Assembly: GCF_024808815.1 (NCBI RefSeq)
Contig: NZ_JANUCS010000014.1
Location: 1-57,773, forward strand
DNA: 57,773 nt
Source: Methanosalsum natronophilum
GTDB lineage: Archaea > Halobacteriota > Methanosarcinia > Methanosarcinales > Methanosarcinaceae
Direction of reading: 5' to 3'
This document shows positions 1-57,773 of the stretch, in pieces. The translations under genes and the position numbers were made by a program. Within the stretch, counting starts at the first letter, position 1. Every line of letters begins with the position of its first letter. Below the pieces are notes generated by a model. That model was not told the DNA's origin, made no database searches, and saw nothing but the letters and a program-made list of their open reading frames with translations.

Positions 1-231
1 GAATAATATACAACTATCAGCCGAAATTAACTGAACTGCCAGATCTAGCGTCAGGCAAGAAATAACTCCTGCCTCCATATAAGATGATTATAAGATAACT
101 CTTATTATCAGGATATTAAACATTATTTTACTAGCATAAATAAGTATTCATGCCACACTTTTTTGAAATATCTGATGAACTACTCCAAAAAACATTTGTG
201 TATTTATGAGTAACCTCATCATTAAATCAAA

Positions 232-250
232 TGTCACATATTAAGTGACA
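232..250. repeat. Inverted repeat, operator-like
   Basis: TGTCAC and GTGACA form a perfect 6-bp dyad around a 7-nt A/T spacer. It lies in noncoding A/T-rich DNA about 150 bp from the possible gene start at the left edge. A dimeric regulator site is the simplest reading; no regulator can be named. Confidence 0.4.
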
Positions 251-523
251 CCTATGAAAGCAACTATAGAATAGTATTATATTATTTATAGTTTTTGTTT
301 ATATTATTTCATCAAACAAATCTATCATCTTTTTACGAGTTTTATTGTATGAACTAAATAAGATTAATTTTGCTAGAAAAAGTGTTTGATTTACTTTTTA
401 ATATGAAGCAGTATATCGTTCTTAAGATAATATATTATTGACATTTAGAAGAGCTAAAATTAATTCTTTAGCAAAGCGCCAAAAAAAGTGTGCTTATAAA
501 GAAATTTCTGTAATATTTCAAGG

Positions 524-558
524 TAAAATAAAAACTAGGGTTGATGATTCAGCCCTAA
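524..558 (-). terminator. Putative terminator of the cdh operon
   Basis: Read on the minus strand, TAGGG and CCCTA form a 5-bp stem (plus one G-U closing pair) with a 12-nt loop. It is followed at once by a T-rich tract (TTTTTATTTT). It lies about 20 nt after the cdhE stop codon. The stem is short, so the T tract may be the main signal. Confidence 0.45.
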
Positions 559-576
559 CAATAAACTGTGTTTATA

Positions 577-1986
577 TTACTCTTTCTCAGGCGGCCAATT
601 CTTATCCATCCATCCAGGCAATCTACCAGAATCAGCAGAACCAATTAAAACATTTGCATCTAACATATCTTCTACATCCCCTTGTAACCTTGCCGCTAAA
701 CCTGGTAAGATAATGGTATTATGTGAAGTTTTCTCATTAAGACTAAAGTCAGCTAATTCTAATACTTCTTTAATCTTTGAGGCCGTGAGTTGCCCTCCAG
801 CAACTGCAGCTTCAACGCCAATGCCATCAGTATCTACTGCAGCAAGGTAAGAATTAATAGAATTTGATGAAAGATCACTTTCTACAGTATAGTACGTTAA
901 AGCAAAGTTTGTAGTTATAATAAGGGGAGATTCAGGTGTAGGAGATCCAACCTCATAAACACCTGGATCTACAGTAACTGGTTTTCTGGGATCGGTGTAT
1001 ATCGTGTCCCCTAAGTGAAGTTCAGCCATCATGGCATAAGGCTCAGTACTATGCAATATCATTACATCACCATATTTAATAGTAAAAACGGATGCTAGTA
1101 CGGTTTCCCAATATGATGCAGTTACTGTATCTTTATGTACAAGCCATGAAGTTAGTGGAACCGCCATTATCGGATAAGCTATATCCTTATCTCCTCCAAT
1201 ACCTGCACGCCGAATCTTTAAGATATTATTAAAAGTAGTGTTAAGCTCTTTGCCCGTAGGATACGTTCCGGGGTCAAGCACCAGTTTTTCACCACCCATT
1301 TTATTGAAGGATGTTGCTAATGATTTTAAATTATCAAGGTCATTCGGAGAAAACAATGTTACTGCAAGGTCATACTCAAGTGCAATATCAGCAACTTCTT
1401 GCCAATTGCTCATTGTTGCGGCATATAATAATGGATTCCTCTTATGAGCTTTCTCGACACCCGCTCGAAGTACTACAGGATCAAATGAGCAAAGAATAAG
1501 CGGAAGCTCTGTATTTTCCATAACTTTTTCTACAGTATCTGCAAATTTCTTGGGATCATTTGAAGATGAGCGGATAGCAATCATATCAGGTGATAAAAAT
1601 TCACCTACATAGAACTTTTTAAAGTCTTCAATATATTTTACTCGTTCTACTAGATTATCTTCATCAAGTGTATCCCATACATCATAAGCTAGAGCAGTTT
1701 TATTGAAGAATGTAAGTTTGTGCCTATAAAGTACATCATCCCCACCAATAACTACTGATTTATCACCTATACCTATTTCAACTTCACGGATTTCAGGGGC
1801 TAGCAAGTGTTCCAATTTCTCAAGTTTGTCCTTATTTTCGTCTTCTAACAAAGGAGTACAATCATTCAACTGGCCTGACCTATCTAAAAGTTTGGAGGCA
1901 AATGCCATACAAGTATCTACACCACATACCCCACAGTTATCCCCTGGTAAATATTTATAAACTTCTAGTGGGCTATTAACCTTCAT
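577..1986 (-). CDS. cdhE: ACDS gamma subunit, corrinoid/Fe-S protein large subunit CdhE
   Basis: 469 aa, full length for the large subunit of the corrinoid iron-sulfur protein. It shuttles a methyl group between tetrahydrosarcinapterin and the acetyl-CoA synthase A-cluster in the cytoplasm. An N-terminal 4Fe-4S motif is visible at Cys18, Cys21, Cys26 and Cys43, followed by a TIM-barrel methyltransferase-like part and a C-terminal corrinoid-binding part (around residues 320-469). The ATG is preceded by GGAGGTGC, and its A overlaps the last base of the cdhD TAA, so translation is probably coupled. Last gene of the operon. Confidence 0.96.
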   Translation of the reverse strand: MKVNSPLEVYKYLPGDNCGVCGVDTCMAFASKLLDRSGQLNDCTPLLEDENKDKLEKLEHLLAPEIREVEIGIGDKSVVIGGDDVLYRHKLTFFNKTALAYDVWDTLDEDNLVERVKYIEDFKKFYVGEFLSPDMIAIRSSSNDPKKFADTVEKVMENTELPLILCSFDPVVLRAGVEKAHKRNPLLYAATMSNWQEVADIALEYDLAVTLFSPNDLDNLKSLATSFNKMGGEKLVLDPGTYPTGKELNTTFNNILKIRRAGIGGDKDIAYPIMAVPLTSWLVHKDTVTASYWETVLASVFTIKYGDVMILHSTEPYAMMAELHLGDTIYTDPRKPVTVDPGVYEVGSPTPESPLIITTNFALTYYTVESDLSSNSINSYLAAVDTDGIGVEAAVAGGQLTASKIKEVLELADFSLNEKTSHNTIILPGLAARLQGDVEDMLDANVLIGSADSGRLPGWMDKNWPPEKE

Positions 1987-3344
1987 TATTGCACCTCCAT
2001 CTCTATTTCAACCCAGTTACTAATATCAACGGTCTCCTTATCTACAGATCCATACAATGTTTGAGTTATTTCTTTTAATACTTGAACTGATGTCGGATGC
2101 ATCATCATGAACAGGTCATTACCTGCCAGTGCAAGTGATAATCCAGTCACTATTTCCCATATAGGTCCACGGTATTCTCTTGGACCCCAATCAGAATCGT
2201 CTTTCATAGGAGATGATTTCATCCAAGATTCACGGGCACCCCATGCATTAGTAGTTCCTGACGACATTGGGAACGTTAGTTCTTCGTCTCCCATAAGACC
2301 AGCTAATCTAATACGTTCCATATTAGTATAAGCGTAATCCAACCCATAACCTAATGCTGCAGTTGTTGGGTCCATGACAATACTTTCTCTTGGTACATTA
2401 CATTGTTTCATCAATTTTCTATTAAGTTCTTTTTGAGCATTAATCTCAAGTTGTGTCCAAGATAAAACTGCATGTCCATAGTTGATAGCAGCTTTTGCAA
2501 TCCGCTCATAGTCGAGATTCAAGCTAGCAGAGGCTAGCAAGACACGTTCACCTTCAGCAACCTCAGCTGCTTTCTCTAGCACTTCAGGATCCTTTTGCGG
2601 ATTTCCGGATCCTCCAATCACCAACGGAACATCAACTGCTTGTAATACATCTTCAACCACTTTTGAAGCTTCACGTGGTGATGTGTCCTTTATCATAGGA
2701 TCAGTTGAAACCAAGTGAACTGTAACCATATCAGCATTAAATTCATTTACTACTTTTTTAGCCCATTCTCCTGGATCGCCCATCACATCTTCATAGTTCA
2801 CCTTGACAGCTTTTGCCATTCCTATAGGCATATCGAAAACGTCCATAGTGACATAGTTTCGGTTAGGCATCGGAGCATCGAAATAATAAGGTAATGCTTT
2901 TTCACCACCAATTGTCACTGTACTCTTTCTACTTCCACCATCAGAAGACGTTGCACCTAAAGTAACTTCTTGAATCGTATGTGTCCATTCCTGTGCAGGT
3001 TCCACCTCTAGCTTAGCAGAGAGAAGTTCTGACAATCTACCTGAACCAAATGGTATTTGTTGTTTATCCTGAGGTTGCATTTGTGGCTGTTGACCTGCCA
3101 TTGACATAGAAGCTGAAGCAAAAGCTTGTTCTACTGGATATCCAAGTAATCGCGAAATATTTGCTAAATGAACTGAGAGTTGTGCAGTTTCATGGCCCAG
3201 TGCGTGAGCTAGATTGGGATCAAAACCACCAAGTCCACCAATATCAATCTCAATATCTCCTTCGATCTCAACTCCTTCTAATGCTTCAATATCAAGATCC
3301 TGCAACATATTCGTTAGCTCGGATATCTTAACCTTTTTCGTCAT
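1986..3344 (-). CDS. cdhD: ACDS delta subunit, corrinoid/Fe-S protein small subunit CdhD
   Basis: 452 aa, typical length. It is the small subunit that pairs with CdhE in the corrinoid iron-sulfur component of ACDS. After an acidic N-terminal part (residues 1-100) and a Met/Gln-rich linker near residue 90-100, the protein is a TIM-barrel of the pterin/corrinoid methyltransferase type, without the CdhE Cys cluster. The ATG has GGTGG upstream. It overlaps cdhE by one base and follows cooC by 39 bp. Confidence 0.95.
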
Positions 3345-3383
3345 TTGAATTCCACCTTATTAAACATAAAAATTATAATTAAA

Positions 3384-4136
3384 TTAAATCTTTAACCGAG
3401 CTGCAATTTTTTTCATCTCATTAAATGCAGCTGAATTATCAGATATTTCAAATAAAGGAGATCCTGTCAAATCCATCTCAGCAATTTCTTCATCCTGAGG
3501 TACAGTACCTATCAATTCAAGACCCAGTTCTTTTGCAGTTTTTTCTAAAGTTTCTTTATTGCTTTCATTAACCTTATTCGCAATCACATATACATTACTG
3601 ACCTTAGTCTCAAGTTCATCAACAAGATCCCTAATCCTCTCGGCAGTTCTCAGCCCCCTTCGTGACCCATCTGTAACTACAATTAAGTCATCTATATCAT
3701 GTATCAGTTTCCTGCTAAAATGTTCCAGGCCAGCAGCAGTATCTAAGATAGCAAGGTCATAGTTCTCAATGAGTCGATCCAATATCCCCCTTAGCAGATT
3801 ATTGATATAACAGTAGCAACCTGGCCCTTCGGGTCTACCCATAACAAGAAGGTCATAGCCAGACATCTCGTTTATTACCTCAAATAGTTTGGATTCGAGT
3901 ATTGATTCCTTATTACTGTCAGGTGGTAAATTATCTCTTTCATTTAGCATAAACTCTCTTACATCACCAACAGTTCGTTCATCTTCAGAGCCTAGTGTTT
4001 CTGGAAGATTTGTATCTGGATCCGCATCTACAGCCAATGTGGTGTTATTACTGTTCTGTAGATACTTTATAAGAAGAGTGGTGATTGCTGTCTTACCAGT
4101 ACCACCTTTTCCTGTAATGGCAATTACCCTTGTCAC
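3384..4136 (-). CDS. cooC: CooC-type nickel-insertion ATPase
   Basis: 250 aa MinD/ParA-class P-loop ATPase of the CooC family, which helps put nickel into CO dehydrogenase or acetyl-CoA synthase. The deviant Walker A sequence GKGGTGKT is at residues 9-16, with the lysine pair typical of the family. A CxC-type motif (GCYC) near residue 107 fits the CooC dimer-interface metal site. The start is GTG with GAGG upstream. It sits between cdhC and cdhD, the place taken by the accessory gene in Methanosarcina cdh operons. ATP-driven nickel delivery is inferred from the family. Confidence 0.92.
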   Translation of the reverse strand: MTRVIAITGKGGTGKTAITTLLIKYLQNSNNTTLAVDADPDTNLPETLGSEDERTVGDVREFMLNERDNLPPDSNKESILESKLFEVINEMSGYDLLVMGRPEGPGCYCYINNLLRGILDRLIENYDLAILDTAAGLEHFSRKLIHDIDDLIVVTDGSRRGLRTAERIRDLVDELETKVSNVYVIANKVNESNKETLEKTAKELGLELIGTVPQDEEIAEMDLTGSPLFEISDNSAAFNEMKKIAARLKI

Positions 4137-4149
4137 GGAATTCCTCGAC

Positions 4150-5595
4150 TCATTCTTTCTTCCTGATAATCAATTTATCTATACTAATCTTAGCATTCTT
4201 AAAACTGATCTTAACTCCACTACTACTATTGTTGTAAGATGGTTGAGGCGCATTCATTTGAGATGGTGGTACCAACCCAGCGTTTTGTTGGTACTGATAT
4301 CCCGTTGCTGGTGATTGAGTTTGTGTCATACCAGAAGTATCCTCGACTTCCCCTTCACCTTCCTCTTCTTCAGATTCCCATCTCTCAATAATTGGATGGT
4401 TTTTATCTTTCAAGAAGCTTTCAAGTGAATTGATATCAGTAGCTTCCTCCTCAGTAGGTAACTTGTCAACAATATCCTCAGGTATACTATCACGAACTTT
4501 ATCTTTAAGATGTTTTGGCATCCATACAACTCTATCCCAGCCACCATCAGCTTGAATAAATTTAGGCGACCTGAAATAACTAATACCAACACCAAGGAAT
4601 CCTGCTACTTGTTTTCCACCACCTGTCTGACCAGCCATAGTCGAGAACGGTAGACCGTTCGGGGCATTACCAAGGAAATCTCGATCAATCCAACCAATAC
4701 CATCGACTTCTGGGATATAAAATCCAACAACTTCAAAGCAGCCACATGAAGTGTGAGGGTATTCAAAGAACGAATGAAGCTTTATTCTCTCATACTCACC
4801 ACTTGAAAGTGATTTTGCCTTTTCATTAACACCAGAATATTCACCTGAAAATTCGTCAATTACTTCCCCCTTTTCAATAGGGAACTGTGGACCTTCAGGG
4901 TCTACCTTTGCAGCAGCCCTCCCATCAAACCAGTTTATTGCACCACATAAAGCAACTCTATCTGGAGTAATTACGCAAACATTTGTTGGAGCAAATGATT
5001 GACACAATGTACACCCATAGAACGTATCAACATCCTCATCATGTAAATCACGTGTCCTCTCATCCCTTGCCTCATAAATAGCAAAAGCATCATCTAGTTC
5101 TTTTTCCACTTCCGCCATGTCTGTGATATAGATAGCTTCAATATTTTCAATAAATGGAAGTTCACTTTTAAACAGCATCATTGTAGCCCGTGCTATATGT
5201 TCAAGAGTATCCAATCCTTTATTCACAGCCTCTTTGCTAATACGAAGCCAAATATCGTACCTTTGGTTAAGGTGCATCACACCCTGAATATAATTCTGAA
5301 AATCATGGTTCCTTCTTTCAACAATGGATTCAAGATCGCCTTCAACAAGTTCACCAGAAATGCGATAAATCATAGCTAAAGGATACCTACCACCCTCTTC
5401 CATGTCAGCGATATCTGGACCAATCAAAGTGAACTTGCCATCATCTACCGGATTTATTGATTCGTCTGGATCTACTGAACGCACAAGTTCAAAACCTTTT
5501 GACTTTGGGCCAGCAAGTTCAACATACATATCATCTTTTCTAACCCTTTCACCTTCAAACATAGGAGATATTTCAAATGGGAATTCGTTTGTCAT
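4150..5595 (-). CDS. cdhC: ACDS beta subunit, acetyl-CoA synthase CdhC
   Basis: 481 aa, the usual archaeal length, lacking the N-terminal CODH-binding domain of bacterial AcsB. It joins CO, a methyl group and CoA at the Ni-Ni-4Fe-4S A-cluster. Cysteines expected for the A-cluster are visible around residues 190-205 (CTLC and a further Cys) and at the CGC motif near 283. The C-terminal 70 residues are acidic, then Gln/Asn/Pro-rich, and end in a basic tail. This flexible tail is typical of archaeal CdhC but poorly conserved. ATG start; cooC follows 13 bp downstream. Confidence 0.95.
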   Translation of the reverse strand: MTNEFPFEISPMFEGERVRKDDMYVELAGPKSKGFELVRSVDPDESINPVDDGKFTLIGPDIADMEEGGRYPLAMIYRISGELVEGDLESIVERRNHDFQNYIQGVMHLNQRYDIWLRISKEAVNKGLDTLEHIARATMMLFKSELPFIENIEAIYITDMAEVEKELDDAFAIYEARDERTRDLHDEDVDTFYGCTLCQSFAPTNVCVITPDRVALCGAINWFDGRAAAKVDPEGPQFPIEKGEVIDEFSGEYSGVNEKAKSLSSGEYERIKLHSFFEYPHTSCGCFEVVGFYIPEVDGIGWIDRDFLGNAPNGLPFSTMAGQTGGGKQVAGFLGVGISYFRSPKFIQADGGWDRVVWMPKHLKDKVRDSIPEDIVDKLPTEEEATDINSLESFLKDKNHPIIERWESEEEEGEGEVEDTSGMTQTQSPATGYQYQQNAGLVPPSQMNAPQPSYNNSSSGVKISFKNAKISIDKLIIRKKE

Positions 5596-5638
5596 ATTAA
5601 GTTCACCATCACGTTAAATAAAAATTAAATAGTTAAGA

Positions 5639-6151
5639 TTATAGATTATCTATCAATTCATCTAGAGCTTTTAGATGAGTTTCTTTGTTTAGTTTTCCAA
5701 ATGACATAGTTGCATTTTGTATATAATTCCTTTCAATTGAAATTGATTTTAACTTAGTGAAATTTCTTACCCCTGATAGAACTTGATTTATATAATATTT
5801 CTTGTGACCCAAAGCTACTATGAGATCATAATTTCCATGACCATCCAGCCCTTTCCAACCAGAGTCACTCAAATATAATGCAAGAGAGTGTGCATTTATG
5901 TACTTTGCAAAAACACTCTCTTCATCCACAAATCCCGTCATTGAGTTACCTGTTGCGGCTATTTGTATACCTTTTTTACCTATCTCTACTGCACGTTTTA
6001 AAATATCTTCATCCAATACATCTCCACCAGTTATCAGTAAAGGTCTTTTTGCCTTCTTGATGACTTTAGCAACAACTGCTGGTTGCACGGGTCTTGCATT
6101 GGTAGTACCCCAAGTAGTAGTAATAACAGTATTCTTAGTTGCATCTACCAT
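5639..6151 (-). CDS. cdhB: ACDS epsilon subunit CdhB
   Basis: 170 aa Rossmann-like epsilon subunit that binds CdhA in the alpha2-epsilon2 CO dehydrogenase component. The N-terminal stretch ([10 protein letters not shown]) and the beta-alpha fold with a GGDVLDE turn match the family. It has no cofactor cysteines, as expected. The ATG lies 3 bp after the cdhA stop and uses the GGAGGT that sits inside the 3' end of cdhA, so the two subunits are probably made in fixed ratio. Confidence 0.93.
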
Positions 6152-6154
6152 TGA

Positions 6155-8569
6155 TCATACCTCCTGACCTTTGCACAAGCGTTCAAGGTTTGTTGGTTGG
6201 ACAGATACATCAAATTTCATAGACGGACCTGATATAATCTTTTTCTTATCCCAATCAATTTCCCATCCATGCTCCTTTTCCAGGATATTAAGAAGTTCAT
6301 CTCTTTTAGCAAGTGGCAAATCCTGTTCACTTCTCACAAAATTATGCCAGTCTTCAGGCAGTACACCTAGGTACTTCTTGCTAAGTTCAATATAATGAGT
6401 CAATTTGATCATTCTACCCATATTATTATCACTTGGCCGTATACAATTCTTTGCAATCATCGGCATTACCTCTTCAACAGTTCCAGCAGTGGTCAGCAGG
6501 AACTCGGGCACTGATGCGATTGGTATGACATCACCATTTCTTGCATCATATACATTCCATTTATCTTCAGCATAAGGGCGACCTATCAAGGCTCTACGGT
6601 ACTTTGAGCCATGTGGTCCAACAATGACAGGAATTCCAAGTCGATTACACCCAGAAGCAATCGCAGACGCTTTCTGAGAATATGCCCCCCATGCAAGACC
6701 AGTAGCACCTATACGGTTCATAATATAATCAGCAACCTCTTCATAATTACCACTAATCTTTCTTTGTGCGAATATGGCTGCTACTTTGATTGCAGTAGAT
6801 GCAATATGTGAATTAGATACACATGAACCTACGTTCAGCAAATTACCCTTTGTGAACTTACCGGGATACTTCTCGTAAAGTGTTTCCCCATCCTTGTTTT
6901 TGTACATTCCAAGATCCATGGCAGCACAGCCTGAAACTACAACAATATAGTTCCTTTGCAACATTTCATCAGCTATTTTATAGATATCCTGTGTACCTTC
7001 AGCATAGTTGGAACAACCTACCATTGCAACAATTCCTGGAGTTGTACCAAGTACAAGGTTCACACCTTCTTCCCTAATCTCAGGGTCACTTATCTGGCCT
7101 CTACCAACTCTGATCTTGCCTTTCTCTTCCCTGATAGCCTGTTGTGAACTCTTTTCGATAGTGTTGAGAATAGGAATATCCTTTGGACAGACAGTCTCAC
7201 ATTTCCCACAGCCAACACAAGGATCATGGAGATCCACAAGACCAGACATATCTCCTTCTTCTGCGAGTCTAAAAGCATCACTTATTGGAAGGTTTGTAGG
7301 GCAGGTATTTTCACATAGCTGGCAATGTACACAACTATTGATAAGTTCATTGAATTCATCATCGGATGGTAGCGCTGTCATGTTATTTTCAGACCTAATA
7401 GGAGCTACTTCCATGGCAACTCTAGTAGCAACCTCTCCTACCTTATCAAAATCAAGGAGTAGAGCACCAGGTTCTTTCCCAGAAACAAGATCACTTACAA
7501 TATCCTCAACATCATCGTCACTCCTATCTCTTAGTCCATACATGATTTTCTCATTAGTTGCAATAACTGGCATATGGAGTTCTTTAGCTTCTCTTAGAAC
7601 ATCTGCTCTTACACACTGTTCATCTACAACAATCACATCAGGTACACCAGATCTGATAAACTTGAGTTCTTTTGCTATAGGCCCAATCACTTTAGACTTA
7701 GAATCATGTGCACCCTCGGATTTGTACCTGCTCATATCAATAGAGGTACAACACAATCCTCCAAGTTCAACTTCATCCTCAAGTCCATGGTCACCAATAT
7801 AATCCATTATATGAGTAACTGCAGAAACATTATGACCAATAGTTAAAACCATAGGTTTCTCAGAATCTATGCAGCCCATTCCAAGTTCAGCATATCCCGT
7901 ATTCTCTTCCGCCTTAGGCATCCCCAAACAAGATATTTGAGCAACATCAGATACTTCCATTCCAACATGGTCTATCATTCCACCATGAAGTGCTTTAGAC
8001 TCGAAATCAAGAGCTGCACCTTCTTGGCCAACCTGTATTGTAGCAAGCAATTGTGTCAATTGTTCCTCAACATACTCAAGTGCCTTTTGTAAATCACCAA
8101 TAGTTTCTGGTTTCATACCGGTAACAAGTTGTATAATAGGCGTCTTTAGATTTGATGCACCAACATCAATTGGGTGGTCTGGCCCATATTTCTCAATCAG
8201 GTAATGAAGCAGGTGTCGTCCATGAGCTGAGTGTGCTGCAGCACCTGTGATTACTCGTAGTAAAAACTCACGTGCCTGGTGGCTTGACATATCAATACCA
8301 CAAGCTCCCTCTTTATTTTTGCTCAGGTCACATTTACCGAACGTACAATAACAACACTGATCACATACCGGGGTGTATACTGGTTCGTATCTTGATAAGA
8401 GGTTAAAGTCCCAGTTCCTTAAATCTTTAATACCTGGACATGGACTTGGACCAATGTCAAGTTCTTCAGAGTCCATTTCTTGTTCAAGGGCACCTACTAC
8501 ACTACCTATCGTAATTTGAACGTTCTCTAGTTCATCAATAGAGAACTTACCAGTTTTTATTTGACTCAT
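6155..8569 (-). CDS. cdhA: ACDS alpha subunit, CO dehydrogenase CdhA
   Basis: 804 aa, full length for the archaeal Ni-Fe-S CO dehydrogenase catalytic subunit. It interconverts CO2 and CO at the C-cluster and passes electrons to ferredoxin. The N-terminal Cys cluster for the B/D-type centres is near residues 70-96 (CDQCCYC). Two ferredoxin motifs unique to the archaeal enzyme follow near 410-425 (CVHCQLC) and 447-460 (CVGCGKC), and C-cluster ligands follow downstream (for example the GCS, GCAAMD and GSCVSN segments at about 510-640). The ATG is preceded by GGAG. First gene of the operon, behind a roughly 430-bp upstream region. Confidence 0.96.
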
Positions 8570-8690
8570 TTTGTCGATTTCTCCTTTTGGTGCTATGTTA
8601 TTTGTTAAAATAATTTAATCTTGAAGATTATTATAAAATAAAAATGCAATCATGAATCAACTGATTAAATTGTGACTTTTCTATATAGCC

Positions 8691-8710
8691 TTAAATATAA
8701 ATAGGTTTCG
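8691..8710 (-). promoter_or_regulatory. Candidate BRE/TATA promoter for the cdh operon
   Basis: On the minus strand a purine-rich CGAAA element is followed by TTTATATTTA, a good archaeal BRE plus TATA box. Transcription would begin about 25 nt further on, near 8667, giving a leader of roughly 100 nt. Other TATA-like stretches exist in this A/T-rich region, so the assignment is tentative. Confidence 0.4.
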
Positions 8711-8941
8711 CTTATTTATCATGATTATTACTTAAGTATTTTAAATGGTATATCACATCATATATTTCTTTATATTTCTATTACGTTTTCAGGTGAGCTT
8801 GTGTCCCAAATAATATTCATATCACATACATATAATTCAAGTTTACTATTAATAGTTATTATATTCAATCCAAATTCATTGTAAAAAAGAATATTTATTA
8901 TAGTTTTGATTAAGTAATGGGTAGAGTACATGTAAATAGAT

Positions 8942-8963
8942 TAAACTAACTCAGATTAGTTTA
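8942..8963. repeat. Perfect 8-bp inverted repeat
   Basis: TAAACTAA and TTAGTTTA flank a 6-nt spacer. The dyad lies 36 bp upstream of the likely rhomboid start and about 370 bp upstream of cdhA. It could be an operator or an RNA hairpin in the rhomboid leader. Confidence 0.45.
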
Positions 8964-8985
8964 TATTTTTGAATTCCTAAAAGTT

Positions 8986-8990
8986 GGAGG
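8986..8990 (+). promoter_or_regulatory. Ribosome binding site that fixes a non-standard start
   Basis: GGAGG lies 8 nt before the ATA at 8999. It is the only strong Shine-Dalgarno sequence near the rhomboid gene. It is much too far (56 nt) from the first in-frame ATG at 9047, so it supports initiation at or near the ATA codon. Confidence 0.6.
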
Positions 8991-8998
8991 ATTAAAAT

Positions 8999-9850
8999 AT
9001 AGCAAAAGACAATGAATGTTGGATATGTGGTAAAAAGCAAGCTTTCATGTACAAGTGCAGGTTTTGTGGTAAGAACTATTGCTCGGATCACAGATTACCG
9101 GAAAGACACGGGTGTACTGGGCTTGGTACATTTAAAGAGAACATCTACTCTAACCACAAAACTAGCTCTGACGATATAGTTAAAGACGCATTCAAACAAA
9201 CATCGGCACATGCCCTAAAAAGTATTACCAGAGGAATCATGAACCATTTAATAAATTCAGTCAAAAAGAGTCCATCGTTGACAATCATAGGAATATGTGT
9301 ACTTTCGTTCATTTTAAGCATATTAATACCTGGATATTTTGAACTTTTTATGTTCGATCCGAGTAAATTCATTTTACAGCCCTGGACAGTTATCTCTTAT
9401 ATGTTTCTTCATGGAAGTGGGTTACATTTATTTTTTAACATGTTCGTTTTATTCTTTTTTGGAAAAGAACTGGAACGTAGGGTTGGAAATCAAATGTTCC
9501 TTGTAGTGTTCTTCTTATGTGGTATTGTTGCAGCAATAGGATATTCGTTAGCAACGATAGGAGATTTAACGGTTGGTATGGTTGGGGCAAGTGGTGCAAT
9601 ATTCGGTGTTTTTGCATCAGTTGCTGTTCTTGCACCAAACATGAGAATTTACATTTACTTCTTCCCAATGAAAATCAAGTATGCACTTGTCCTTTTAGCC
9701 ATAGTGGACTTCTTGCTATTATTTGGAGCATCTACCATGATCGCTCATGAAGCTCATCTTATAGGCCTGTTTACAGGAATTTTAATGGGCTTTTATCTCA
9801 AAAAAAGAAATAAGCAGAAATCTGCATACGATTACAGACAGTATATATGA
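8999..9850 (+). CDS. Rhomboid-family intramembrane protease with AN1 zinc finger
   Basis: About 283 aa if read from the ATA at 8999. An N-terminal AN1-type finger has the pattern C-x2-C-x9-C-x2-C-x4-C-x2-H-x5-H-x-C. It is followed by a soluble linker and about six membrane segments. The rhomboid catalytic serine is in GASGAIFG near residue 195 and the histidine in the AHLIG segment near 253, so the protease looks active. Start: the first in-frame ATG (9047) would remove the first C-x2-C pair. Upstream, after an in-frame TAA at 8993, there is no ATG, GTG or TTG; only ATA at 8999 is well placed behind GGAGG. Substrates are unknown. Confidence 0.85.
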   Translation: MAKDNECWICGKKQAFMYKCRFCGKNYCSDHRLPERHGCTGLGTFKENIYSNHKTSSDDIVKDAFKQTSAHALKSITRGIMNHLINSVKKSPSLTIIGICVLSFILSILIPGYFELFMFDPSKFILQPWTVISYMFLHGSGLHLFFNMFVLFFFGKELERRVGNQMFLVVFFLCGIVAAIGYSLATIGDLTVGMVGASGAIFGVFASVAVLAPNMRIYIYFFPMKIKYALVLLAIVDFLLLFGASTMIAHEAHLIGLFTGILMGFYLKKRNKQKSAYDYRQYI

Positions 9851-9881
9851 ATAGAGGGTTATTAGGGGTAGGTTTTTTTAG

Positions 9882-10310
9882 ATGACTCGTTTATCAGGCC
9901 ATGGTTATGCTAGTCATCTGAAACAATATTTTCCAAAACCTAAAGAAAACGAAGAGATACCAATTCACTTTTTGGATTTTGAAGCTAAGATTGCTGGTTG
10001 GTGTCCGAAAAGGAAAAAGACTATTTATCTTAACATCGACCAAAATTCAAATGGATTAAAAAGAATTAGGCATGTTAACTTGGTCAAAGTCTATAATTGG
10101 TTTGCGAATCGTGAAGGAGCAATTGAATTATCAGCAAATGAATTTAAACAATTAGAACTTAAATTAGATGAATTAATTCAATATGGAGGAGAGATGTTGT
10201 ATACTAGAAGAAGAGTAGGTAGACAGATTTTTAACACGTTTAGAGTTGATACAAGTTCAGTTCCGGATAAAAATGTAACCAAAAGGAATCTTGTTGATAT
10301 GTTAGACTAA
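9882..10310 (+). CDS. Conserved-looking archaeal protein of unknown function
   Basis: 142 aa, soluble and basic, with no membrane segment and only one cysteine (in a GWCPKRKK segment). I do not recognise a domain. The middle part is rich in Asn, Arg and Lys (residues 40-70), then comes an acidic helix (85-105), an RRRVGR stretch and a polar tail. It starts 31 bp after the rhomboid gene behind an A/G-rich sequence (AGGGGTAGG) and precedes the NYN-domain gene. The basic patches may bind nucleic acid, but that is a guess. Confidence 0.7.
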   Translation: MTRLSGHGYASHLKQYFPKPKENEEIPIHFLDFEAKIAGWCPKRKKTIYLNIDQNSNGLKRIRHVNLVKVYNWFANREGAIELSANEFKQLELKLDELIQYGGEMLYTRRRVGRQIFNTFRVDTSSVPDKNVTKRNLVDMLD

Positions 10311-10434
10311 AAGCTACTGTAAAAAATAATACTTTAAACTATTCCAATTAACTGTCATTAAATGTGTGTATATTTAATATAAGACATTACACTTATAAAT
10401 AAAACCAGATATATCTTATGATTGTTTAGCTTCA

Positions 10435-10442
10435 GGATGTGA
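10435..10442 (+). promoter_or_regulatory. Shine-Dalgarno-like site for the NYN gene
   Basis: GGATGTGA differs by one base from the ideal GGAGGTGA. It ends 4 nt before the ATA at 10447 and 1 nt before the ATT at 10444, both in frame with the NYN protein. Confidence 0.4.
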
Positions 10443-10446
10443 AATT

Positions 10447-11004
10447 ATAAAACCTGTTAAGACTGGGTTCAGCTCAATTGTAAAATACTTAAGTACAAAA
10501 AAAGAGCATGGTAGACGGAGTATTGGTCTACTGGTAGATGGCCCTAATGTTTTAAGAAAAGAATTTGATGTAAATCTTGAAGAAATTCGAACTGTTTTAA
10601 CAGAATATGGAAATGTCAAGATTGGTCGCGTTTTTCTAAATCAATACGCCTCAAACAAATTAGTTGAAGCTATAGAAAATAATGGATTTGAACCAATAAT
10701 CTGTTCAAGTGATGTAGATGTACGCCTTGCAGTCGAAGGAATGGAATTAGTATATAACCCAAATATTGATACTGTTGCACTGGTCACAAGGGATGCTGAT
10801 TTTAAACCCCTATTAAACAAAGCTAATGAGCATGGAAAAGAAACAATAATTTTCGGAGTTGAACCCGGCTTTTCATCTGCATTACGAAATTCAGCTGATT
10901 ATGTAATTATTGTAGGACAAGATAATTCAGGGACTGTAGAAATAGATAACAAGGCAGGAATTAGAGAAATGGAACAAATAAAAGAGTATGATGAGGAATA
11001 CTAA
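10447..11004 (+). CDS. NYN-domain protein (TIGR00288-like), PIN-like nuclease fold
   Basis: About 185 aa from the ATA at 10447. The NYN (LabA-like/PIN-fold) domain begins with the diagnostic segment GLLVDGPNVLRKEF and continues with TRDADFKPLL; the conserved acidic residues (D in VDGPN, D in TRDAD) are the expected metal ligands of a nuclease. A short tail is acidic. The frame is open from a TAA at 10396 but contains no ATG, GTG or TTG until 10741, which is in the middle of the domain. The protein must therefore begin at a non-standard codon, most likely the ATA at 10447 behind GGATGTGA. RNA-directed activity is inferred from the family. Confidence 0.78.
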   Translation: MKPVKTGFSSIVKYLSTKKEHGRRSIGLLVDGPNVLRKEFDVNLEEIRTVLTEYGNVKIGRVFLNQYASNKLVEAIENNGFEPIICSSDVDVRLAVEGMELVYNPNIDTVALVTRDADFKPLLNKANEHGKETIIFGVEPGFSSALRNSADYVIIVGQDNSGTVEIDNKAGIREMEQIKEYDEEY

Positions 11005-11029
11005 AAGCTAGTATTACTCATTAAATTGT

Positions 11030-12214
11030 TCATTTTTCACCTTTTATACCCTTAATAATATTTTCTAATCGGTTCCTTGAAATACCCTTTTTAGCTTCAG
11101 TACAGTTCTTTACTTTTTCTATTAAAGCATTAAGTTCTTGGTCAGTTAAGGTATATCCAATATCTGCAACAATACCTTTCAATGCTTTCATCCCCGTATG
11201 TTTTCCTGCAATCAAGTTGCGCTTCCCACCAACAAGTTCTGGTGAAAATAGTTCATATGTCTTTGGATTTTCTAGTATTGCCATCACATGAATACCAGAT
11301 TCATGTGAAAATGCATTTTTACCCACTATGGCTTTATTGGGTGCGGTATATACATTAGAATATTCTTGAACCATTGCTGAAAGTTTAGTTATATTCTCTG
11401 TATTATACTGATCAATTCCGTATTGTACCATAAGTGAAATTAATACCTCTTCTAATGCAGCATTACCTGCACGTTCACCAATACCATTTACAGTAGTATG
11501 TAATTGCTTCGCTCCTGCTTCAGCTGCAGATAGTGTATTAGCTGTGGCTAGACCCAAATCATTATGGCAATGTATGCAAATTGGTGTTTTAATTTCTTGT
11601 TTTATCGAACTTACTATGTTATATGATGTGGTTGGATTTAGTATACCAATAGTATCGGCTATACTCACATAATCCACTCCATACTCTTCAGCACTTGAGA
11701 ATGCACTTTTTAATATCTCAATGTCAGTTCTTGTAGCATCTTCCGCTGCAAACCTGACCGCAAGACCATGGTCTTTTGCATATTCAATAGTATTCATAGC
11801 ACATTGGATCATTTCTTCACGTGTTCGTCTATATTTGTGCTTTAAATGAAGATCTGATATCGCTATAAAGATACTGACCATGTCAACATCACATTCAAGT
11901 GCAGATTCAACATCACTTATCAGTGCACGAGATAAACAACATATACGTGCGTTAAGACCCATACCCGAAATTGATTTGATTGTATCCTTTTCAGCTTCTG
12001 ATACTACAGGGAATCCGGCTTCGATTATCTCTACACCTATATTTTCAAGTTCCTGTGCTAAGTTAATCTTTTCATGCTTAGTAAAAACAACACCTGGTGT
12101 TTGTTCACCATCCCGTAGTGTAACATCGCATATTTCAACATCTTTGGGTACAGATGATACCAATGCCATTAATTCATTTCTCGAATATGTATCATTACCA
12201 ATTTTATTCATCAT
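11030..12214 (-). CDS. aksA: Homocitrate synthase AksA-like
   Basis: 394 aa member of the homocitrate/isopropylmalate/citramalate synthase family. It condenses acetyl-CoA with a 2-oxoacid. The TIM-barrel motifs CDVTLRDGEQTPG (near residue 30), HCHNDLGLA (near 215) and NGIGERAGN (near 243) are intact. It lacks the C-terminal LeuA regulatory domain, so it is not feedback-regulated by leucine, and its length fits AksA/NifV. In a methanogen the expected role is the chain-elongation pathway to 7-mercaptoheptanoate of coenzyme B. NifV or lysine-type homocitrate synthesis cannot be excluded from sequence alone. Confidence 0.83.
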   Translation of the reverse strand: MMNKIGNDTYSRNELMALVSSVPKDVEICDVTLRDGEQTPGVVFTKHEKINLAQELENIGVEIIEAGFPVVSEAEKDTIKSISGMGLNARICCLSRALISDVESALECDVDMVSIFIAISDLHLKHKYRRTREEMIQCAMNTIEYAKDHGLAVRFAAEDATRTDIEILKSAFSSAEEYGVDYVSIADTIGILNPTTSYNIVSSIKQEIKTPICIHCHNDLGLATANTLSAAEAGAKQLHTTVNGIGERAGNAALEEVLISLMVQYGIDQYNTENITKLSAMVQEYSNVYTAPNKAIVGKNAFSHESGIHVMAILENPKTYELFSPELVGGKRNLIAGKHTGMKALKGIVADIGYTLTDQELNALIEKVKNCTEAKKGISRNRLENIIKGIKGEK

Positions 12215-12356
12215 CTCATATCCTTAAAGGGTAAATAGTTAAATTTTGGTCAATAGTTTTAAAGGAAATTAGTAGACCTATATTTAATTTATGGAATTGC
12301 TCTCCGAAACAAATCTCTAAATACTCCCTTACCTAATATCAAAAGAAGTATACTAA

Positions 12357-13127
12357 TTAAGGTTCAACTGCAATGTTTGCAATTCTCGCGGCAATAGCGC
12401 CTGCAACAAATCCTGCATCTATGTTCACAACTGCTATGATTGAACATGATTGTAACATTGATAAAAGAGCTGCTTCCCCATTACCGCCTGCACCATAACC
12501 AGTTGATACTGGTAAACCTATAACAGGAACATCAATGAGACCCGAAACTACAGCTGGTAACGTACCTTCTCTACCAGCAGCAACAACTACAGCTTTCACA
12601 TTGTTCTGTTTCAGTTTAGATATTTCTGGATAAAGACGATGAATTCCTGCAACTCCTACATCATAAGCTTTCAAAACATCACAGCCCATTTCACGAGCTA
12701 CTACATAGGCTTCCTCTGCAACACCAATATCCGCTGTACCACCCGAGATTATGCCTATCTTGGAACCGGTTTTCTTAATTTCTTTACCAGTACTGACAAT
12801 ATAAGACCTTGCTCTTGGATGCCAATCTACCAATTCAGAGCTAAAATTTTCATTTAGGTATTCAAGGTGTGAGTCTGATACTCTTGTGATAAGGGCCCTT
12901 CCACAACTCTCGAGGTGTGATCTAACGATTGCCAGTGTATCTTGTGGAGTTTTACCTTCTGCAAGAATTGCCTCAGGATATCCGGTTCTATGTATCCGAT
13001 GAGTATCTGCTTTAGCAATATCCATAACAGGAATATATCCAAAAGACATTACCTTAGATGTAGCTTCATCAATATCCAAACGTCCTTCTAGTAAATCCTT
13101 CAAAATATTCTTCAATTCCATATTCAT
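12357..13127 (-). CDS. larB: LarB-like nickel-pincer cofactor biosynthesis protein
   Basis: 256 aa. The N-terminal helical part is followed by a PurE-like Rossmann domain with GGTADIGVAEEA, GREGTLPAVVSGL and STGYGAGGNGEAAL. LarB carboxylates and hydrolyses nicotinic acid adenine dinucleotide to the pincer precursor of the nickel cofactor of lactate racemase. Many methanogens carry LarB without LarA, so the end use of the product here is open. It lies 9 bp after nadK on the same strand, which supplies a pyridine-nucleotide link. No larC or larE is visible in the window. Confidence 0.88.
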   Translation of the reverse strand: MNMELKNILKDLLEGRLDIDEATSKVMSFGYIPVMDIAKADTHRIHRTGYPEAILAEGKTPQDTLAIVRSHLESCGRALITRVSDSHLEYLNENFSSELVDWHPRARSYIVSTGKEIKKTGSKIGIISGGTADIGVAEEAYVVAREMGCDVLKAYDVGVAGIHRLYPEISKLKQNNVKAVVVAAGREGTLPAVVSGLIDVPVIGLPVSTGYGAGGNGEAALLSMLQSCSIIAVVNIDAGFVAGAIAARIANIAVEP

Positions 13128-13136
13128 CAGCTACAT

Positions 13137-13982
13137 TCACATTAACTTATTTTGAACTTTTTCATAAAAACTAATCAGTGAAGAATCAACAAATCTTGCT
13201 GGATTCTTGGCTTCTGTTAAAAAAACTTCATCTTTTTCAGACACGTGATAGGTATACTGCCCATCAATAACAATAGCAGCTTTTTTTTCTGGTATAGTCA
13301 CTCTTATCTTTAAAATTGAATCTGCAGGTACGACCCAGGGTCTTGCTGATAATTTAAAAGGTGCCAGTGGCACAATAACAGCTGCATCCACTCTAGGATC
13401 TACTATGGGCCCACCTGCGCTCATAGCATAAGCAGTAGATCCTGTTGGTGTTGCGAAAACTACTCCATCAGCCCTTAATTCTTCCATCTCACATTGATCC
13501 ACTTGTATCTTAAAAGTTAATATCTTAGCAGGGCGTCCTGTAATAAGTACCGCTTCATTTGTTGCTGATGGAAGTTTTTCACCATTAAATTTCACATCTA
13601 AGCGTAACCTTTCATTGTATGTAAAGCCAGAAAGTATGCGTTCAATTGTGTTTAAAGCTTCATGGGGACTTACATCAACTAAAAAGCCAAGAGTTCCTAC
13701 ATTAATACCAAGAATTGGAAGTGGGTCTTCCATCTTAGAAATACTACGAAGAACAGTCCCATCGCCACCAATACAAATCAATAACTCAGCGCCTTCATAC
13801 CTCATGCTCTTTATAGGCACTATTGGAACTCTTAATGAAGATAATGATAAAGAGCGTGCTGTGCTCGGAGATAAAATTATTTCTACAACATCTGAAAATT
13901 TCTCCAAGATATTCTGAGCTATTCCAATAGCTGCCTGACTATCACTCTTGGCTACAATAGCAATCTTTTTGATAATGGCCAT
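13137..13982 (-). CDS. nadK: NAD kinase
   Basis: 281 aa. It phosphorylates NAD (or NADH) to NADP using ATP or polyphosphate. The family motif GGDGTVLR is at about residues 71-78, and the second conserved block ATPTGSTAYAMSAGGP with the NAD-binding loop is near 178. ATG start behind GAGAGA. It forms a tight cluster with larB (9 bp downstream) and is 104 bp downstream of the phosphatase gene; in several archaea NAD kinase and an inositol monophosphatase-like enzyme are neighbours or fused. Confidence 0.94.
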   Translation of the reverse strand: MAIIKKIAIVAKSDSQAAIGIAQNILEKFSDVVEIILSPSTARSLSLSSLRVPIVPIKSMRYEGAELLICIGGDGTVLRSISKMEDPLPILGINVGTLGFLVDVSPHEALNTIERILSGFTYNERLRLDVKFNGEKLPSATNEAVLITGRPAKILTFKIQVDQCEMEELRADGVVFATPTGSTAYAMSAGGPIVDPRVDAAVIVPLAPFKLSARPWVVPADSILKIRVTIPEKKAAIVIDGQYTYHVSEKDEVFLTEAKNPARFVDSSLISFYEKVQNKLM

Positions 13983-14086
13983 TATTTTCTCTCTAATGTT
14001 TAATTCAGTGATGCACTAGTAGCAAATTGAATGGGCTAGTTTATGTTCAATATAATTAAACTATTAATATCATCATATATTTAGTT

Positions 14087-14890
14087 TCATTTTTCTGTGA
14101 GTTTGAGTATGGTGTTATGTAAATGTTTATTAGTAGCTACAATATCAACTTTTTTTGCTACATTGTCTATTAAGACAAGATCGCCACCTACACCATTAGT
14201 AACTTTACCACCAGCTTCCTCTAAAATAACCTTACCTGCAGCCACATCAGTCATTCTTAATGCCCTTCTAACATCAACAAACGCATCCGCTTTACCAGCA
14301 GCTACATAACATATCTCTAGAGCAACACTCCCAAATATACGGATTCTTCGAACCTCTTTCCATAACTTCACAGTTCGCTCAACATTAAGCCTATACCCAT
14401 AAAGACTCATACAAGACTTCCGTAATGTTGTTGTAGTCGAAGGGTTTATTGCGACGTTGTTTAAATAAGCACCTTGACCACTCTGAGCATGGTAAGTATC
14501 GTTATTTGCCAGATTCCTAACATATCCAAACCATATCTCTGATAGGTCAGGTGTTCCAATTGCTATTGAAACACTATATATTGGAATACCATGCGCTGCA
14601 TTATAAGTTCCATCCAGTGGGTCAATTACAACCGCTATCTCGGGGTCAGTACCTATTGTCTTCTCACCAAACTCTTCACTTAGCACTCGCATAGATACCC
14701 CGAAGGACTCCAGTACACAAAATAGGGCAGTTTCTGCGACATGATCTATTTTTTTAGTTGGAGTCCCATCGGCACCCATGTATAGAGATTCATATGCTTC
14801 ATCCGTACCTACTAGAGACTCAGTAGCGTTTGCCACGGCTTTCGCGGCTTCATTACACAAATCCAGATAATTTGATTTTATGGTCTTCAT
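14087..14890 (-). CDS. IMPase/FBPase-like bifunctional phosphatase
   Basis: 267 aa Mg-dependent, lithium-sensitive-type phosphatase. The motif IDPLDGTYN (near residue 84) gives the metal-binding Asp residues. EEFGE near 67 and the later TDVAAGKVILEEAGG block are also intact. Archaeal members act on fructose 1,6-bisphosphate and on inositol 1-phosphate; a role in gluconeogenesis fits the GAPDH gene 14 bp upstream. I cannot separate the two activities by reading. Confidence 0.9.
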   Translation of the reverse strand: MKTIKSNYLDLCNEAAKAVANATESLVGTDEAYESLYMGADGTPTKKIDHVAETALFCVLESFGVSMRVLSEEFGEKTIGTDPEIAVVIDPLDGTYNAAHGIPIYSVSIAIGTPDLSEIWFGYVRNLANNDTYHAQSGQGAYLNNVAINPSTTTTLRKSCMSLYGYRLNVERTVKLWKEVRRIRIFGSVALEICYVAAGKADAFVDVRRALRMTDVAAGKVILEEAGGKVTNGVGGDLVLIDNVAKKVDIVATNKHLHNTILKLTEK

Positions 14891-14904
14891 ACATGATACT
14901 AAAT

Positions 14905-15915
14905 TTACACTATACCCATCGACCTATTAGTCTTTTCAATTGATTGAGTACCGTCACCTTCAATTTCCATCATTGCTCTTATTGCATCAATATTATCTGG
15001 TACTACAATAGATTCCTGGTGTATTGCTTGGAAGAAATAGAGTTCATTGTTATAAATACTCACAGAATCCTCCCATAAACAATTTTCCCACATATCACTG
15101 CGTGGTCTTAGCATATCTCGGGACATTTCCATCACTTCAGCTGTAGAAGAAACTCCTTGTCCTACAAACTTGATTCTTGACTGTCCACCTAAAAGCGACT
15201 TAATATCATCTTCATTGCACTCTTTATCAAGTTCCGCATTCACTATATGGACATGCATTAATGTGGTAGGTAGTTTGACAGCTGTTGTTGTAATATCAAT
15301 ATGTGGCATTACAGATTTAACGTCTGGACCATGATGTGACGGTAATTTCACTGGGTTTGGAACAATTGCGTTAATGGGCCCTGTTTTTATATCACCCGGG
15401 TCAGCTGCTCTTCGGAGTAAAGATACTCTAGCTTTCTTAACTCCAAATTCCTTATCCAGAGGATAAAGCACTCTACAGAGTCCAGTAGTATTACAAGATA
15501 CCACTCTAGCCAAATCTTTACCAATTGCCTCTTCATAGTTTGCTATAGCATTAAAAGAAAAGCCAGCTAGTTCATGATCTTCTCCACCTTGCCATATAAC
15601 CTTTACATTGGCGTCTTCATACATGGGTTTGTTTTTTTCACCAACACCACCAGGAGTACAATCAACGATAATGTCAGCCTTACCAGTCATATCCTCGATT
15701 GAACCAGAAACTTCTATACCAGCTTCTTTCATCTTTTTAATCTTTTCTGAAGGTGAGTAAACAGAATAACCTTTTTCCAATGCCATAAACGCTTCAAAAT
15801 TTGGTTTTGTTTTAGATACGCCAACTATTTCCATATCCTTTTGTAAACTAACAGCGTCCGCAATTCTTTTACCTATAGTTCCATAGCCATTTACTGCAAC
15901 TTTTATTTTATCCAT
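14905..15915 (-). CDS. gap: Type II glyceraldehyde-3-phosphate dehydrogenase
   Basis: 336 aa archaeal (type II, phosphorylating) GAPDH. The Rossmann motif NGYGTIGKR is at the N-terminus, and the catalytic Cys is in SCNTTGLCR near residue 140. The homotetramer works in glycolysis/gluconeogenesis with NAD(P). Start: a TTG three codons upstream is only 1 nt from GGAGG, whereas the ATG at 15913-15915 has a normal 10-nt gap, so I chose the ATG. It is followed closely by the phosphatase gene. Confidence 0.95.
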   Translation of the reverse strand: MDKIKVAVNGYGTIGKRIADAVSLQKDMEIVGVSKTKPNFEAFMALEKGYSVYSPSEKIKKMKEAGIEVSGSIEDMTGKADIIVDCTPGGVGEKNKPMYEDANVKVIWQGGEDHELAGFSFNAIANYEEAIGKDLARVVSCNTTGLCRVLYPLDKEFGVKKARVSLLRRAADPGDIKTGPINAIVPNPVKLPSHHGPDVKSVMPHIDITTTAVKLPTTLMHVHIVNAELDKECNEDDIKSLLGGQSRIKFVGQGVSSTAEVMEMSRDMLRPRSDMWENCLWEDSVSIYNNELYFFQAIHQESIVVPDNIDAIRAMMEIEGDGTQSIEKTNRSMGIV

Positions 15916-16054
15916 TAAATTCAAGCCTCCTTCACTCGATCTGTATCAAACATCAACTTAGATTAAATTGAGCTTAATTCTAATTTATTAGTTTTAATAC
16001 ACATTCAATTTATTGTACAATAATCATTGAGCCTTAAAAAAGGAACCTTTTGAC

Positions 16055-16243
16055 TCATACATCAATAATAACAGTTTCCCCTTTTGAAAAATCTACTTCT
16101 TTTATTTTAGCTACAATTTTCTTGGTATCCCCAAAAATCCCAGTTAACTCAATAGTATTATTATCAATCGTTATTTTAGTTACAGACTCCATTATTGTCT
16201 CCTTTTCGCCTTCATAATACTTAACAACATTCAACTCACACAT
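16055..16243 (-). CDS. cooT: CooT-family nickel-binding small protein
   Basis: 62 aa. It begins MCE, and Cys2 is the nickel ligand of CooT dimers. The rest is the small beta-barrel seen in the family, ending in a DFSKGETVIIDV strand pattern. CooT proteins bind nickel for CO dehydrogenase maturation; the ACDS operon with cooC is 8 kb away. ATG start with GGAG upstream. It stands alone between gap and a DUF89 gene. The assignment rests on length and N-terminal pattern, so function is inferred. Confidence 0.8.
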   Translation of the reverse strand: MCELNVVKYYEGEKETIMESVTKITIDNNTIELTGIFGDTKKIVAKIKEVDFSKGETVIIDV

Positions 16244-16328
16244 GTTAAAATCAACTCCTTTTCCCTATTTAATACCTAATATAAAAGTATGTAGAAAATC
16301 AATTCCTGTTATTTAACTATAATTAGCA

Positions 16329-17210
16329 TCACCTTATCAGTTTAGCAATTGAAAGTCCTTGGTCGATTCCAAGATCTTCTGCAACACTAGCGCATTTGGT
16401 CCTCAATAGGTAAGCTATTGGTCTCAAATCAGTATCATGCTCTGAAATTGTTTCATAGTTTGCCATACCTTTACTAATAATAAGGCTTGAAGATTTGAAC
16501 TCTTCCAATAACTCTGAAGATATTTCTTCGAAATTAACTCCAACAGCATTCGACCCCGTAGTTAAGACCTTATCAACCCTTTTCTCAAGGCCAAGTTCTT
16601 TCACATCTTCCATAGTAACATCAGTCAACATCGGTGCACCCCGGACAACTAAAGTGACATTACCACCCAACTTCCTTATCGTATCTATGACAAGCATATC
16701 AAAAAGTATTTCCCCACAATTATCAACAACATAAACTACCTGATCTAACAAATCTAACATCTTAAAGGTGTCATCAATATCCAACCCTTTTTTAAAGAGA
16801 GTTGAAAATGTTTGATCAAACTTGTCAGGATCCACATCAAACCCCATTACACCAAAATCAAATGTATTCCCAATAACTGAAGATAGTACTGCTCTCTTAA
16901 AGATCTCTTTATTGTCAGGATCCCCTTCATAAATATAAGATTCCGCAATTGGCATGATGTCAATGACAATATTATTACTCAATATTTTCAAATCAATATA
17001 AGGATCTTTGTCATTTAGAACTTCGTAAGCTTTCCGATGTACAGCAGTTGACACTAAACCTGCAGGTGCGCCAGGTTCATAAGTGTCATTCAATACTTTC
17101 AAACTCTCTTTTATTGTATTGTGTATCAGCTCTTTATCATCAGTAGATAGCTCAGCTTCATACTGAACCCTTGATAGTAAGCAAGCAGGACATCTTGAAT
17201 CTATTTTCAT
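16329..17210 (-). CDS. DUF89 family protein (damage-control phosphatase-like)
   Basis: About 293 aa. N-terminal C-x2-C (CPACL) is followed by a helical part and a Rossmann-like domain with the DUF89 signatures YVVDNCGE (near 165) and the later KGMANYE block (near 254), which hold the metal-binding Asp/Asn residues. DUF89 enzymes hydrolyse damaged or excess sugar phosphates; the archaeal branch is not well assigned. I chose the ATG at 17210 because GGAATTGA precedes it; an ATG five codons upstream (17225) is also possible. Confidence 0.85.
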   Translation of the reverse strand: MKIDSRCPACLLSRVQYEAELSTDDKELIHNTIKESLKVLNDTYEPGAPAGLVSTAVHRKAYEVLNDKDPYIDLKILSNNIVIDIMPIAESYIYEGDPDNKEIFKRAVLSSVIGNTFDFGVMGFDVDPDKFDQTFSTLFKKGLDIDDTFKMLDLLDQVVYVVDNCGEILFDMLVIDTIRKLGGNVTLVVRGAPMLTDVTMEDVKELGLEKRVDKVLTTGSNAVGVNFEEISSELLEEFKSSSLIISKGMANYETISEHDTDLRPIAYLLRTKCASVAEDLGIDQGLSIAKLIR

Positions 17211-17318
17211 TGGTATCAATTCCATATATTTTCAGTTATTTTAAATTAATGTGTCCCGTAAAATGTGTTTAAGCTTTAAAAAGGATATCTTTATTGTTTC
17301 AATTAATTTATGCAAATA

Positions 17319-17423
17319 ATGATAAAATTAGTTACCATTTATAGCATATCACTATGCTTGACTTCAGTCACATCTTTTTTAGTGGGCATAGTTGTATATA
17401 TGATGCTAACTCAAATTGGGTAG
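17319..17423 (+). CDS. Possible 34-aa membrane peptide
   Basis: ATG to TAG, 34 residues. Residues 5-31 are almost continuously hydrophobic, with a GIVV core, and the peptide has Lys3 as its only charged residue, which fits one transmembrane helix. There is no ribosome binding site, so it would need a leaderless or very short leader. It sits in the 250-bp gap before the FKBP gene. Chance is a real alternative in A/T-rich DNA. Confidence 0.25.
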   Translation: MIKLVTIYSISLCLTSVTSFLVGIVVYMMLTQIG

Positions 17424-17474
17424 TAAATAAATAAAAGTTGTTAAGCTTTTAGTTTTTAAACAGGATATGATAAT

Positions 17475-17921
17475 TTGTCAGTAAATAATGGCGATACAAT
17501 AAAAATAGATTACGAAGTAAAGTTAGAAGATGGTACCACATTTGATAGTACCGACATGCATGACAGTGAATTCGAATTCGAAGTTGGATCTGGTCAGATT
17601 ATTGAAGGTTTTGAAAATGAAATTATTGGGATGGAGGTTGGAGAAGAAAAAGAATTTCAGCTACAGCCTGAAAACGCATACGGCGAACCAAAAGAAGAAA
17701 TGGTACGCTCAATCCCACGAGATCAAGTGCCTGAAGACAGTGACAATCAACTTCAAACCGGTATGATGTTAGCAGTCGCATTACCAAACGGTACGCAAAT
17801 ACCTGCACAGGTATTAGAGATAACTGAAGATACAGTAACACTAGATATGAACCATCCACTAGCAGGGCAAATATTGAACTTTAAAGTGAAAGTTAACGAA
17901 ATCGGTACTAAGGAAGATTGA
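17475..17921 (+). CDS. FKBP-type peptidyl-prolyl isomerase (SlyD-like)
   Basis: 148 aa cytoplasmic prolyl isomerase and probable chaperone. The N-terminal FKBP strand (DYEVKLEDGTTFDST) and IIEGFENEIIGMEVGE segment match the family. The middle (residues 75-130) is the insert-in-flap domain seen in SlyD and archaeal long FKBPs. It lacks the His-rich metal tail of bacterial SlyD. The start is TTG with GGAT upstream; no in-frame ATG is available at the N-terminus. Confidence 0.92.
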   Translation: MSVNNGDTIKIDYEVKLEDGTTFDSTDMHDSEFEFEVGSGQIIEGFENEIIGMEVGEEKEFQLQPENAYGEPKEEMVRSIPRDQVPEDSDNQLQTGMMLAVALPNGTQIPAQVLEITEDTVTLDMNHPLAGQILNFKVKVNEIGTKED

Positions 17922-17986
17922 GATAACTAATTTAAACTTTTTTCCTTATTCTTTTTTTACCCTAATTAAAGCCAAGTTCTTTTGTG

Positions 17987-19093
17987 CTAATAGATATCTG
18001 CAATATCACCTTTTCTGCTACTATTAATCAATAATAATAACAAAACTATTGCAATAAGAGTATAGAGCAATAGCCAATATATAGATTCAATTAAAGGTAT
18101 ACTATCCAGTGCTAGGCGTGTTATCATGTTCAGTGGAGAGTTCACATAGAGATATGATATCATTACCATCAGGATAAGAATAAATGAATAAAACATTTGA
18201 GCTATCCCTCTTTCCTTAACTAATAGAGATATTGATCCGCCTATTGTTACAAGTATAGTTGCTATTAAACTGACCAGTACCAAAATTGATAAAAAATTAT
18301 TAATCTCAATTCCATTCAAAACAAGTAGAATCATCCAAGCTAATGATTGTATTGGAACAATGAAGACTGCAACTAGCACTTTCCCACTAATAATATCCAA
18401 TAGCGAGACAGGAGATACTAATAAAAGACCTACTGTCTTTTTTTCAAACTCTTCGGTAATAAAATCAATAACTAAACCTCCTGAAATGAATGCCGGAGTT
18501 AATAGTAAGAGTGGTAATAGTGCAACATAAATAAATTCAAGATTAATTATAGTTGTACCATCTTTAGGACTCTCAATATCCAAATCTAGTGGAGCATAAC
18601 CTGGAAGACGCTGAGTCCTAACTTCCCTGACAACCTCCTCAAACTGTTCTAAAGGTTCTTTTAGGTTGATAGAGACAAGAGTTGCACTAAGCTCTGAACG
18701 AGACATGTACACATTGATATCTATCAAATCTTCACCATCAGCTTGTTCATAGGGAATCTCAATAATAGCATCAATTTCTCGTGTATAAAAATCAATATAA
18801 GCTTCACTGAAATCTTCGTAGTATGTTACTTCGATATCAGAATTTACTAAAATATCATAAAATTCACTTTCTTCATTCCCAAAAACACCTACCTGCGGAG
18901 ATTGCATTTCAAAGTCTTGTAAAGCACCCGGGTCATAGAATGTAGTTAACCCAAATATTAAAAAAACTGAAAAAGTTGCAATGAAAAGTTGAATAAATAC
19001 TGTTAACAAGAACGTTTTTTCGGACAGCAATCCTTTAGATTCTTTTTTTGATATTGCCAATACTTTACGGCCCGGCCATAGCTTATCCAACAA
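17987..19093 (-). CDS. ABC-2 type permease (NatB-like)
   Basis: 368 aa integral membrane protein: one N-terminal membrane segment (about 30-50), a large extracytoplasmic domain (55-185) and five C-terminal segments. This is the ABC-2/NatB layout of exporters. The start is one of two tandem TTG codons (19093 or 19090) behind GGGGGA. It overlaps the end of the upstream permease-PrsW gene by 11 bp, so the two are co-translated. With the divergent ATPase at 21027 it forms a heteromeric ABC exporter of unknown substrate. Confidence 0.85.
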   Translation of the reverse strand: MLDKLWPGRKVLAISKKESKGLLSEKTFLLTVFIQLFIATFSVFLIFGLTTFYDPGALQDFEMQSPQVGVFGNEESEFYDILVNSDIEVTYYEDFSEAYIDFYTREIDAIIEIPYEQADGEDLIDINVYMSRSELSATLVSINLKEPLEQFEEVVREVRTQRLPGYAPLDLDIESPKDGTTIINLEFIYVALLPLLLLTPAFISGGLVIDFITEEFEKKTVGLLLVSPVSLLDIISGKVLVAVFIVPIQSLAWMILLVLNGIEINNFLSILVLVSLIATILVTIGGSISLLVKERGIAQMFYSFILILMVMISYLYVNSPLNMITRLALDSIPLIESIYWLLLYTLIAIVLLLLLINSSRKGDIADIY

Positions 19094-20918
19094 GAATCCC
19101 CCTTAGTAAATAAATATTATAGAAAGAATGAACAAAAGTAGCAGCTAAAAGCAAAACCAAGTAATACCTATGACCCAAATAGTATAGCCCAATACCTACA
19201 ATCGCTGTAGCTGATACATGAAGCATTAATGGGAGTAAGAGTAAAGGACCCATACTCATAACAAAACCGAATAATGAAGATTCAATTGGTGTCAATGTTA
19301 TCACAGAAATAAGTTTTTCGCCTACAAAAAATCCTGTACCTGCCAATATAGAGAGTAAAGTGGCCTTCTTTAAGTTGATATGTTCCAATTTCTTTTTTAT
19401 TATAGTTAAAATTCCAATCGATTTTGCAAGTTCTTCAACGAATGCAGACAAGAATATCATTATAAGTATTGAGTAGGGTAATGGTAAGTTGAATAGAATT
19501 ATTATAAACATTAACTGTAACATGTATATGAAAGGAATTGACACTAAACTAAGAGTAAAAACGGAGCCTCCTGGGAATTCCAAGAATTTTTCGATAGAAT
19601 CGAGTGATTTTGATATGAGGTTTTTCTGGCTAAACAGATTCTCTTCGTTGAATATAGATGTACCTAATCCATATAGACTCAAGCTCACCAGATAAAAAGG
19701 AACAGTTGAAAACAGATAAGTATTAACATCAATTTGATTTCCTTCAACCAAGTTCACTATTAGAGTCATTGGTGATATTGCACTGACTGCATGTATATTA
19801 GCAAACATTGCTGGGAAAAACAAGTAGCCTGAAACGATTACTGATAAGAAGACCATACTAAATGTCAATTCTTTAAAGCTTCTTGAAAATATTGCTGCAA
19901 TAAATGATAATGCCATAAATAGGAGTATCACAGGCAACATTATCAGGGCCATTGAGAATACTGTCGTTACTTCTCTTATTGTACTAGGCTGTTGAATAAA
20001 GGTTGATATAATTATTACAAGTAGCATTAGTGTAATAATGTAGGGTGCTGTTTTTCCTAAGACTATATCTATAGACCTTAAAGGAGCTGCAAGTAAAAGC
20101 TGACATTTTCTGTTAGTCCTTTCTTCCATCATACTAGATGAATATAATTGTGCAATAATATATATTGGGAAAATAAACAAGAAAGAATATAATATAGCCA
20201 TAAAAGGTATTGGTGGTGAAAAATGGGAGGGTGTAGAAATCGTCTGTGTTTGGAACAGAGTAATTGTAGCCTGTTGATCCATCTCGAAACGTTCACTTGG
20301 GTGCACAAAATGCTCATCTTTTTCCGACACATCTTCAGGAGATACATCAGAGTCCTTTCCAGCTTCAATATCATTCTCAGTGTCTTGTTGAGCCTCAGTG
20401 TCTTGTTGAGCCTCAGTGTCTTGTCGAGTATCAGTATCCATACTCCTGACATCACCTAAGAGTTCGAAACTTTCAGGCCTATCTATATCATGAACAATAA
20501 CCCATACAGGATGACTGTCAGGTATAGATTTATAAGATGATAAAATAGTTTCACGATAGTTTATTAACGCATTTTCCAGTGCTTTACCGGCAGCTGCAGA
20601 TTTTTCAGTACCCGATAAATAAGCACGGTCGTTGATTATTATAATATCATATTTTGTGTCTTGGCCAAGAAGTTTCCATGGCTCATTCGCATATTCCACG
20701 TTAAACCGTGGGTCATTAGATATAATATCATTAAGTTCGGGTTGTGAAGAGGCTACAGAATAAATTTTTTGGTTTAAGCCAAATCCAGCCATAGAGGCAG
20801 CGTATGTGACCACGAATATGAGAACAAGAGCAAGAAGTAATAGACTTACAGTCTTCCGATCAAACTTAGTGAGTGATCGTTTAAGTTCCCATTTGGAAAT
20901 AATACTCCAGGCTGGCAT
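19083..20918 (-). CDS. ABC-2 permease fused to a PrsW-type intramembrane protease
   Basis: 611 aa from the ATG at 20918. Residues 1-440 form an ABC-2 permease: N-terminal membrane helix, a large external loop with an acidic, Gln/Thr-rich repeat near 163-190, then about six helices. Residues 450-612 form a second membrane domain with all four PrsW motifs: EELAK (about 496-500), FFVGE (531-535), HVSAT (568-572) and HSFYN (598-602). PrsW is a membrane-embedded protease (known for anti-sigma factor cleavage in Bacillus). The fusion suggests export and cleavage of the same substrate, or cleavage of the transporter itself; this is inference. Confidence 0.85.
   Translation of the reverse strand: MPAWSIISKWELKRSLTKFDRKTVSLLLLALVLIFVVTYAASMAGFGLNQKIYSVASSQPELNDIISNDPRFNVEYANEPWKLLGQDTKYDIIIINDRAYLSGTEKSAAAGKALENALINYRETILSSYKSIPDSHPVWVIVHDIDRPESFELLGDVRSMDTDTRQDTEAQQDTEAQQDTENDIEAGKDSDVSPEDVSEKDEHFVHPSERFEMDQQATITLFQTQTISTPSHFSPPIPFMAILYSFLFIFPIYIIAQLYSSSMMEERTNRKCQLLLAAPLRSIDIVLGKTAPYIITLMLLVIIISTFIQQPSTIREVTTVFSMALIMLPVILLFMALSFIAAIFSRSFKELTFSMVFLSVIVSGYLFFPAMFANIHAVSAISPMTLIVNLVEGNQIDVNTYLFSTVPFYLVSLSLYGLGTSIFNEENLFSQKNLISKSLDSIEKFLEFPGGSVFTLSLVSIPFIYMLQLMFIIILFNLPLPYSILIMIFLSAFVEELAKSIGILTIIKKKLEHINLKKATLLSILAGTGFFVGEKLISVITLTPIESSLFGFVMSMGPLLLLPLMLHVSATAIVGIGLYYLGHRYYLVLLLAATFVHSFYNIYLLRGILVG
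20376..20429. repeat. 18-bp tandem repeat inside the permease-PrsW gene
   Basis: Two exact copies of an 18-bp unit (20376-20393, 20394-20411) are followed by a third copy with two changes (20412-20429). They encode repeats of a six-residue DTEAQQ unit in the external loop. Being a multiple of three, copy-number change would keep the frame. Confidence 0.9.
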
Positions 20919-20991
20919 CAAAGTGTGTATGATGTCATCAGATTAAAAACTAATTATTATAGCAAACTCGAGTTCTAAATAGTATAAATAA

Positions 20992-21000
20992 TTATATATA
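20992..21000 (+). promoter_or_regulatory. TATA box of the ABC ATPase gene
   Basis: TTATATATA is centred about 30 bp before the ATG at 21027. With normal archaeal spacing the transcript would begin at or within a few bases of the ATG. No ribosome binding site precedes the ATG, which fits a leaderless message. Confidence 0.5.
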
Positions 21001-21026
21001 TTATACTAATCCCTATTTCTTAGACT

Positions 21027-21926
21027 ATGATAGAAGTGAATGATTTACAGAAGTTCTATGAAGACTTTAGTGCAGTTAGTTCTTTGACGTTTAACGTTTA
21101 TCCTGGTGAGATCTTTGGTATCATCGGACCAAACGGTGCAGGTAAAAGTACAACATTAAAAATGTTGATTGGGTTAATCAAACCAACTTCTGGCACTATT
21201 AAAATAAATGGACTTGGCCTTTCCAGCAATATGGTGGAAATTAAATCAATACTCGGGTTCTTACCAGAAGATTCGACTTTATACGAAAATATGGAAGTTG
21301 AAGAATATTTACTCTTTTTTTCAGAGCTGTATGGTCTGGATAAAAAGGATGCAAATGAGAGAATATTCAGACTACTCACAGATCTTTCATTAAATCCCTA
21401 TAGCAAAAAGATAGGTGATCTTTCCAAAGGAATGAAACGCAAAGTTGCAATTGCAAGGTCGCTAATTAATGAGCCAGATATACTTGTCTATGACGAGCCG
21501 GGGTCTGGTCTTGACCCTATGACATCTAATTTTATCACAGAATATATTGGACAATTGAAAAATGAAGGTAAAACTATAGTGTTCAGTGCTCATAACCTCT
21601 ACCAAATGGATAAACTCTGTGACAGAATCCTTATAATTAAAGATGGTAAGCAAAAAGCACTTGGTTCACCTGGAGAAATAAAAAAACAGTATTCTAATAC
21701 ATCTTATAGGCTCGAGTTCGTATTAGATAATAATAAAGATGCTGAAATTCAACTGAAGCAAGAAAATATCTTTTGGCGTGATGACAGGTACGTATTATTA
21801 ACAGAAAACATTGAAACTGTAAACAGCGTCACAAAGAAAATAATAACAAGTGGTGGAAAAATCCTTGAAATGAGTACAGTGGAGCCTACATTAGAAGACA
21901 TTTTTTTGAGGATTGTGAGTTCTTGA
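21027..21926 (+). CDS. ABC transporter ATP-binding protein
   Basis: 299 aa. Walker A GPNGAGKST (near residue 35), the family signature DLSKGMKRK in the ABC loop position (near 134), Walker B DILVYDEPGSG (near 150) and the H-loop SAHNL are intact. It has a C-terminal extension of about 80 residues typical of NatA/CcmA-type exporters. It is transcribed divergently from the two permease genes, sharing a 108-bp promoter region, and should power them. Confidence 0.93.
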   Translation: MIEVNDLQKFYEDFSAVSSLTFNVYPGEIFGIIGPNGAGKSTTLKMLIGLIKPTSGTIKINGLGLSSNMVEIKSILGFLPEDSTLYENMEVEEYLLFFSELYGLDKKDANERIFRLLTDLSLNPYSKKIGDLSKGMKRKVAIARSLINEPDILVYDEPGSGLDPMTSNFITEYIGQLKNEGKTIVFSAHNLYQMDKLCDRILIIKDGKQKALGSPGEIKKQYSNTSYRLEFVLDNNKDAEIQLKQENIFWRDDRYVLLTENIETVNSVTKKIITSGGKILEMSTVEPTLEDIFLRIVSS

Positions 21927-22182
21927 ATTTATGCATATTCCTTTATAATAATATTTCAGTAAAAGTATAATATCTATACATGATCCTCAAAATTTCCAAT
22001 TGTAAAAATCTGTCCTAAATAGGATTTTACTTTATGAATTTCAAATTCAAAATAAGGTTATTAATTTTGTTTTCATTTGCATCATGGTTATATAAGCTCA
22101 TATTAAATAATTGTTCACAAAAATATTACACGCTGCACTTAGCATGGTGAAAATTTTTACAGTATTGAACTTAAGAATGAGA

Positions 22183-22257
22183 TGCTCCGATCGGGATTCG
22201 AACCCGAGTCTTCGGCTCGAAAGGCCGGAATGATTGGCCTGACTACACTATCGGAGC
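22183..22257 (-). tRNA. tRNA-Glu (anticodon UUC)
   Basis: Complete cloverleaf of 75 nt with discriminator A; CCA is not encoded. The acceptor stem GCTCCGA/TCGGAGC is perfect. The anticodon loop CTTTCGA gives UUC. The T arm carries GGTTCGAATCC. No intron. The outermost pair of the anticodon stem (27-43) is C-A here, a mismatch. Confidence 0.97.
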
Positions 22258-22300
22258 ACGTTTTTACCTTTTCTAACAAGGCAGCACCACTATGTAATTT

Positions 22301-22311
22301 TAGTATAAATA
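22301..22311 (-). promoter_or_regulatory. TATA-like promoter element for tRNA-Glu
   Basis: TATTTATACTA on the minus strand lies about 45-54 nt before the mature 5' end, placing transcription start roughly 20-25 nt upstream of the tRNA. It agrees with the archaeal TATA consensus. Confidence 0.45.
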
Positions 22312-22325
22312 GTTTTCTAAAAATA

Positions 22326-22688
22326 TTAAGGGTTCTGTGCTTCACTCAAAATTTCATTCTTTATAATTATAGTAATCCACTCGGTTAATTTCGGACATGT
22401 TTCGGGCTGACATGCATCTCTACAACCTGCACAAGGTGAAAATTCATGTGCTCCAAGTAGCATCTCATAAGAAGGTTGCGTTTGAGTGTTAGCTTTAATG
22501 AGATATGTCCTTGATCCGTTAGAAACAGCAGATTCCCTTGTAACCAGACCTTCTTCTAGCAGTTTAGAGATTATCCGAGAACATTTTCTGCTATCAATTT
22601 CAAGCTCTTTCCAGAGCTCGTTTTGATATATACCATCTTTCTTTTTCTTAATCACGTGGAATGCAGATTCTTCGATAGTCATGTTCAT
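22326..22688 (-). CDS. Winged-helix protein with C-terminal Cys cluster
   Basis: 120 aa. Residues 1-65 form a winged helix (helices, then a wing around residues 50-65) resembling MarR/Rpc34-type DNA-binding domains. A Cys cluster C-x2-C-x3-C-x4-C follows at about residues 86-98 and would suit a 4Fe-4S cluster, as in Rpc34-type proteins. Two ATGs are possible two codons apart. It lies just downstream of the LSm gene on the same strand. The role (redox-sensing regulator or transcription factor) is inferred. Confidence 0.75.
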   Translation of the reverse strand: MNMTIEESAFHVIKKKKDGIYQNELWKELEIDSRKCSRIISKLLEEGLVTRESAVSNGSRTYLIKANTQTQPSYEMLLGAHEFSPCAGCRDACQPETCPKLTEWITIIIKNEILSEAQNP

Positions 22689-22720
22689 TACCGAATATGC
22701 TTTTTCATACCATATAACAT

Positions 22721-22942
22721 TTATTCAAGTGGTGTAACTAGAATAATATTATTTCCTCTTAATACAACTGAACCAAGAGATCTTAGTTTTTCACCTTCAG
22801 ATATTTCAACAGTATCCACTAAATGTAGATTTAAATAATCATCAGCGCTTTTTAGGGTACCTTCAAGTAAATGAAGGTTTCCTTTCATCTCAACTTGTAT
22901 TTTCGAGCCAACTAATTTTTGAACTTTCTTATTCGGGAACAA
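22721..22942 (-). CDS. LSm/Sm-like archaeal RNA-binding protein
   Basis: 73 aa, full length for an archaeal Sm protein. Sm1 (strands with [18 protein letters not shown]) and Sm2 ([14 protein letters not shown]; the RG residues bind RNA) are clear. It should form a heptameric ring binding U-rich RNA. The start is TTG with GAGG 8 nt upstream; no ATG occurs upstream in frame. The winged-helix gene follows 32 bp downstream. Confidence 0.93.
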
Positions 22943-23091
22943 TGTAATATCCTCACTATATAGTTTTATCGCGTTGTTATATGCATCAAATTAGGTCTGT
23001 AAGGAGTTAAAGTACTATTAATTTATACTATTTAGTATTAACTGCATACCTTATTTTACTTTAGTAATGCTAATAATTTCTGATTATAATG

Positions 23092-23478
23092 TCAAATATA
23101 ACCCTGTAAATTGGAGCTGTCTTCAATCTGTTTCTCGGATATGTTTTGTTTCCTTGGCCTGGTTATAGGGCCAAACTTTCTTTCATACTCCTGTAAATGT
23201 TGTTTAAGCCAACCAGACAGTTCTAGTGCAGCAAGTGGAGAGAGGATTATTTCAGTTTCGATTTGGCGTCTCATCGAATGTTTTTGCTTTTGTGATCCTA
23301 TAGTTTGAGGAATATCGTTATAAAAACCAATCCTGATATCATACGGGGTATGCCCACCAACAGCACCAATAGCATAGATTTGTCTGAACTGTTCAGACTG
23401 TTGAATTTCTATACTAATACGCCTTTTTTCCTTCATTTTCTCATTCGTATTATCATTATCTTTAGATTCATCAGCCAT
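23092..23478 (-). CDS. DUF3467-like protein
   Basis: 128 aa. A charged N-terminal tail (1-25) precedes a small beta-alpha domain with a QIYAIGAVGGHTPYDIRIGF segment and a later ETEIILSPLAALELSGWL segment, matching the DUF3467 pattern. A basic tail (RPRKQN) ends the protein. It has no catalytic motif I can name. ATG start with GGGG upstream. It stands alone. Confidence 0.72.
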   Translation of the reverse strand: MADESKDNDNTNEKMKEKRRISIEIQQSEQFRQIYAIGAVGGHTPYDIRIGFYNDIPQTIGSQKQKHSMRRQIETEIILSPLAALELSGWLKQHLQEYERKFGPITRPRKQNISEKQIEDSSNLQGYI

Positions 23479-24055
23479 ATGTTTGAACCCCTACGCAACA
23501 ATCATATAAATATGTGACATTAAACTTATATGTTTGCTTTAAAGCTAATCTAACTCCAATAAAAATACTAATTGTGAAATATTATTCTAATAAGTAATCT
23601 GCATTAAAAGTAAAAAATCTATTAATGATATTACAAATACAAGTATTTTGCATGGTTTTACTAATTATAAAATACACACGCTTTGATGTTTGTTATTATT
23701 AGTAACTATTATCTAAGAACTCTATAGTAGATAATCTTAGGATACTATATCGATGTATTAGATATTGGACTTGAAATCTTGATTCCTATCAGTTAAATGA
23801 GTTACCAATTTCATTGCTTGGTCAAAACTAGTTCATAACTTTTGTAGAAAAATACTAAATCGTCTAGAATATAATGTTATGAGAATAGTTCGTGGAAAAA
23901 AACATATTAGATTTTTACTTTGTTCAAGCAACTAAATATTTATACTGAGGTTCATAAAAAGCTTCGCCTTTTCTAGTGCATAAACAAATTGCAACTAAAT
24001 TGAAACTATTTTATAGAGGGCAAGGTAAATCGAACACTATTATTAAGATGAATCC
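23479..24055. other. 577-bp gene-poor intergenic region
   Basis: A/T-rich DNA between the DUF3467 start and the helicase stop. I found no open frame with a start signal, no tRNA and no clear box C/D pattern on either strand. A short hairpin (AAAAG with CTTTT around a TTCG-containing loop) occurs near 23960. A small noncoding RNA cannot be ruled out by eye. Confidence 0.5.
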
Positions 24056-26536
24056 TCAACCCTCTAGTTTTTTTCTTAAGGTAATAGACTTTTGGTAAAC
24101 ATCACTTTTAGAATACGCTTGTGCCATCATCAATACCGCATCTAGATTTCTTACTGCTTTTTCTAAATAATCAAGTATATCACCTGTATATGCAGTAACT
24201 CCGTAAGTATCCTCAAGAATATCAATAATAGCTTCTGGTGACAAGCCTTCTCCTCTTAGTCCTAATAACTTAAAAGAAAATTTTCTTTCTGGACAGCCAC
24301 AAAATGGTGAGCCTTTACATCCACAAGTCAAAAACTCAGTCGCAAAATTCAACAATCGATCTTGTAAAGTTGGGTTTAATTTAGATAAAGTTTCACCATC
24401 GAATAAGATATCAAGTGAAGATCCTTGAAATACCCTTGAAGACAAATTGATATTAAGTGATTTAGATATTTGTGCAGCTGACTTAAAGTAAGCTGAATCG
24501 AATAGCTCCAGACTTGTAATTATATCCATAGGTTCAGTATTCGAAACTACTCCTTCTTTTATCAAAATAGCTTTTGATGTAGTTAAAAAATGCTTTGCTG
24601 CTATCTTTCCAAGTTTACTTAAATTAATAGAATTACCCCGCTGTGCAAGAAATCCAGTTTTTGCCAGTGTCTTTAGGTAAATATTAATTTGGTAGCTTGC
24701 TACCATTGAATTGTGTATTGATTGCAAATCCCTTTTTGAGTTAGTTACTGCGACAGATGCAAGTATTTCTTCCATCATATCATCTTCAGAATAATCTACT
24801 GCTAAACTCTCAAGTTTACCTTTAAGCAGGCTTATAGCAATTTCATCTTCCGTACCTTCCTGATTAGCCGTATATTTCTTGTCAGGTGTAGCCAAAATAA
24901 CAATCCTACCCCTATCATGATAATCAGGTCGACCAGCCCTACCTAGCATCTGCATGAATTCCTGAATTGATAACCATTCAATACCCATCGCAAGAGATTC
25001 AAAGATTACTTGGGAAGCTGGGAAGTCAACACCTGCTGCAAGAGCTGCAGTAGTTACTACAACAGGTAGTTTTCCTGTTTTGAACCTCTGTTCGATTCGA
25101 TTTCTCTCATGTTGAAGCATACCTGCATGATAAGCCGAAGAAGAAATAGGTAATGATTTAGAAATGTGTTGACAGTTCTTCCTTGAGTTAGTGAATATTA
25201 TTGTTTGACCAAAATGACCTTTAGATGACTTTTGTTTATACTCTTCCTGAACAAGCTTTGCCATCAATTTATTCTTTCTATGATCTTCACAATAAATCAA
25301 GTGACGTTCAATTGGTACTGGTCGATGTTCATAATTTACTATAGAAGCATTAAGTTTCTTTGCAAGATGATCAGGATTTGCTACAGTGGCTGATAAATAA
25401 ATGAACTGTGTATTTGATGTAATGTATTTGAGTCTCGCAATGAGGCCATCAAGTCGATGACCCCTTTCCTTATCTTCAATTGTGTGAACCTCATCAATCA
25501 CTACAGTGCCTATATTTCCAAGAGAATCAGAATTACCTGACCTTAAAATGTAATCAATACCTTCATAGGTTGCTACAACTATATCCGAATCTAGATTGGT
25601 CTTCATCTTTAAATTCTTTGAAGACTTTATACGGTTACTACCTACTCTTATAGATGTTTTAAGACCTATTTTTGAATATTTAGTAGAAAAGTCATAATAT
25701 TTCTGGTTAGCAAGTGCTACAAGGGGTACCAAAAATAACATCTTACCCCGTTTCTTCAAAATATTATTCACACCAACCATTTCACCTACTAGTGTTTTTC
25801 CAGTTGCTGTGACTGAAGTTACCAGCAAGTTAATACCATCGAATAACCCTTGTTCAACTGCAAGTGTCTGTACTGGCAATAACTTATCAGCCTTTTTACT
25901 CAACAGGTTCCTTAAAGATTTGTCAAGTGGAAGGTCATTAAATCTTAGTTCAGAGATACGTGATTCTGAAGTAATAGTATCATAGTGTGTAAATTCCTTA
26001 TCAAGTTCAGTAGGGTTAAGAAAACCTATTGTTCGATCCAAATCCTTACTCTTACAAAGCAAATCTTCAAGATAAGATATTGTCTGCTCACCCCAACTAA
26101 ACCCTGAGTTCCTAAAATAGCGGTACAATTCATCTTTAGCACAGTCCCAACAGATGTATTCATCATGGAACCTGTATGACTTCTTACCAACAAAATTAAA
26201 CTTATCTTGAAGCAAGCATAACCTACATACATTAACAGGCTCTGATGTTAACTGAAACCCTGTTAACATCTCATTTATTCTAGAGCTAGTATCACCGTCA
26301 CAATCAGTAGATATCAATATCCTATCTGACTTTTTTAACATTTCAATGAAACTTTCTGGGGCTAAATGTTCATTTTTTTTGTCACTGTTACTTATCCTGA
26401 ATTTATGCGGACGTGATCCAGCTTTAGTTTTTCTTAAAATAAGTTCACCTACTATAACTGGCACTTTTTTCTTATCTTTAATAGTAAGAACTTTTATTTT
26501 ACCGCGATTGGATGTCATAAATGTCCATAAAGTCAT
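24056..26536 (-). CDS. ASH-Ski2-like superfamily 2 helicase
   Basis: 826 aa. An N-terminal zinc-finger-like part (C-x2-C near 102, C-x2-C near 129) precedes helicase motifs: motif I ATGKT (about 245), DEVH (about 347), SAT (about 382), and QMLGRAGRP of motif VI (about 530). The C-terminal region has further cysteines (CGCKGSPFCGC) and a helical end. This layout matches archaeal ASH-Ski2 proteins, which associate with the RNA-processing nuclease aCPSF1. RNA decay or repair roles are inferred. The first ATG lies 27 bp from a TATA box, so the message is probably leaderless; an alternative ATG is at 26518. Confidence 0.87.
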   Translation of the reverse strand: MTLWTFMTSNRGKIKVLTIKDKKKVPVIVGELILRKTKAGSRPHKFRISNSDKKNEHLAPESFIEMLKKSDRILISTDCDGDTSSRINEMLTGFQLTSEPVNVCRLCLLQDKFNFVGKKSYRFHDEYICWDCAKDELYRYFRNSGFSWGEQTISYLEDLLCKSKDLDRTIGFLNPTELDKEFTHYDTITSESRISELRFNDLPLDKSLRNLLSKKADKLLPVQTLAVEQGLFDGINLLVTSVTATGKTLVGEMVGVNNILKKRGKMLFLVPLVALANQKYYDFSTKYSKIGLKTSIRVGSNRIKSSKNLKMKTNLDSDIVVATYEGIDYILRSGNSDSLGNIGTVVIDEVHTIEDKERGHRLDGLIARLKYITSNTQFIYLSATVANPDHLAKKLNASIVNYEHRPVPIERHLIYCEDHRKNKLMAKLVQEEYKQKSSKGHFGQTIIFTNSRKNCQHISKSLPISSSAYHAGMLQHERNRIEQRFKTGKLPVVVTTAALAAGVDFPASQVIFESLAMGIEWLSIQEFMQMLGRAGRPDYHDRGRIVILATPDKKYTANQEGTEDEIAISLLKGKLESLAVDYSEDDMMEEILASVAVTNSKRDLQSIHNSMVASYQINIYLKTLAKTGFLAQRGNSINLSKLGKIAAKHFLTTSKAILIKEGVVSNTEPMDIITSLELFDSAYFKSAAQISKSLNINLSSRVFQGSSLDILFDGETLSKLNPTLQDRLLNFATEFLTCGCKGSPFCGCPERKFSFKLLGLRGEGLSPEAIIDILEDTYGVTAYTGDILDYLEKAVRNLDAVLMMAQAYSKSDVYQKSITLRKKLEG

Positions 26537-26558
26537 CTACTGCTAAAATTGTGTGCTA

Positions 26559-26567
26559 CCATATAAG
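26559..26567 (-). promoter_or_regulatory. TATA box of the helicase gene
   Basis: CTTATATGG on the minus strand is centred about 27 bp before the helicase ATG at 26536. This spacing predicts transcription start at the ATG, and no ribosome binding site is present. Confidence 0.45.
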
Positions 26568-26630
26568 ATATTCCCAAAAAAGAAACTCTTATTAGGAATA
26601 GTGTTCTTATTTAACTGTGAGATTAAGATT

Positions 26631-27401
26631 ATGGTTGCTTTTGAACAGTTGAATATGAGTGATGAAGCTTCATTCAAGGTTGAAGAAGAAGCTCCTTTTA
26701 AAGTAATGAATACAGGTATTGATGCACTTGACAGAAGCTTAAATGGCGGCTTGCCTGAAAGGTCAGTAGTTTACATATCTGCAGACGCTTTCTCAATGGC
26801 AGAGGTGTTTTTGTACCAATTCACCCAAGCAAGAAAAACATATTATATTACAACTGATAGACGAAAAGAGTATGTTAATCAAAACATCAAAAATCTAAAC
26901 TTCAATGCGGATGCTATAATTTTCATTGATGTGTACCAAGAATACTATTTCACACCTAATGGTGATATGACTGATACTATTGGGAATGAGTATGTGGACA
27001 CTAACATTATACAGTACCTCGAATACAACCTTAACAATATAGTAGCAGAAAATAGCGATGATGAATTCAATCTTATAATTGACAATTTTACCTTTTTCTT
27101 AAATTTGCACGTTAACAGAGGTTTAATTAAAAAACTAATAAACGTATTATATGAATGTACTAAAGAAAGTAATTGTATAACCTATTTATTAGGTTTAAAA
27201 GGGAGTCATTCAGATAATATTGAAAACGAAATCCTTCATGCCTCAGATGTCATTTTCGATATTTCACTAGAAAAGAATATTGATAAAATTTCAAGTAAAT
27301 TAATAATACCCAAAGTGCGAGGTATGGTACCTAACACTGAAATAATCAAGTTCACAATAAGTGATGGGGTCGAGATAGACACATCAAGAGATATTGCATA
27401 A
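26631..27401 (+). CDS. KaiC/Rad55-like RecA-fold protein without P-loop
   Basis: 256 aa from the ATG at 26631 (GTGAGA upstream). The RecA/KaiC-type opening TGIDALDRSLNGGLPERSVVYIS is present, and a Walker B-like strand ending in Asp (FNLIIDNF) follows near residue 155. The Walker A position reads SADAFSMAE instead of GxxxxGK(S/T), so ordinary ATP binding is unlikely. It resembles degenerate KaiC-like proteins found as signalling partners in Euryarchaea. Divergent from the helicase gene. Confidence 0.75.
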   Translation: MVAFEQLNMSDEASFKVEEEAPFKVMNTGIDALDRSLNGGLPERSVVYISADAFSMAEVFLYQFTQARKTYYITTDRRKEYVNQNIKNLNFNADAIIFIDVYQEYYFTPNGDMTDTIGNEYVDTNIIQYLEYNLNNIVAENSDDEFNLIIDNFTFFLNLHVNRGLIKKLINVLYECTKESNCITYLLGLKGSHSDNIENEILHASDVIFDISLEKNIDKISSKLIIPKVRGMVPNTEIIKFTISDGVEIDTSRDIA

Positions 27402-27449
27402 ATTTTTTTCGCACAGTCGCAAATTCAGAAATTGTTTTTTCTAATTACA

Positions 27450-28241
27450 TTAAAGAGTTGCACCATCAATTGAATTTTGGCAAGCACATATTTTTCTTGT
27501 GTCTGATTGCTTTGCCATATGCAGAATAATTTCAGCTAAGGTATCTTTACTTTGTTCAATGTTCTCAATCACTTCGTCTATAGTAAGTTTGTTAGTTGAA
27601 ATACCACAAGCATAATTTGTTATTGTACATATAGAACAATAGCATAAACCTATCTCTCTAGCCAATATTACTTCAGGAATACCAGTCATTCCTACAACAT
27701 CACCAAACTGTTTTAACATTTTAATCTCTGCCTTTGTCTCAAACCTTGGTCCTTCAGTACAAACATATGTACCTTCAGAGAATTTTGTACCCAAATTCCC
27801 TAAAAAAGAGTTAAGTTTAGATCGCATTTGAGCGCAGTATGGATCGGTCATATCCAAATGAACAGTTTTCTCATCAAAAAAAGTGTATATTCGGGATTTA
27901 GTATAATCAATAAAATCGTTGGGTATAAAGAATGTTCCAGGTAAATTCTTAATTTCATTCATCGTACCAACCGAATTCAATGCCAATACACGATTACAGG
28001 CAAAACTTTTTGTGGCCCAAATATTAGCACGATAATTTATATTGTGAGGTGGTACATGGTTAGTACCAAAATGTCTGGGAATAATAGCTATTCTTAGACC
28101 ACTAGTCTCAAAAATATGGGCTAGAGTGGTTCCATAAGGCGTCTCAATTTTTTTTATCTCATATCCATTCGAGCCTAATGAAAGTTTTTCAGAATTAGTA
28201 AATCCTACACCACCAATCACTATAAGGTCAACATCAATCAT
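27450..28241 (-). CDS. MTA/MTI-type purine nucleoside phosphorylase
   Basis: 263 aa of the PNP/MTAP family. It splits 5'-methylthio-nucleosides with phosphate for methionine and purine salvage. Motifs: phosphate-binding RHFGTNH (near 58), TEGPRFETKAE (near 165) and GMTGIPEVILARE (near 188), where the MTAP family has GMT-x2-PE. In methanogens the enzyme may act on methylthioinosine; the substrate cannot be fixed from sequence. Confidence 0.9.
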   Translation of the reverse strand: MIDVDLIVIGGVGFTNSEKLSLGSNGYEIKKIETPYGTTLAHIFETSGLRIAIIPRHFGTNHVPPHNINYRANIWATKSFACNRVLALNSVGTMNEIKNLPGTFFIPNDFIDYTKSRIYTFFDEKTVHLDMTDPYCAQMRSKLNSFLGNLGTKFSEGTYVCTEGPRFETKAEIKMLKQFGDVVGMTGIPEVILAREIGLCYCSICTITNYACGISTNKLTIDEVIENIEQSKDTLAEIILHMAKQSDTRKICACQNSIDGATL

Positions 28242-28303
28242 ACTAGTCCCACATAAAATCGAACTTTTTTCAATTACATCTAATAGATTTTATCTATAGT
28301 GTA

Positions 28304-29392
28304 TTACCTGTTTTCAGGTTCCATTGCTAACTTAATACCTATAATGCCTAATATAAATGCTGCAACTATAGAGTAAACAAAATACTGTAACCCTATATCC
28401 GGATTTAACATAAATTCATCCGACATTGTCATAGAGAGTATATATGTACTTGCACCCCAAAACAATAAGCCAGCTGACATTACATATAGAGCAGGTGGCA
28501 CTTTATTTTGAATTGGCACTTGGTTCATATATTGATCAATCATCTTACCAGCAATAGCTACCAAACCAGCTCCAATGTACCATAATACTGACTTGTTAAT
28601 AAACACTGTAATTAAAGTCAAAGATCCATAATACCATATTCCTCCTTCAACATAGAACTGCCAAACGTTGGTTAATCCGTATATAGTGCCAGTAATAGCA
28701 ACAAGGGCAGCTGCAAGGTATGTAATAAAAGTTATCTTACCAGCTCTGATAGAAGACTTTGTTTGTTCAGTAAGAACAACTAATTTGTCGTCCAACATGA
28801 AACCCCTGTACAACATATAAACACCAACTGCTATAAGAATACCAATTATGGCACCTTCAGGATAATTTGCTAATAGTGATATGGAATAAATGATTGCTGC
28901 CAGTCCCAGAGGGACAAAAAAGGTTTGAGATATCTTTGGATCACTAAAAGCATGTTTCAAGATATAATAAGTGCTTTCAAGATTGGCGCTCTGCATAACT
29001 ACAATACGTTTCACTGAGTCTATTTTTATCCTAGACTGGACTATTGGCACTAATGTCTCATCTTCGGCACCATCAGAGATGAAAATAGCGTTTTTGACAT
29101 CATAGGTTTCAAGTACATCATCTAACTGTCGAGAAATATTCTGATCTGACATAACACCTACATTCTTATCACCTGCAAGCGAAACAATCTCGGCGTCTAC
29201 CCCTTTATTGTGGAGATCATCCAAAACCTTGACTCCACCAAACAATGTATTTGTATCGGAATCCTCTGGATCTACAGTCCCTAAACTAACAGCAGCTTCT
29301 ATAATCTTCTCACGGCCTATGATAGGTGTTCTGATTCCAGCCTTCTCACCTAAGTCGTTGTCCCTATCTATACAAATAATTAAAGTATCCAT
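28304..29392 (-). CDS. DUF373 family membrane protein
   Basis: 362 aa. A soluble N-terminal domain (1-140) starts with IICIDRDNDLG and includes ISDGAEDE, both typical of archaeal DUF373. It is followed by about six membrane helices (150-355). Function is unknown in the family. ATG behind GAGGATTGG. The gene precedes the phosphorylase gene by 62 bp on the same strand. Confidence 0.85.
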   Translation of the reverse strand: MDTLIICIDRDNDLGEKAGIRTPIIGREKIIEAAVSLGTVDPEDSDTNTLFGGVKVLDDLHNKGVDAEIVSLAGDKNVGVMSDQNISRQLDDVLETYDVKNAIFISDGAEDETLVPIVQSRIKIDSVKRIVVMQSANLESTYYILKHAFSDPKISQTFFVPLGLAAIIYSISLLANYPEGAIIGILIAVGVYMLYRGFMLDDKLVVLTEQTKSSIRAGKITFITYLAAALVAITGTIYGLTNVWQFYVEGGIWYYGSLTLITVFINKSVLWYIGAGLVAIAGKMIDQYMNQVPIQNKVPPALYVMSAGLLFWGASTYILSMTMSDEFMLNPDIGLQYFVYSIVAAFILGIIGIKLAMEPENR

Positions 29393-29573
29393 CCAATCCT
29401 CATATACTAATATTTTTAGTTTAAGGTTCTAACAAACTAATATATATTTAATTAAACTTTAATACCAAACTAAGTATCTTTTTTGCTATATATGATTTTT
29501 ATATCCAACTCATTATTCTTTTTTCGAATAGATATACCTAGTTAAAGATATCTTTTACACAGATTAATATATT

Positions 29574-30248
29574 TTATTCATATTTATCTATAAACGTGGG
29601 GTTAGGTTTAATCATTTCTATTAATCTTTTAGCCCAAGCTAATTTTTTTTGTTTAATATCAGAAACATTATTATCACTAAAATCAAATCCCACAATATCT
29701 ATTTGAATTGAATTAAATCTATTAGCAATAAATACACATCTATCCCCATCAGTAAAGCCACCGAAATTGAATATGTTGATAGTGGGTTCAGATTGTGTCG
29801 TACCAATAAAGGTTTTGAATTTTGGTAGATTTTTGCGCACAATATCGATATTATCACCGTGTACATGAATGACTGCAATTGCCCCCTTGCTAACAGCATC
29901 TAATTCCATCTCAACATTACCATCAAGGTCAGTAACTATAATATCAGGTATCATTTTGCTGACATTCATAACAGTTTCAGTTGCACCGTCTGCTGCAATC
30001 ACAGTATATTTGCCTAAATTAATTTTTTTTAACTCCTCTTGAAGACATGGAGCATTCCCACATACCAATACTCTATGACCTTCAATTAATTCTCTTATTC
30101 TAGTTAAATTTAGGCTAAGATTTTGATCTGATAATGCAACTAACTTTGAAAACTGTAATGTTGCTAGCCTATCATGTGCCATATCAAAACCGAAATCCTG
30201 TACTATTTGGTAGTATATAGGTTTCCAGTCCTTAAATTCCATTATCAT
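29574..30248 (-). CDS. mptE: 6-hydroxymethyl-7,8-dihydropterin pyrophosphokinase MptE
   Basis: 224 aa of the DUF115 family. It makes the pyrophosphorylated pterin for tetrahydromethanopterin, or tetrahydrosarcinapterin, from ATP. Key segments: CGNAPCLQEEL (near residue 58), AADGATE (near 81) and VTDLDGN (near 99), with the acidic metal-binding residues intact. Two ATG codons two apart can serve as start. Same strand as ileS, 81 bp further on. Confidence 0.88.
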   Translation of the reverse strand: MIMEFKDWKPIYYQIVQDFGFDMAHDRLATLQFSKLVALSDQNLSLNLTRIRELIEGHRVLVCGNAPCLQEELKKINLGKYTVIAADGATETVMNVSKMIPDIIVTDLDGNVEMELDAVSKGAIAVIHVHGDNIDIVRKNLPKFKTFIGTTQSEPTINIFNFGGFTDGDRCVFIANRFNSIQIDIVGFDFSDNNVSDIKQKKLAWAKRLIEMIKPNPTFIDKYE

Positions 30249-30329
30249 ACATTAAGTACCATTCAACTAAATTTTTTATGGGAAAGATAAACTATTTAAA
30301 GTAGATACATTATTCGATTCACCTACAAG

Positions 30330-33300
30330 TTATCGTTTTTTGCTAGGTGTAAGTCCAATAGTAATCGATATAGATTCAACATCCCAATCTTTTAATCGGT
30401 CACCTTCAGGTACTTCAGAACCACTTATTCGAAGTTCTTCAGCACGCACTTCTTTTGCAATAAAGTCTTTTAGGTCGAATACAAGCTCCCGTACACGTTC
30501 ATCTTCAATCAATATAGATACAAAAATATTCTCTTCAACTGCGAGTTGCATATCTTTCCTCATATCTTGAACACGACGTATTACTTCTCGTGCGAACCCT
30601 TCCGACTCAATCTCACGTGTCAGTGCAGCATCGACATAAACTATTCCATCACTAAACTCGGCACTAGCTACTTCTTCAGGAACTGTTTCAGTGAAATTAA
30701 CCATATCTCGATTAATTGTAACCTTCTCTCCATTAGAAATATAAAGTTCTACTTCGTCCGATTCCTTGAATGTTTTGTATAGTAATGAAGCGTCAGTTGT
30801 CTTGATAGCCTGTATCACAAGACCAGCATCTTTCTTGAATTCGGGACCAATCTTGCTTGTTTCAGGCACTGCAACTACACCAAGCTCCTCCCATTGTGAC
30901 CCAACATCAACTACTTCAATCTGTTTCGCGTTTGCTTGATCCTTTAAAACTGTTTCAAGTTTCCTAGCAGCACTTACCGCATCTTCACTCTGTGCCGAAA
31001 TCACTATACGTTTTACTGGCCATCTAAGTTTCCGTTTAACTTTTTGTCTCGCATTAGAACATGATTCCACTATAGACCGTGCAATGCGCATCTGTTTCTC
31101 AAGATCAATATTCTGTAATCCCTTGTTAACTTCAGGCCAATCACACATGTGAACTGATGGTAATGCATCATTGTACACATTTAACTGGAGGTTACGGTAC
31201 ATCTCTTCAGCCAAATGTGGAGTAAACGGTGCTATAAGTTTCGATAATGTAACAAATATATCATACAGTACGCGGTAAGCAGCTAACTTATCAGAATCAT
31301 CCGCCTCTATCCAAGTCCTTGGTCGAATTAGTTGGATGTACCATCTTGACAAATCTTCCACAATAAATTCATTTATTTTTCTTACTGCCCGATGAAGCAT
31401 ATACTTCTCCATATACTCAGTTACTTCCTGGATAACGGTATTCATCCTGGAAATAATCCATTTATCTTCCATCCTTAAATGATTCTCAATATCATCGAAT
31501 TGAACAGAAAGAGGATTAAAGTTATCTAGTGACATGTAAGGTAATGGGAACCTGTATACATTCCATAAAATATTCAGGAGCCTATGTATATTAGCCACAC
31601 CTTCCCAGTTAAATTTCAAGTCTTCCCAAGGTGCACTTGTTGACAGTACATAAATACGTAATGTATCAGCGCCATATTTCTCGATAACTTCAGATGGTTC
31701 CACTATGTTACCAAGACTTTTTGACATCTTTTTACCATGTTGATCTAATGTGAATCCATGCATTAGAACGCTTTTGTAGGGTGCTTTCCCAAAAGCTATC
31801 ATGCTAGCACCTAGTTGAGAATAGAACCAACCACGTGTTTGATCGTGTCCTTCAGTAATAAAATCTGCTGGCCACCACTGTTCAAACGTTTCGCTATCTT
31901 GTGGAAAATTGAGAGTTGCCCATGAAGCTACTGCTGAATCAAACCAAACATCGAACACGTCTTCGACCCTGTTCATATTCCCTCCACACTTACAGTCAAG
32001 TACAACTTGATCAACATAAGGTCTATGCAGTTCAATATCATTGTCAATGTTTGCTCTGTCCATCAACTCCTTCTTTGTCCCAATCACATCTAGTGAGTCA
32101 CAAACATCACATTTCCAAACTGGTATCGGGATGCCCCAATACCTTTGTCTTGAAATACACCAGTCCCTTGCTCCTTCAATCCAGTCTTTGAACCGTGAAG
32201 AGCCAGCCCATTCAGGAGTCCATTCAACATTCTTGATCTCTTCAAGCATATCCTCTTTCATCTCAGAGACCTTTATGAACCATTGTACTGTTGCAAGGTA
32301 GATTATTGAAGATTTACACCGCCAACAATGCCCATATCTATGCTGTATTGAAGTTTGTGATATCAACTTTTGGCGGGCCTCAAGGTCATCAATTATAGTC
32401 GAATTTGCTTCCTTCACATTAAGGCCTGCATACTTCCCTACATCTTCAGTATACAAACCTTCATGATCTACTGGACAGAATATAGGTAAATTGTGTTTTA
32501 CACCTACTTCAAAATCGTCTAAGCCGTGTCCAGGTGCAATATGAACGCAACCACTGTTTTCGGCAGTAACAAACTCAGCTAAATATATATTGTGCTCGAA
32601 TTCAGACTGTTTAGGAATAATATCAGAAAGCGGATGTTCATATGAATAGCCTGTTAAATCCACACCTAAAATAGTTTCAATTATTTCGTAATCTGTATAA
32701 CGACCCATCTTCAATACATTTTCTACTAAGTCTTTAGCCATGATAAGGTTCTCAGTTCCACCTCTGGAATTAATTGCTTTGACTTTAGCATATTCTATCT
32801 GTGGGTGAACCGCAACTGCCATATTTGACGGTATTGTCCACGGGGTTGTTGTCCAGATAACAATATGAGTATTCTCCAGTTCATTAACTTTGAATTTTAT
32901 GTACACTGACGGATCTGTCTTATCCTCATAGTCAACCTCTGAATCAGCAATTGCAGTCGCGCATCGAGGACACCAGTTAACTACACGTTCACCTCTATCA
33001 ATGAGATTATTCTCATGTGCCCGTTTAAGTGTCCACCAAGCAGCTTCGATATACTCATCTTTGAGTGTCATGTAAGGCTCGTCCCAGTCAAGCCATGATC
33101 CCAATCTCTGGAACTGTAGCGTCATGTCACCTTTATTTTTCATTGCAAATTCTTTACATTTATCTATGAAATTTTCTACACCATAAGACTCGATATCTTT
33201 CTTTGACTTAAAACCAAGTACACCTTCAACTTTGACTTCAATCGGTAACCCGTGCATATCCCAACCTGCACGGTCTTGGAGATGATAGTTGTTCATAGAA

Positions 33301-33515
33301 TAGTACCGTAATAAAGAATCTTTAATGATTTTGTTCCATGCAGTGCCAAGATGAATCTTTCCAGTAGGGTAAGGTGGTCCGTCGACAAAAAATAGCTTTT
33401 TTCCGTCCTTGCGATGTGCACGTACTTTCTCATAAGTGCTATTAGTTCGCCATAACTCCTGCACTCCAGTTTCAATTCGTTGAGCATCGTATTTATCATT
33501 AACTTCTTCTATCAT
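30330..33515 (-). CDS. ileS: Isoleucyl-tRNA synthetase
   Basis: 1061 aa class I synthetase. HIGH-type motif (HLGT) is near residue 53 within [12 protein letters not shown], and KMSKS is near 597. The editing domain lies between, followed by an anticodon-binding domain and a C-terminal archaeal/eukaryal-type extension. Zinc-like Cys pairs (WCPRC near 175, CWRC near 398, CDVC near 478) are visible. I placed the start at the ATG at 33515, behind GGAG; an upstream extension of 16 codons is not conserved-looking. Confidence 0.96.
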
Positions 33516-33686
33516 TACCAATAATCTCCATGAACAGAATTCTGTTTCTTTTATAATACGCAATTCGTTTAAAGCATTTTTGATTAGACCTAGTACGAAT
33601 AATAGGTAAAATATTTAACTTAGACAATAATGTAAACAAATAAAGTGAAATCTAGTATTATATCATTTTAACTCGGGTGATGGTAT

Positions 33687-34169
33687 TTGAAATTCAAGTC
33701 AAGGGTTCAACTCCGAAAATCCAACAAAAATAAATTAGTAGATGAACTAAGTGAAATGTTTGGTTCAGCCATTGATTCTATTGAAAATGAAAAGTTTGAA
33801 ACTGGGACATATAATAACACTGAGCTGTATCTCGTGAACACTAAGCCCTATTTCTTCAAGTATAAAGGTACACTATTCCCCACTCTTGTGTGTGTGATGG
33901 ATCTAGATATTGATAAAAATATAGTTATCGTAGATAAAGGTGCAGTACCTCATGTAGCTAATGGTGCAGACATAATGTCTCCTGGAATTATCAGTGCTGA
34001 ACCTAAAATAAAAGAAAATGAATACGTGATAGTCAAGGAAGAAACTCACCATAAGCCTTTATCTATTGGGTATGCTTTAGTAAATGGTTCATCCATGGTA
34101 GGTGATTCTGGAAAGGTCATAAAAACCGTTCATTATGTAGGAGACTATATCTGGAACTTCGAAATATAA
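33687..34169 (+). CDS. PUA-domain RNA-binding protein (MCT-1-like)
   Basis: 160 aa. An N-terminal alpha-beta domain (1-75) precedes a PUA domain (75-155) with VDKGAVPHVANGADIMSPGI, the usual RNA-contact region. The layout resembles archaeal relatives of MCT-1/Tma20, which act at translation initiation or ribosome recycling. The start is TTG behind GGTGATGG. It is divergent from ileS, 170 bp apart. Confidence 0.87.
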   Translation: MKFKSRVQLRKSNKNKLVDELSEMFGSAIDSIENEKFETGTYNNTELYLVNTKPYFFKYKGTLFPTLVCVMDLDIDKNIVIVDKGAVPHVANGADIMSPGIISAEPKIKENEYVIVKEETHHKPLSIGYALVNGSSMVGDSGKVIKTVHYVGDYIWNFEI

Positions 34170-34356
34170 ACTATTTGTATTATTATAATGTAAAAATTGA
34201 TAGCAATATATTTAAAATTGTGGAGTAATTAATATATCATTATTCCAATAACAATAGAATTAATATTAGAGACATTATGGTATTTTAACTTAATAAGTTT
34301 AATAAACACAATAATTCAATCTAATTAAATTAAAATAACAGTAAAAAGGTGCAAAT

Positions 34357-34737
34357 ATGGTCAGTTTTAAAGAAATTTTTGGCAGTAGTGGTAGTAAAAA
34401 AGTAACCAGTCCCGATGAGTTTGCTGAATTGGATCTTAGCAAATATGAAGAAGTGATAGAAGATGAGCCTGCAGAAACCTATATAAGAGTAGCTGAAATC
34501 ACGAATCTTGCAGACATGACATCTCTGAAAAAAGAGATATATGAGGGTAATATCCTAATGATAGATATTTCAAACATAAAAGGAGATAAGCTGTTGCTTG
34601 ACAGAGCCTTAAAAGACCTAAAAGAAGTAGTATCTGATGTACGTGGTGATATTGCGGGTCTAAAAGACGATCAAGTACTAGTCACACCAACAGGTGTAAA
34701 GATTGATCGATCAAAGATAATCGGGGCCAAGTACTAA
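34357..34737 (+). CDS. sepF: SepF-family cell-division protein
   Basis: 126 aa. The N-terminal segment MVSFKEIFG can form the short amphipathic membrane-targeting helix of SepF, followed by an acidic linker and a SepF core (residues 45-126: VAEITNLADM, LMIDISNI, DIAGL, VLVTPTGVKI). Archaeal SepF anchors FtsZ to the membrane. ATG start with AAAGGTG upstream. ftsZ itself is not in this window. A ZPR1 gene follows 20 bp downstream. Confidence 0.9.
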   Translation: MVSFKEIFGSSGSKKVTSPDEFAELDLSKYEEVIEDEPAETYIRVAEITNLADMTSLKKEIYEGNILMIDISNIKGDKLLLDRALKDLKEVVSDVRGDIAGLKDDQVLVTPTGVKIDRSKIIGAKY

Positions 34738-34757
34738 ACCTATTAAATTTTTTACCT

Positions 34758-35369
34758 ATGCCGCTAGATAATAATTGCCAAAGCTTTGAAAGTAGGTCAA
34801 CGTGTCCACTTTGTAAAGAAGAGATGGTCATTCACTGGCAAGGAGATAATATCCCTTATTTTGGAGAAGTGATGTACGTTACTGCCAGATGCAAATGTAG
34901 TTTTAAGTTCACTGACACCATGATTTTACAGGAGAGGGAACCCATTCATTATGAAATGATAATTGATGGGATAGATGACCTAAATGCACGCGTGATTCGC
35001 TCTACTTCAGGTACAATAACAGTTCCTGAGCTAGGTATTATGGTGGAACCAGGAACAACTTCGGACGCATATGTCACTAATGTAGAGGGTGTATTAAACA
35101 GATTAAATGACGTGCTAGATACAGCTATTCGGTGGTATGGAGATGATAAGAGTAAATTAGCTAAAGCAGATGAACTCAAGGCTAAATTATTGAGTGTGTT
35201 CAAAGGTACTGATAAACTAACTTTAGTGATAGAGGATCCCTTTGGGAACAGTGCCATTATTAATGAGAAAGCAACTTCCCGAAAATTGAGTGAACATGAG
35301 GCTGCAAAGCTAAAAACGGGCATGTTTATATATGATGTTGGAACTTCTGAAATTGTTTCTAATGAATAA
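34758..35369 (+). CDS. ZPR1-type zinc-finger protein
   Basis: 203 aa. The N-terminal zinc finger has C-x2-C (CPLC, about 14) and C-x-C (CKC, about 48) pairs, then a beta-rich A-domain with VRSTSGTITVPELGIMVEPG-like strands and a helical middle (110-145). Eukaryotic ZPR1 assists folding of elongation factor 1A; the archaeal single-repeat form may act on aEF1A, which is inference. No ribosome binding site is obvious, suggesting coupling to sepF. Confidence 0.85.
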   Translation: MPLDNNCQSFESRSTCPLCKEEMVIHWQGDNIPYFGEVMYVTARCKCSFKFTDTMILQEREPIHYEMIIDGIDDLNARVIRSTSGTITVPELGIMVEPGTTSDAYVTNVEGVLNRLNDVLDTAIRWYGDDKSKLAKADELKAKLLSVFKGTDKLTLVIEDPFGNSAIINEKATSRKLSEHEAAKLKTGMFIYDVGTSEIVSNE

Positions 35370-35521
35370 AGTGTAAGATTTATTTCTCATGCTTAAATTT
35401 AGACTCAGCTAGTTTAGTTTCACAGTAATTTATTCTCTAATATTTTTAAGATATTTCGACAGATAAAAAAATAGATTAGTGTTTTATTAAGATTTATACA
35501 GTTTTATAATATGGTGGCAAT

Positions 35522-36955
35522 ATGGGAGAAGAATGCGATAAAAGCCTTCCTTGCAAGCAAGAGTTTAGTGAATGGTATAATGATATACTAAGTGTGGCAG
35601 AGATTATGGATGTTCGATATCCTGTAAAAGGGTTATATGTCTGGTTCCCCTTCGGATTCTCTATCAGAAAAAGAGTCTATAATATGTTAAGAGAACTGTT
35701 AGACACTGATCATGATGAAGCACTTTTCCCACTCCTGATTCCCGAACATGAGTTTATGAAAGAAGCTGAGCATATTAAGGGATTCGAAGATGAAGTTTAT
35801 TGGGTTACTAACGGTGGAACCACACCTCTTGACATAAATCTTGCTCTTCGACCAACAAGCGAAACAGCTATTTATCCTATGTACAAGATATGGATACGTT
35901 CACATGCTGACCTTCCAATAAAAGTTTATCAGATTGTAAACACATTTAGATACGAAACTAAGCACACTAGACCCCTTATAAGGTTAAGGGAAATAACATC
36001 TTTCAAAGAAGCTCATACAGTACATGCAAATTGGAATGAGGCTGCTAATCAGGTTAAAAAGGCAATAGAACTGTACATAGAATTCTATAAAAACCTTGCA
36101 ATACCAGTATTGAGTTCAAAAAGACCAGATTGGGACAAGTTTCCAGGAGCTGATTATACTATTGCTGTAGATTCTCTGATGCCTGATGGCAGAACGTTAC
36201 AGGTAGGCACTGCACATCATCTTGGAGACAATTTCGCGAAGACATTTGATATTAAGTATGAGAATAAAGAAGGCGGTCAGGTTTATGCTCACCAGACATG
36301 TTACGGAATATCAGAAAGATGTATTGCGTCTCTAATATCAGTTCACGGTGATGATAAAGGGTTAGTGTTACCCCCATCCATAGCACCAGTTCAGATAGTT
36401 ATTATTCCAATAATATTCAAAGACTCTTCTGAAGTGCTTGAGGTATGTGAGAAGGTTAAGGAGAGACTACATGGTATAGGTCTTCGAGTCGAACTCGATT
36501 CTTCTGATAAAAGACCAGGTGCCAAATATTATAAGTGGGAATTAAAAGGTGTCCCACTTAGAATCGAAATAGGGCCCCGTGATCTAAAGAATAATTCGGT
36601 TGTTATTGTAAAGAGAAACGACAGTACAAAAGAAATTGTCCACATGTCTAAGTTGGAAGAAACAGTTCAACGCTTGCTAGATCAAGTTCATCAAAATCTC
36701 TACTCAAAGGCAGAAGAAGATTTGTACTCGAAAATATACAAGTGTGCTGATATTGAGTCAGTTGACAAACATATCCAGAAAGGTATTGTTCTAATACCAT
36801 GGTGTGGAAATAAAGAATGTGGGCTCGAGCTTGAGGAAAGGACCGGTGCAGGAATTCTGGGAATTCCACAAAATGATGAAAGTTGTGACGCATCTAAGTG
36901 TACTATATGCCAAAAAGAAACTAATATAAATGCATATATGGCACGAACATATTAA
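35522..36955 (+). CDS. proS: Prolyl-tRNA synthetase (archaeal/eukaryal type)
   Basis: 477 aa class II synthetase. It contains motif 2 ([17 protein letters not shown] near 140), the proline-binding TXE block ([10 protein letters not shown] near 112) and motif 3 region, an anticodon-binding domain (270-380) and the C-terminal zinc-binding domain with Cys residues near 428-465, ending in Tyr as in the archaeal type. ATG behind GGTGG. Confidence 0.96.
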
Positions 36956-37007
36956 TTTTAAATTAAATCGAAGTAAATAATATAATTATTAAAGCGAGGG
37001 AATATGT

Positions 37008-38063
37008 ATGGACTGGATTATACCTAAATGTAAACATCAAGCTAAAACGCCTATATTTTTATGTGTTCTATCTAATACAGAAACTGCACATATACCTAAC
37101 CTCTCAGGTGCAGGTGAGTCTCCTGATATGACAGATTATACGCCTGCAGGGGATGCAGAACTAGTGGAGCGAGGAAAAGTTACCAGTTTTGATATTGTTC
37201 CAATGACACCTCCTTACGGGACACCTACACCCGCTGTCATTACAAGAGTTGCATTGAAGCTGAGTCAAGTACCATACATCTTCATTAATTCTGGTTTAAA
37301 AGTGGTACCTGATGTTGATATGGTGGATATGAAAAGTCCATTTGGTAAAGATATTCGTGAAAAGATTGCAGTGGATGATCCTAAAGAGATATTTGAACGC
37401 GGTGTCAAAATAGGTGAAAAGCTAAGTACTGAGTCTGACTTAATAACAATCGGTGAAAGCATTCCTGGAGGAACTACTACTGCTAGAGGTGTTCTATGTG
37501 CTCTAGGTTATGATGGAAATGTTAGTAGCAGTTGTGGAACTAATCCCTTAGATTTGAAGAATAAAGTAGTAAAAGAAGGTATGAAGATTTCGGGTGTTTC
37601 TTTTGGAAGTTTACAGTCTTCACCTTTTGACGCTATTAAATATTTAGGTGATCCCATGATACCCTGTGTTGCTGGCATTGCTGCAGGAGCCAAGGATACT
37701 GAGATTGTGCTTGCAGGTGGCACTCAAATGGCAGCAGTTGCAGCTGTCCTTAAACATTTAGGTGAACTAAAAGATACTATGTCCATAGTAACCACCAAAT
37801 TCATTGTTAACGATAATTCAGCTGGGTTCCAGAAGCTCATTGAAGAAATAGGTATTCCAATGTACTATGCAGATCCCGGTTTTTCTCGTTCCAGGCATCT
37901 AGGGCTTCAAAGATACGAGGACGGGTATGTGAAAGAAGGTGTTGGTGCCGGTGGTGCTCTGTACTTGGCTGCAATGCGTAACATACCCCAAGAGCAAATT
38001 CTAAAAGGCATTGAAGAACTGTGTTTAGAGTTAGGCAAATTTGCTGAAATTCATTCAGAATAA
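37008..38063 (+). CDS. cobT: Nicotinate-nucleotide phosphoribosyltransferase CobT, archaeal type
   Basis: 351 aa, the archaeal branch (TIGR00303-like). It activates the lower-ligand base of cobamides by transferring phosphoribose from nicotinate mononucleotide. Recognisable blocks: SGAGESPDMTDYTPAGDAE (28-50), ESIPGGTTTARGVL (about 150) and AGGTQMAA (about 238). Corrinoid cofactors serve CdhDE and methyltransferases. ATG behind GAGGG with a 7-nt gap. Confidence 0.92.
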   Translation: MDWIIPKCKHQAKTPIFLCVLSNTETAHIPNLSGAGESPDMTDYTPAGDAELVERGKVTSFDIVPMTPPYGTPTPAVITRVALKLSQVPYIFINSGLKVVPDVDMVDMKSPFGKDIREKIAVDDPKEIFERGVKIGEKLSTESDLITIGESIPGGTTTARGVLCALGYDGNVSSSCGTNPLDLKNKVVKEGMKISGVSFGSLQSSPFDAIKYLGDPMIPCVAGIAAGAKDTEIVLAGGTQMAAVAAVLKHLGELKDTMSIVTTKFIVNDNSAGFQKLIEEIGIPMYYADPGFSRSRHLGLQRYEDGYVKEGVGAGGALYLAAMRNIPQEQILKGIEELCLELGKFAEIHSE

Positions 38064-38139
38064 TTTGAAGCCAATATAAATTAAAAATAGATAGATAAGT
38101 ATTGCACAGAAAATAATGCAATACTATTTTTTAAAGAAA

Positions 38140-38286
38140 TTAATCAAATATCAGTATTGGATCAAGCCTTAAAGTGCCATTTCTTGTCCAGTACCCACAT
38201 TGAAAACACTGTTGATATTCAGATACATCCATGTTTTTAAAATCAACATTACATTTAGGGCATTTTGTTAACATTTTCTGTTTCAT
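38140..38286 (-). CDS. 48-aa zinc-ribbon protein
   Basis: A small gene with a strong GGAGG about 15 nt before its ATG (38284-38286). Two C-x2-C knuckles are visible (CPKC at 9-12, CFQC at 27-30) with 14 residues between. The C-terminal part includes GYWTRNGTLRLDP. It could be a small RNA- or DNA-binding protein or a transcription accessory factor. I do not recognise a named family. Confidence 0.65.
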   Translation of the reverse strand: MKQKMLTKCPKCNVDFKNMDVSEYQQCFQCGYWTRNGTLRLDPILIFD

Positions 38287-38424
38287 ACGGTGAAACCCCC
38301 TCCATTTAATTTTTTACAGATAATTAACAGTTATGTGAAACCCACTATTACATTAAATGATAGGTTTTTTTATATGAATTTTTTTCTTTATGCCTTAAAA
38401 AAGTAGAATTCCCCGGTAACTTAA

Positions 38425-38446
38425 CTTATATTCGGCTAAATATAAG
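38425..38446. repeat. Perfect 8-bp inverted repeat
   Basis: CTTATATT and AATATAAG flank a 6-nt CGGCTA spacer. The dyad lies in the 325-bp gap between the divergent zinc-ribbon gene and tRNA-Trp. Its arms look like TATA boxes on both strands, so it may be a divergent promoter or an operator. I see nothing else coding in this gap. Confidence 0.45.
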
Positions 38447-38611
38447 CTTGAAAGAAATTGAATGTGCAACAAGAAGCAAAAGCTTTTAAAGGTATAATGT
38501 CTTTAAGGTAGCATAAACCTCACTATAATCCAATATAAAACAATTACATGTAATGATAAGTAGTTCTGTTAAATTTAATACTAAAATAAATCTAAATTAA
38601 TCATGTTATGA

Positions 38612-38807
38612 GGGGCTGTGGCCTAGTCCGGCATGGCGACGGGCTCCAGCGGATATATGATGAACAACGGGTCTACTGAGTTATGTCCGACGGGATATAG
38701 CTATGATGAACCGTTGGAGCACTGATGTGTGCTTGTAAGAACAAAGCTGTCCTAGATAGCTATTCGGAGAGACCCGTCGATCGTGAGTTCAAATCTCACC
38801 AGCCCCA
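38612..38807 (+). tRNA. tRNA-Trp (CCA) with 122-nt intron
   Basis: Exons 38612-38649 and 38772-38807 give a 74-nt tRNA with anticodon CCA and discriminator A. The acceptor GGGGCTG/CAGCCCC and anticodon stem ACGGG/CCCGT pair perfectly. The intron lies at the canonical 37/38 position. A textbook bulge-helix-bulge is readable: CTCC (32-35) pairs with GGAG of the intron, GGAT pairs with ATTC, and the two 3-nt bulges are AGC and AGA, each cut after the second base by the tRNA splicing endonuclease. Confidence 0.98.
38650..38771 (+). ncRNA. Box C/D guide RNA in the tRNA-Trp intron
   Basis: Box C ATGATGA 38657-38663, D' CTGA 38676-38679, C' ATGATGA 38703-38709, D CTGA 38722-38725. The D' guide pairs with 8 nt at the 3' splice junction and exon 2, and its fifth base before D' faces C39. 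The D guide pairs with 10 nt (one G-U) spanning positions 31-37 and intron bases, and its fifth base faces C34. By the N+5 rule it directs 2'-O-methylation of C34 and C39 in the precursor. This is known for euryarchaeal tRNA-Trp introns (C34 and position 39 in Haloferax). Confidence 0.93.
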
Positions 38808-38868
38808 TCCTATTCTTTTAAAATACAAGATATGATTTTAAATAGATTTCAGTGGAGTTGTTAGGCAA

Positions 38869-39744
38869 ATGGTTGAATTAAGTGGTCGTGGTCATGCAAA
38901 TGGTGCTGGTACGATCATTAATGCCATTTCTACTTGGAAAGGTTCGGCTTTTAGTATTGATATGGAAACTAAGGCAAAAGTAGAACTTTCTTCTAGTGAT
39001 AATAATATCATTGGAATGATTGAAGGTTACCCTGAAGAAGGTAATACTTGTCTAATTGAAAGAACTGTACAATTGGTCTTAAACCATTTCAATCTAGATT
39101 ATGGTGGAACTGTTACCACTAACACGGAAATTCCCCTTGCAAGTGGGCTCAAAAGCAGTAGTGCAGCATCTAATGCAGCCATAATTGCAACTCTTAACGC
39201 GATCAATGAGGTGATGGAGCCTATTGAAGCAATAAAGATTGGAGTTCAAGCAGCTAAGGATACAAATATTAGCATAACTGGTGCTTTCGATGACGCCTGT
39301 GCATCAATGCTGGGTGGTGTCGTGATAACTGACAATTATCGGTTAGAGCTAGTAAAGCGAGATGAGGTTGAAATGGATGTTTTAGTTTTAGCACCCCATA
39401 AAAAAGCATATAGTGCACAAACGGATGTTGCCAGATCAAAACTAATAGCACCATGGGTCGATATTGCTTACTCTCATGCTTTGAATGGAAACTATAAGAC
39501 TGCAATGACACTAAACGGTTTTTTGTACTGTAATGCACTCAAGTGTGACACTGAACCCTTATTCAAAGCACTTGAAGCAGGGGTTCAAGGGGTTACACTT
39601 TCGGGTACTGGTCCGTCCTATGTGGCTCTAGTTGAAAAAAATAATACCAACAAACTTAAAAAATCATGGACTGATTTAGGTATAAAGGGAAATATAATTG
39701 AAACTAAACTTAACAATAAAAGTTCAATCAACTATTATAGGTAA
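38869..39744 (+). CDS. aroK: Archaeal shikimate kinase (GHMP family)
   Basis: 291 aa, the GHMP-type enzyme that replaces bacterial AroK in archaea. It phosphorylates shikimate in chorismate synthesis. The ATP loop PLASGLKSSSAASNA is near residue 87, and a third GHMP motif TLSGTGPSYVAL near 244. ATG start. The chorismate mutase gene follows by 11 bp, forming an aromatic amino acid unit. Confidence 0.92.
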   Translation: MVELSGRGHANGAGTIINAISTWKGSAFSIDMETKAKVELSSSDNNIIGMIEGYPEEGNTCLIERTVQLVLNHFNLDYGGTVTTNTEIPLASGLKSSSAASNAAIIATLNAINEVMEPIEAIKIGVQAAKDTNISITGAFDDACASMLGGVVITDNYRLELVKRDEVEMDVLVLAPHKKAYSAQTDVARSKLIAPWVDIAYSHALNGNYKTAMTLNGFLYCNALKCDTEPLFKALEAGVQGVTLSGTGPSYVALVEKNNTNKLKKSWTDLGIKGNIIETKLNNKSSINYYR

Positions 39745-39755
39745 GGCGACCACCA

Positions 39756-40043
39756 ATGACTCAATTGGATACTGTACGTGAACAAATAGAAGAAATTGAT
39801 CTTGAGATCATTTCTCTGATAAAAAAAAGAGTGGATATGGCGGACGATGTCTTAAAATTAAAACAACAAGATGGACTCCCAATAAACAATGAAGAACAAA
39901 ACAAAGTTGTGTTAAAACGTGCCTGTGAAGTTTCCACTGAACTAAACTTGGACTGTGAAGCAATTAAGCGCATCTTTCAAATTTTAATTCAGATGAACAT
40001 TGATAGGCAACATGAAATGAGTGGTGAAGGTAATCTTCCTTGA
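39756..40043 (+). CDS. Chorismate mutase, AroQ type
   Basis: 95 aa all-helical AroQ domain, standing alone. It converts chorismate to prephenate. Conserved charged residues are visible: R8 in the first helix (DTVREQIEEIDLEI), the LIKKRVDMADDV segment, K35-type lysine and the final Q-rich helix. The ATG is preceded by AAGGCGA. It probably shares a message with shikimate kinase. Confidence 0.9.
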   Translation: MTQLDTVREQIEEIDLEIISLIKKRVDMADDVLKLKQQDGLPINNEEQNKVVLKRACEVSTELNLDCEAIKRIFQILIQMNIDRQHEMSGEGNLP

Positions 40044-40047
40044 AATC

Positions 40048-40082
<35 letters not shown>

Positions 40083-40099
40083 AGTCAAGAGGTAAATAA

Positions 40100-40489
40100 A
40101 TGGTAAATATTTCTATTCTAATGGGCTCAGAATCTGATAGAGAGATAGCTAACAGAGTAACTAGTGTACTTGAAAACACCGAATATTCTTTTGAAGTGGA
40201 AGTGATATCAGCACATAGAAACCCTGATAAATTAGATGAATATGTATCGAATTCTGATGCTAAGATTTTTATTACTATTGCGGGCCTCTCAGCTGCATTA
40301 CCAGGTGTTGTAGCATCCAAGACAAAAAAACCTGTCATCGGTGTCCCTGTAAGTGCAAAATTAGGTGGATTGGATGCATTATTGTCAGTTGCCCAAATGC
40401 CACCAGGTGTACCAGTTGCCTGTGTTGGTATTGATAATGGTGCAAATGCTGCACACATGGCCATTCGCATCATGGAAATGAACAAATAA
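40100..40489 (+). CDS. purE: N5-carboxyaminoimidazole ribonucleotide mutase-like PurE
   Basis: 129 aa. Motifs GSESDREIA (near residue 8) and SAHRNPD (near 37), plus [13 protein letters not shown] (near 62), form the nucleotide site. It acts in de novo purine synthesis. It is shorter than many PurE proteins (about 160), with a brief C-terminus, but the core is intact. ATG start behind GAGGT. purK is not in the window. Confidence 0.88.
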
Positions 40490-40513
40490 TCTTTTTAATT
40501 TTTGAGGGAACTC

Positions 40514-40936
40514 ATGGATATTGAACTGTCTCGAATTGGAGTTTCTATCCCTAAAGAACTTTTAGCAAAGTTTGATGATATCATCTACAATAGGGGATAC
40601 GCTTCAAGGTCAGAAGGTATCAGAGCTTCTATCAAACATTATATCCAGTATTACGAATGGTCTTGTGAAGTTGAAGGTGAACGCATAGCTATTCTTACAG
40701 TAATTTACGATTCCGAAAAAACTAGTTTTGCTGAAAAAATTTCCACTATAAAGAGACAATACTCTGAACTTATACTTAGCATCTCAAGTAATTACATTGA
40801 TACCAGTAAATGTTTAGAAAATATTGTTTTACAAGGGAATGCTTCTAATATAAGGGGATTTACAGAAGCTATAATGGCACAAAAAGGTGTTAACTTTGTT
40901 AGATTCAGTACAACTAGAATTGCAGACATGAAATGA
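40514..40936 (+). CDS. NikR-like ribbon-helix-helix regulator lacking nickel His ligands
   Basis: 140 aa. An N-terminal ribbon-helix-helix domain (SRIGVSIPKELLAKFDDI and GYASRSEGIR) is followed by an ACT-like domain matching NikR. Compared with E. coli NikR from memory, the ligand Cys is kept (Cys100 in KCLE) but the three His positions read Arg81, Ser92 and Tyr94. Square-planar nickel binding is therefore unlikely. It may sense another metal or ligand, or act constitutively. The ATG at 40514 lies behind GAGGG. Confidence 0.85.
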   Translation: MDIELSRIGVSIPKELLAKFDDIIYNRGYASRSEGIRASIKHYIQYYEWSCEVEGERIAILTVIYDSEKTSFAEKISTIKRQYSELILSISSNYIDTSKCLENIVLQGNASNIRGFTEAIMAQKGVNFVRFSTTRIADMK

Positions 40937-41163
40937 CTTTTTAAGATTTAGCTAACTTTTATTATTAAATAATTATATTATCCCATCAATTATCTAAGAT
41001 TATTATTTAACCAAGCTTTATCGATAAATATTATGTAAGATTCTTTTCTTTTTAAGAACTGTGCTAATAAAAATGAGAAAATCAATAAAATTAAGTGCAT
41101 CCATCTCTCATTTAATCTAAAATCATTGCCAAAAGCTTTCCATAAATCGGTTAAATCAAAAGA

Positions 41164-41172
41164 TTATATATT
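41164..41172 (+). promoter_or_regulatory. TATA box of the epimerase gene
   Basis: TTATATATT lies about 46 bp before the ATG at 41214, predicting a short leader of roughly 20 nt. A purine-rich stretch (AAAAGA) just upstream fits a BRE. Confidence 0.45.
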
Positions 41173-41213
41173 TAAATAAACTTTTTTATAGCTATAACTA
41201 ATTATGAATTTAT

Positions 41214-42116
41214 ATGAAAAATAAACGAATTTTAATAACTGGAGGATTGGGGCAAGTAGGATCTTATCTTACAGAGAGATATTACGAGAATAATGAAATA
41301 ACCATCCTTGACAATGCGAGTTCATCCTATAGAGATACAGTTCCTGAAAATGTCAACTTGGTTATCGGTGATATCCAAGGTCCAGAGGCCGTACGCTTAG
41401 TTAATCAAGCAGATATTGTCATTCATACAGCAGCGCAAATCGATGTTAACAAGTCATTTAACCAACCATCATTCGATTGTGATACTAATATCCAAGGAAC
41501 TCTCAATCTTTTAGCAGCTAGTAAGGATTTAAACCTTGACAAGTTCATTTACTTTAGTTCAGCTGCTGTTTACGGTGACCCCATCAAAATACCAGTACAT
41601 GAATCACATCCTACAGAACCTTTATCACCTTACGGTGTCAGTAAATTAGCAGGTGAGAAATATGCATTAATGTACCAGCGTGCATTCGACTTACCTGTTG
41701 TTGCAATAAGACCATTTAATATTTACAGTCCACGCCAAAACCCCTTAAACCCTTATTCTGGAGTAATAAGCAAATTCATTGAACATGTCAAATCAAATCA
41801 AAGCCCAACCATATTTGGTGACGGTAAACAAACACGCGATTTTATTTCAGTCCACGATATTGTGAATTTAGTTAACTTAATCCTAAAATCAAATAAAGTT
41901 ATAGGAAAAGTATTTAATGCGGGTACTGGTACCCAGACAAATATAAACACATTATCCGACCTTGTTATGGAATTAATAGGTAATGAACTTGAAATAAATT
42001 ATCAAGAAGCGCGTCCCGGTGACATATATCACAGTGTGGCCGATATCAGCGCAGCAAAAAAATTGGGGTTCAAACCAGACCTTAATCTTAAAAGAGGACT
42101 AACTGAACTAATTTAA
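41214..42116 (+). CDS. NAD-dependent nucleotide-sugar epimerase/dehydratase
   Basis: 300 aa extended short-chain dehydrogenase (GalE-like). The NAD-binding motif GGLGQVG is at 9-15, SSAAVYGD near 117 holds the catalytic Ser, and YGVSK near 141 the Tyr-x3-Lys pair. It resembles archaeal UDP-glucose 4-epimerases that act in surface glycan synthesis; the exact sugar is not readable. Standing alone, with its own promoter. Confidence 0.88.
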   Translation: MKNKRILITGGLGQVGSYLTERYYENNEITILDNASSSYRDTVPENVNLVIGDIQGPEAVRLVNQADIVIHTAAQIDVNKSFNQPSFDCDTNIQGTLNLLAASKDLNLDKFIYFSSAAVYGDPIKIPVHESHPTEPLSPYGVSKLAGEKYALMYQRAFDLPVVAIRPFNIYSPRQNPLNPYSGVISKFIEHVKSNQSPTIFGDGKQTRDFISVHDIVNLVNLILKSNKVIGKVFNAGTGTQTNINTLSDLVMELIGNELEINYQEARPGDIYHSVADISAAKKLGFKPDLNLKRGLTELI

Positions 42117-42342
42117 TAGGAAAATGTATAAATAGTGCTACATCTATTTATATTTGTGTTACTTGGCCCATAGGTTCATTCTAATTTGTATGCATCGCTT
42201 AAGGTTAAGTACCTCACTTTCCTCTATTTTTAACAAAAGTAAGTTTGTTGAGAAAAAGATATAACTTAAATTAAACTAATTATTGGTAATATAGTAAATA
42301 CTTTTGAGTTAGCTTAAAAACAGTTTAAATTTGAGGATTCAC

Positions 42343-44079
42343 ATGTCAGTAGACTTTAATATTAAAATCGGAGGTGAAGCGGGGCAGGGCTTACAGACAA
42401 TTAGTTCTGCACTTGCAAAGACTTTTTTGAATGGTGGGTATAATGTTTTTGTATCCCATTTTTTCCTGTCAAGAATTCGAGGTGGCCATAATTTTTCCGA
42501 GGTTCGTATCAGTGATGAACAAATCAATTCTAAAAAGAATAGTGTTGATCTTCTTGTAGCTTTAGATGCTAAATCAATAGAACATCATTATGATGAGTTG
42601 AATGAAGGCACAGTCATTGTGCTTGATATAAATAGTATTGAGAGTATCACCAAAGAAGCTGATGATGCATCATATTTCGATGTCCCATTTACTGATATTG
42701 CAAAAGATATAAGTGGGCATAAAATTTACTCTAATTCGGTAGCAACTGGTGCCATTGTTGGACTTTTATGTTATGAGTTCCAGTACCTTGCAGATGTATT
42801 AACCAGAGCTTTTGAAAGTAAAGGTGATGATATTGTACAGAATAATATCAATGCAGCAAAGGCAGGTTATGATTATGCTCAAGAAAATTATGCAACTCAA
42901 TGTTATCACATGGTGATACCAAAAGATAAAACTACAAATAAAATTTTAGTTACAGGGAATGAAGCTATTGGTTTAGGTGCAATTTCTGGCGGGTTACAGT
43001 TCCTCTCAGCATACCCAATGTCGCCATCAACTGGTGCTATGCTTTACATAGCAGATAATGCTGATAAGTTCAATATCATTGTAGAGCAGGCTGAGGACGA
43101 AATAGCTGCACTGAATATGGCAATAGGAGCTTCTTTTGCTGGTGCCAGGTCAATGGTCACTACATCAGGTGGTGGCTTTGCACTTATGGCCGAAGCATTA
43201 GGGTTGGCAGGTATAACAGAAACCCCTGTTGTAATCTACCTTGCACAAAGACCAGGTCCTGCTACAGGACTTCCGACAATGACAGAACAAGGTGACCTTC
43301 AATTTGTTATCAATGCATCTCAAGGTGAGTTTCCAAGGTGTGTCTTAGCTCCAATGAATCCAAAAGATGCTTTTTATCTGACTGTTAAAGCATTCAATAT
43401 TGCAGCAAAGTATCAAATCCCAGTTTTCTTGTTAGGTGACCAGTACTTAGCAGACTCATCTTTCACCGTACCCATATTTGATCAGGACAATATCGATGTT
43501 GAGCACTGGGTCTTATCGAGTGAAGAACTTGATGAGATAGAAGAATATAAAAGGTACCTTATCACCGAATCAGGCATATCACCACGTGCATTGCCCGGCA
43601 GTTCGAAACACCTAGTATGTGCAGATAGTGATGAGCATGATGAATATGGGCATATTGATCAAACTATTGAGAACAGGATTAAAATGAACTCTAAACGATT
43701 AAAAAAGAATGAGGGTTTAGTTAAAGAAATTTTCCCGCCTTTAGAGTACGGTTCAAATGATTCCGATATAACATTTGTAGGTTGGGGTTCAACTTATGGG
43801 CCAATTAAAGAAGCTGTGGATACTTTAACTAAAAAAGGGTATCATGTGAATATGGTACATTTCAACGAAGTATATCCTTTACCTCAAGAAACAGTTACTA
43901 GTATCTTAAAAGATAAAAATTCTTTGATAGCAATCGAAAACAATGCAACGGGTCAATTCACAAAGTTGCTCTATTCAGAGACGGGTATTAAAATTTCCCA
44001 ATCTATTCTCAGGTTTGACGGGTTACCTTTTACTGCAGATAACATTATAGGCAAACTTCATGATATGGAGATGATTTAA
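42343..44079 (+). CDS. korA: 2-oxoacid:ferredoxin oxidoreductase, fused gamma-alpha subunit
   Basis: 578 aa. Residues 1-190 are the gamma domain (GGEAGQGLQT near 10), and the rest is the alpha/pyrimidine-binding part (GNEAIGLGAISGG near 205; PMSPSTG near 227), fused in one chain as in the OAFO-type alpha subunit. It oxidises a 2-oxoacid with CoA, giving acyl-CoA and reduced ferredoxin. The ATG at 42343 has TGAGG 6 nt upstream; a TTG four codons earlier is inside that ribosome binding site. Its stop is directly followed by the korB ATG. Confidence 0.93.
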   Translation: MSVDFNIKIGGEAGQGLQTISSALAKTFLNGGYNVFVSHFFLSRIRGGHNFSEVRISDEQINSKKNSVDLLVALDAKSIEHHYDELNEGTVIVLDINSIESITKEADDASYFDVPFTDIAKDISGHKIYSNSVATGAIVGLLCYEFQYLADVLTRAFESKGDDIVQNNINAAKAGYDYAQENYATQCYHMVIPKDKTTNKILVTGNEAIGLGAISGGLQFLSAYPMSPSTGAMLYIADNADKFNIIVEQAEDEIAALNMAIGASFAGARSMVTTSGGGFALMAEALGLAGITETPVVIYLAQRPGPATGLPTMTEQGDLQFVINASQGEFPRCVLAPMNPKDAFYLTVKAFNIAAKYQIPVFLLGDQYLADSSFTVPIFDQDNIDVEHWVLSSEELDEIEEYKRYLITESGISPRALPGSSKHLVCADSDEHDEYGHIDQTIENRIKMNSKRLKKNEGLVKEIFPPLEYGSNDSDITFVGWGSTYGPIKEAVDTLTKKGYHVNMVHFNEVYPLPQETVTSILKDKNSLIAIENNATGQFTKLLYSETGIKISQSILRFDGLPFTADNIIGKLHDMEMI

Positions 44080-44952
44080 ATGTCTAAACACATTCAACCA
44101 CAATTATTTGATACTAATCAAGAGATTGAATGGTGTCCAGGCTGTGGTAATTTCAATATTTTAAAGGCTTTAAAAAGAGCATTTACAGAATTGGAGAAAA
44201 AACCTGAAGAACTTTTGTTGTGCTCCGGAATCGGTCAAGCTGCAAAATTACCCCATTATATAAATTCTAACATTTATAACGGATTGCATGGTCGTGCATT
44301 ACCTATCGCTACAGCTGCCAAAATAGTCAACAGTGAACTTACAGTTATCGCAATTGGTGGTGATGGTGATATGTATGGTGAAGGGGGAAATCATTTTATT
44401 CATACTATCAGAAGAAATCCTAATATTACAATGATAGCGCATGATAATCAAATATACGGGCTGACTAAAGGTCAAGCATCCCCTACAAGTAACTTTGGTA
44501 TGATTACAAAGTTACAAAAACATGGTGTAATTAATCGCCCTTTCAATCCTTTATCTGTTGCCATCGGATTAAATTGTTCATTTGTCAGTAGAGGTTTTGC
44601 AGGAAATATTGAGCAGCTCACATCTATACTCAAAAAAGCAATTTTACACAAAGGGTTTGCATTAGTAGATATACTTCAACCCTGCGTAACGTTCAATAAA
44701 CTGAACACCTATAAATGGTATCAAGAACGTGTATATAATTTAGATGATGAAGGACACGACCCTCATGATCAACAGGAGGCTTTTAGAAAATCCTTAGAGT
44801 TTGGTGACAAGATACCCACAGGGATTTTTTATGAGAATAAAGAAAATTATCTTAATACCTATGAACAGAATGTTGGGGTAGATGATCAAGCACTTACAAA
44901 GAAAAGTGATGATTCCAGAGATATAACAGCTTTAATGTTGGAATTTACTTAA
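44080..44952 (+). CDS. korB: 2-oxoacid:ferredoxin oxidoreductase beta subunit
   Basis: 290 aa TPP-binding subunit. WCPGCGNF near residue 18 and the TPP motif GGDGDMYGEGGNHF (near 88), plus NQIYGLTKGQ (near 120), are intact. Cys residues for one 4Fe-4S cluster are visible (CPGC, plus the Cys near 207). It starts right after the korA stop codon. A 2-oxoglutarate or branched-chain preference cannot be told apart by reading; no separate delta ferredoxin gene is adjacent. Confidence 0.93.
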   Translation: MSKHIQPQLFDTNQEIEWCPGCGNFNILKALKRAFTELEKKPEELLLCSGIGQAAKLPHYINSNIYNGLHGRALPIATAAKIVNSELTVIAIGGDGDMYGEGGNHFIHTIRRNPNITMIAHDNQIYGLTKGQASPTSNFGMITKLQKHGVINRPFNPLSVAIGLNCSFVSRGFAGNIEQLTSILKKAILHKGFALVDILQPCVTFNKLNTYKWYQERVYNLDDEGHDPHDQQEAFRKSLEFGDKIPTGIFYENKENYLNTYEQNVGVDDQALTKKSDDSRDITALMLEFT

Positions 44953-44972
44953 GTAAGTTCCCTAAAATTTCT

Positions 44973-45569
44973 TCATTGTCTAGATTTACTTGCTTTTATG
45001 ACAACGAGCTCTTCAAAGAAATGTTTTGTACTATTAACTATCTCAGGTTGCAATTTGTTTATTTCCATTATCTTGAGAGCCCTATCTATACTGGCAAGAG
45101 ATGAAGTAACTAGAAAAACAGTTCCTTTATCGTCTAAATAATCTATTACCCTTTCACAAAAACTTTCAATCGCATCATTTCCATCGGGTCCACCATCAAA
45201 AGCATAATTTAACCACCCTTCTATTTGTTCATCGACTGTTGGTAGGTAGGGTGGGTTGAATATAATAACATCGAATTTTTTGTTTTTTTTCAGAGCATCG
45301 AACATGTCCGTGCGGATAACATTCACTCCGTTGTGTTTAGCACATAAAGATGCTTTTGGGTTAATTTCAGTTGCGATAACAGAGCATTTTTCATATTCTT
45401 TTTGAATAGTAGCTGCAATCAGACCTGATCCAGTCCCGATTTCTAGTACATTCATGCCTTCAGAAACGTAGTAAATTACTGTATCCACTAACATGAAAGA
45501 GTCTTCTGATGGTTCGTAAACATTTTCAGGAACTGTAACTTCTATTCCATTATACTTTATTTTTGTCAT
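44973..45569 (-). CDS. HemK/PrmC-like protein methyltransferase
   Basis: 198 aa class I methyltransferase. The SAM motif EIGTGSG is near residue 45 and the catalytic NPPY near 105, as in Mtq2/HemK enzymes that methylate Gln of the GGQ motif in release factors. The archaeal short form lacks the PrmC N-terminal domain. It is the last gene of the KsgA cluster, 31 bp after ksgA. Confidence 0.9.
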   Translation of the reverse strand: MTKIKYNGIEVTVPENVYEPSEDSFMLVDTVIYYVSEGMNVLEIGTGSGLIAATIQKEYEKCSVIATEINPKASLCAKHNGVNVIRTDMFDALKKNKKFDVIIFNPPYLPTVDEQIEGWLNYAFDGGPDGNDAIESFCERVIDYLDDKGTVFLVTSSLASIDRALKIMEINKLQPEIVNSTKHFFEELVVIKASKSRQ

Positions 45570-45600
45570 TTTCCAAGTGAGTTAGCTATATTTCGGTTTT

Positions 45601-46440
45601 TTAATGGGAAACTTGGTTGCATTGAGACTTGAATTCAAATAGTAAGTTTGCTAGCATGGCATGTTCACTTGGTTCCAAGTTCTCTGCTCTCATATCAATC
45701 AAGGTGCTATCAAGTTCTTGTAAGAATTGTTTCATATTATCTTTACTCAGTTTTAACTGTGAAGAACTGTTAAGTAATGCATTACGGATCTTTTTTCTGC
45801 GTTGTCCAAACAAAACTGTTATGAATTTAAAGAAAAACGATTCATTATAGACAATGTAGGGTGCAGGCCTTGGAGTTAATTTGAGTACAGATGATCTTAT
45901 TTTAGGTTGCGGTGAAAAATAGGAGGGTGGTACGGTTAGAAGATGTTCAACATCTGCAAAGTATTGTGTAGCGACTGATAGTCTACTGTAATCTTTAGTG
46001 TTAGATGTAGCCTTCATACGTTGTGCGAACTCATATTGGTACATCAAAATAGCAAGCTCGAAATTGTACTTAAGCAGTTTGAAGGTGACGGGTGAGGAAA
46101 TAGAATAAGGTAAGTTAGCTACAATTTTATTAAAGTATGGCAACTCAATATCAAGTACATCACCTGAGATTATCTCCAATTTTCCCTTGAAGATATCACT
46201 GAACCGATCCTGGAGAACGTATACCAGCTCGGGATCAAATTCAACAGCTACCACCTTTTGAACATGTGGTACTATCTTTTCTGTTAAATTACCAATCCCT
46301 GCTCCTATCTCAAGAACAATATCATCATCTTCCAGCTCAGCATACCTAACAATATTCTCAATTGTATGAGAATTTATCAGGAAATGCTGGTCTCTAGAGC
46401 CACCTCTGATATTATATTGATTTAAGAGTGATTTGATCAC
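45601..46440 (-). CDS. ksgA: 16S rRNA adenine dimethyltransferase KsgA/Dim1
   Basis: 279 aa. SAM motif EIGAGIGNLT is near residue 45 and the catalytic NLPYSIS near 110. It dimethylates two adjacent adenines near the 3' end of 16S rRNA. The C-terminal domain (RRKKIRNAL) is present. The start is GTG with GGTGAAG upstream. It lies 28 bp after DUF655, the usual archaeal order. Confidence 0.95.
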   Translation of the reverse strand: MIKSLLNQYNIRGGSRDQHFLINSHTIENIVRYAELEDDDIVLEIGAGIGNLTEKIVPHVQKVVAVEFDPELVYVLQDRFSDIFKGKLEIISGDVLDIELPYFNKIVANLPYSISSPVTFKLLKYNFELAILMYQYEFAQRMKATSNTKDYSRLSVATQYFADVEHLLTVPPSYFSPQPKIRSSVLKLTPRPAPYIVYNESFFFKFITVLFGQRRKKIRNALLNSSSQLKLSKDNMKQFLQELDSTLIDMRAENLEPSEHAMLANLLFEFKSQCNQVSH

Positions 46441-46468
46441 GGAATAACTTCACCTTGAATATTTTTAT

Positions 46469-47068
46469 TTATTTTTTGGGACGATATGGAGATGTTGTGA
46501 ATAACCTATACTTGATATTGTCATCCTTTAGTTCGTCTTCTATCCTATGAGCAACACTTTTTGCTACCTTGCCTGGTGAATGTAATCCGGATACACGTTC
46601 TGCGAGGTCACCAAAGTCCTTGAAATCTCCTTTCTTCTTTTCATCTATGATAGCCCACATTAACTTTTTACCAATACCTGGGATAAGTTCAAGCATGTGT
46701 AATCGTGCAGTTATAGGGTGTGCTTCATTAAAAAAATCAACAAACCTTTTTTCTGAATACATTACTATTTTTTCTAAAGCAAATGGTAGCTCCAATTGAG
46801 CCCCATGGGTTAATTCATCATACTTTATCCTGTGTTTAACATGGTCTATTGAATCCCTTTCACCGTCACCTATATATATCCTAGATTGGGGTTCTGGAAC
46901 CATACCTTCTTTTGGTACTAATTCCATTAAAACAAAAAACTCTTCTCCTACTGCTTGAACAAGAGGTTTTTTTTGGTAAGTTGGACGTTTATCCGTTGGG
47001 TTACCATAAGGCAAATAATCAAGTGTCCAAGCATAACTCTCTTTTCCAGATGTTTTTTTAGTGATCAT
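46469..47068 (-). CDS. DUF655 family protein
   Basis: 199 aa. The N-terminal half looks like a small OB/S1-type beta domain (LDYLPYGNP, GEEFFVLMELVP, YIGDG). The C-terminal half has a helix-hairpin-helix-like segment (HMLELIPGIGKKLMWAI near 132). Conserved between rpoF and ksgA in archaea, so a role in RNA metabolism is likely. Strong GGAGGG before the ATG. Confidence 0.9.
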   Translation of the reverse strand: MITKKTSGKESYAWTLDYLPYGNPTDKRPTYQKKPLVQAVGEEFFVLMELVPKEGMVPEPQSRIYIGDGERDSIDHVKHRIKYDELTHGAQLELPFALEKIVMYSEKRFVDFFNEAHPITARLHMLELIPGIGKKLMWAIIDEKKKGDFKDFGDLAERVSGLHSPGKVAKSVAHRIEDELKDDNIKYRLFTTSPYRPKK

Positions 47069-47197
47069 TAATATGTACCCTCCAGTGGTGCGTTTTAATA
47101 TTGTAATAATTTTATTTCCTGTTTAAGAAAAAAGTGAAACTGATAGTATTTGTAGTAGATGGTACTCACCTGATAATGAGTATTACCTAACTCAAAA

Positions 47198-47551
47198 TTA
47201 CTCTAACGAATCAGTCACGAGGTCCAGGATCGTATCAAGTTCTTCTTCGGTTAAAGTGTACCTTTCTTTTGCATATAAGGCTCTTAGTTCATCCCTTGAC
47301 ATTGGAGTGATATCAGCGATTCTGATAGCAATCTCTGGTTTCATCTTATCTAGTTCTAGAAGATTGTTAACTAATTCTCTAGCTTTTTCAGGACTCATTT
47401 TAGCGAAGATTTCCGAATGATTGACAGCCTTTCTAAGCTCATATTCCAGCTCTTCACCACGTTCTGAGCGTTCTTCAACTAATTCATTAAGAATTTGTTT
47501 TACTTCTGCTACTGTTAACAGTTCTTCATCTTTAATTTCCTTAACTATCAT
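47198..47551 (-). CDS. rpoF: DNA-directed RNA polymerase subunit Rpo4/F
   Basis: 117 aa. It begins MIVKEIKDEELLTVAEVKQIL, the typical Rpo4 opening, and carries the HRDC-like helical C-terminal domain. It pairs with Rpo7 in the polymerase stalk. A GTG three codons upstream (47560) is the longest start; I prefer the ATG because homologues begin there. A small palindrome (47576-47588) lies 25 bp upstream. Followed by DUF655 after 129 bp. Confidence 0.93.
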   Translation of the reverse strand: MIVKEIKDEELLTVAEVKQILNELVEERSERGEELEYELRKAVNHSEIFAKMSPEKARELVNNLLELDKMKPEIAIRIADITPMSRDELRALYAKERYTLTEEELDTILDLVTDSLE

Positions 47552-47847
47552 TGGATACACTCTTTTGGTTTAAATATGATAATATCATCTATACTTAAGT
47601 AATTAATTTATTATGTACTTCATTAACATATACTCAAGATCAGATTTTATAGAACCCTTATCATTTCAATGGTAATAGTGTCACAGCTACATTAACTAAT
47701 TTAACTACCAAATAATGTGTGACTAACTTTAAATAACTATCCACTATCAGCTAATTATAATGGAAAGTTTATTTTAATATATCTTGCTGAAATTATCCCT
47801 ATTGACTAGGTATATGTAACCTTTTATATCTGGGAGAATGTTTGAAC

Positions 47848-47877
47848 AATTTTGACCTTATAGTGAAGGTCAAAATT
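47848..47877 (-). terminator. 12-bp perfect hairpin after rpl21e
   Basis: AATTTTGACCTT and AAGGTCAAAATT form a perfect 12-bp stem with a 6-nt loop. It begins 3 nt after the L21e stop codon. It is followed by mixed rather than T-only sequence, so it may be an RNA stabiliser or a processing site as well as a terminator. The remaining 300 bp up to rpoF hold no gene. Confidence 0.6.
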
Positions 47878-47880
47878 AAC

Positions 47881-48177
47881 TCAGTTATATTTTTGAGGCT
47901 TTAGGTGTTCAGGTACACAAAAAATCTCTTTCATTGAATTACCGTCTTTTACATTCAATTTATAGGCTCTACCCCTTTGTCCTACAATTTTTCCAACTTT
48001 TCCCTGGAATCTAGGGTTAGGCATTCCTTTGTGAACACTTGGATCAATGTCAATATGGACCATCTGACCATTGCTGAATTCTTGTATTGCTCTAACAACT
48101 GGAGATATACCCCTTTCTCTAACCGATTTTTTTAATTTGTACCTAGTACAGTACCGCTCACCTTGTGATTTAGGCAT
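47881..48177 (-). CDS. rpl21e: 50S ribosomal protein L21e
   Basis: 98 aa, full length. The conserved archaeal start [12 protein letters not shown] and the segments [13 protein letters not shown] and [19 protein letters not shown] are present. Ribosomal large-subunit protein. ATG behind GGAGAAGA. It lies between pus10 (91 bp upstream) and rpoF. Confidence 0.96.
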
Positions 48178-48268
48178 TCTAATCTTCTCCTATCTAAATT
48201 AAGTATTAATATGATTTGGATTTATATCTATCTGATAATTAGTTAATTGATTGATATACCGAATTATT

Positions 48269-49525
48269 TTAAATTTTGACATCCATTACATCTAGTTCTT
48301 CTACTACTGAACTAACCTCTAAAATTCCTGATAAGCTGGGTTCAGTTCGACCTTCGTCACCTGATACCAGCTCTTTTACATATAGGCCACTTGAACAATC
48401 TACCTTTATATAAGCATAGTCACCATAGTGTTCCAATAGTTCACAGTAGTTAACTTTCTTTTCTCGAATCATATCACTTCTCCTGTGAAGTACACGTTGT
48501 GGTGTGCCTTGCCTTATCGTTGACCCCGAGATTAGGTCTATTGCTTTCCTCAAAGAATCTTCAGAAACTGTGTCCTTGAATGTAACTTTAAGGTTATAAA
48601 CTTTATCCGCTTTAGATGATTTAAGCTTTTCAATTATATCTTTGGACACAAATTCTAATCCTTCTATTTCAATTTTACCATTTGAGCACCGATTTATCTC
48701 ATTTTCAAGTAATTTCGGATCAAATGTGCGAAATATAGGATCAACACCCTCCACTACAAAAGGTCTACCTGACCCTAACATTAGAGCATCAATATCCTCT
48801 CTGCCTGCACCATGAAACTTTGTGTCTGAGCATCTTGAAATATTCATTAAAGGTTCCCTTAAGAGTTCGTCAACTGAAACCTGATATTGTTTACCTGAAT
48901 AACTGCATTCAACACATCCTTTACCTTTACATGTTCTGCAAGGCCATCTTGTTTGAGGAATACCTCGTACAAGTTTTTTATATCTGCCGTAGAGAAATAT
49001 TGATCTTACTTGAATCTTTACATCATTTTCAGCTATGTTAAGCAGAATAACAATATCTGGATTGGTAAAATCAACATCTTTTCCAGTTTCCTTTGATATA
49101 AGTTTTCCTATTTCTCTATTAAGCTCGGATTTTAAAGGTTCTGCATGAGTTGTACTCGATTCAGCCCATAGTATTTCTTCGTTTTCATTTAAGAGGCCGC
49201 TCATTATAGTACCTACAAGAAAAGTGGAATATTCGTAGTTATTCACCTCAACAAGAATCTTTTGGACCCAAATATCAAGCTCAGTGAAAATATCATTACA
49301 AACCCAGCACCCATCTTCATTATTATTAAAAACATTTTTAATAAATGGCTCTTCAACACCTTCTTTTTTCAATCGGTCAGCTTCCATTAAAAGTGTTAAT
49401 CTTATTGCATGGCCCCTCTTGTCATTAGTTAGTCCAGTAGATAGCTGCCCAAACTGTCTCCCAAGACAATGGTCACATATTGGACCTTCATTGGCTACTT
49501 TTTTAGAAATATCTATAATGCTCAT
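48269..49525 (-). CDS. pus10: tRNA pseudouridine synthase Pus10
   Basis: 418 aa. The N-terminal THUMP-like part carries zinc ligands at Cys17, Cys20 and the CWVC pair near 72. The catalytic domain has GAGREDIDALMLGSGRPF near 240-255, with the nucleophilic Asp in EDID. Further Cys pairs (CRTCKGKGC) are near 195-205. It makes pseudouridine 54 (and 55) in the tRNA T loop. TrmY, which modifies the product at 54, is encoded 152 bp upstream. Confidence 0.94.
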   Translation of the reverse strand: MSIIDISKKVANEGPICDHCLGRQFGQLSTGLTNDKRGHAIRLTLLMEADRLKKEGVEEPFIKNVFNNNEDGCWVCNDIFTELDIWVQKILVEVNNYEYSTFLVGTIMSGLLNENEEILWAESSTTHAEPLKSELNREIGKLISKETGKDVDFTNPDIVILLNIAENDVKIQVRSIFLYGRYKKLVRGIPQTRWPCRTCKGKGCVECSYSGKQYQVSVDELLREPLMNISRCSDTKFHGAGREDIDALMLGSGRPFVVEGVDPIFRTFDPKLLENEINRCSNGKIEIEGLEFVSKDIIEKLKSSKADKVYNLKVTFKDTVSEDSLRKAIDLISGSTIRQGTPQRVLHRRSDMIREKKVNYCELLEHYGDYAYIKVDCSSGLYVKELVSGDEGRTEPSLSGILEVSSVVEELDVMDVKI

Positions 49526-49677
49526 TCAATCACTCGTTTAAATTCAGTTATATTCATAATTAGTAAGAAATGGATAATTTTTGTTCTTCCTTGGTACAAA
49601 TAATGGGTTCTCAGGTTACAGATTAATATAAACTTTTTTATCCTATCGACATTAGCTCCTATACGTTGTTAAATAAA

Positions 49678-50283
49678 TCAACCAAGTTCAACTCTATCAA
49701 TTTCATTGTTCAGTATTGTGATACAGTGGTCACTGTGCAGTGAAATTGGGGATAATGAGAGTATGGTGGGTTTATGGTTCAGTACAATCAGCTCATTCTC
49801 AGATGTTAAACCCTGGTCATCACCAAGTACATAAGTGCCCTTACCTGACAAAATTGAAATTTTGCGAATATCAGTTCCATCTTCTCTAAGATAGTATAAA
49901 GGTTTATCAGCACTCGATAGTTCAGTCATTATTGTATTTAAACTAGTCTTTCTCACCCAAACACCCGGAGTTGATTCAAGTTCTAGGTTACCATCCATAA
50001 TGTCTTTATTCAATGCTTTTTTTATCAAGGAAGCTGCGCTACGTTCATCTGGGTTCAGGTACTTTAATTCACTACCGTTGAACCTGATCGCTATACCTGG
50101 ATTTGGTGGACCTTGAAGGAATAGATGAATTTGCACATCACGTCTCATATCATGAGATAAGAAAAGTGCTGAGTTTATACATCTACAAAGTACATCCATT
50201 CGACCTGCTGAACCCGGGAGGTCGTTCAATGAAAAGTCTGGTGAAGTTAATGCCCTATTACCAATAATTAGAAAGTCACGCAT
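49678..50283 (-). CDS. trmY: tRNA (pseudouridine54-N1)-methyltransferase TrmY
   Basis: 201 aa SPOUT (trefoil knot) methyltransferase of the DUF358 family. It begins MRDFLIIGNRA and contains YVLGDDQGLT (near 150), the SAM-binding knot turn. It methylates N1 of pseudouridine 54 using SAM, the step after Pus10. The stop codon is followed by pus10 on the same strand, so the two modification enzymes may be co-expressed. Confidence 0.93.
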   Translation of the reverse strand: MRDFLIIGNRALTSPDFSLNDLPGSAGRMDVLCRCINSALFLSHDMRRDVQIHLFLQGPPNPGIAIRFNGSELKYLNPDERSAASLIKKALNKDIMDGNLELESTPGVWVRKTSLNTIMTELSSADKPLYYLREDGTDIRKISILSGKGTYVLGDDQGLTSENELIVLNHKPTILSLSPISLHSDHCITILNNEIDRVELG

Positions 50284-50407
50284 GTTTTTATAATTAGGTG
50301 CGTCATATATTACATTAACTCAAAATATTTGTTATTAGAAATTAATTAGTTGATTGATAAAGTATAATTTCAATCCTATATTCAAACATGAAATGGGTGT
50401 TACAACA

Positions 50408-51073
50408 ATGAAAATATTAGCTATATCTGACCCTCACGGAAACTATTCGAAAATCAATGATCTGCTTAAGCTAGATATGTTACAGAATATTGATATGGTA
50501 CTCATCGCAGGTGATATAACTGATTTTGGACCTGACTACAAAGCAATTGAACTAATAAAAATGTTCACAGTCCCTGTTATTGCTGTACCAGGAAATTGTG
50601 ACAATCGAGGAATAATTGAAGTGCTTAATTCCTCTAAAGCAATTAATCTTCATAACAACTTTATAACCATTGAGAATCTAACCCTTATAGGATTTGGGGG
50701 TTCAAACCCCACTCCTTTCAATACACCTTTTGAGATGGATGAAGATGAGATAGAGCAGTGTCTAAAAGAACTTCTGAAAATAGTAGAAAAATCACCTGAG
50801 AATAATATTAAGTTACTCTTAACACACGCACCTCCATATGAAACTCTCGACGAAATTAACATAGGGCATGTAGGCAGTCGTGCAATCAAGAAATTTGTTG
50901 ATTATATGGATATCGTGGTCTGTGCTCATATACATGAAGCTAGGGGTGTTATGAAAGTAGGAGACACTACAATAGTGAATCCTGGGATGGCTTGTCACGG
51001 TTATGCTGCACTAATCGAACTTAGTAAACCTAACCAAAAAAGAACCGTTAATGTTGAACTTATCCAAGCTTGA
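50408..51073 (+). CDS. Metallophosphoesterase (YfcE/MJ0936-like)
   Basis: 221 aa calcineurin-like phosphoesterase. Metal motifs: SDPHGN (near 7), GDITDFG (near 36), GNCDNRG (near 63), THAPPYE (near 140) and CAHIHEARG (near 175). The substrate is unknown. The ATG at 50408 lies behind GGGTGTT; an upstream extension of 18 codons starting at TTG does not look conserved. The MgtC-like gene follows. Confidence 0.9.
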   Translation: MKILAISDPHGNYSKINDLLKLDMLQNIDMVLIAGDITDFGPDYKAIELIKMFTVPVIAVPGNCDNRGIIEVLNSSKAINLHNNFITIENLTLIGFGGSNPTPFNTPFEMDEDEIEQCLKELLKIVEKSPENNIKLLLTHAPPYETLDEINIGHVGSRAIKKFVDYMDIVVCAHIHEARGVMKVGDTTIVNPGMACHGYAALIELSKPNQKRTVNVELIQA

Positions 51074-51085
51074 ACCATTAAAATA

Positions 51086-51093
51086 GAGGAGGT
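51086..51093 (+). promoter_or_regulatory. Ribosome binding site with no standard start codon
   Basis: GAGGAGGT is a near-perfect Shine-Dalgarno sequence. Six nt later the first codon in the MgtC frame is GTA (51100-51102), immediately after an in-frame TAA at 51097. The next standard in-frame start, TTG at 51172, is 78 nt away and would cut off the first membrane segment. Confidence 0.7.
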
Positions 51094-51099
51094 ATTTAA

Positions 51100-52410
51100 G
51101 TAGATAGTCTGTTCACCCTCCCAATATTAGATTTCATCATTTCTGATACTTTACAAAAGATAGGACTTTCATTGCTTATCGGAATCCTTATTGGACTTGA
51201 GAGAGAGCATTGGAGAATAGAGAAGAAAGTTTATGCTGGAGTTCGAACCTTCGCAATAACAGCACTTAGTGGAACTATTGCCAGTATTATCGCAGAAATT
51301 GTTGCGGTTGAAATACTTATTATCACAACTTTATTTGTTGCAGTGGTTTGTATTATATTAATCTATTCAACCAATATACAGCATAGGGGTTCAGGTCTCA
51401 CTACAGGTATTGCTTTATTTCTGACATATCTTCTTGGAATTATTGTTGCAAATGGATTTTTTTTGTTTGCAATAATCGTTGCTATAATAATAACATTTCT
51501 TTTAGTACAAAAACATCAATTGCATACTTTTGCAGAAAACTTAGAAGAATCTGAGATTTTAAGTGCTGTAAAGTTCCTAGCAGTTGCGTTCATTCTTTAC
51601 CCTTTAGTGCCCGAGGAGGCATTACTTGGGATAATTGATCTCAGGTCAGTTATTCTAATTATTGTACTGGTATCTAGCATAAGTTTTGCAAGTTATATCC
51701 TGTTAAAAAAAGTTGGTGCCAAAGGTGGAATGTCTTATTCTGGCCTTTTGGGTGGATTTGTTAGCAGTGAAGCTACTACGGGTGCACTTGCATCCTTATC
51801 CAAAATAAAACAGGAGTTTACTGATCCTCTAATTATAGGAATAATACTAGCTAATATCGCAATGTTAATCAGCAATATTATAATTGCTTTCATTGTAAAT
51901 CCTTCAGGGAACATATCACTTCTAATGGTTCCACCTCATCTTATTATGATAATAATCTCAATATACCTCATCTACAAGGTAAGGACACAAACAGAAGAAA
52001 CAGAATCAATACCAGAAGTCAAAGAAACAATTGAATTAGAATCACCATTTGCACTTAAACCTGCTTTCAAGTTCGGTATTATTTTCATGGTACTAATGGT
52101 ACTGGCTGATGTAGCGAACCAAGTAGCAGGTCCCATGGGGATATATGCTACTGCATTAGGAGGTATTGTAAGTAGCTCAGCAGTAACTGTATCTGTAGCA
52201 TCACTTGCAGTAACCGGTAATGTATCTTATTTAGTTGCAGCAGAAACTGCTGTAATGGCAAGTATAATCAGTACATTCAGTAAATTGTTGTTCATTCGAG
52301 CTACAGGTAGTTCCGACCTTTTCAATAGATCAAAAAATATTTTCATTATAATTGGCTTTGTAGGAATTCTAATATTATTATTTCATGCAATCTTTTTGAG
52401 GGTTGTTTGA
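51100..52410 (+). CDS. MgtC/DUF4010 family membrane protein
   Basis: 436 aa from the GTA at 51100. The N-terminal MgtC domain (residues 20-130) includes LLIGILIGLERE and YAGVRTFAITALSG, and the C-terminal DUF4010 domain (about 155-436) has SYSGLLGGFVSSEATTG. In all about 11-12 membrane segments. MgtC proteins help cells live in low magnesium. With the TTG at 51172 the protein would lack the first 24 residues, including part of the first helix, so I chose the non-standard GTA directly behind the ribosome binding site. CTG at 51109 is a second possibility. Confidence 0.82.
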   Translation, partial: VDSLFTLPILDFIISDTLQKIGLSLLIGILIGLEREHWRIEKKVYAGVRTFAITALSGTIASIIAEIVAVEILIITTLFVAVVCIILIYSTNIQHRGSGLTTGIALFLTYLLGIIVANGFFLFAIIVAIIITFLLVQKHQLHTFAENLEESEILSAVKFLAVAFILYPLVPEEALLGIIDLRSVILIIVLVSSISFASYILLKKVGAKGGMSYSGLLGGFVSSEATTGALASLSKIKQEFTDPLIIGIILANIAMLISNIIIAFIVNPSGNISLLMVPPHLIMIIISIYLIYKVRTQTEETESIPEVKETIELESPFALKPAFKFGIIFMVLMVLADVANQVAGPMGIYATALGGIVSSSAVTVSVASLAVTGNVSYLVAAETAVMASIISTFSKLLFIRATGSSDLFNRSKNIFIIIGFVGILILLFHAIFLRVV

Positions 52411-52468
52411 AAACCGCAGGTAAAATAAGTAAAATCAAATATGAGTTAATTTATTTATAGGTTCAAAG

Positions 52469-53644
52469 ATGACTAGTAAACCGATACACGAAGGGAAGAC
52501 TACCGTTTTTATTTCATCTGACTCGGGGTCAACAACTGATAAAGCCGATGTTTTTTATAATAAAGAAATGGAACTGAACAGAGATATCACAGTAGCTGCA
52601 ACACTCGCCTGTGCAAAAAGGCTTCATCGTTTTAAGAGCATACCGTTCAGTGAAATAAAGTATTGTGATGCACTCTCAGCTTCAGGTATTAGAGGTCTAA
52701 GAATAGCAAATGAATTGAGAATAGCAACTACCCTAAACGACTGGGACTTAAGTGCTTACAAACAGATAATAAAAAACTGTGATCAGCTAAAAAGAGAGAT
52801 GAATCTAAATGTTAATATAAAGGTTCATAATAAGAACGCTAATGTTCTCTTAAATGAAGAGAAGTTTAATATTGTTGACCTCGATCCTTTTGGAAGTCCT
52901 ACTACTTTCCTTAACTCTGCCGCTTTCTCTACACTAAACTATCTTGAAGTTACTGCAACTGATACTGCACCACTATGTGGTGCACACCTTAAATCGGGCA
53001 TTAGAAAATATGCTTCTGTCCCTTTGAACAATGAATATCATAGTGAAATGGGAATACGAGTCTTGATAGGTCAGGTAGTACGTGAGTTTGCAAAACATGA
53101 TAAAGCTATCAACCCAATACTTTCACATGCGACTAGACATTATTATAGAGTTTATCTAGAAGTGCTCCCTGGAGCAAAAAATGCGGATAAAGCAATTGAT
53201 GAACTGGGATACATTAACCATTGCAATGCTTGTGGACACAGGAGTTTTGAGTATGGATTAGCTGTTAGAAATCATAAAAAATGTCCTTCTTGTGGTACCG
53301 TCCCAAAAATAGCAGGTCCACTATGGTTAGGCAAACTCCATGAAAGTTCATTTTGTTCAGAAGTATTGGAAAGCATTGACACTCTTGAACTGAATACTAA
53401 ACAAAAAGCTAAACGGCTAGTTGAATTATGCAAAGAAGAACTCTCCAAACCTACTTTCTATGACCAACACATTATATGCAAAAAATTAGGTATTTCTGCC
53501 CAAAATATGGATATTTTGATTGATTCACTTCTAAAAGAAGGTTTTCAGGCATCGAGGACACATTTTACGGGTACATCGTTTAAAACTAATGCCAAAATGG
53601 ACCAAATAAAGTCTATTGTACACAGTTTAGATGAAAATACTTAA
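52469..53644 (+). CDS. trm1: tRNA (guanine26-N2)-dimethyltransferase Trm1
   Basis: 391 aa. It begins with the conserved DVFYNKEMELNRDI segment (near 27), SAM-binding block CDALSASGIRGLR (near 69), catalytic DLDPFGSP (near 138) and TDTAPLCG (near 168). A zinc-like Cys motif (CNACGH, then CPSCG) is near 250-275 and a helical domain ends the protein. It dimethylates G26 of tRNA. ATG start. Confidence 0.96.
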   Translation: MTSKPIHEGKTTVFISSDSGSTTDKADVFYNKEMELNRDITVAATLACAKRLHRFKSIPFSEIKYCDALSASGIRGLRIANELRIATTLNDWDLSAYKQIIKNCDQLKREMNLNVNIKVHNKNANVLLNEEKFNIVDLDPFGSPTTFLNSAAFSTLNYLEVTATDTAPLCGAHLKSGIRKYASVPLNNEYHSEMGIRVLIGQVVREFAKHDKAINPILSHATRHYYRVYLEVLPGAKNADKAIDELGYINHCNACGHRSFEYGLAVRNHKKCPSCGTVPKIAGPLWLGKLHESSFCSEVLESIDTLELNTKQKAKRLVELCKEELSKPTFYDQHIICKKLGISAQNMDILIDSLLKEGFQASRTHFTGTSFKTNAKMDQIKSIVHSLDENT

Positions 53645-53724
53645 AAATTAATATCTATGCAAAAAGATATATATTAAAATATACGTAAGTGCACTTATTT
53701 ACAATTACGAATAAAAGTGATATT

Positions 53725-54339
53725 ATGGGTCAGGAACATATTGAAAACCTATTCTTACAAGAAAAACCTACACTTGCACTACTTGCCATTTGGTCATTCC
53801 AAAAGACCTATGCTTCAGTTATTGCAAAAGAGATTAATTCTACTTTTGCTCATACAACCAAAATACTTACTAAAATGGAAGAGGCTGGACTAATACAAAG
53901 CAACATGCAAGGCAGGATTAAATTTGTTGAACTTACAATACATGGACATGAAGTAGTAGATGCATTAAAAAACTTAATACTTGTAATTGAGAATAAAGAA
54001 AATTTAGTTCATAAAGAAATAGAAGATGAAAAAAGTAAAGCTGAGACCAAAAATAAAAGTCTACTTGATGTCAAGAACGATGATAGTGTAATTGATAAAA
54101 CGCTTAAAGGTAAAATTAACGACCTTTCTGTAAAAATTGATGACATATATAATGATTTGGCGGAACAAAACGTGGATGATGAGACTATTGCAAGAAAACT
54201 TGGGCCATTTAAAAGAGATGTTAAAATACTTGAAGATCAATTGAATACTCATTATAATAATACTCATACTAAAAATGAGAAAGATAGTTTATTAAAAATT
54301 AAACAGCGACTTGATAATATCATAGCTAATGAAAATTAA
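53725..54339 (+). CDS. Winged-helix protein with coiled-coil tail
   Basis: 204 aa. Residues 8-85 form a MarR-like winged helix (TYASVIAKEINSTFAHTTKIL looks like the recognition helix). From residue 95 on the protein is charged and helical, likely a coiled coil of about 100 residues, ending KQRLDNIIANEN. A regulator or scaffold is possible; I do not recognise a named family. The ATG at 53725 lies behind GTGAT; a GTG 12 codons upstream is less likely. Confidence 0.7.
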   Translation: MGQEHIENLFLQEKPTLALLAIWSFQKTYASVIAKEINSTFAHTTKILTKMEEAGLIQSNMQGRIKFVELTIHGHEVVDALKNLILVIENKENLVHKEIEDEKSKAETKNKSLLDVKNDDSVIDKTLKGKINDLSVKIDDIYNDLAEQNVDDETIARKLGPFKRDVKILEDQLNTHYNNTHTKNEKDSLLKIKQRLDNIIANEN

Positions 54340-54398
54340 ATATTTAATAGCATCAGTTAAATCAATTTTATTTAATTACTATCACAAAAGGATAAGAT

Positions 54399-55115
54399 TT
54401 GTTTATTATGGAATCTACTAATCTATTAATACATCTTTATGGAAGTAAAGATAGAGCATTGCATTCAATTAAGGTATTACTCGAAAATGAACTTGAAGGA
54501 CTTGAAGTCGAAGTTGAAGTTAATCAAGATAAGCGTGGGTGGGCCACAATAACTTTATGTGGCAGCGATGAAGAATTTGCTCTTAACCTTTTAGTAAAGA
54601 AATATGGTATTCCAACCTACCAACCTAAAATCGGGAAGTCATATAAGGGATATGTTGATGCCATTAATGATAAATACATTATAGTTAACATTGGAACAGA
54701 AGTAATTGTTGACTCTGCGAGTCTAAAATCGGTCGGTGTTGGATCGGTAAAACAAAAAGCTTCACGGTTTGGTATAATACCACATTTACCTATGGAAGTA
54801 GAGGTTACCGAAGAGGATACTCAAACAGGAGCATTTAAAGGTAAGCCCACTAAAAAGCAGGAAGACATCTGGTGGAATTGGAGAAAGGCTCCTTTTGATA
54901 GAGTTATAGTGAATGCAGTAACTCGCTCACAGCTAAAAGCTGCAATTAAGCGTACAGGGCATGAACGTGATATCAATAAGATTGAACGACTTGGATTGAT
55001 GGAACATGCTGTTGTTTGTAAGGAAGAAACTGATGGGCCTGGTCTGGTCACAGAGATTGGGCCTTTATTGAAAGGTGTGATAGGTGTAGTCGTTGGGGTA
55101 GGATCTACCAAGTGA
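54399..55115 (+). CDS. DUF2110 family protein
   Basis: 238 aa, or 235 if the ATG at 54408 is used. AGGA lies 6 nt before the TTG at 54399 but 15 nt before the ATG. An N-terminal alpha-beta domain (1-75) is followed by an OB-like part (GKSYKGYVDAIND near 83) and a basic C-terminal region ending in GVVVGVGSTK. An RNA-linked role is guessed from the OB-like part. Archaeal family of unknown function. Confidence 0.8.
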   Translation: MFIMESTNLLIHLYGSKDRALHSIKVLLENELEGLEVEVEVNQDKRGWATITLCGSDEEFALNLLVKKYGIPTYQPKIGKSYKGYVDAINDKYIIVNIGTEVIVDSASLKSVGVGSVKQKASRFGIIPHLPMEVEVTEEDTQTGAFKGKPTKKQEDIWWNWRKAPFDRVIVNAVTRSQLKAAIKRTGHERDINKIERLGLMEHAVVCKEETDGPGLVTEIGPLLKGVIGVVVGVGSTK

Positions 55116-55139
55116 TTCCAATAAAATTTACTTTAAAAT

Positions 55140-55907
55140 TTAAGATTCTATAGTTTTCTTAAGCTTAACAACGAATAAACAATGAGGATGCCCAGTACCA
55201 CAACATTCTGATTCAGTTACTTTTGCCACGTAATCAATTTTACTTGTAAGTAAACCTTCGAATATCCCTTCTTCAAATGAACATAATTTTTTATTCATTA
55301 CTGGCATTGTACTGCATCCAATACAGTCAGTTATTCTTATATTAATACCTGAATCTTCAAAGAACTCGAGGTTACCTAACTCATTTTCGGACCAAAATTC
55401 ACTGATATCATAAAATAAAGAGCTGATATTAGATGAATTAAAATTATGTGCAAGGCTCGTACCAATATCAAACCCAATCTTTTTCATTATAGGATAATGA
55501 TTCAAACCATAGGCTTCAAATCCAAACCTAATAGCATGATACATTGACATGAAAAATTCTGTTTTGTTATGATCATTATTTTTAAGGTAAGAAAAGTTGT
55601 TCAAAATACATTTATAGTGTTTTTGGACAGGTTGTTGAGAAGAACCGAGGCAACAAGAGGTTAAGATATATTCTTTTTTTCTGCGATCACAATTATTTAG
55701 CCTTTCTTCTACTAGTTTACATGAGCTTAGATCACGTAAATGTACTGAAATAGTGGATTTGGCTTTACCTGTATAACGCACAAGTTCTTCAAATGTACAT
55801 GGCCCCTCTTTTAAAAGTTCTAATATTTGTAATTTTACTTCTCCATTTAGTGCAATAAAACCATACATTGTTGTAAACAATGCAGTACTATCAGATAATT
55901 TACGCAT
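55140..55907 (-). CDS. ArsR-like winged-helix regulator with V4R domain
   Basis: 255 aa. Residues 20-95 are an ArsR-type winged helix (LKEGPCTFEELVRYTGKAKSTISVHL). Residues 115-250 are a V4R (4-vinyl reductase-like) ligand domain with Cys clusters, DCIGC (near 208) and ECCGTGHPHC (near 238), which could bind a metal or haem. Such HTH-V4R proteins regulate methyl-substrate genes in Methanosarcina; the target here is unknown. The ATG at 55907 is 28 bp from a TATA box without a ribosome binding site, so the message looks leaderless. Confidence 0.84.
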   Translation of the reverse strand: MRKLSDSTALFTTMYGFIALNGEVKLQILELLKEGPCTFEELVRYTGKAKSTISVHLRDLSSCKLVEERLNNCDRRKKEYILTSCCLGSSQQPVQKHYKCILNNFSYLKNNDHNKTEFFMSMYHAIRFGFEAYGLNHYPIMKKIGFDIGTSLAHNFNSSNISSLFYDISEFWSENELGNLEFFEDSGINIRITDCIGCSTMPVMNKKLCSFEEGIFEGLLTSKIDYVAKVTESECCGTGHPHCLFVVKLKKTIES

Positions 55908-55930
55908 CAAGTTATGAATGGTTCAATTTC

Positions 55931-55938
55931 TATATAAA
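55931..55938 (-). promoter_or_regulatory. TATA box of the V4R regulator gene
   Basis: TTATATA, read on the minus strand, is centred about 28 bp before the ATG at 55907, which predicts a transcript starting at the ATG. It lies in the 83-bp region shared with the divergent taw2 gene. Confidence 0.5.
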
Positions 55939-55990
55939 AGTTCGTAGTTTAACGAATATTTAAATGCAATTAAATGTATATGTCCTTTAA

Positions 55991-57043
55991 ATGACCAATA
56001 GTGAACTGAACCAACGTGCTATCAGAGTACCTTTGGAGCGGGGAGAACATATCAGAAAAAAACTAGCTGACCAAAATATTATTGATAAGTCTAGAAAATT
56101 ACAGGTTAAGATAATTGATTCAAGAAAATTTTTAGAAATCCCTATAATAAAAGATATACCTGGATACAATATAGTCTTGCAGGATAACCCTGTTAGTTAC
56201 GGTCAGATGTTAACATTGAAATCAATTCTAAAAAATAAAATCAATAAGTCTGAACTCGACGAGTTACCTCGTGGGTGGCAAATCTTAGGTGATATTATTA
56301 TAGTGAGTATCTCTGATACGTTGAGCCATAAAAAAGAGTTGATTGCTGACAGCCTATTGCAATTATATCCTAAAATAAAATCGGTTGTTCAAGATTTTGG
56401 GATATCTGGCCAGTACAGAGTACCTTCCCGTACTCTAATTCGAGGAACTAAAACTGAAACTATACATAAAGAAAATGAATGCTACTATAAATTGGATGTT
56501 ACTAAAATTATGTTTTCTAAAGGTAACATGCATGAGCGAAAATTGATGGCAAATATTGGTTATAATGAAACTATAGTAGACATGTTTGCAGGTATTGGTT
56601 ATTTTACACTACAAATAGCTAAACATTCCAAACCCAAGCAAATAATTGCAATTGAAATTAATCCTGTATCTTTTAAGTACCTTCTAGAAAACATTGAACT
56701 CAATCAAGTTCAAGATAAAGTTATACCCATTAATGACGATTGTAGTAATGCTGCACCTGTTGGAATTGCTGATAGGGTCATTATGGGATATGTCGGGATA
56801 ACTCATGAATATTTAATATATGCCCTCAAGTCAATAAAAAATAGTGGGGGTATATTGCACTATCATGAAACTGTACCTGAACCTTTAATCGAAACTAGAC
56901 CTGTTGAAAGAGTTAAAGATGTTGCCCAAGAGCTGAACCTGGATATAGAACTTATAAGTAAAAGAAAAGTTAAAAAATATTCGCCCGGAATCTGGCATAC
57001 AGTTTTCGATTATAAAGTGAAAAATAAAAATAAAATTCAATAA
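55991..57043 (+). CDS. taw2: tRNA-Phe aminocarboxypropyltransferase Taw2 (Trm5/TYW2 family)
   Basis: 350 aa. An N-terminal D2/D3-like part precedes a Rossmann domain with DMFAGIGYFTLQIAKHS (near 197), IEINP (near 222), RVIMGYVGITHEYL (near 260) and LHYHETVPE (near 290). The MGYV and HYHETVPE blocks point to TYW2/Taw2 rather than Trm5. Taw2 transfers the aminocarboxypropyl group of SAM in wyosine synthesis at G37. Trm5 remains possible. No ribosome binding site before the ATG; a leaderless message is likely. Confidence 0.85.
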   Translation: MTNSELNQRAIRVPLERGEHIRKKLADQNIIDKSRKLQVKIIDSRKFLEIPIIKDIPGYNIVLQDNPVSYGQMLTLKSILKNKINKSELDELPRGWQILGDIIIVSISDTLSHKKELIADSLLQLYPKIKSVVQDFGISGQYRVPSRTLIRGTKTETIHKENECYYKLDVTKIMFSKGNMHERKLMANIGYNETIVDMFAGIGYFTLQIAKHSKPKQIIAIEINPVSFKYLLENIELNQVQDKVIPINDDCSNAAPVGIADRVIMGYVGITHEYLIYALKSIKNSGGILHYHETVPEPLIETRPVERVKDVAQELNLDIELISKRKVKKYSPGIWHTVFDYKVKNKNKIQ

Positions 57044-57088
57044 CAAGTTAAGCTTTTTATTTTGTAGCTAATGGGTGAAGACAACTAA

Positions 57089-57730
57089 ATGAGTGTAGGA
57101 ATCATCACAGTATTTGCAGTTATTATTATCTCTCTTTTGATTACTCGAGTGGCAACTATATATCTAACCTTAACAGGTTTGTCTCGAGAAATTGCGCGGT
57201 TCCAAGCGCGATCTGCATTAACTGGTGCTGGCTTTGCCACAACCGAGTCTGAGAAATTAATGACTCATCCCCTTAGAAGACGGATGCTCATGTTTCTAAT
57301 GCTCGTAGGTAATGCTGGAATTATTGCTGTTATTGCATCTACTGTCCTGATTTTTATTAATCCAGCTGAACAGACAGCTACCTCGTACCTTATGTATATT
57401 ATTGTTGGGCTAGGTATAATCCTCTTACTTACAAAAAATTCAACTGTAGACAAGGTGCTTAACAGAATAATAACTCATACGTTGAAACGATGGACAGATG
57501 TCGAAGTATCAGATACTGCAAATTTGATATATCTTGGTGCTGATTATCAAGTATCTGAACTTAAAGTGAACCCTGATGACTGGCTTGCAGGTAAAACTAT
57601 AAAGGAATTGAATTTAAGCGAAGAAGGTGTTTTGATATTGGGCATTCAAAAATATAACGGTGAATATATAGGTATACCGACAGCGTCACTAAATTGCTGT
57701 AAAATTATAATTAGTCCTGTACCTTATTAG
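57089..57730 (+). CDS. Membrane protein with RCK_C (TrkA-C) domain, C-terminus disrupted
   Basis: 213 aa as read. Membrane segments at about 5-25, 70-90 and 100-118 are followed by an RCK_C domain (about 147-205: YQVSELKVNPDDWLAGKTIKEL, EEGVLILGIQ). The domain normally ends with a GD-hhh-YG strand and a polar tail. Here the frame reads LNCCKIIISPVPY and then stops. The next frame beyond it encodes LLEFDQKPQ, a plausible natural tail, so two or more small indels near 57687-57725 seem to have broken the end. It could be a decaying gene or a sequence error. Confidence 0.65.
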   Translation: MSVGIITVFAVIIISLLITRVATIYLTLTGLSREIARFQARSALTGAGFATTESEKLMTHPLRRRMLMFLMLVGNAGIIAVIASTVLIFINPAEQTATSYLMYIIVGLGIILLLTKNSTVDKVLNRIITHTLKRWTDVEVSDTANLIYLGADYQVSELKVNPDDWLAGKTIKELNLSEEGVLILGIQKYNGEYIGIPTASLNCCKIIISPVPY

Positions 57731-57773
57731 AGTTCGATCAAAAACCTCAAAAAGAAGGTACAGGACATGAATG

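Follow-up and report, generated by a model that had tools for sequence, protein, structure and literature searches.

The window analyzed here, a 57,773-nucleotide contig of Methanosalsum natronophilum, encodes a polypeptide that joins an ABC-2 permease to a PrsW-type intramembrane protease domain at its C terminus, and this fusion is conserved together with a second ABC-2 permease (P2) and an ABC ATPase as a three-gene unit (Table 1). The fusion is of ancient origin and a standard component, and the conservation of its catalytic residues makes it highly probable that the exporter possesses a catalytically active built-in protease. The initial annotation of this region had envisaged an export machine that contains its own membrane protease, a proposal that is now strongly supported by the joint conservation of the trio and the invariance of the catalytic residues. 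The anatomy of the module is solid, and its substrate is something that we infer.

Table 1. Features of the three-gene module, in window coordinates
Feature	Position	Strand	Basis
Second ABC-2 permease (P2)	17987..19093	(-)	PF12698 63.9 bits; adjoining in 87/87 relatives
ABC-2 permease with C-terminal PrsW-type intramembrane protease domain (fusion gene)	19083..20918	(-)	ORF; PF12698 and PF13367 above cut-off on isolated parts; relatives
PrsW domain, residues 440-612	19083..19604	(-)	PF13367 37 bits; invariant residues 87/87; hydropathy
ABC-2 permease half, large acidic extracytoplasmic loop at ~residues 42-240	19605..20918	(-)	PF12698 40.7 bits; averaged hydropathy
18-bp tandem repeat, 2.9 copies, encoding a DTEAQQ repeat in the external loop	20376..20428	(-)	Sequence
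AT-rich divergent intergenic region, 105 bp	20922..21026	.	Sequence; inference
DrrA/NatA-type ABC ATPase, divergent	21027..21926	(+)	ABC_tran 105.7 bits; DrrA1-3_C 43.7 bits

The two halves of the fusion protein, which meet near residue 445, are each recognizable when scanned alone, the N-terminal part matching ABC2_membrane_3 (PF12698; cut-off 31.6) and the C-terminal part matching PrsW-protease (PF13367; E=3.4e-9, gathering cut-off 23.5). A search of the whole 2.03 Mb genome returned the fusion gene (36.6 bits) as its single PF13367 match. When the unsplit protein is scanned, a weak ABC-2 match stands alone and PrsW is absent from the Pfam listing; the PrsW half is easily overlooked. In databases, the protease half has mostly gone unnoticed and members are annotated as permeases, as exemplified by the fusion carried on a plasmid of Haladaptatus salinisoli, for which the public annotation is only "ABC transporter permease subunit". 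Searches of the PDB revealed no significant relative for either the fusion protein or P2. The protein has 611 aa when read from the ATG, although a TTG start lies immediately 5' of it and translation could begin at this TTG at 20921 (ORF 19083-20921(-)); residue positions are given in the 612-aa numbering that counts the TTG.

Averaged hydropathy and loop charges predict an inside N terminus and 11 membrane segments, six of them in the permease part and approximately five in the PrsW domain, together with a cytoplasmic linker at about residues 418-450. The same averaged hydropathy gives the permease part one acidic external loop of ~200 residues, in keeping with the initial view of the N-terminal part as an exporter permease having a large external loop. 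The external loop is poorly conserved, and the tandem repeat within it lengthens an acidic DTEAQQ stretch. In this hydropathy-based reading, EE496/497, E535, H568 and H598 would each sit near the cytoplasmic end of the helix that carries it; single-sequence AlphaFold models were poor (pLDDT 60 and 42).

The motifs that define PrsW (EExxK, FxxxE, His and HxxxN/D; PMC4602095) are all found in the window domain, as E496-E497-x-x-K500, F531xxxE535, H568 and H598xxxN602, confirming the earlier observation that four PrsW motifs are intact in the C-terminal membrane domain. Among 87 aligned relatives, E496, E497, K500, E535, K536, H568 and H598 are identical in every one, and position 602 carries N in 83 of them and D in the other 4. 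Relatives of the Methanofastidiosum type, which belong to another phylum, have the motif set in 7/7 proteins read. Such invariance across 87 relatives is not attributable to chance, and catalytic decay was found in none of the 94 sequences (87 plus the seven of Methanofastidiosum type). Loss of catalytic residues in relatives, a prospect raised by the initial annotation, is therefore not what is observed. Homologues devoid of the protease do exist, in one derived lineage only, the Methanobacteriales. Fused PrsW domains often score under the Pfam threshold and several members have no Pfam match at all; the PF13367 score is 24.2 bits for the fusion of L061 and 66.3 bits for that of L206, and a Pfam scan gave no PF13367 match for those of L050, L086 and L072. 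Many genomes encode stand-alone PrsW besides the fusion, and since the stand-alone proteins score far higher with PF13367, the fused PrsW appears to be a divergent branch.

Equally conserved is the genetic setting of the fusion. In each of the 87 fusion genomes, the gene that immediately follows the fusion on its strand is P2, with overlapping ORFs in 77, and in the window the two genes share 11 bp, the start of P2 lying inside the end of the fusion gene. The ATPase gene is linked in 81/87 loci, being divergent in 68 and upstream in the same direction in 13; the other six comprise three loci that are cut short and three that have no nearby ATPase. At L049, L060 and L093, the fusion and P2 are present and a linked ATPase gene was not found, so these permeases must either share an ATPase or use one whose gene lies at another site. 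In the window, both promoters presumably lie within the AT-rich gap that separates the divergent genes. The second permease and ATPase that the initial annotation had placed next door are thus conserved companions of the fusion, and permease domains with a partner ATPase in conserved linkage are what is expected of an ABC-2 exporter. The ATPase and the two unlike ABC-2 permeases constitute a conserved exporter, for which export activity is predicted.

When examining the distribution of the fusion, it is evident that its carriers account for roughly half, or more, of the phylum genomes sampled. Matches occur in 148/295 phylum genomes and in 142/235 of the high-quality ones, which answers the earlier suggestion to look for the same domain pair in homologues; nearly all of the matches are full-length fusions and a few are weak or partial. 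A second sample of the same phylum yielded ~97/197 strong matches in a profile search, by our own count, and at lower ranks the fusion is matched in 78/238 genomes of the class and 68/150 of the order. Judging from gene content, the carrier groups look like Methanosarcinales, including ANME relatives, as well as Methanomicrobiales, Methanocellales, haloarchaea and Archaeoglobi. Elsewhere, the phylum of Candidatus Methanofastidiosum encodes the fusion in 8/115 genomes and the Methanobrevibacter phylum in 0/150, with ~20 of the latter having the permeases without PrsW. A chance fusion or assembly artefact is ruled out by the identical architecture in >140 genomes, and the two halves were not seen as separate genes in relatives except as contig-edge fragments. 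Presence at the tips is patchy. The module is absent from a second complete genome of the same genus and from many Methanosarcinaceae, and it is therefore dispensable rather than essential; in the same-genus genome, synteny ends right after a DUF89 gene and no clean empty site is readable.

In phylogenetic trees, 36 fused PrsW domains separate from 21 archaeal stand-alone PrsW with support of 100/98. After the addition of five plasmid-borne stand-alone PrsW (four bacterial and one haloarchaeal) and the removal of the three longest branches, the fused domains still formed one group (90/81), with archaeal and bacterial stand-alone PrsW as the sole comparison. By these trees, the fused PrsW domains are one clade, distinct from stand-alone PrsW. 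One genome in which the fusion was not found has, at L056:5944-6756(+), a gene for a stand-alone PrsW that ends in a zinc ribbon. In the permease tree, the N part of the fusion groups with permease A of the Methanobacteriales and P2 with their permease B (99/95), and on each side Methanofastidiosum is sister to the Methanobacteriales (94/89 and 100/96). The simplest history suggested by these groupings is that an exporter with two unlike permeases already had its PrsW domain in the common ancestor and later lost it in the Methanobacteriales.

The Methanobacteriales are informative in another respect as well. PrsW was not found anywhere in the genomes of exporter-bearing Methanobacteriales (0/20). 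At loci L214-L224, the best M50 protease of the genome is encoded two genes from the ATPase in 11/11 cases, divergent to it and with a moeA-like gene in between, and wherever this protease was scanned, it has a PDZ domain of the RseP/RasP type; an example is the M50-PDZ gene at L214:1487-2656(-). This linkage may be a single inherited arrangement, and for this reason it is a hint rather than a test.

Signal peptidases and intramembrane proteases leave hydrophobic peptides behind in the membrane, and the way in which cells get rid of them has yet to be settled. With a probability that we would place a little short of even, the trio is one housekeeping "cut-and-extrude" machine that clips and exports membrane peptides. 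The PrsW domain would cut hydrophobic membrane peptides or membrane-protein stubs inside the bilayer on its cytoplasmic side, with signal-peptide or lipoprotein-leader remnants as candidate substrates, and the attached exporter would use ATP to drive the fragments outward. The fusion could pass the product of proteolysis directly to the pump, and the membrane would be cleared of fragments, with peptides perhaps being released. As the module is not accompanied by a precursor gene, its substrates would be diverse membrane peptides and not one precursor, and we tentatively lean towards general membrane-peptide clearance over one dedicated cargo, though somewhat short of an even chance as well. 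A broader scenario strikes us as rather doubtful, namely that an ancient archaeal machine couples intramembrane proteolysis and ATP-driven extraction in one complex, that it predates the split of the window phylum from Methanofastidiosum and Methanobacteriales, that a separate M50 took over the cutting in the PrsW-less lineage, and that this general system for disposal and release of membrane peptides has been overlooked since its members are annotated only as permeases.

Counting against a cut-and-extrude machine are the dispensability of the module and the fact that the Methanobacteriales keep the exporter without PrsW. The latter observation also favors the likeliest of the alternatives, in which the module would export ions, drugs or lipids in the manner of NatAB/DrrAB and PrsW would serve in quality control or self-processing of the transporter or the envelope. 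Such an exporter would also accord with the top score of the ATPase, which is with the DrrA family, and with the ABC2_membrane types of the permeases. However, we consider it unlikely, as all catalytic residues are kept with the fusion in two phyla, which suggests that cutting is central, and as the distribution, apparently spanning thermophiles, halophiles and mesophiles, does not track salinity.

The flanking genes of the module bear on the next alternative, which we likewise regard as unlikely and place second: a maturation exporter for a dedicated peptide, similar to SagE with SagGHI, in which PrsW would cleave off a leader and the pump would then carry the product out. This would make sense of the physical joining of protease and exporter, and P2 has a faint likeness to SagH (NF038293). 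That likeness amounts to 21 bits, far under the cut-off of 450, and a search of the flanks of relatives found no linked cargo peptide and no conserved peptide or precursor gene accompanying the module, such that a cargo gene would need to sit elsewhere. Beyond the trio, no gene family is broadly common across the families of the phylum within ~5 kb; flanking genes vary from family to family, and four occurrences are the most that any Pfam family reaches among 90 of them. Conservation of small ORFs near the module is restricted to close relatives, and these ORFs look like shadow frames of neighboring genes. The initial annotation had proposed the maturation of an exported peptide and advised a search for small peptide genes near homologues; none was found to be conserved, which speaks against a single dedicated export peptide and leaves the proposal unsupported. 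A point in favor of a maturation exporter comes from Methanolobus-like genomes, where a gene for a secreted BatD/DUF11-type protein follows P2 by ~11 bp, possibly within an operon (L050:8931-10766(+), L053:8871-10679(+) and L054:8868-10661(+)). Some loci have a gene for an MscS-type mechanosensitive channel between the ATPase and the fusion (L050:5055-5948(-) and L055:5114-5929(-)). Neither a DUF11-type nor an MscS gene adjoins the window module, which instead has a tRNA-Glu (TTC) gene beside it at 22181-22258(-), where small ORFs running across the tRNA are spurious.

A third alternative, improbable and ranked behind both of the former, casts the module as a sensor, with the exporter reporting its load or blockage and PrsW making a site-1-type cut in a membrane-anchored regulator, as PrsW does with RsiW in B. 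subtilis. Its appeal lies in the founding PrsW being the site-1 protease of regulated intramembrane proteolysis (PMC3498285) and in the stand-alone PrsW joined to signalling domains that are recorded in the PrsW section of a domain-architecture survey (PMC3482391). The release of a signal upon exporter blockage, also put forward in the initial annotation, nonetheless finds no backing in the neighborhood of the module, where no conserved regulator-like gene adjoins and MarR-type regulators account for 4/90 flanking genes. Furthermore, Archaea are not known to have ECF sigma/anti-sigma pairs, which likewise counts against a sensor of this kind. Lastly, the domain might be a structural subunit that has lost protease function, like APH-1 of gamma-secretase, a member of the same superfamily (PMC4602095), and its divergence from stand-alone PrsW would fit, but catalytic positions invariant in 87/87 and motifs kept in 7/7 are unexpected in a pseudo-enzyme and make this very improbable.

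With respect to systems already described, a search of the open-access literature found no paper on an ABC permease-PrsW fusion. Where two reviews of archaeal membrane proteases mention PrsW (HVO_0408 of Haloferax volcanii), they describe no ABC-permease fusion, and the PrsW section of the aforementioned survey lists fusions to toxins and signalling domains and none to an ABC permease (PMC3482391). The nearest counterpart in architecture is NF041647 (NCBIfam, ABC permease subunit/CPBP intramembrane protease), which, judged by its name and its length of 636 positions, likewise joins an ABC-2-type permease to a protease of the same wider superfamily. Its profile (cut-off 435 bits) has no match to the fusion protein, its permease part is matched by P2 of the window at 33.3 bits, and its protease is a CPBP with EExxxR, whereas the window fusion has PrsW with EExxK and an extra His. 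The window fusion probably arose independently and is a parallel case, not a member of this family. In the streptolysin S locus, the CPBP protease SagE is encoded beside the ABC-2 exporter SagGHI. There, the proteins are separate and a dedicated cargo gene is included in the operon, whereas the window module has no cargo gene.

PrsW of B. subtilis (MEROPS M82, PF13367) has the four motifs and the membrane-embedded catalytic core in common with the fused domain, but it is a stand-alone site-1 protease of RsiW, whereas the fused domains fall into a separate group and give weak scores. The two-permease exporter of the Methanobacteriales has an orthologous permease pair and a linked ATPase, as in the window, but it lacks the PrsW domain, of which its genomes encode none, and has an M50-PDZ protease gene nearby. 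In function, the closest parallel is provided by EcsAB/PptAB and RasP/Eep of the Firmicutes, in which an ABC transporter is functionally tied to an intramembrane protease and both peptide export and membrane cleaning have been proposed (PMC7157817, PMC2996298). EcsAB influences proteolysis by RasP, and a role in "cleaning" the membrane of peptides has been proposed for it (PMC2996298). Processing and export of lipoprotein-leader peptides in S. aureus require Eep as well as EcsAB (PMC7157817). The cut-and-extrude role is one that these transporters and their separate proteases have been proposed to share. They consist of separate genes, a different permease family and an M50 zinc protease, and the EcsB family is not among the Pfam matches of either window permease, both of which are of ABC2_membrane types. 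The likeness to EcsAB is one of function, not of descent, and in the window it is the fusion alone that suggests coupling. No mechanism has been agreed on for the connection of ABC transport with intramembrane proteolysis that EcsAB and RasP exemplify, and a single polypeptide that joins the two, with all catalytic residues kept across much of the Euryarchaeota, makes this connection directly testable in genetically tractable haloarchaea.
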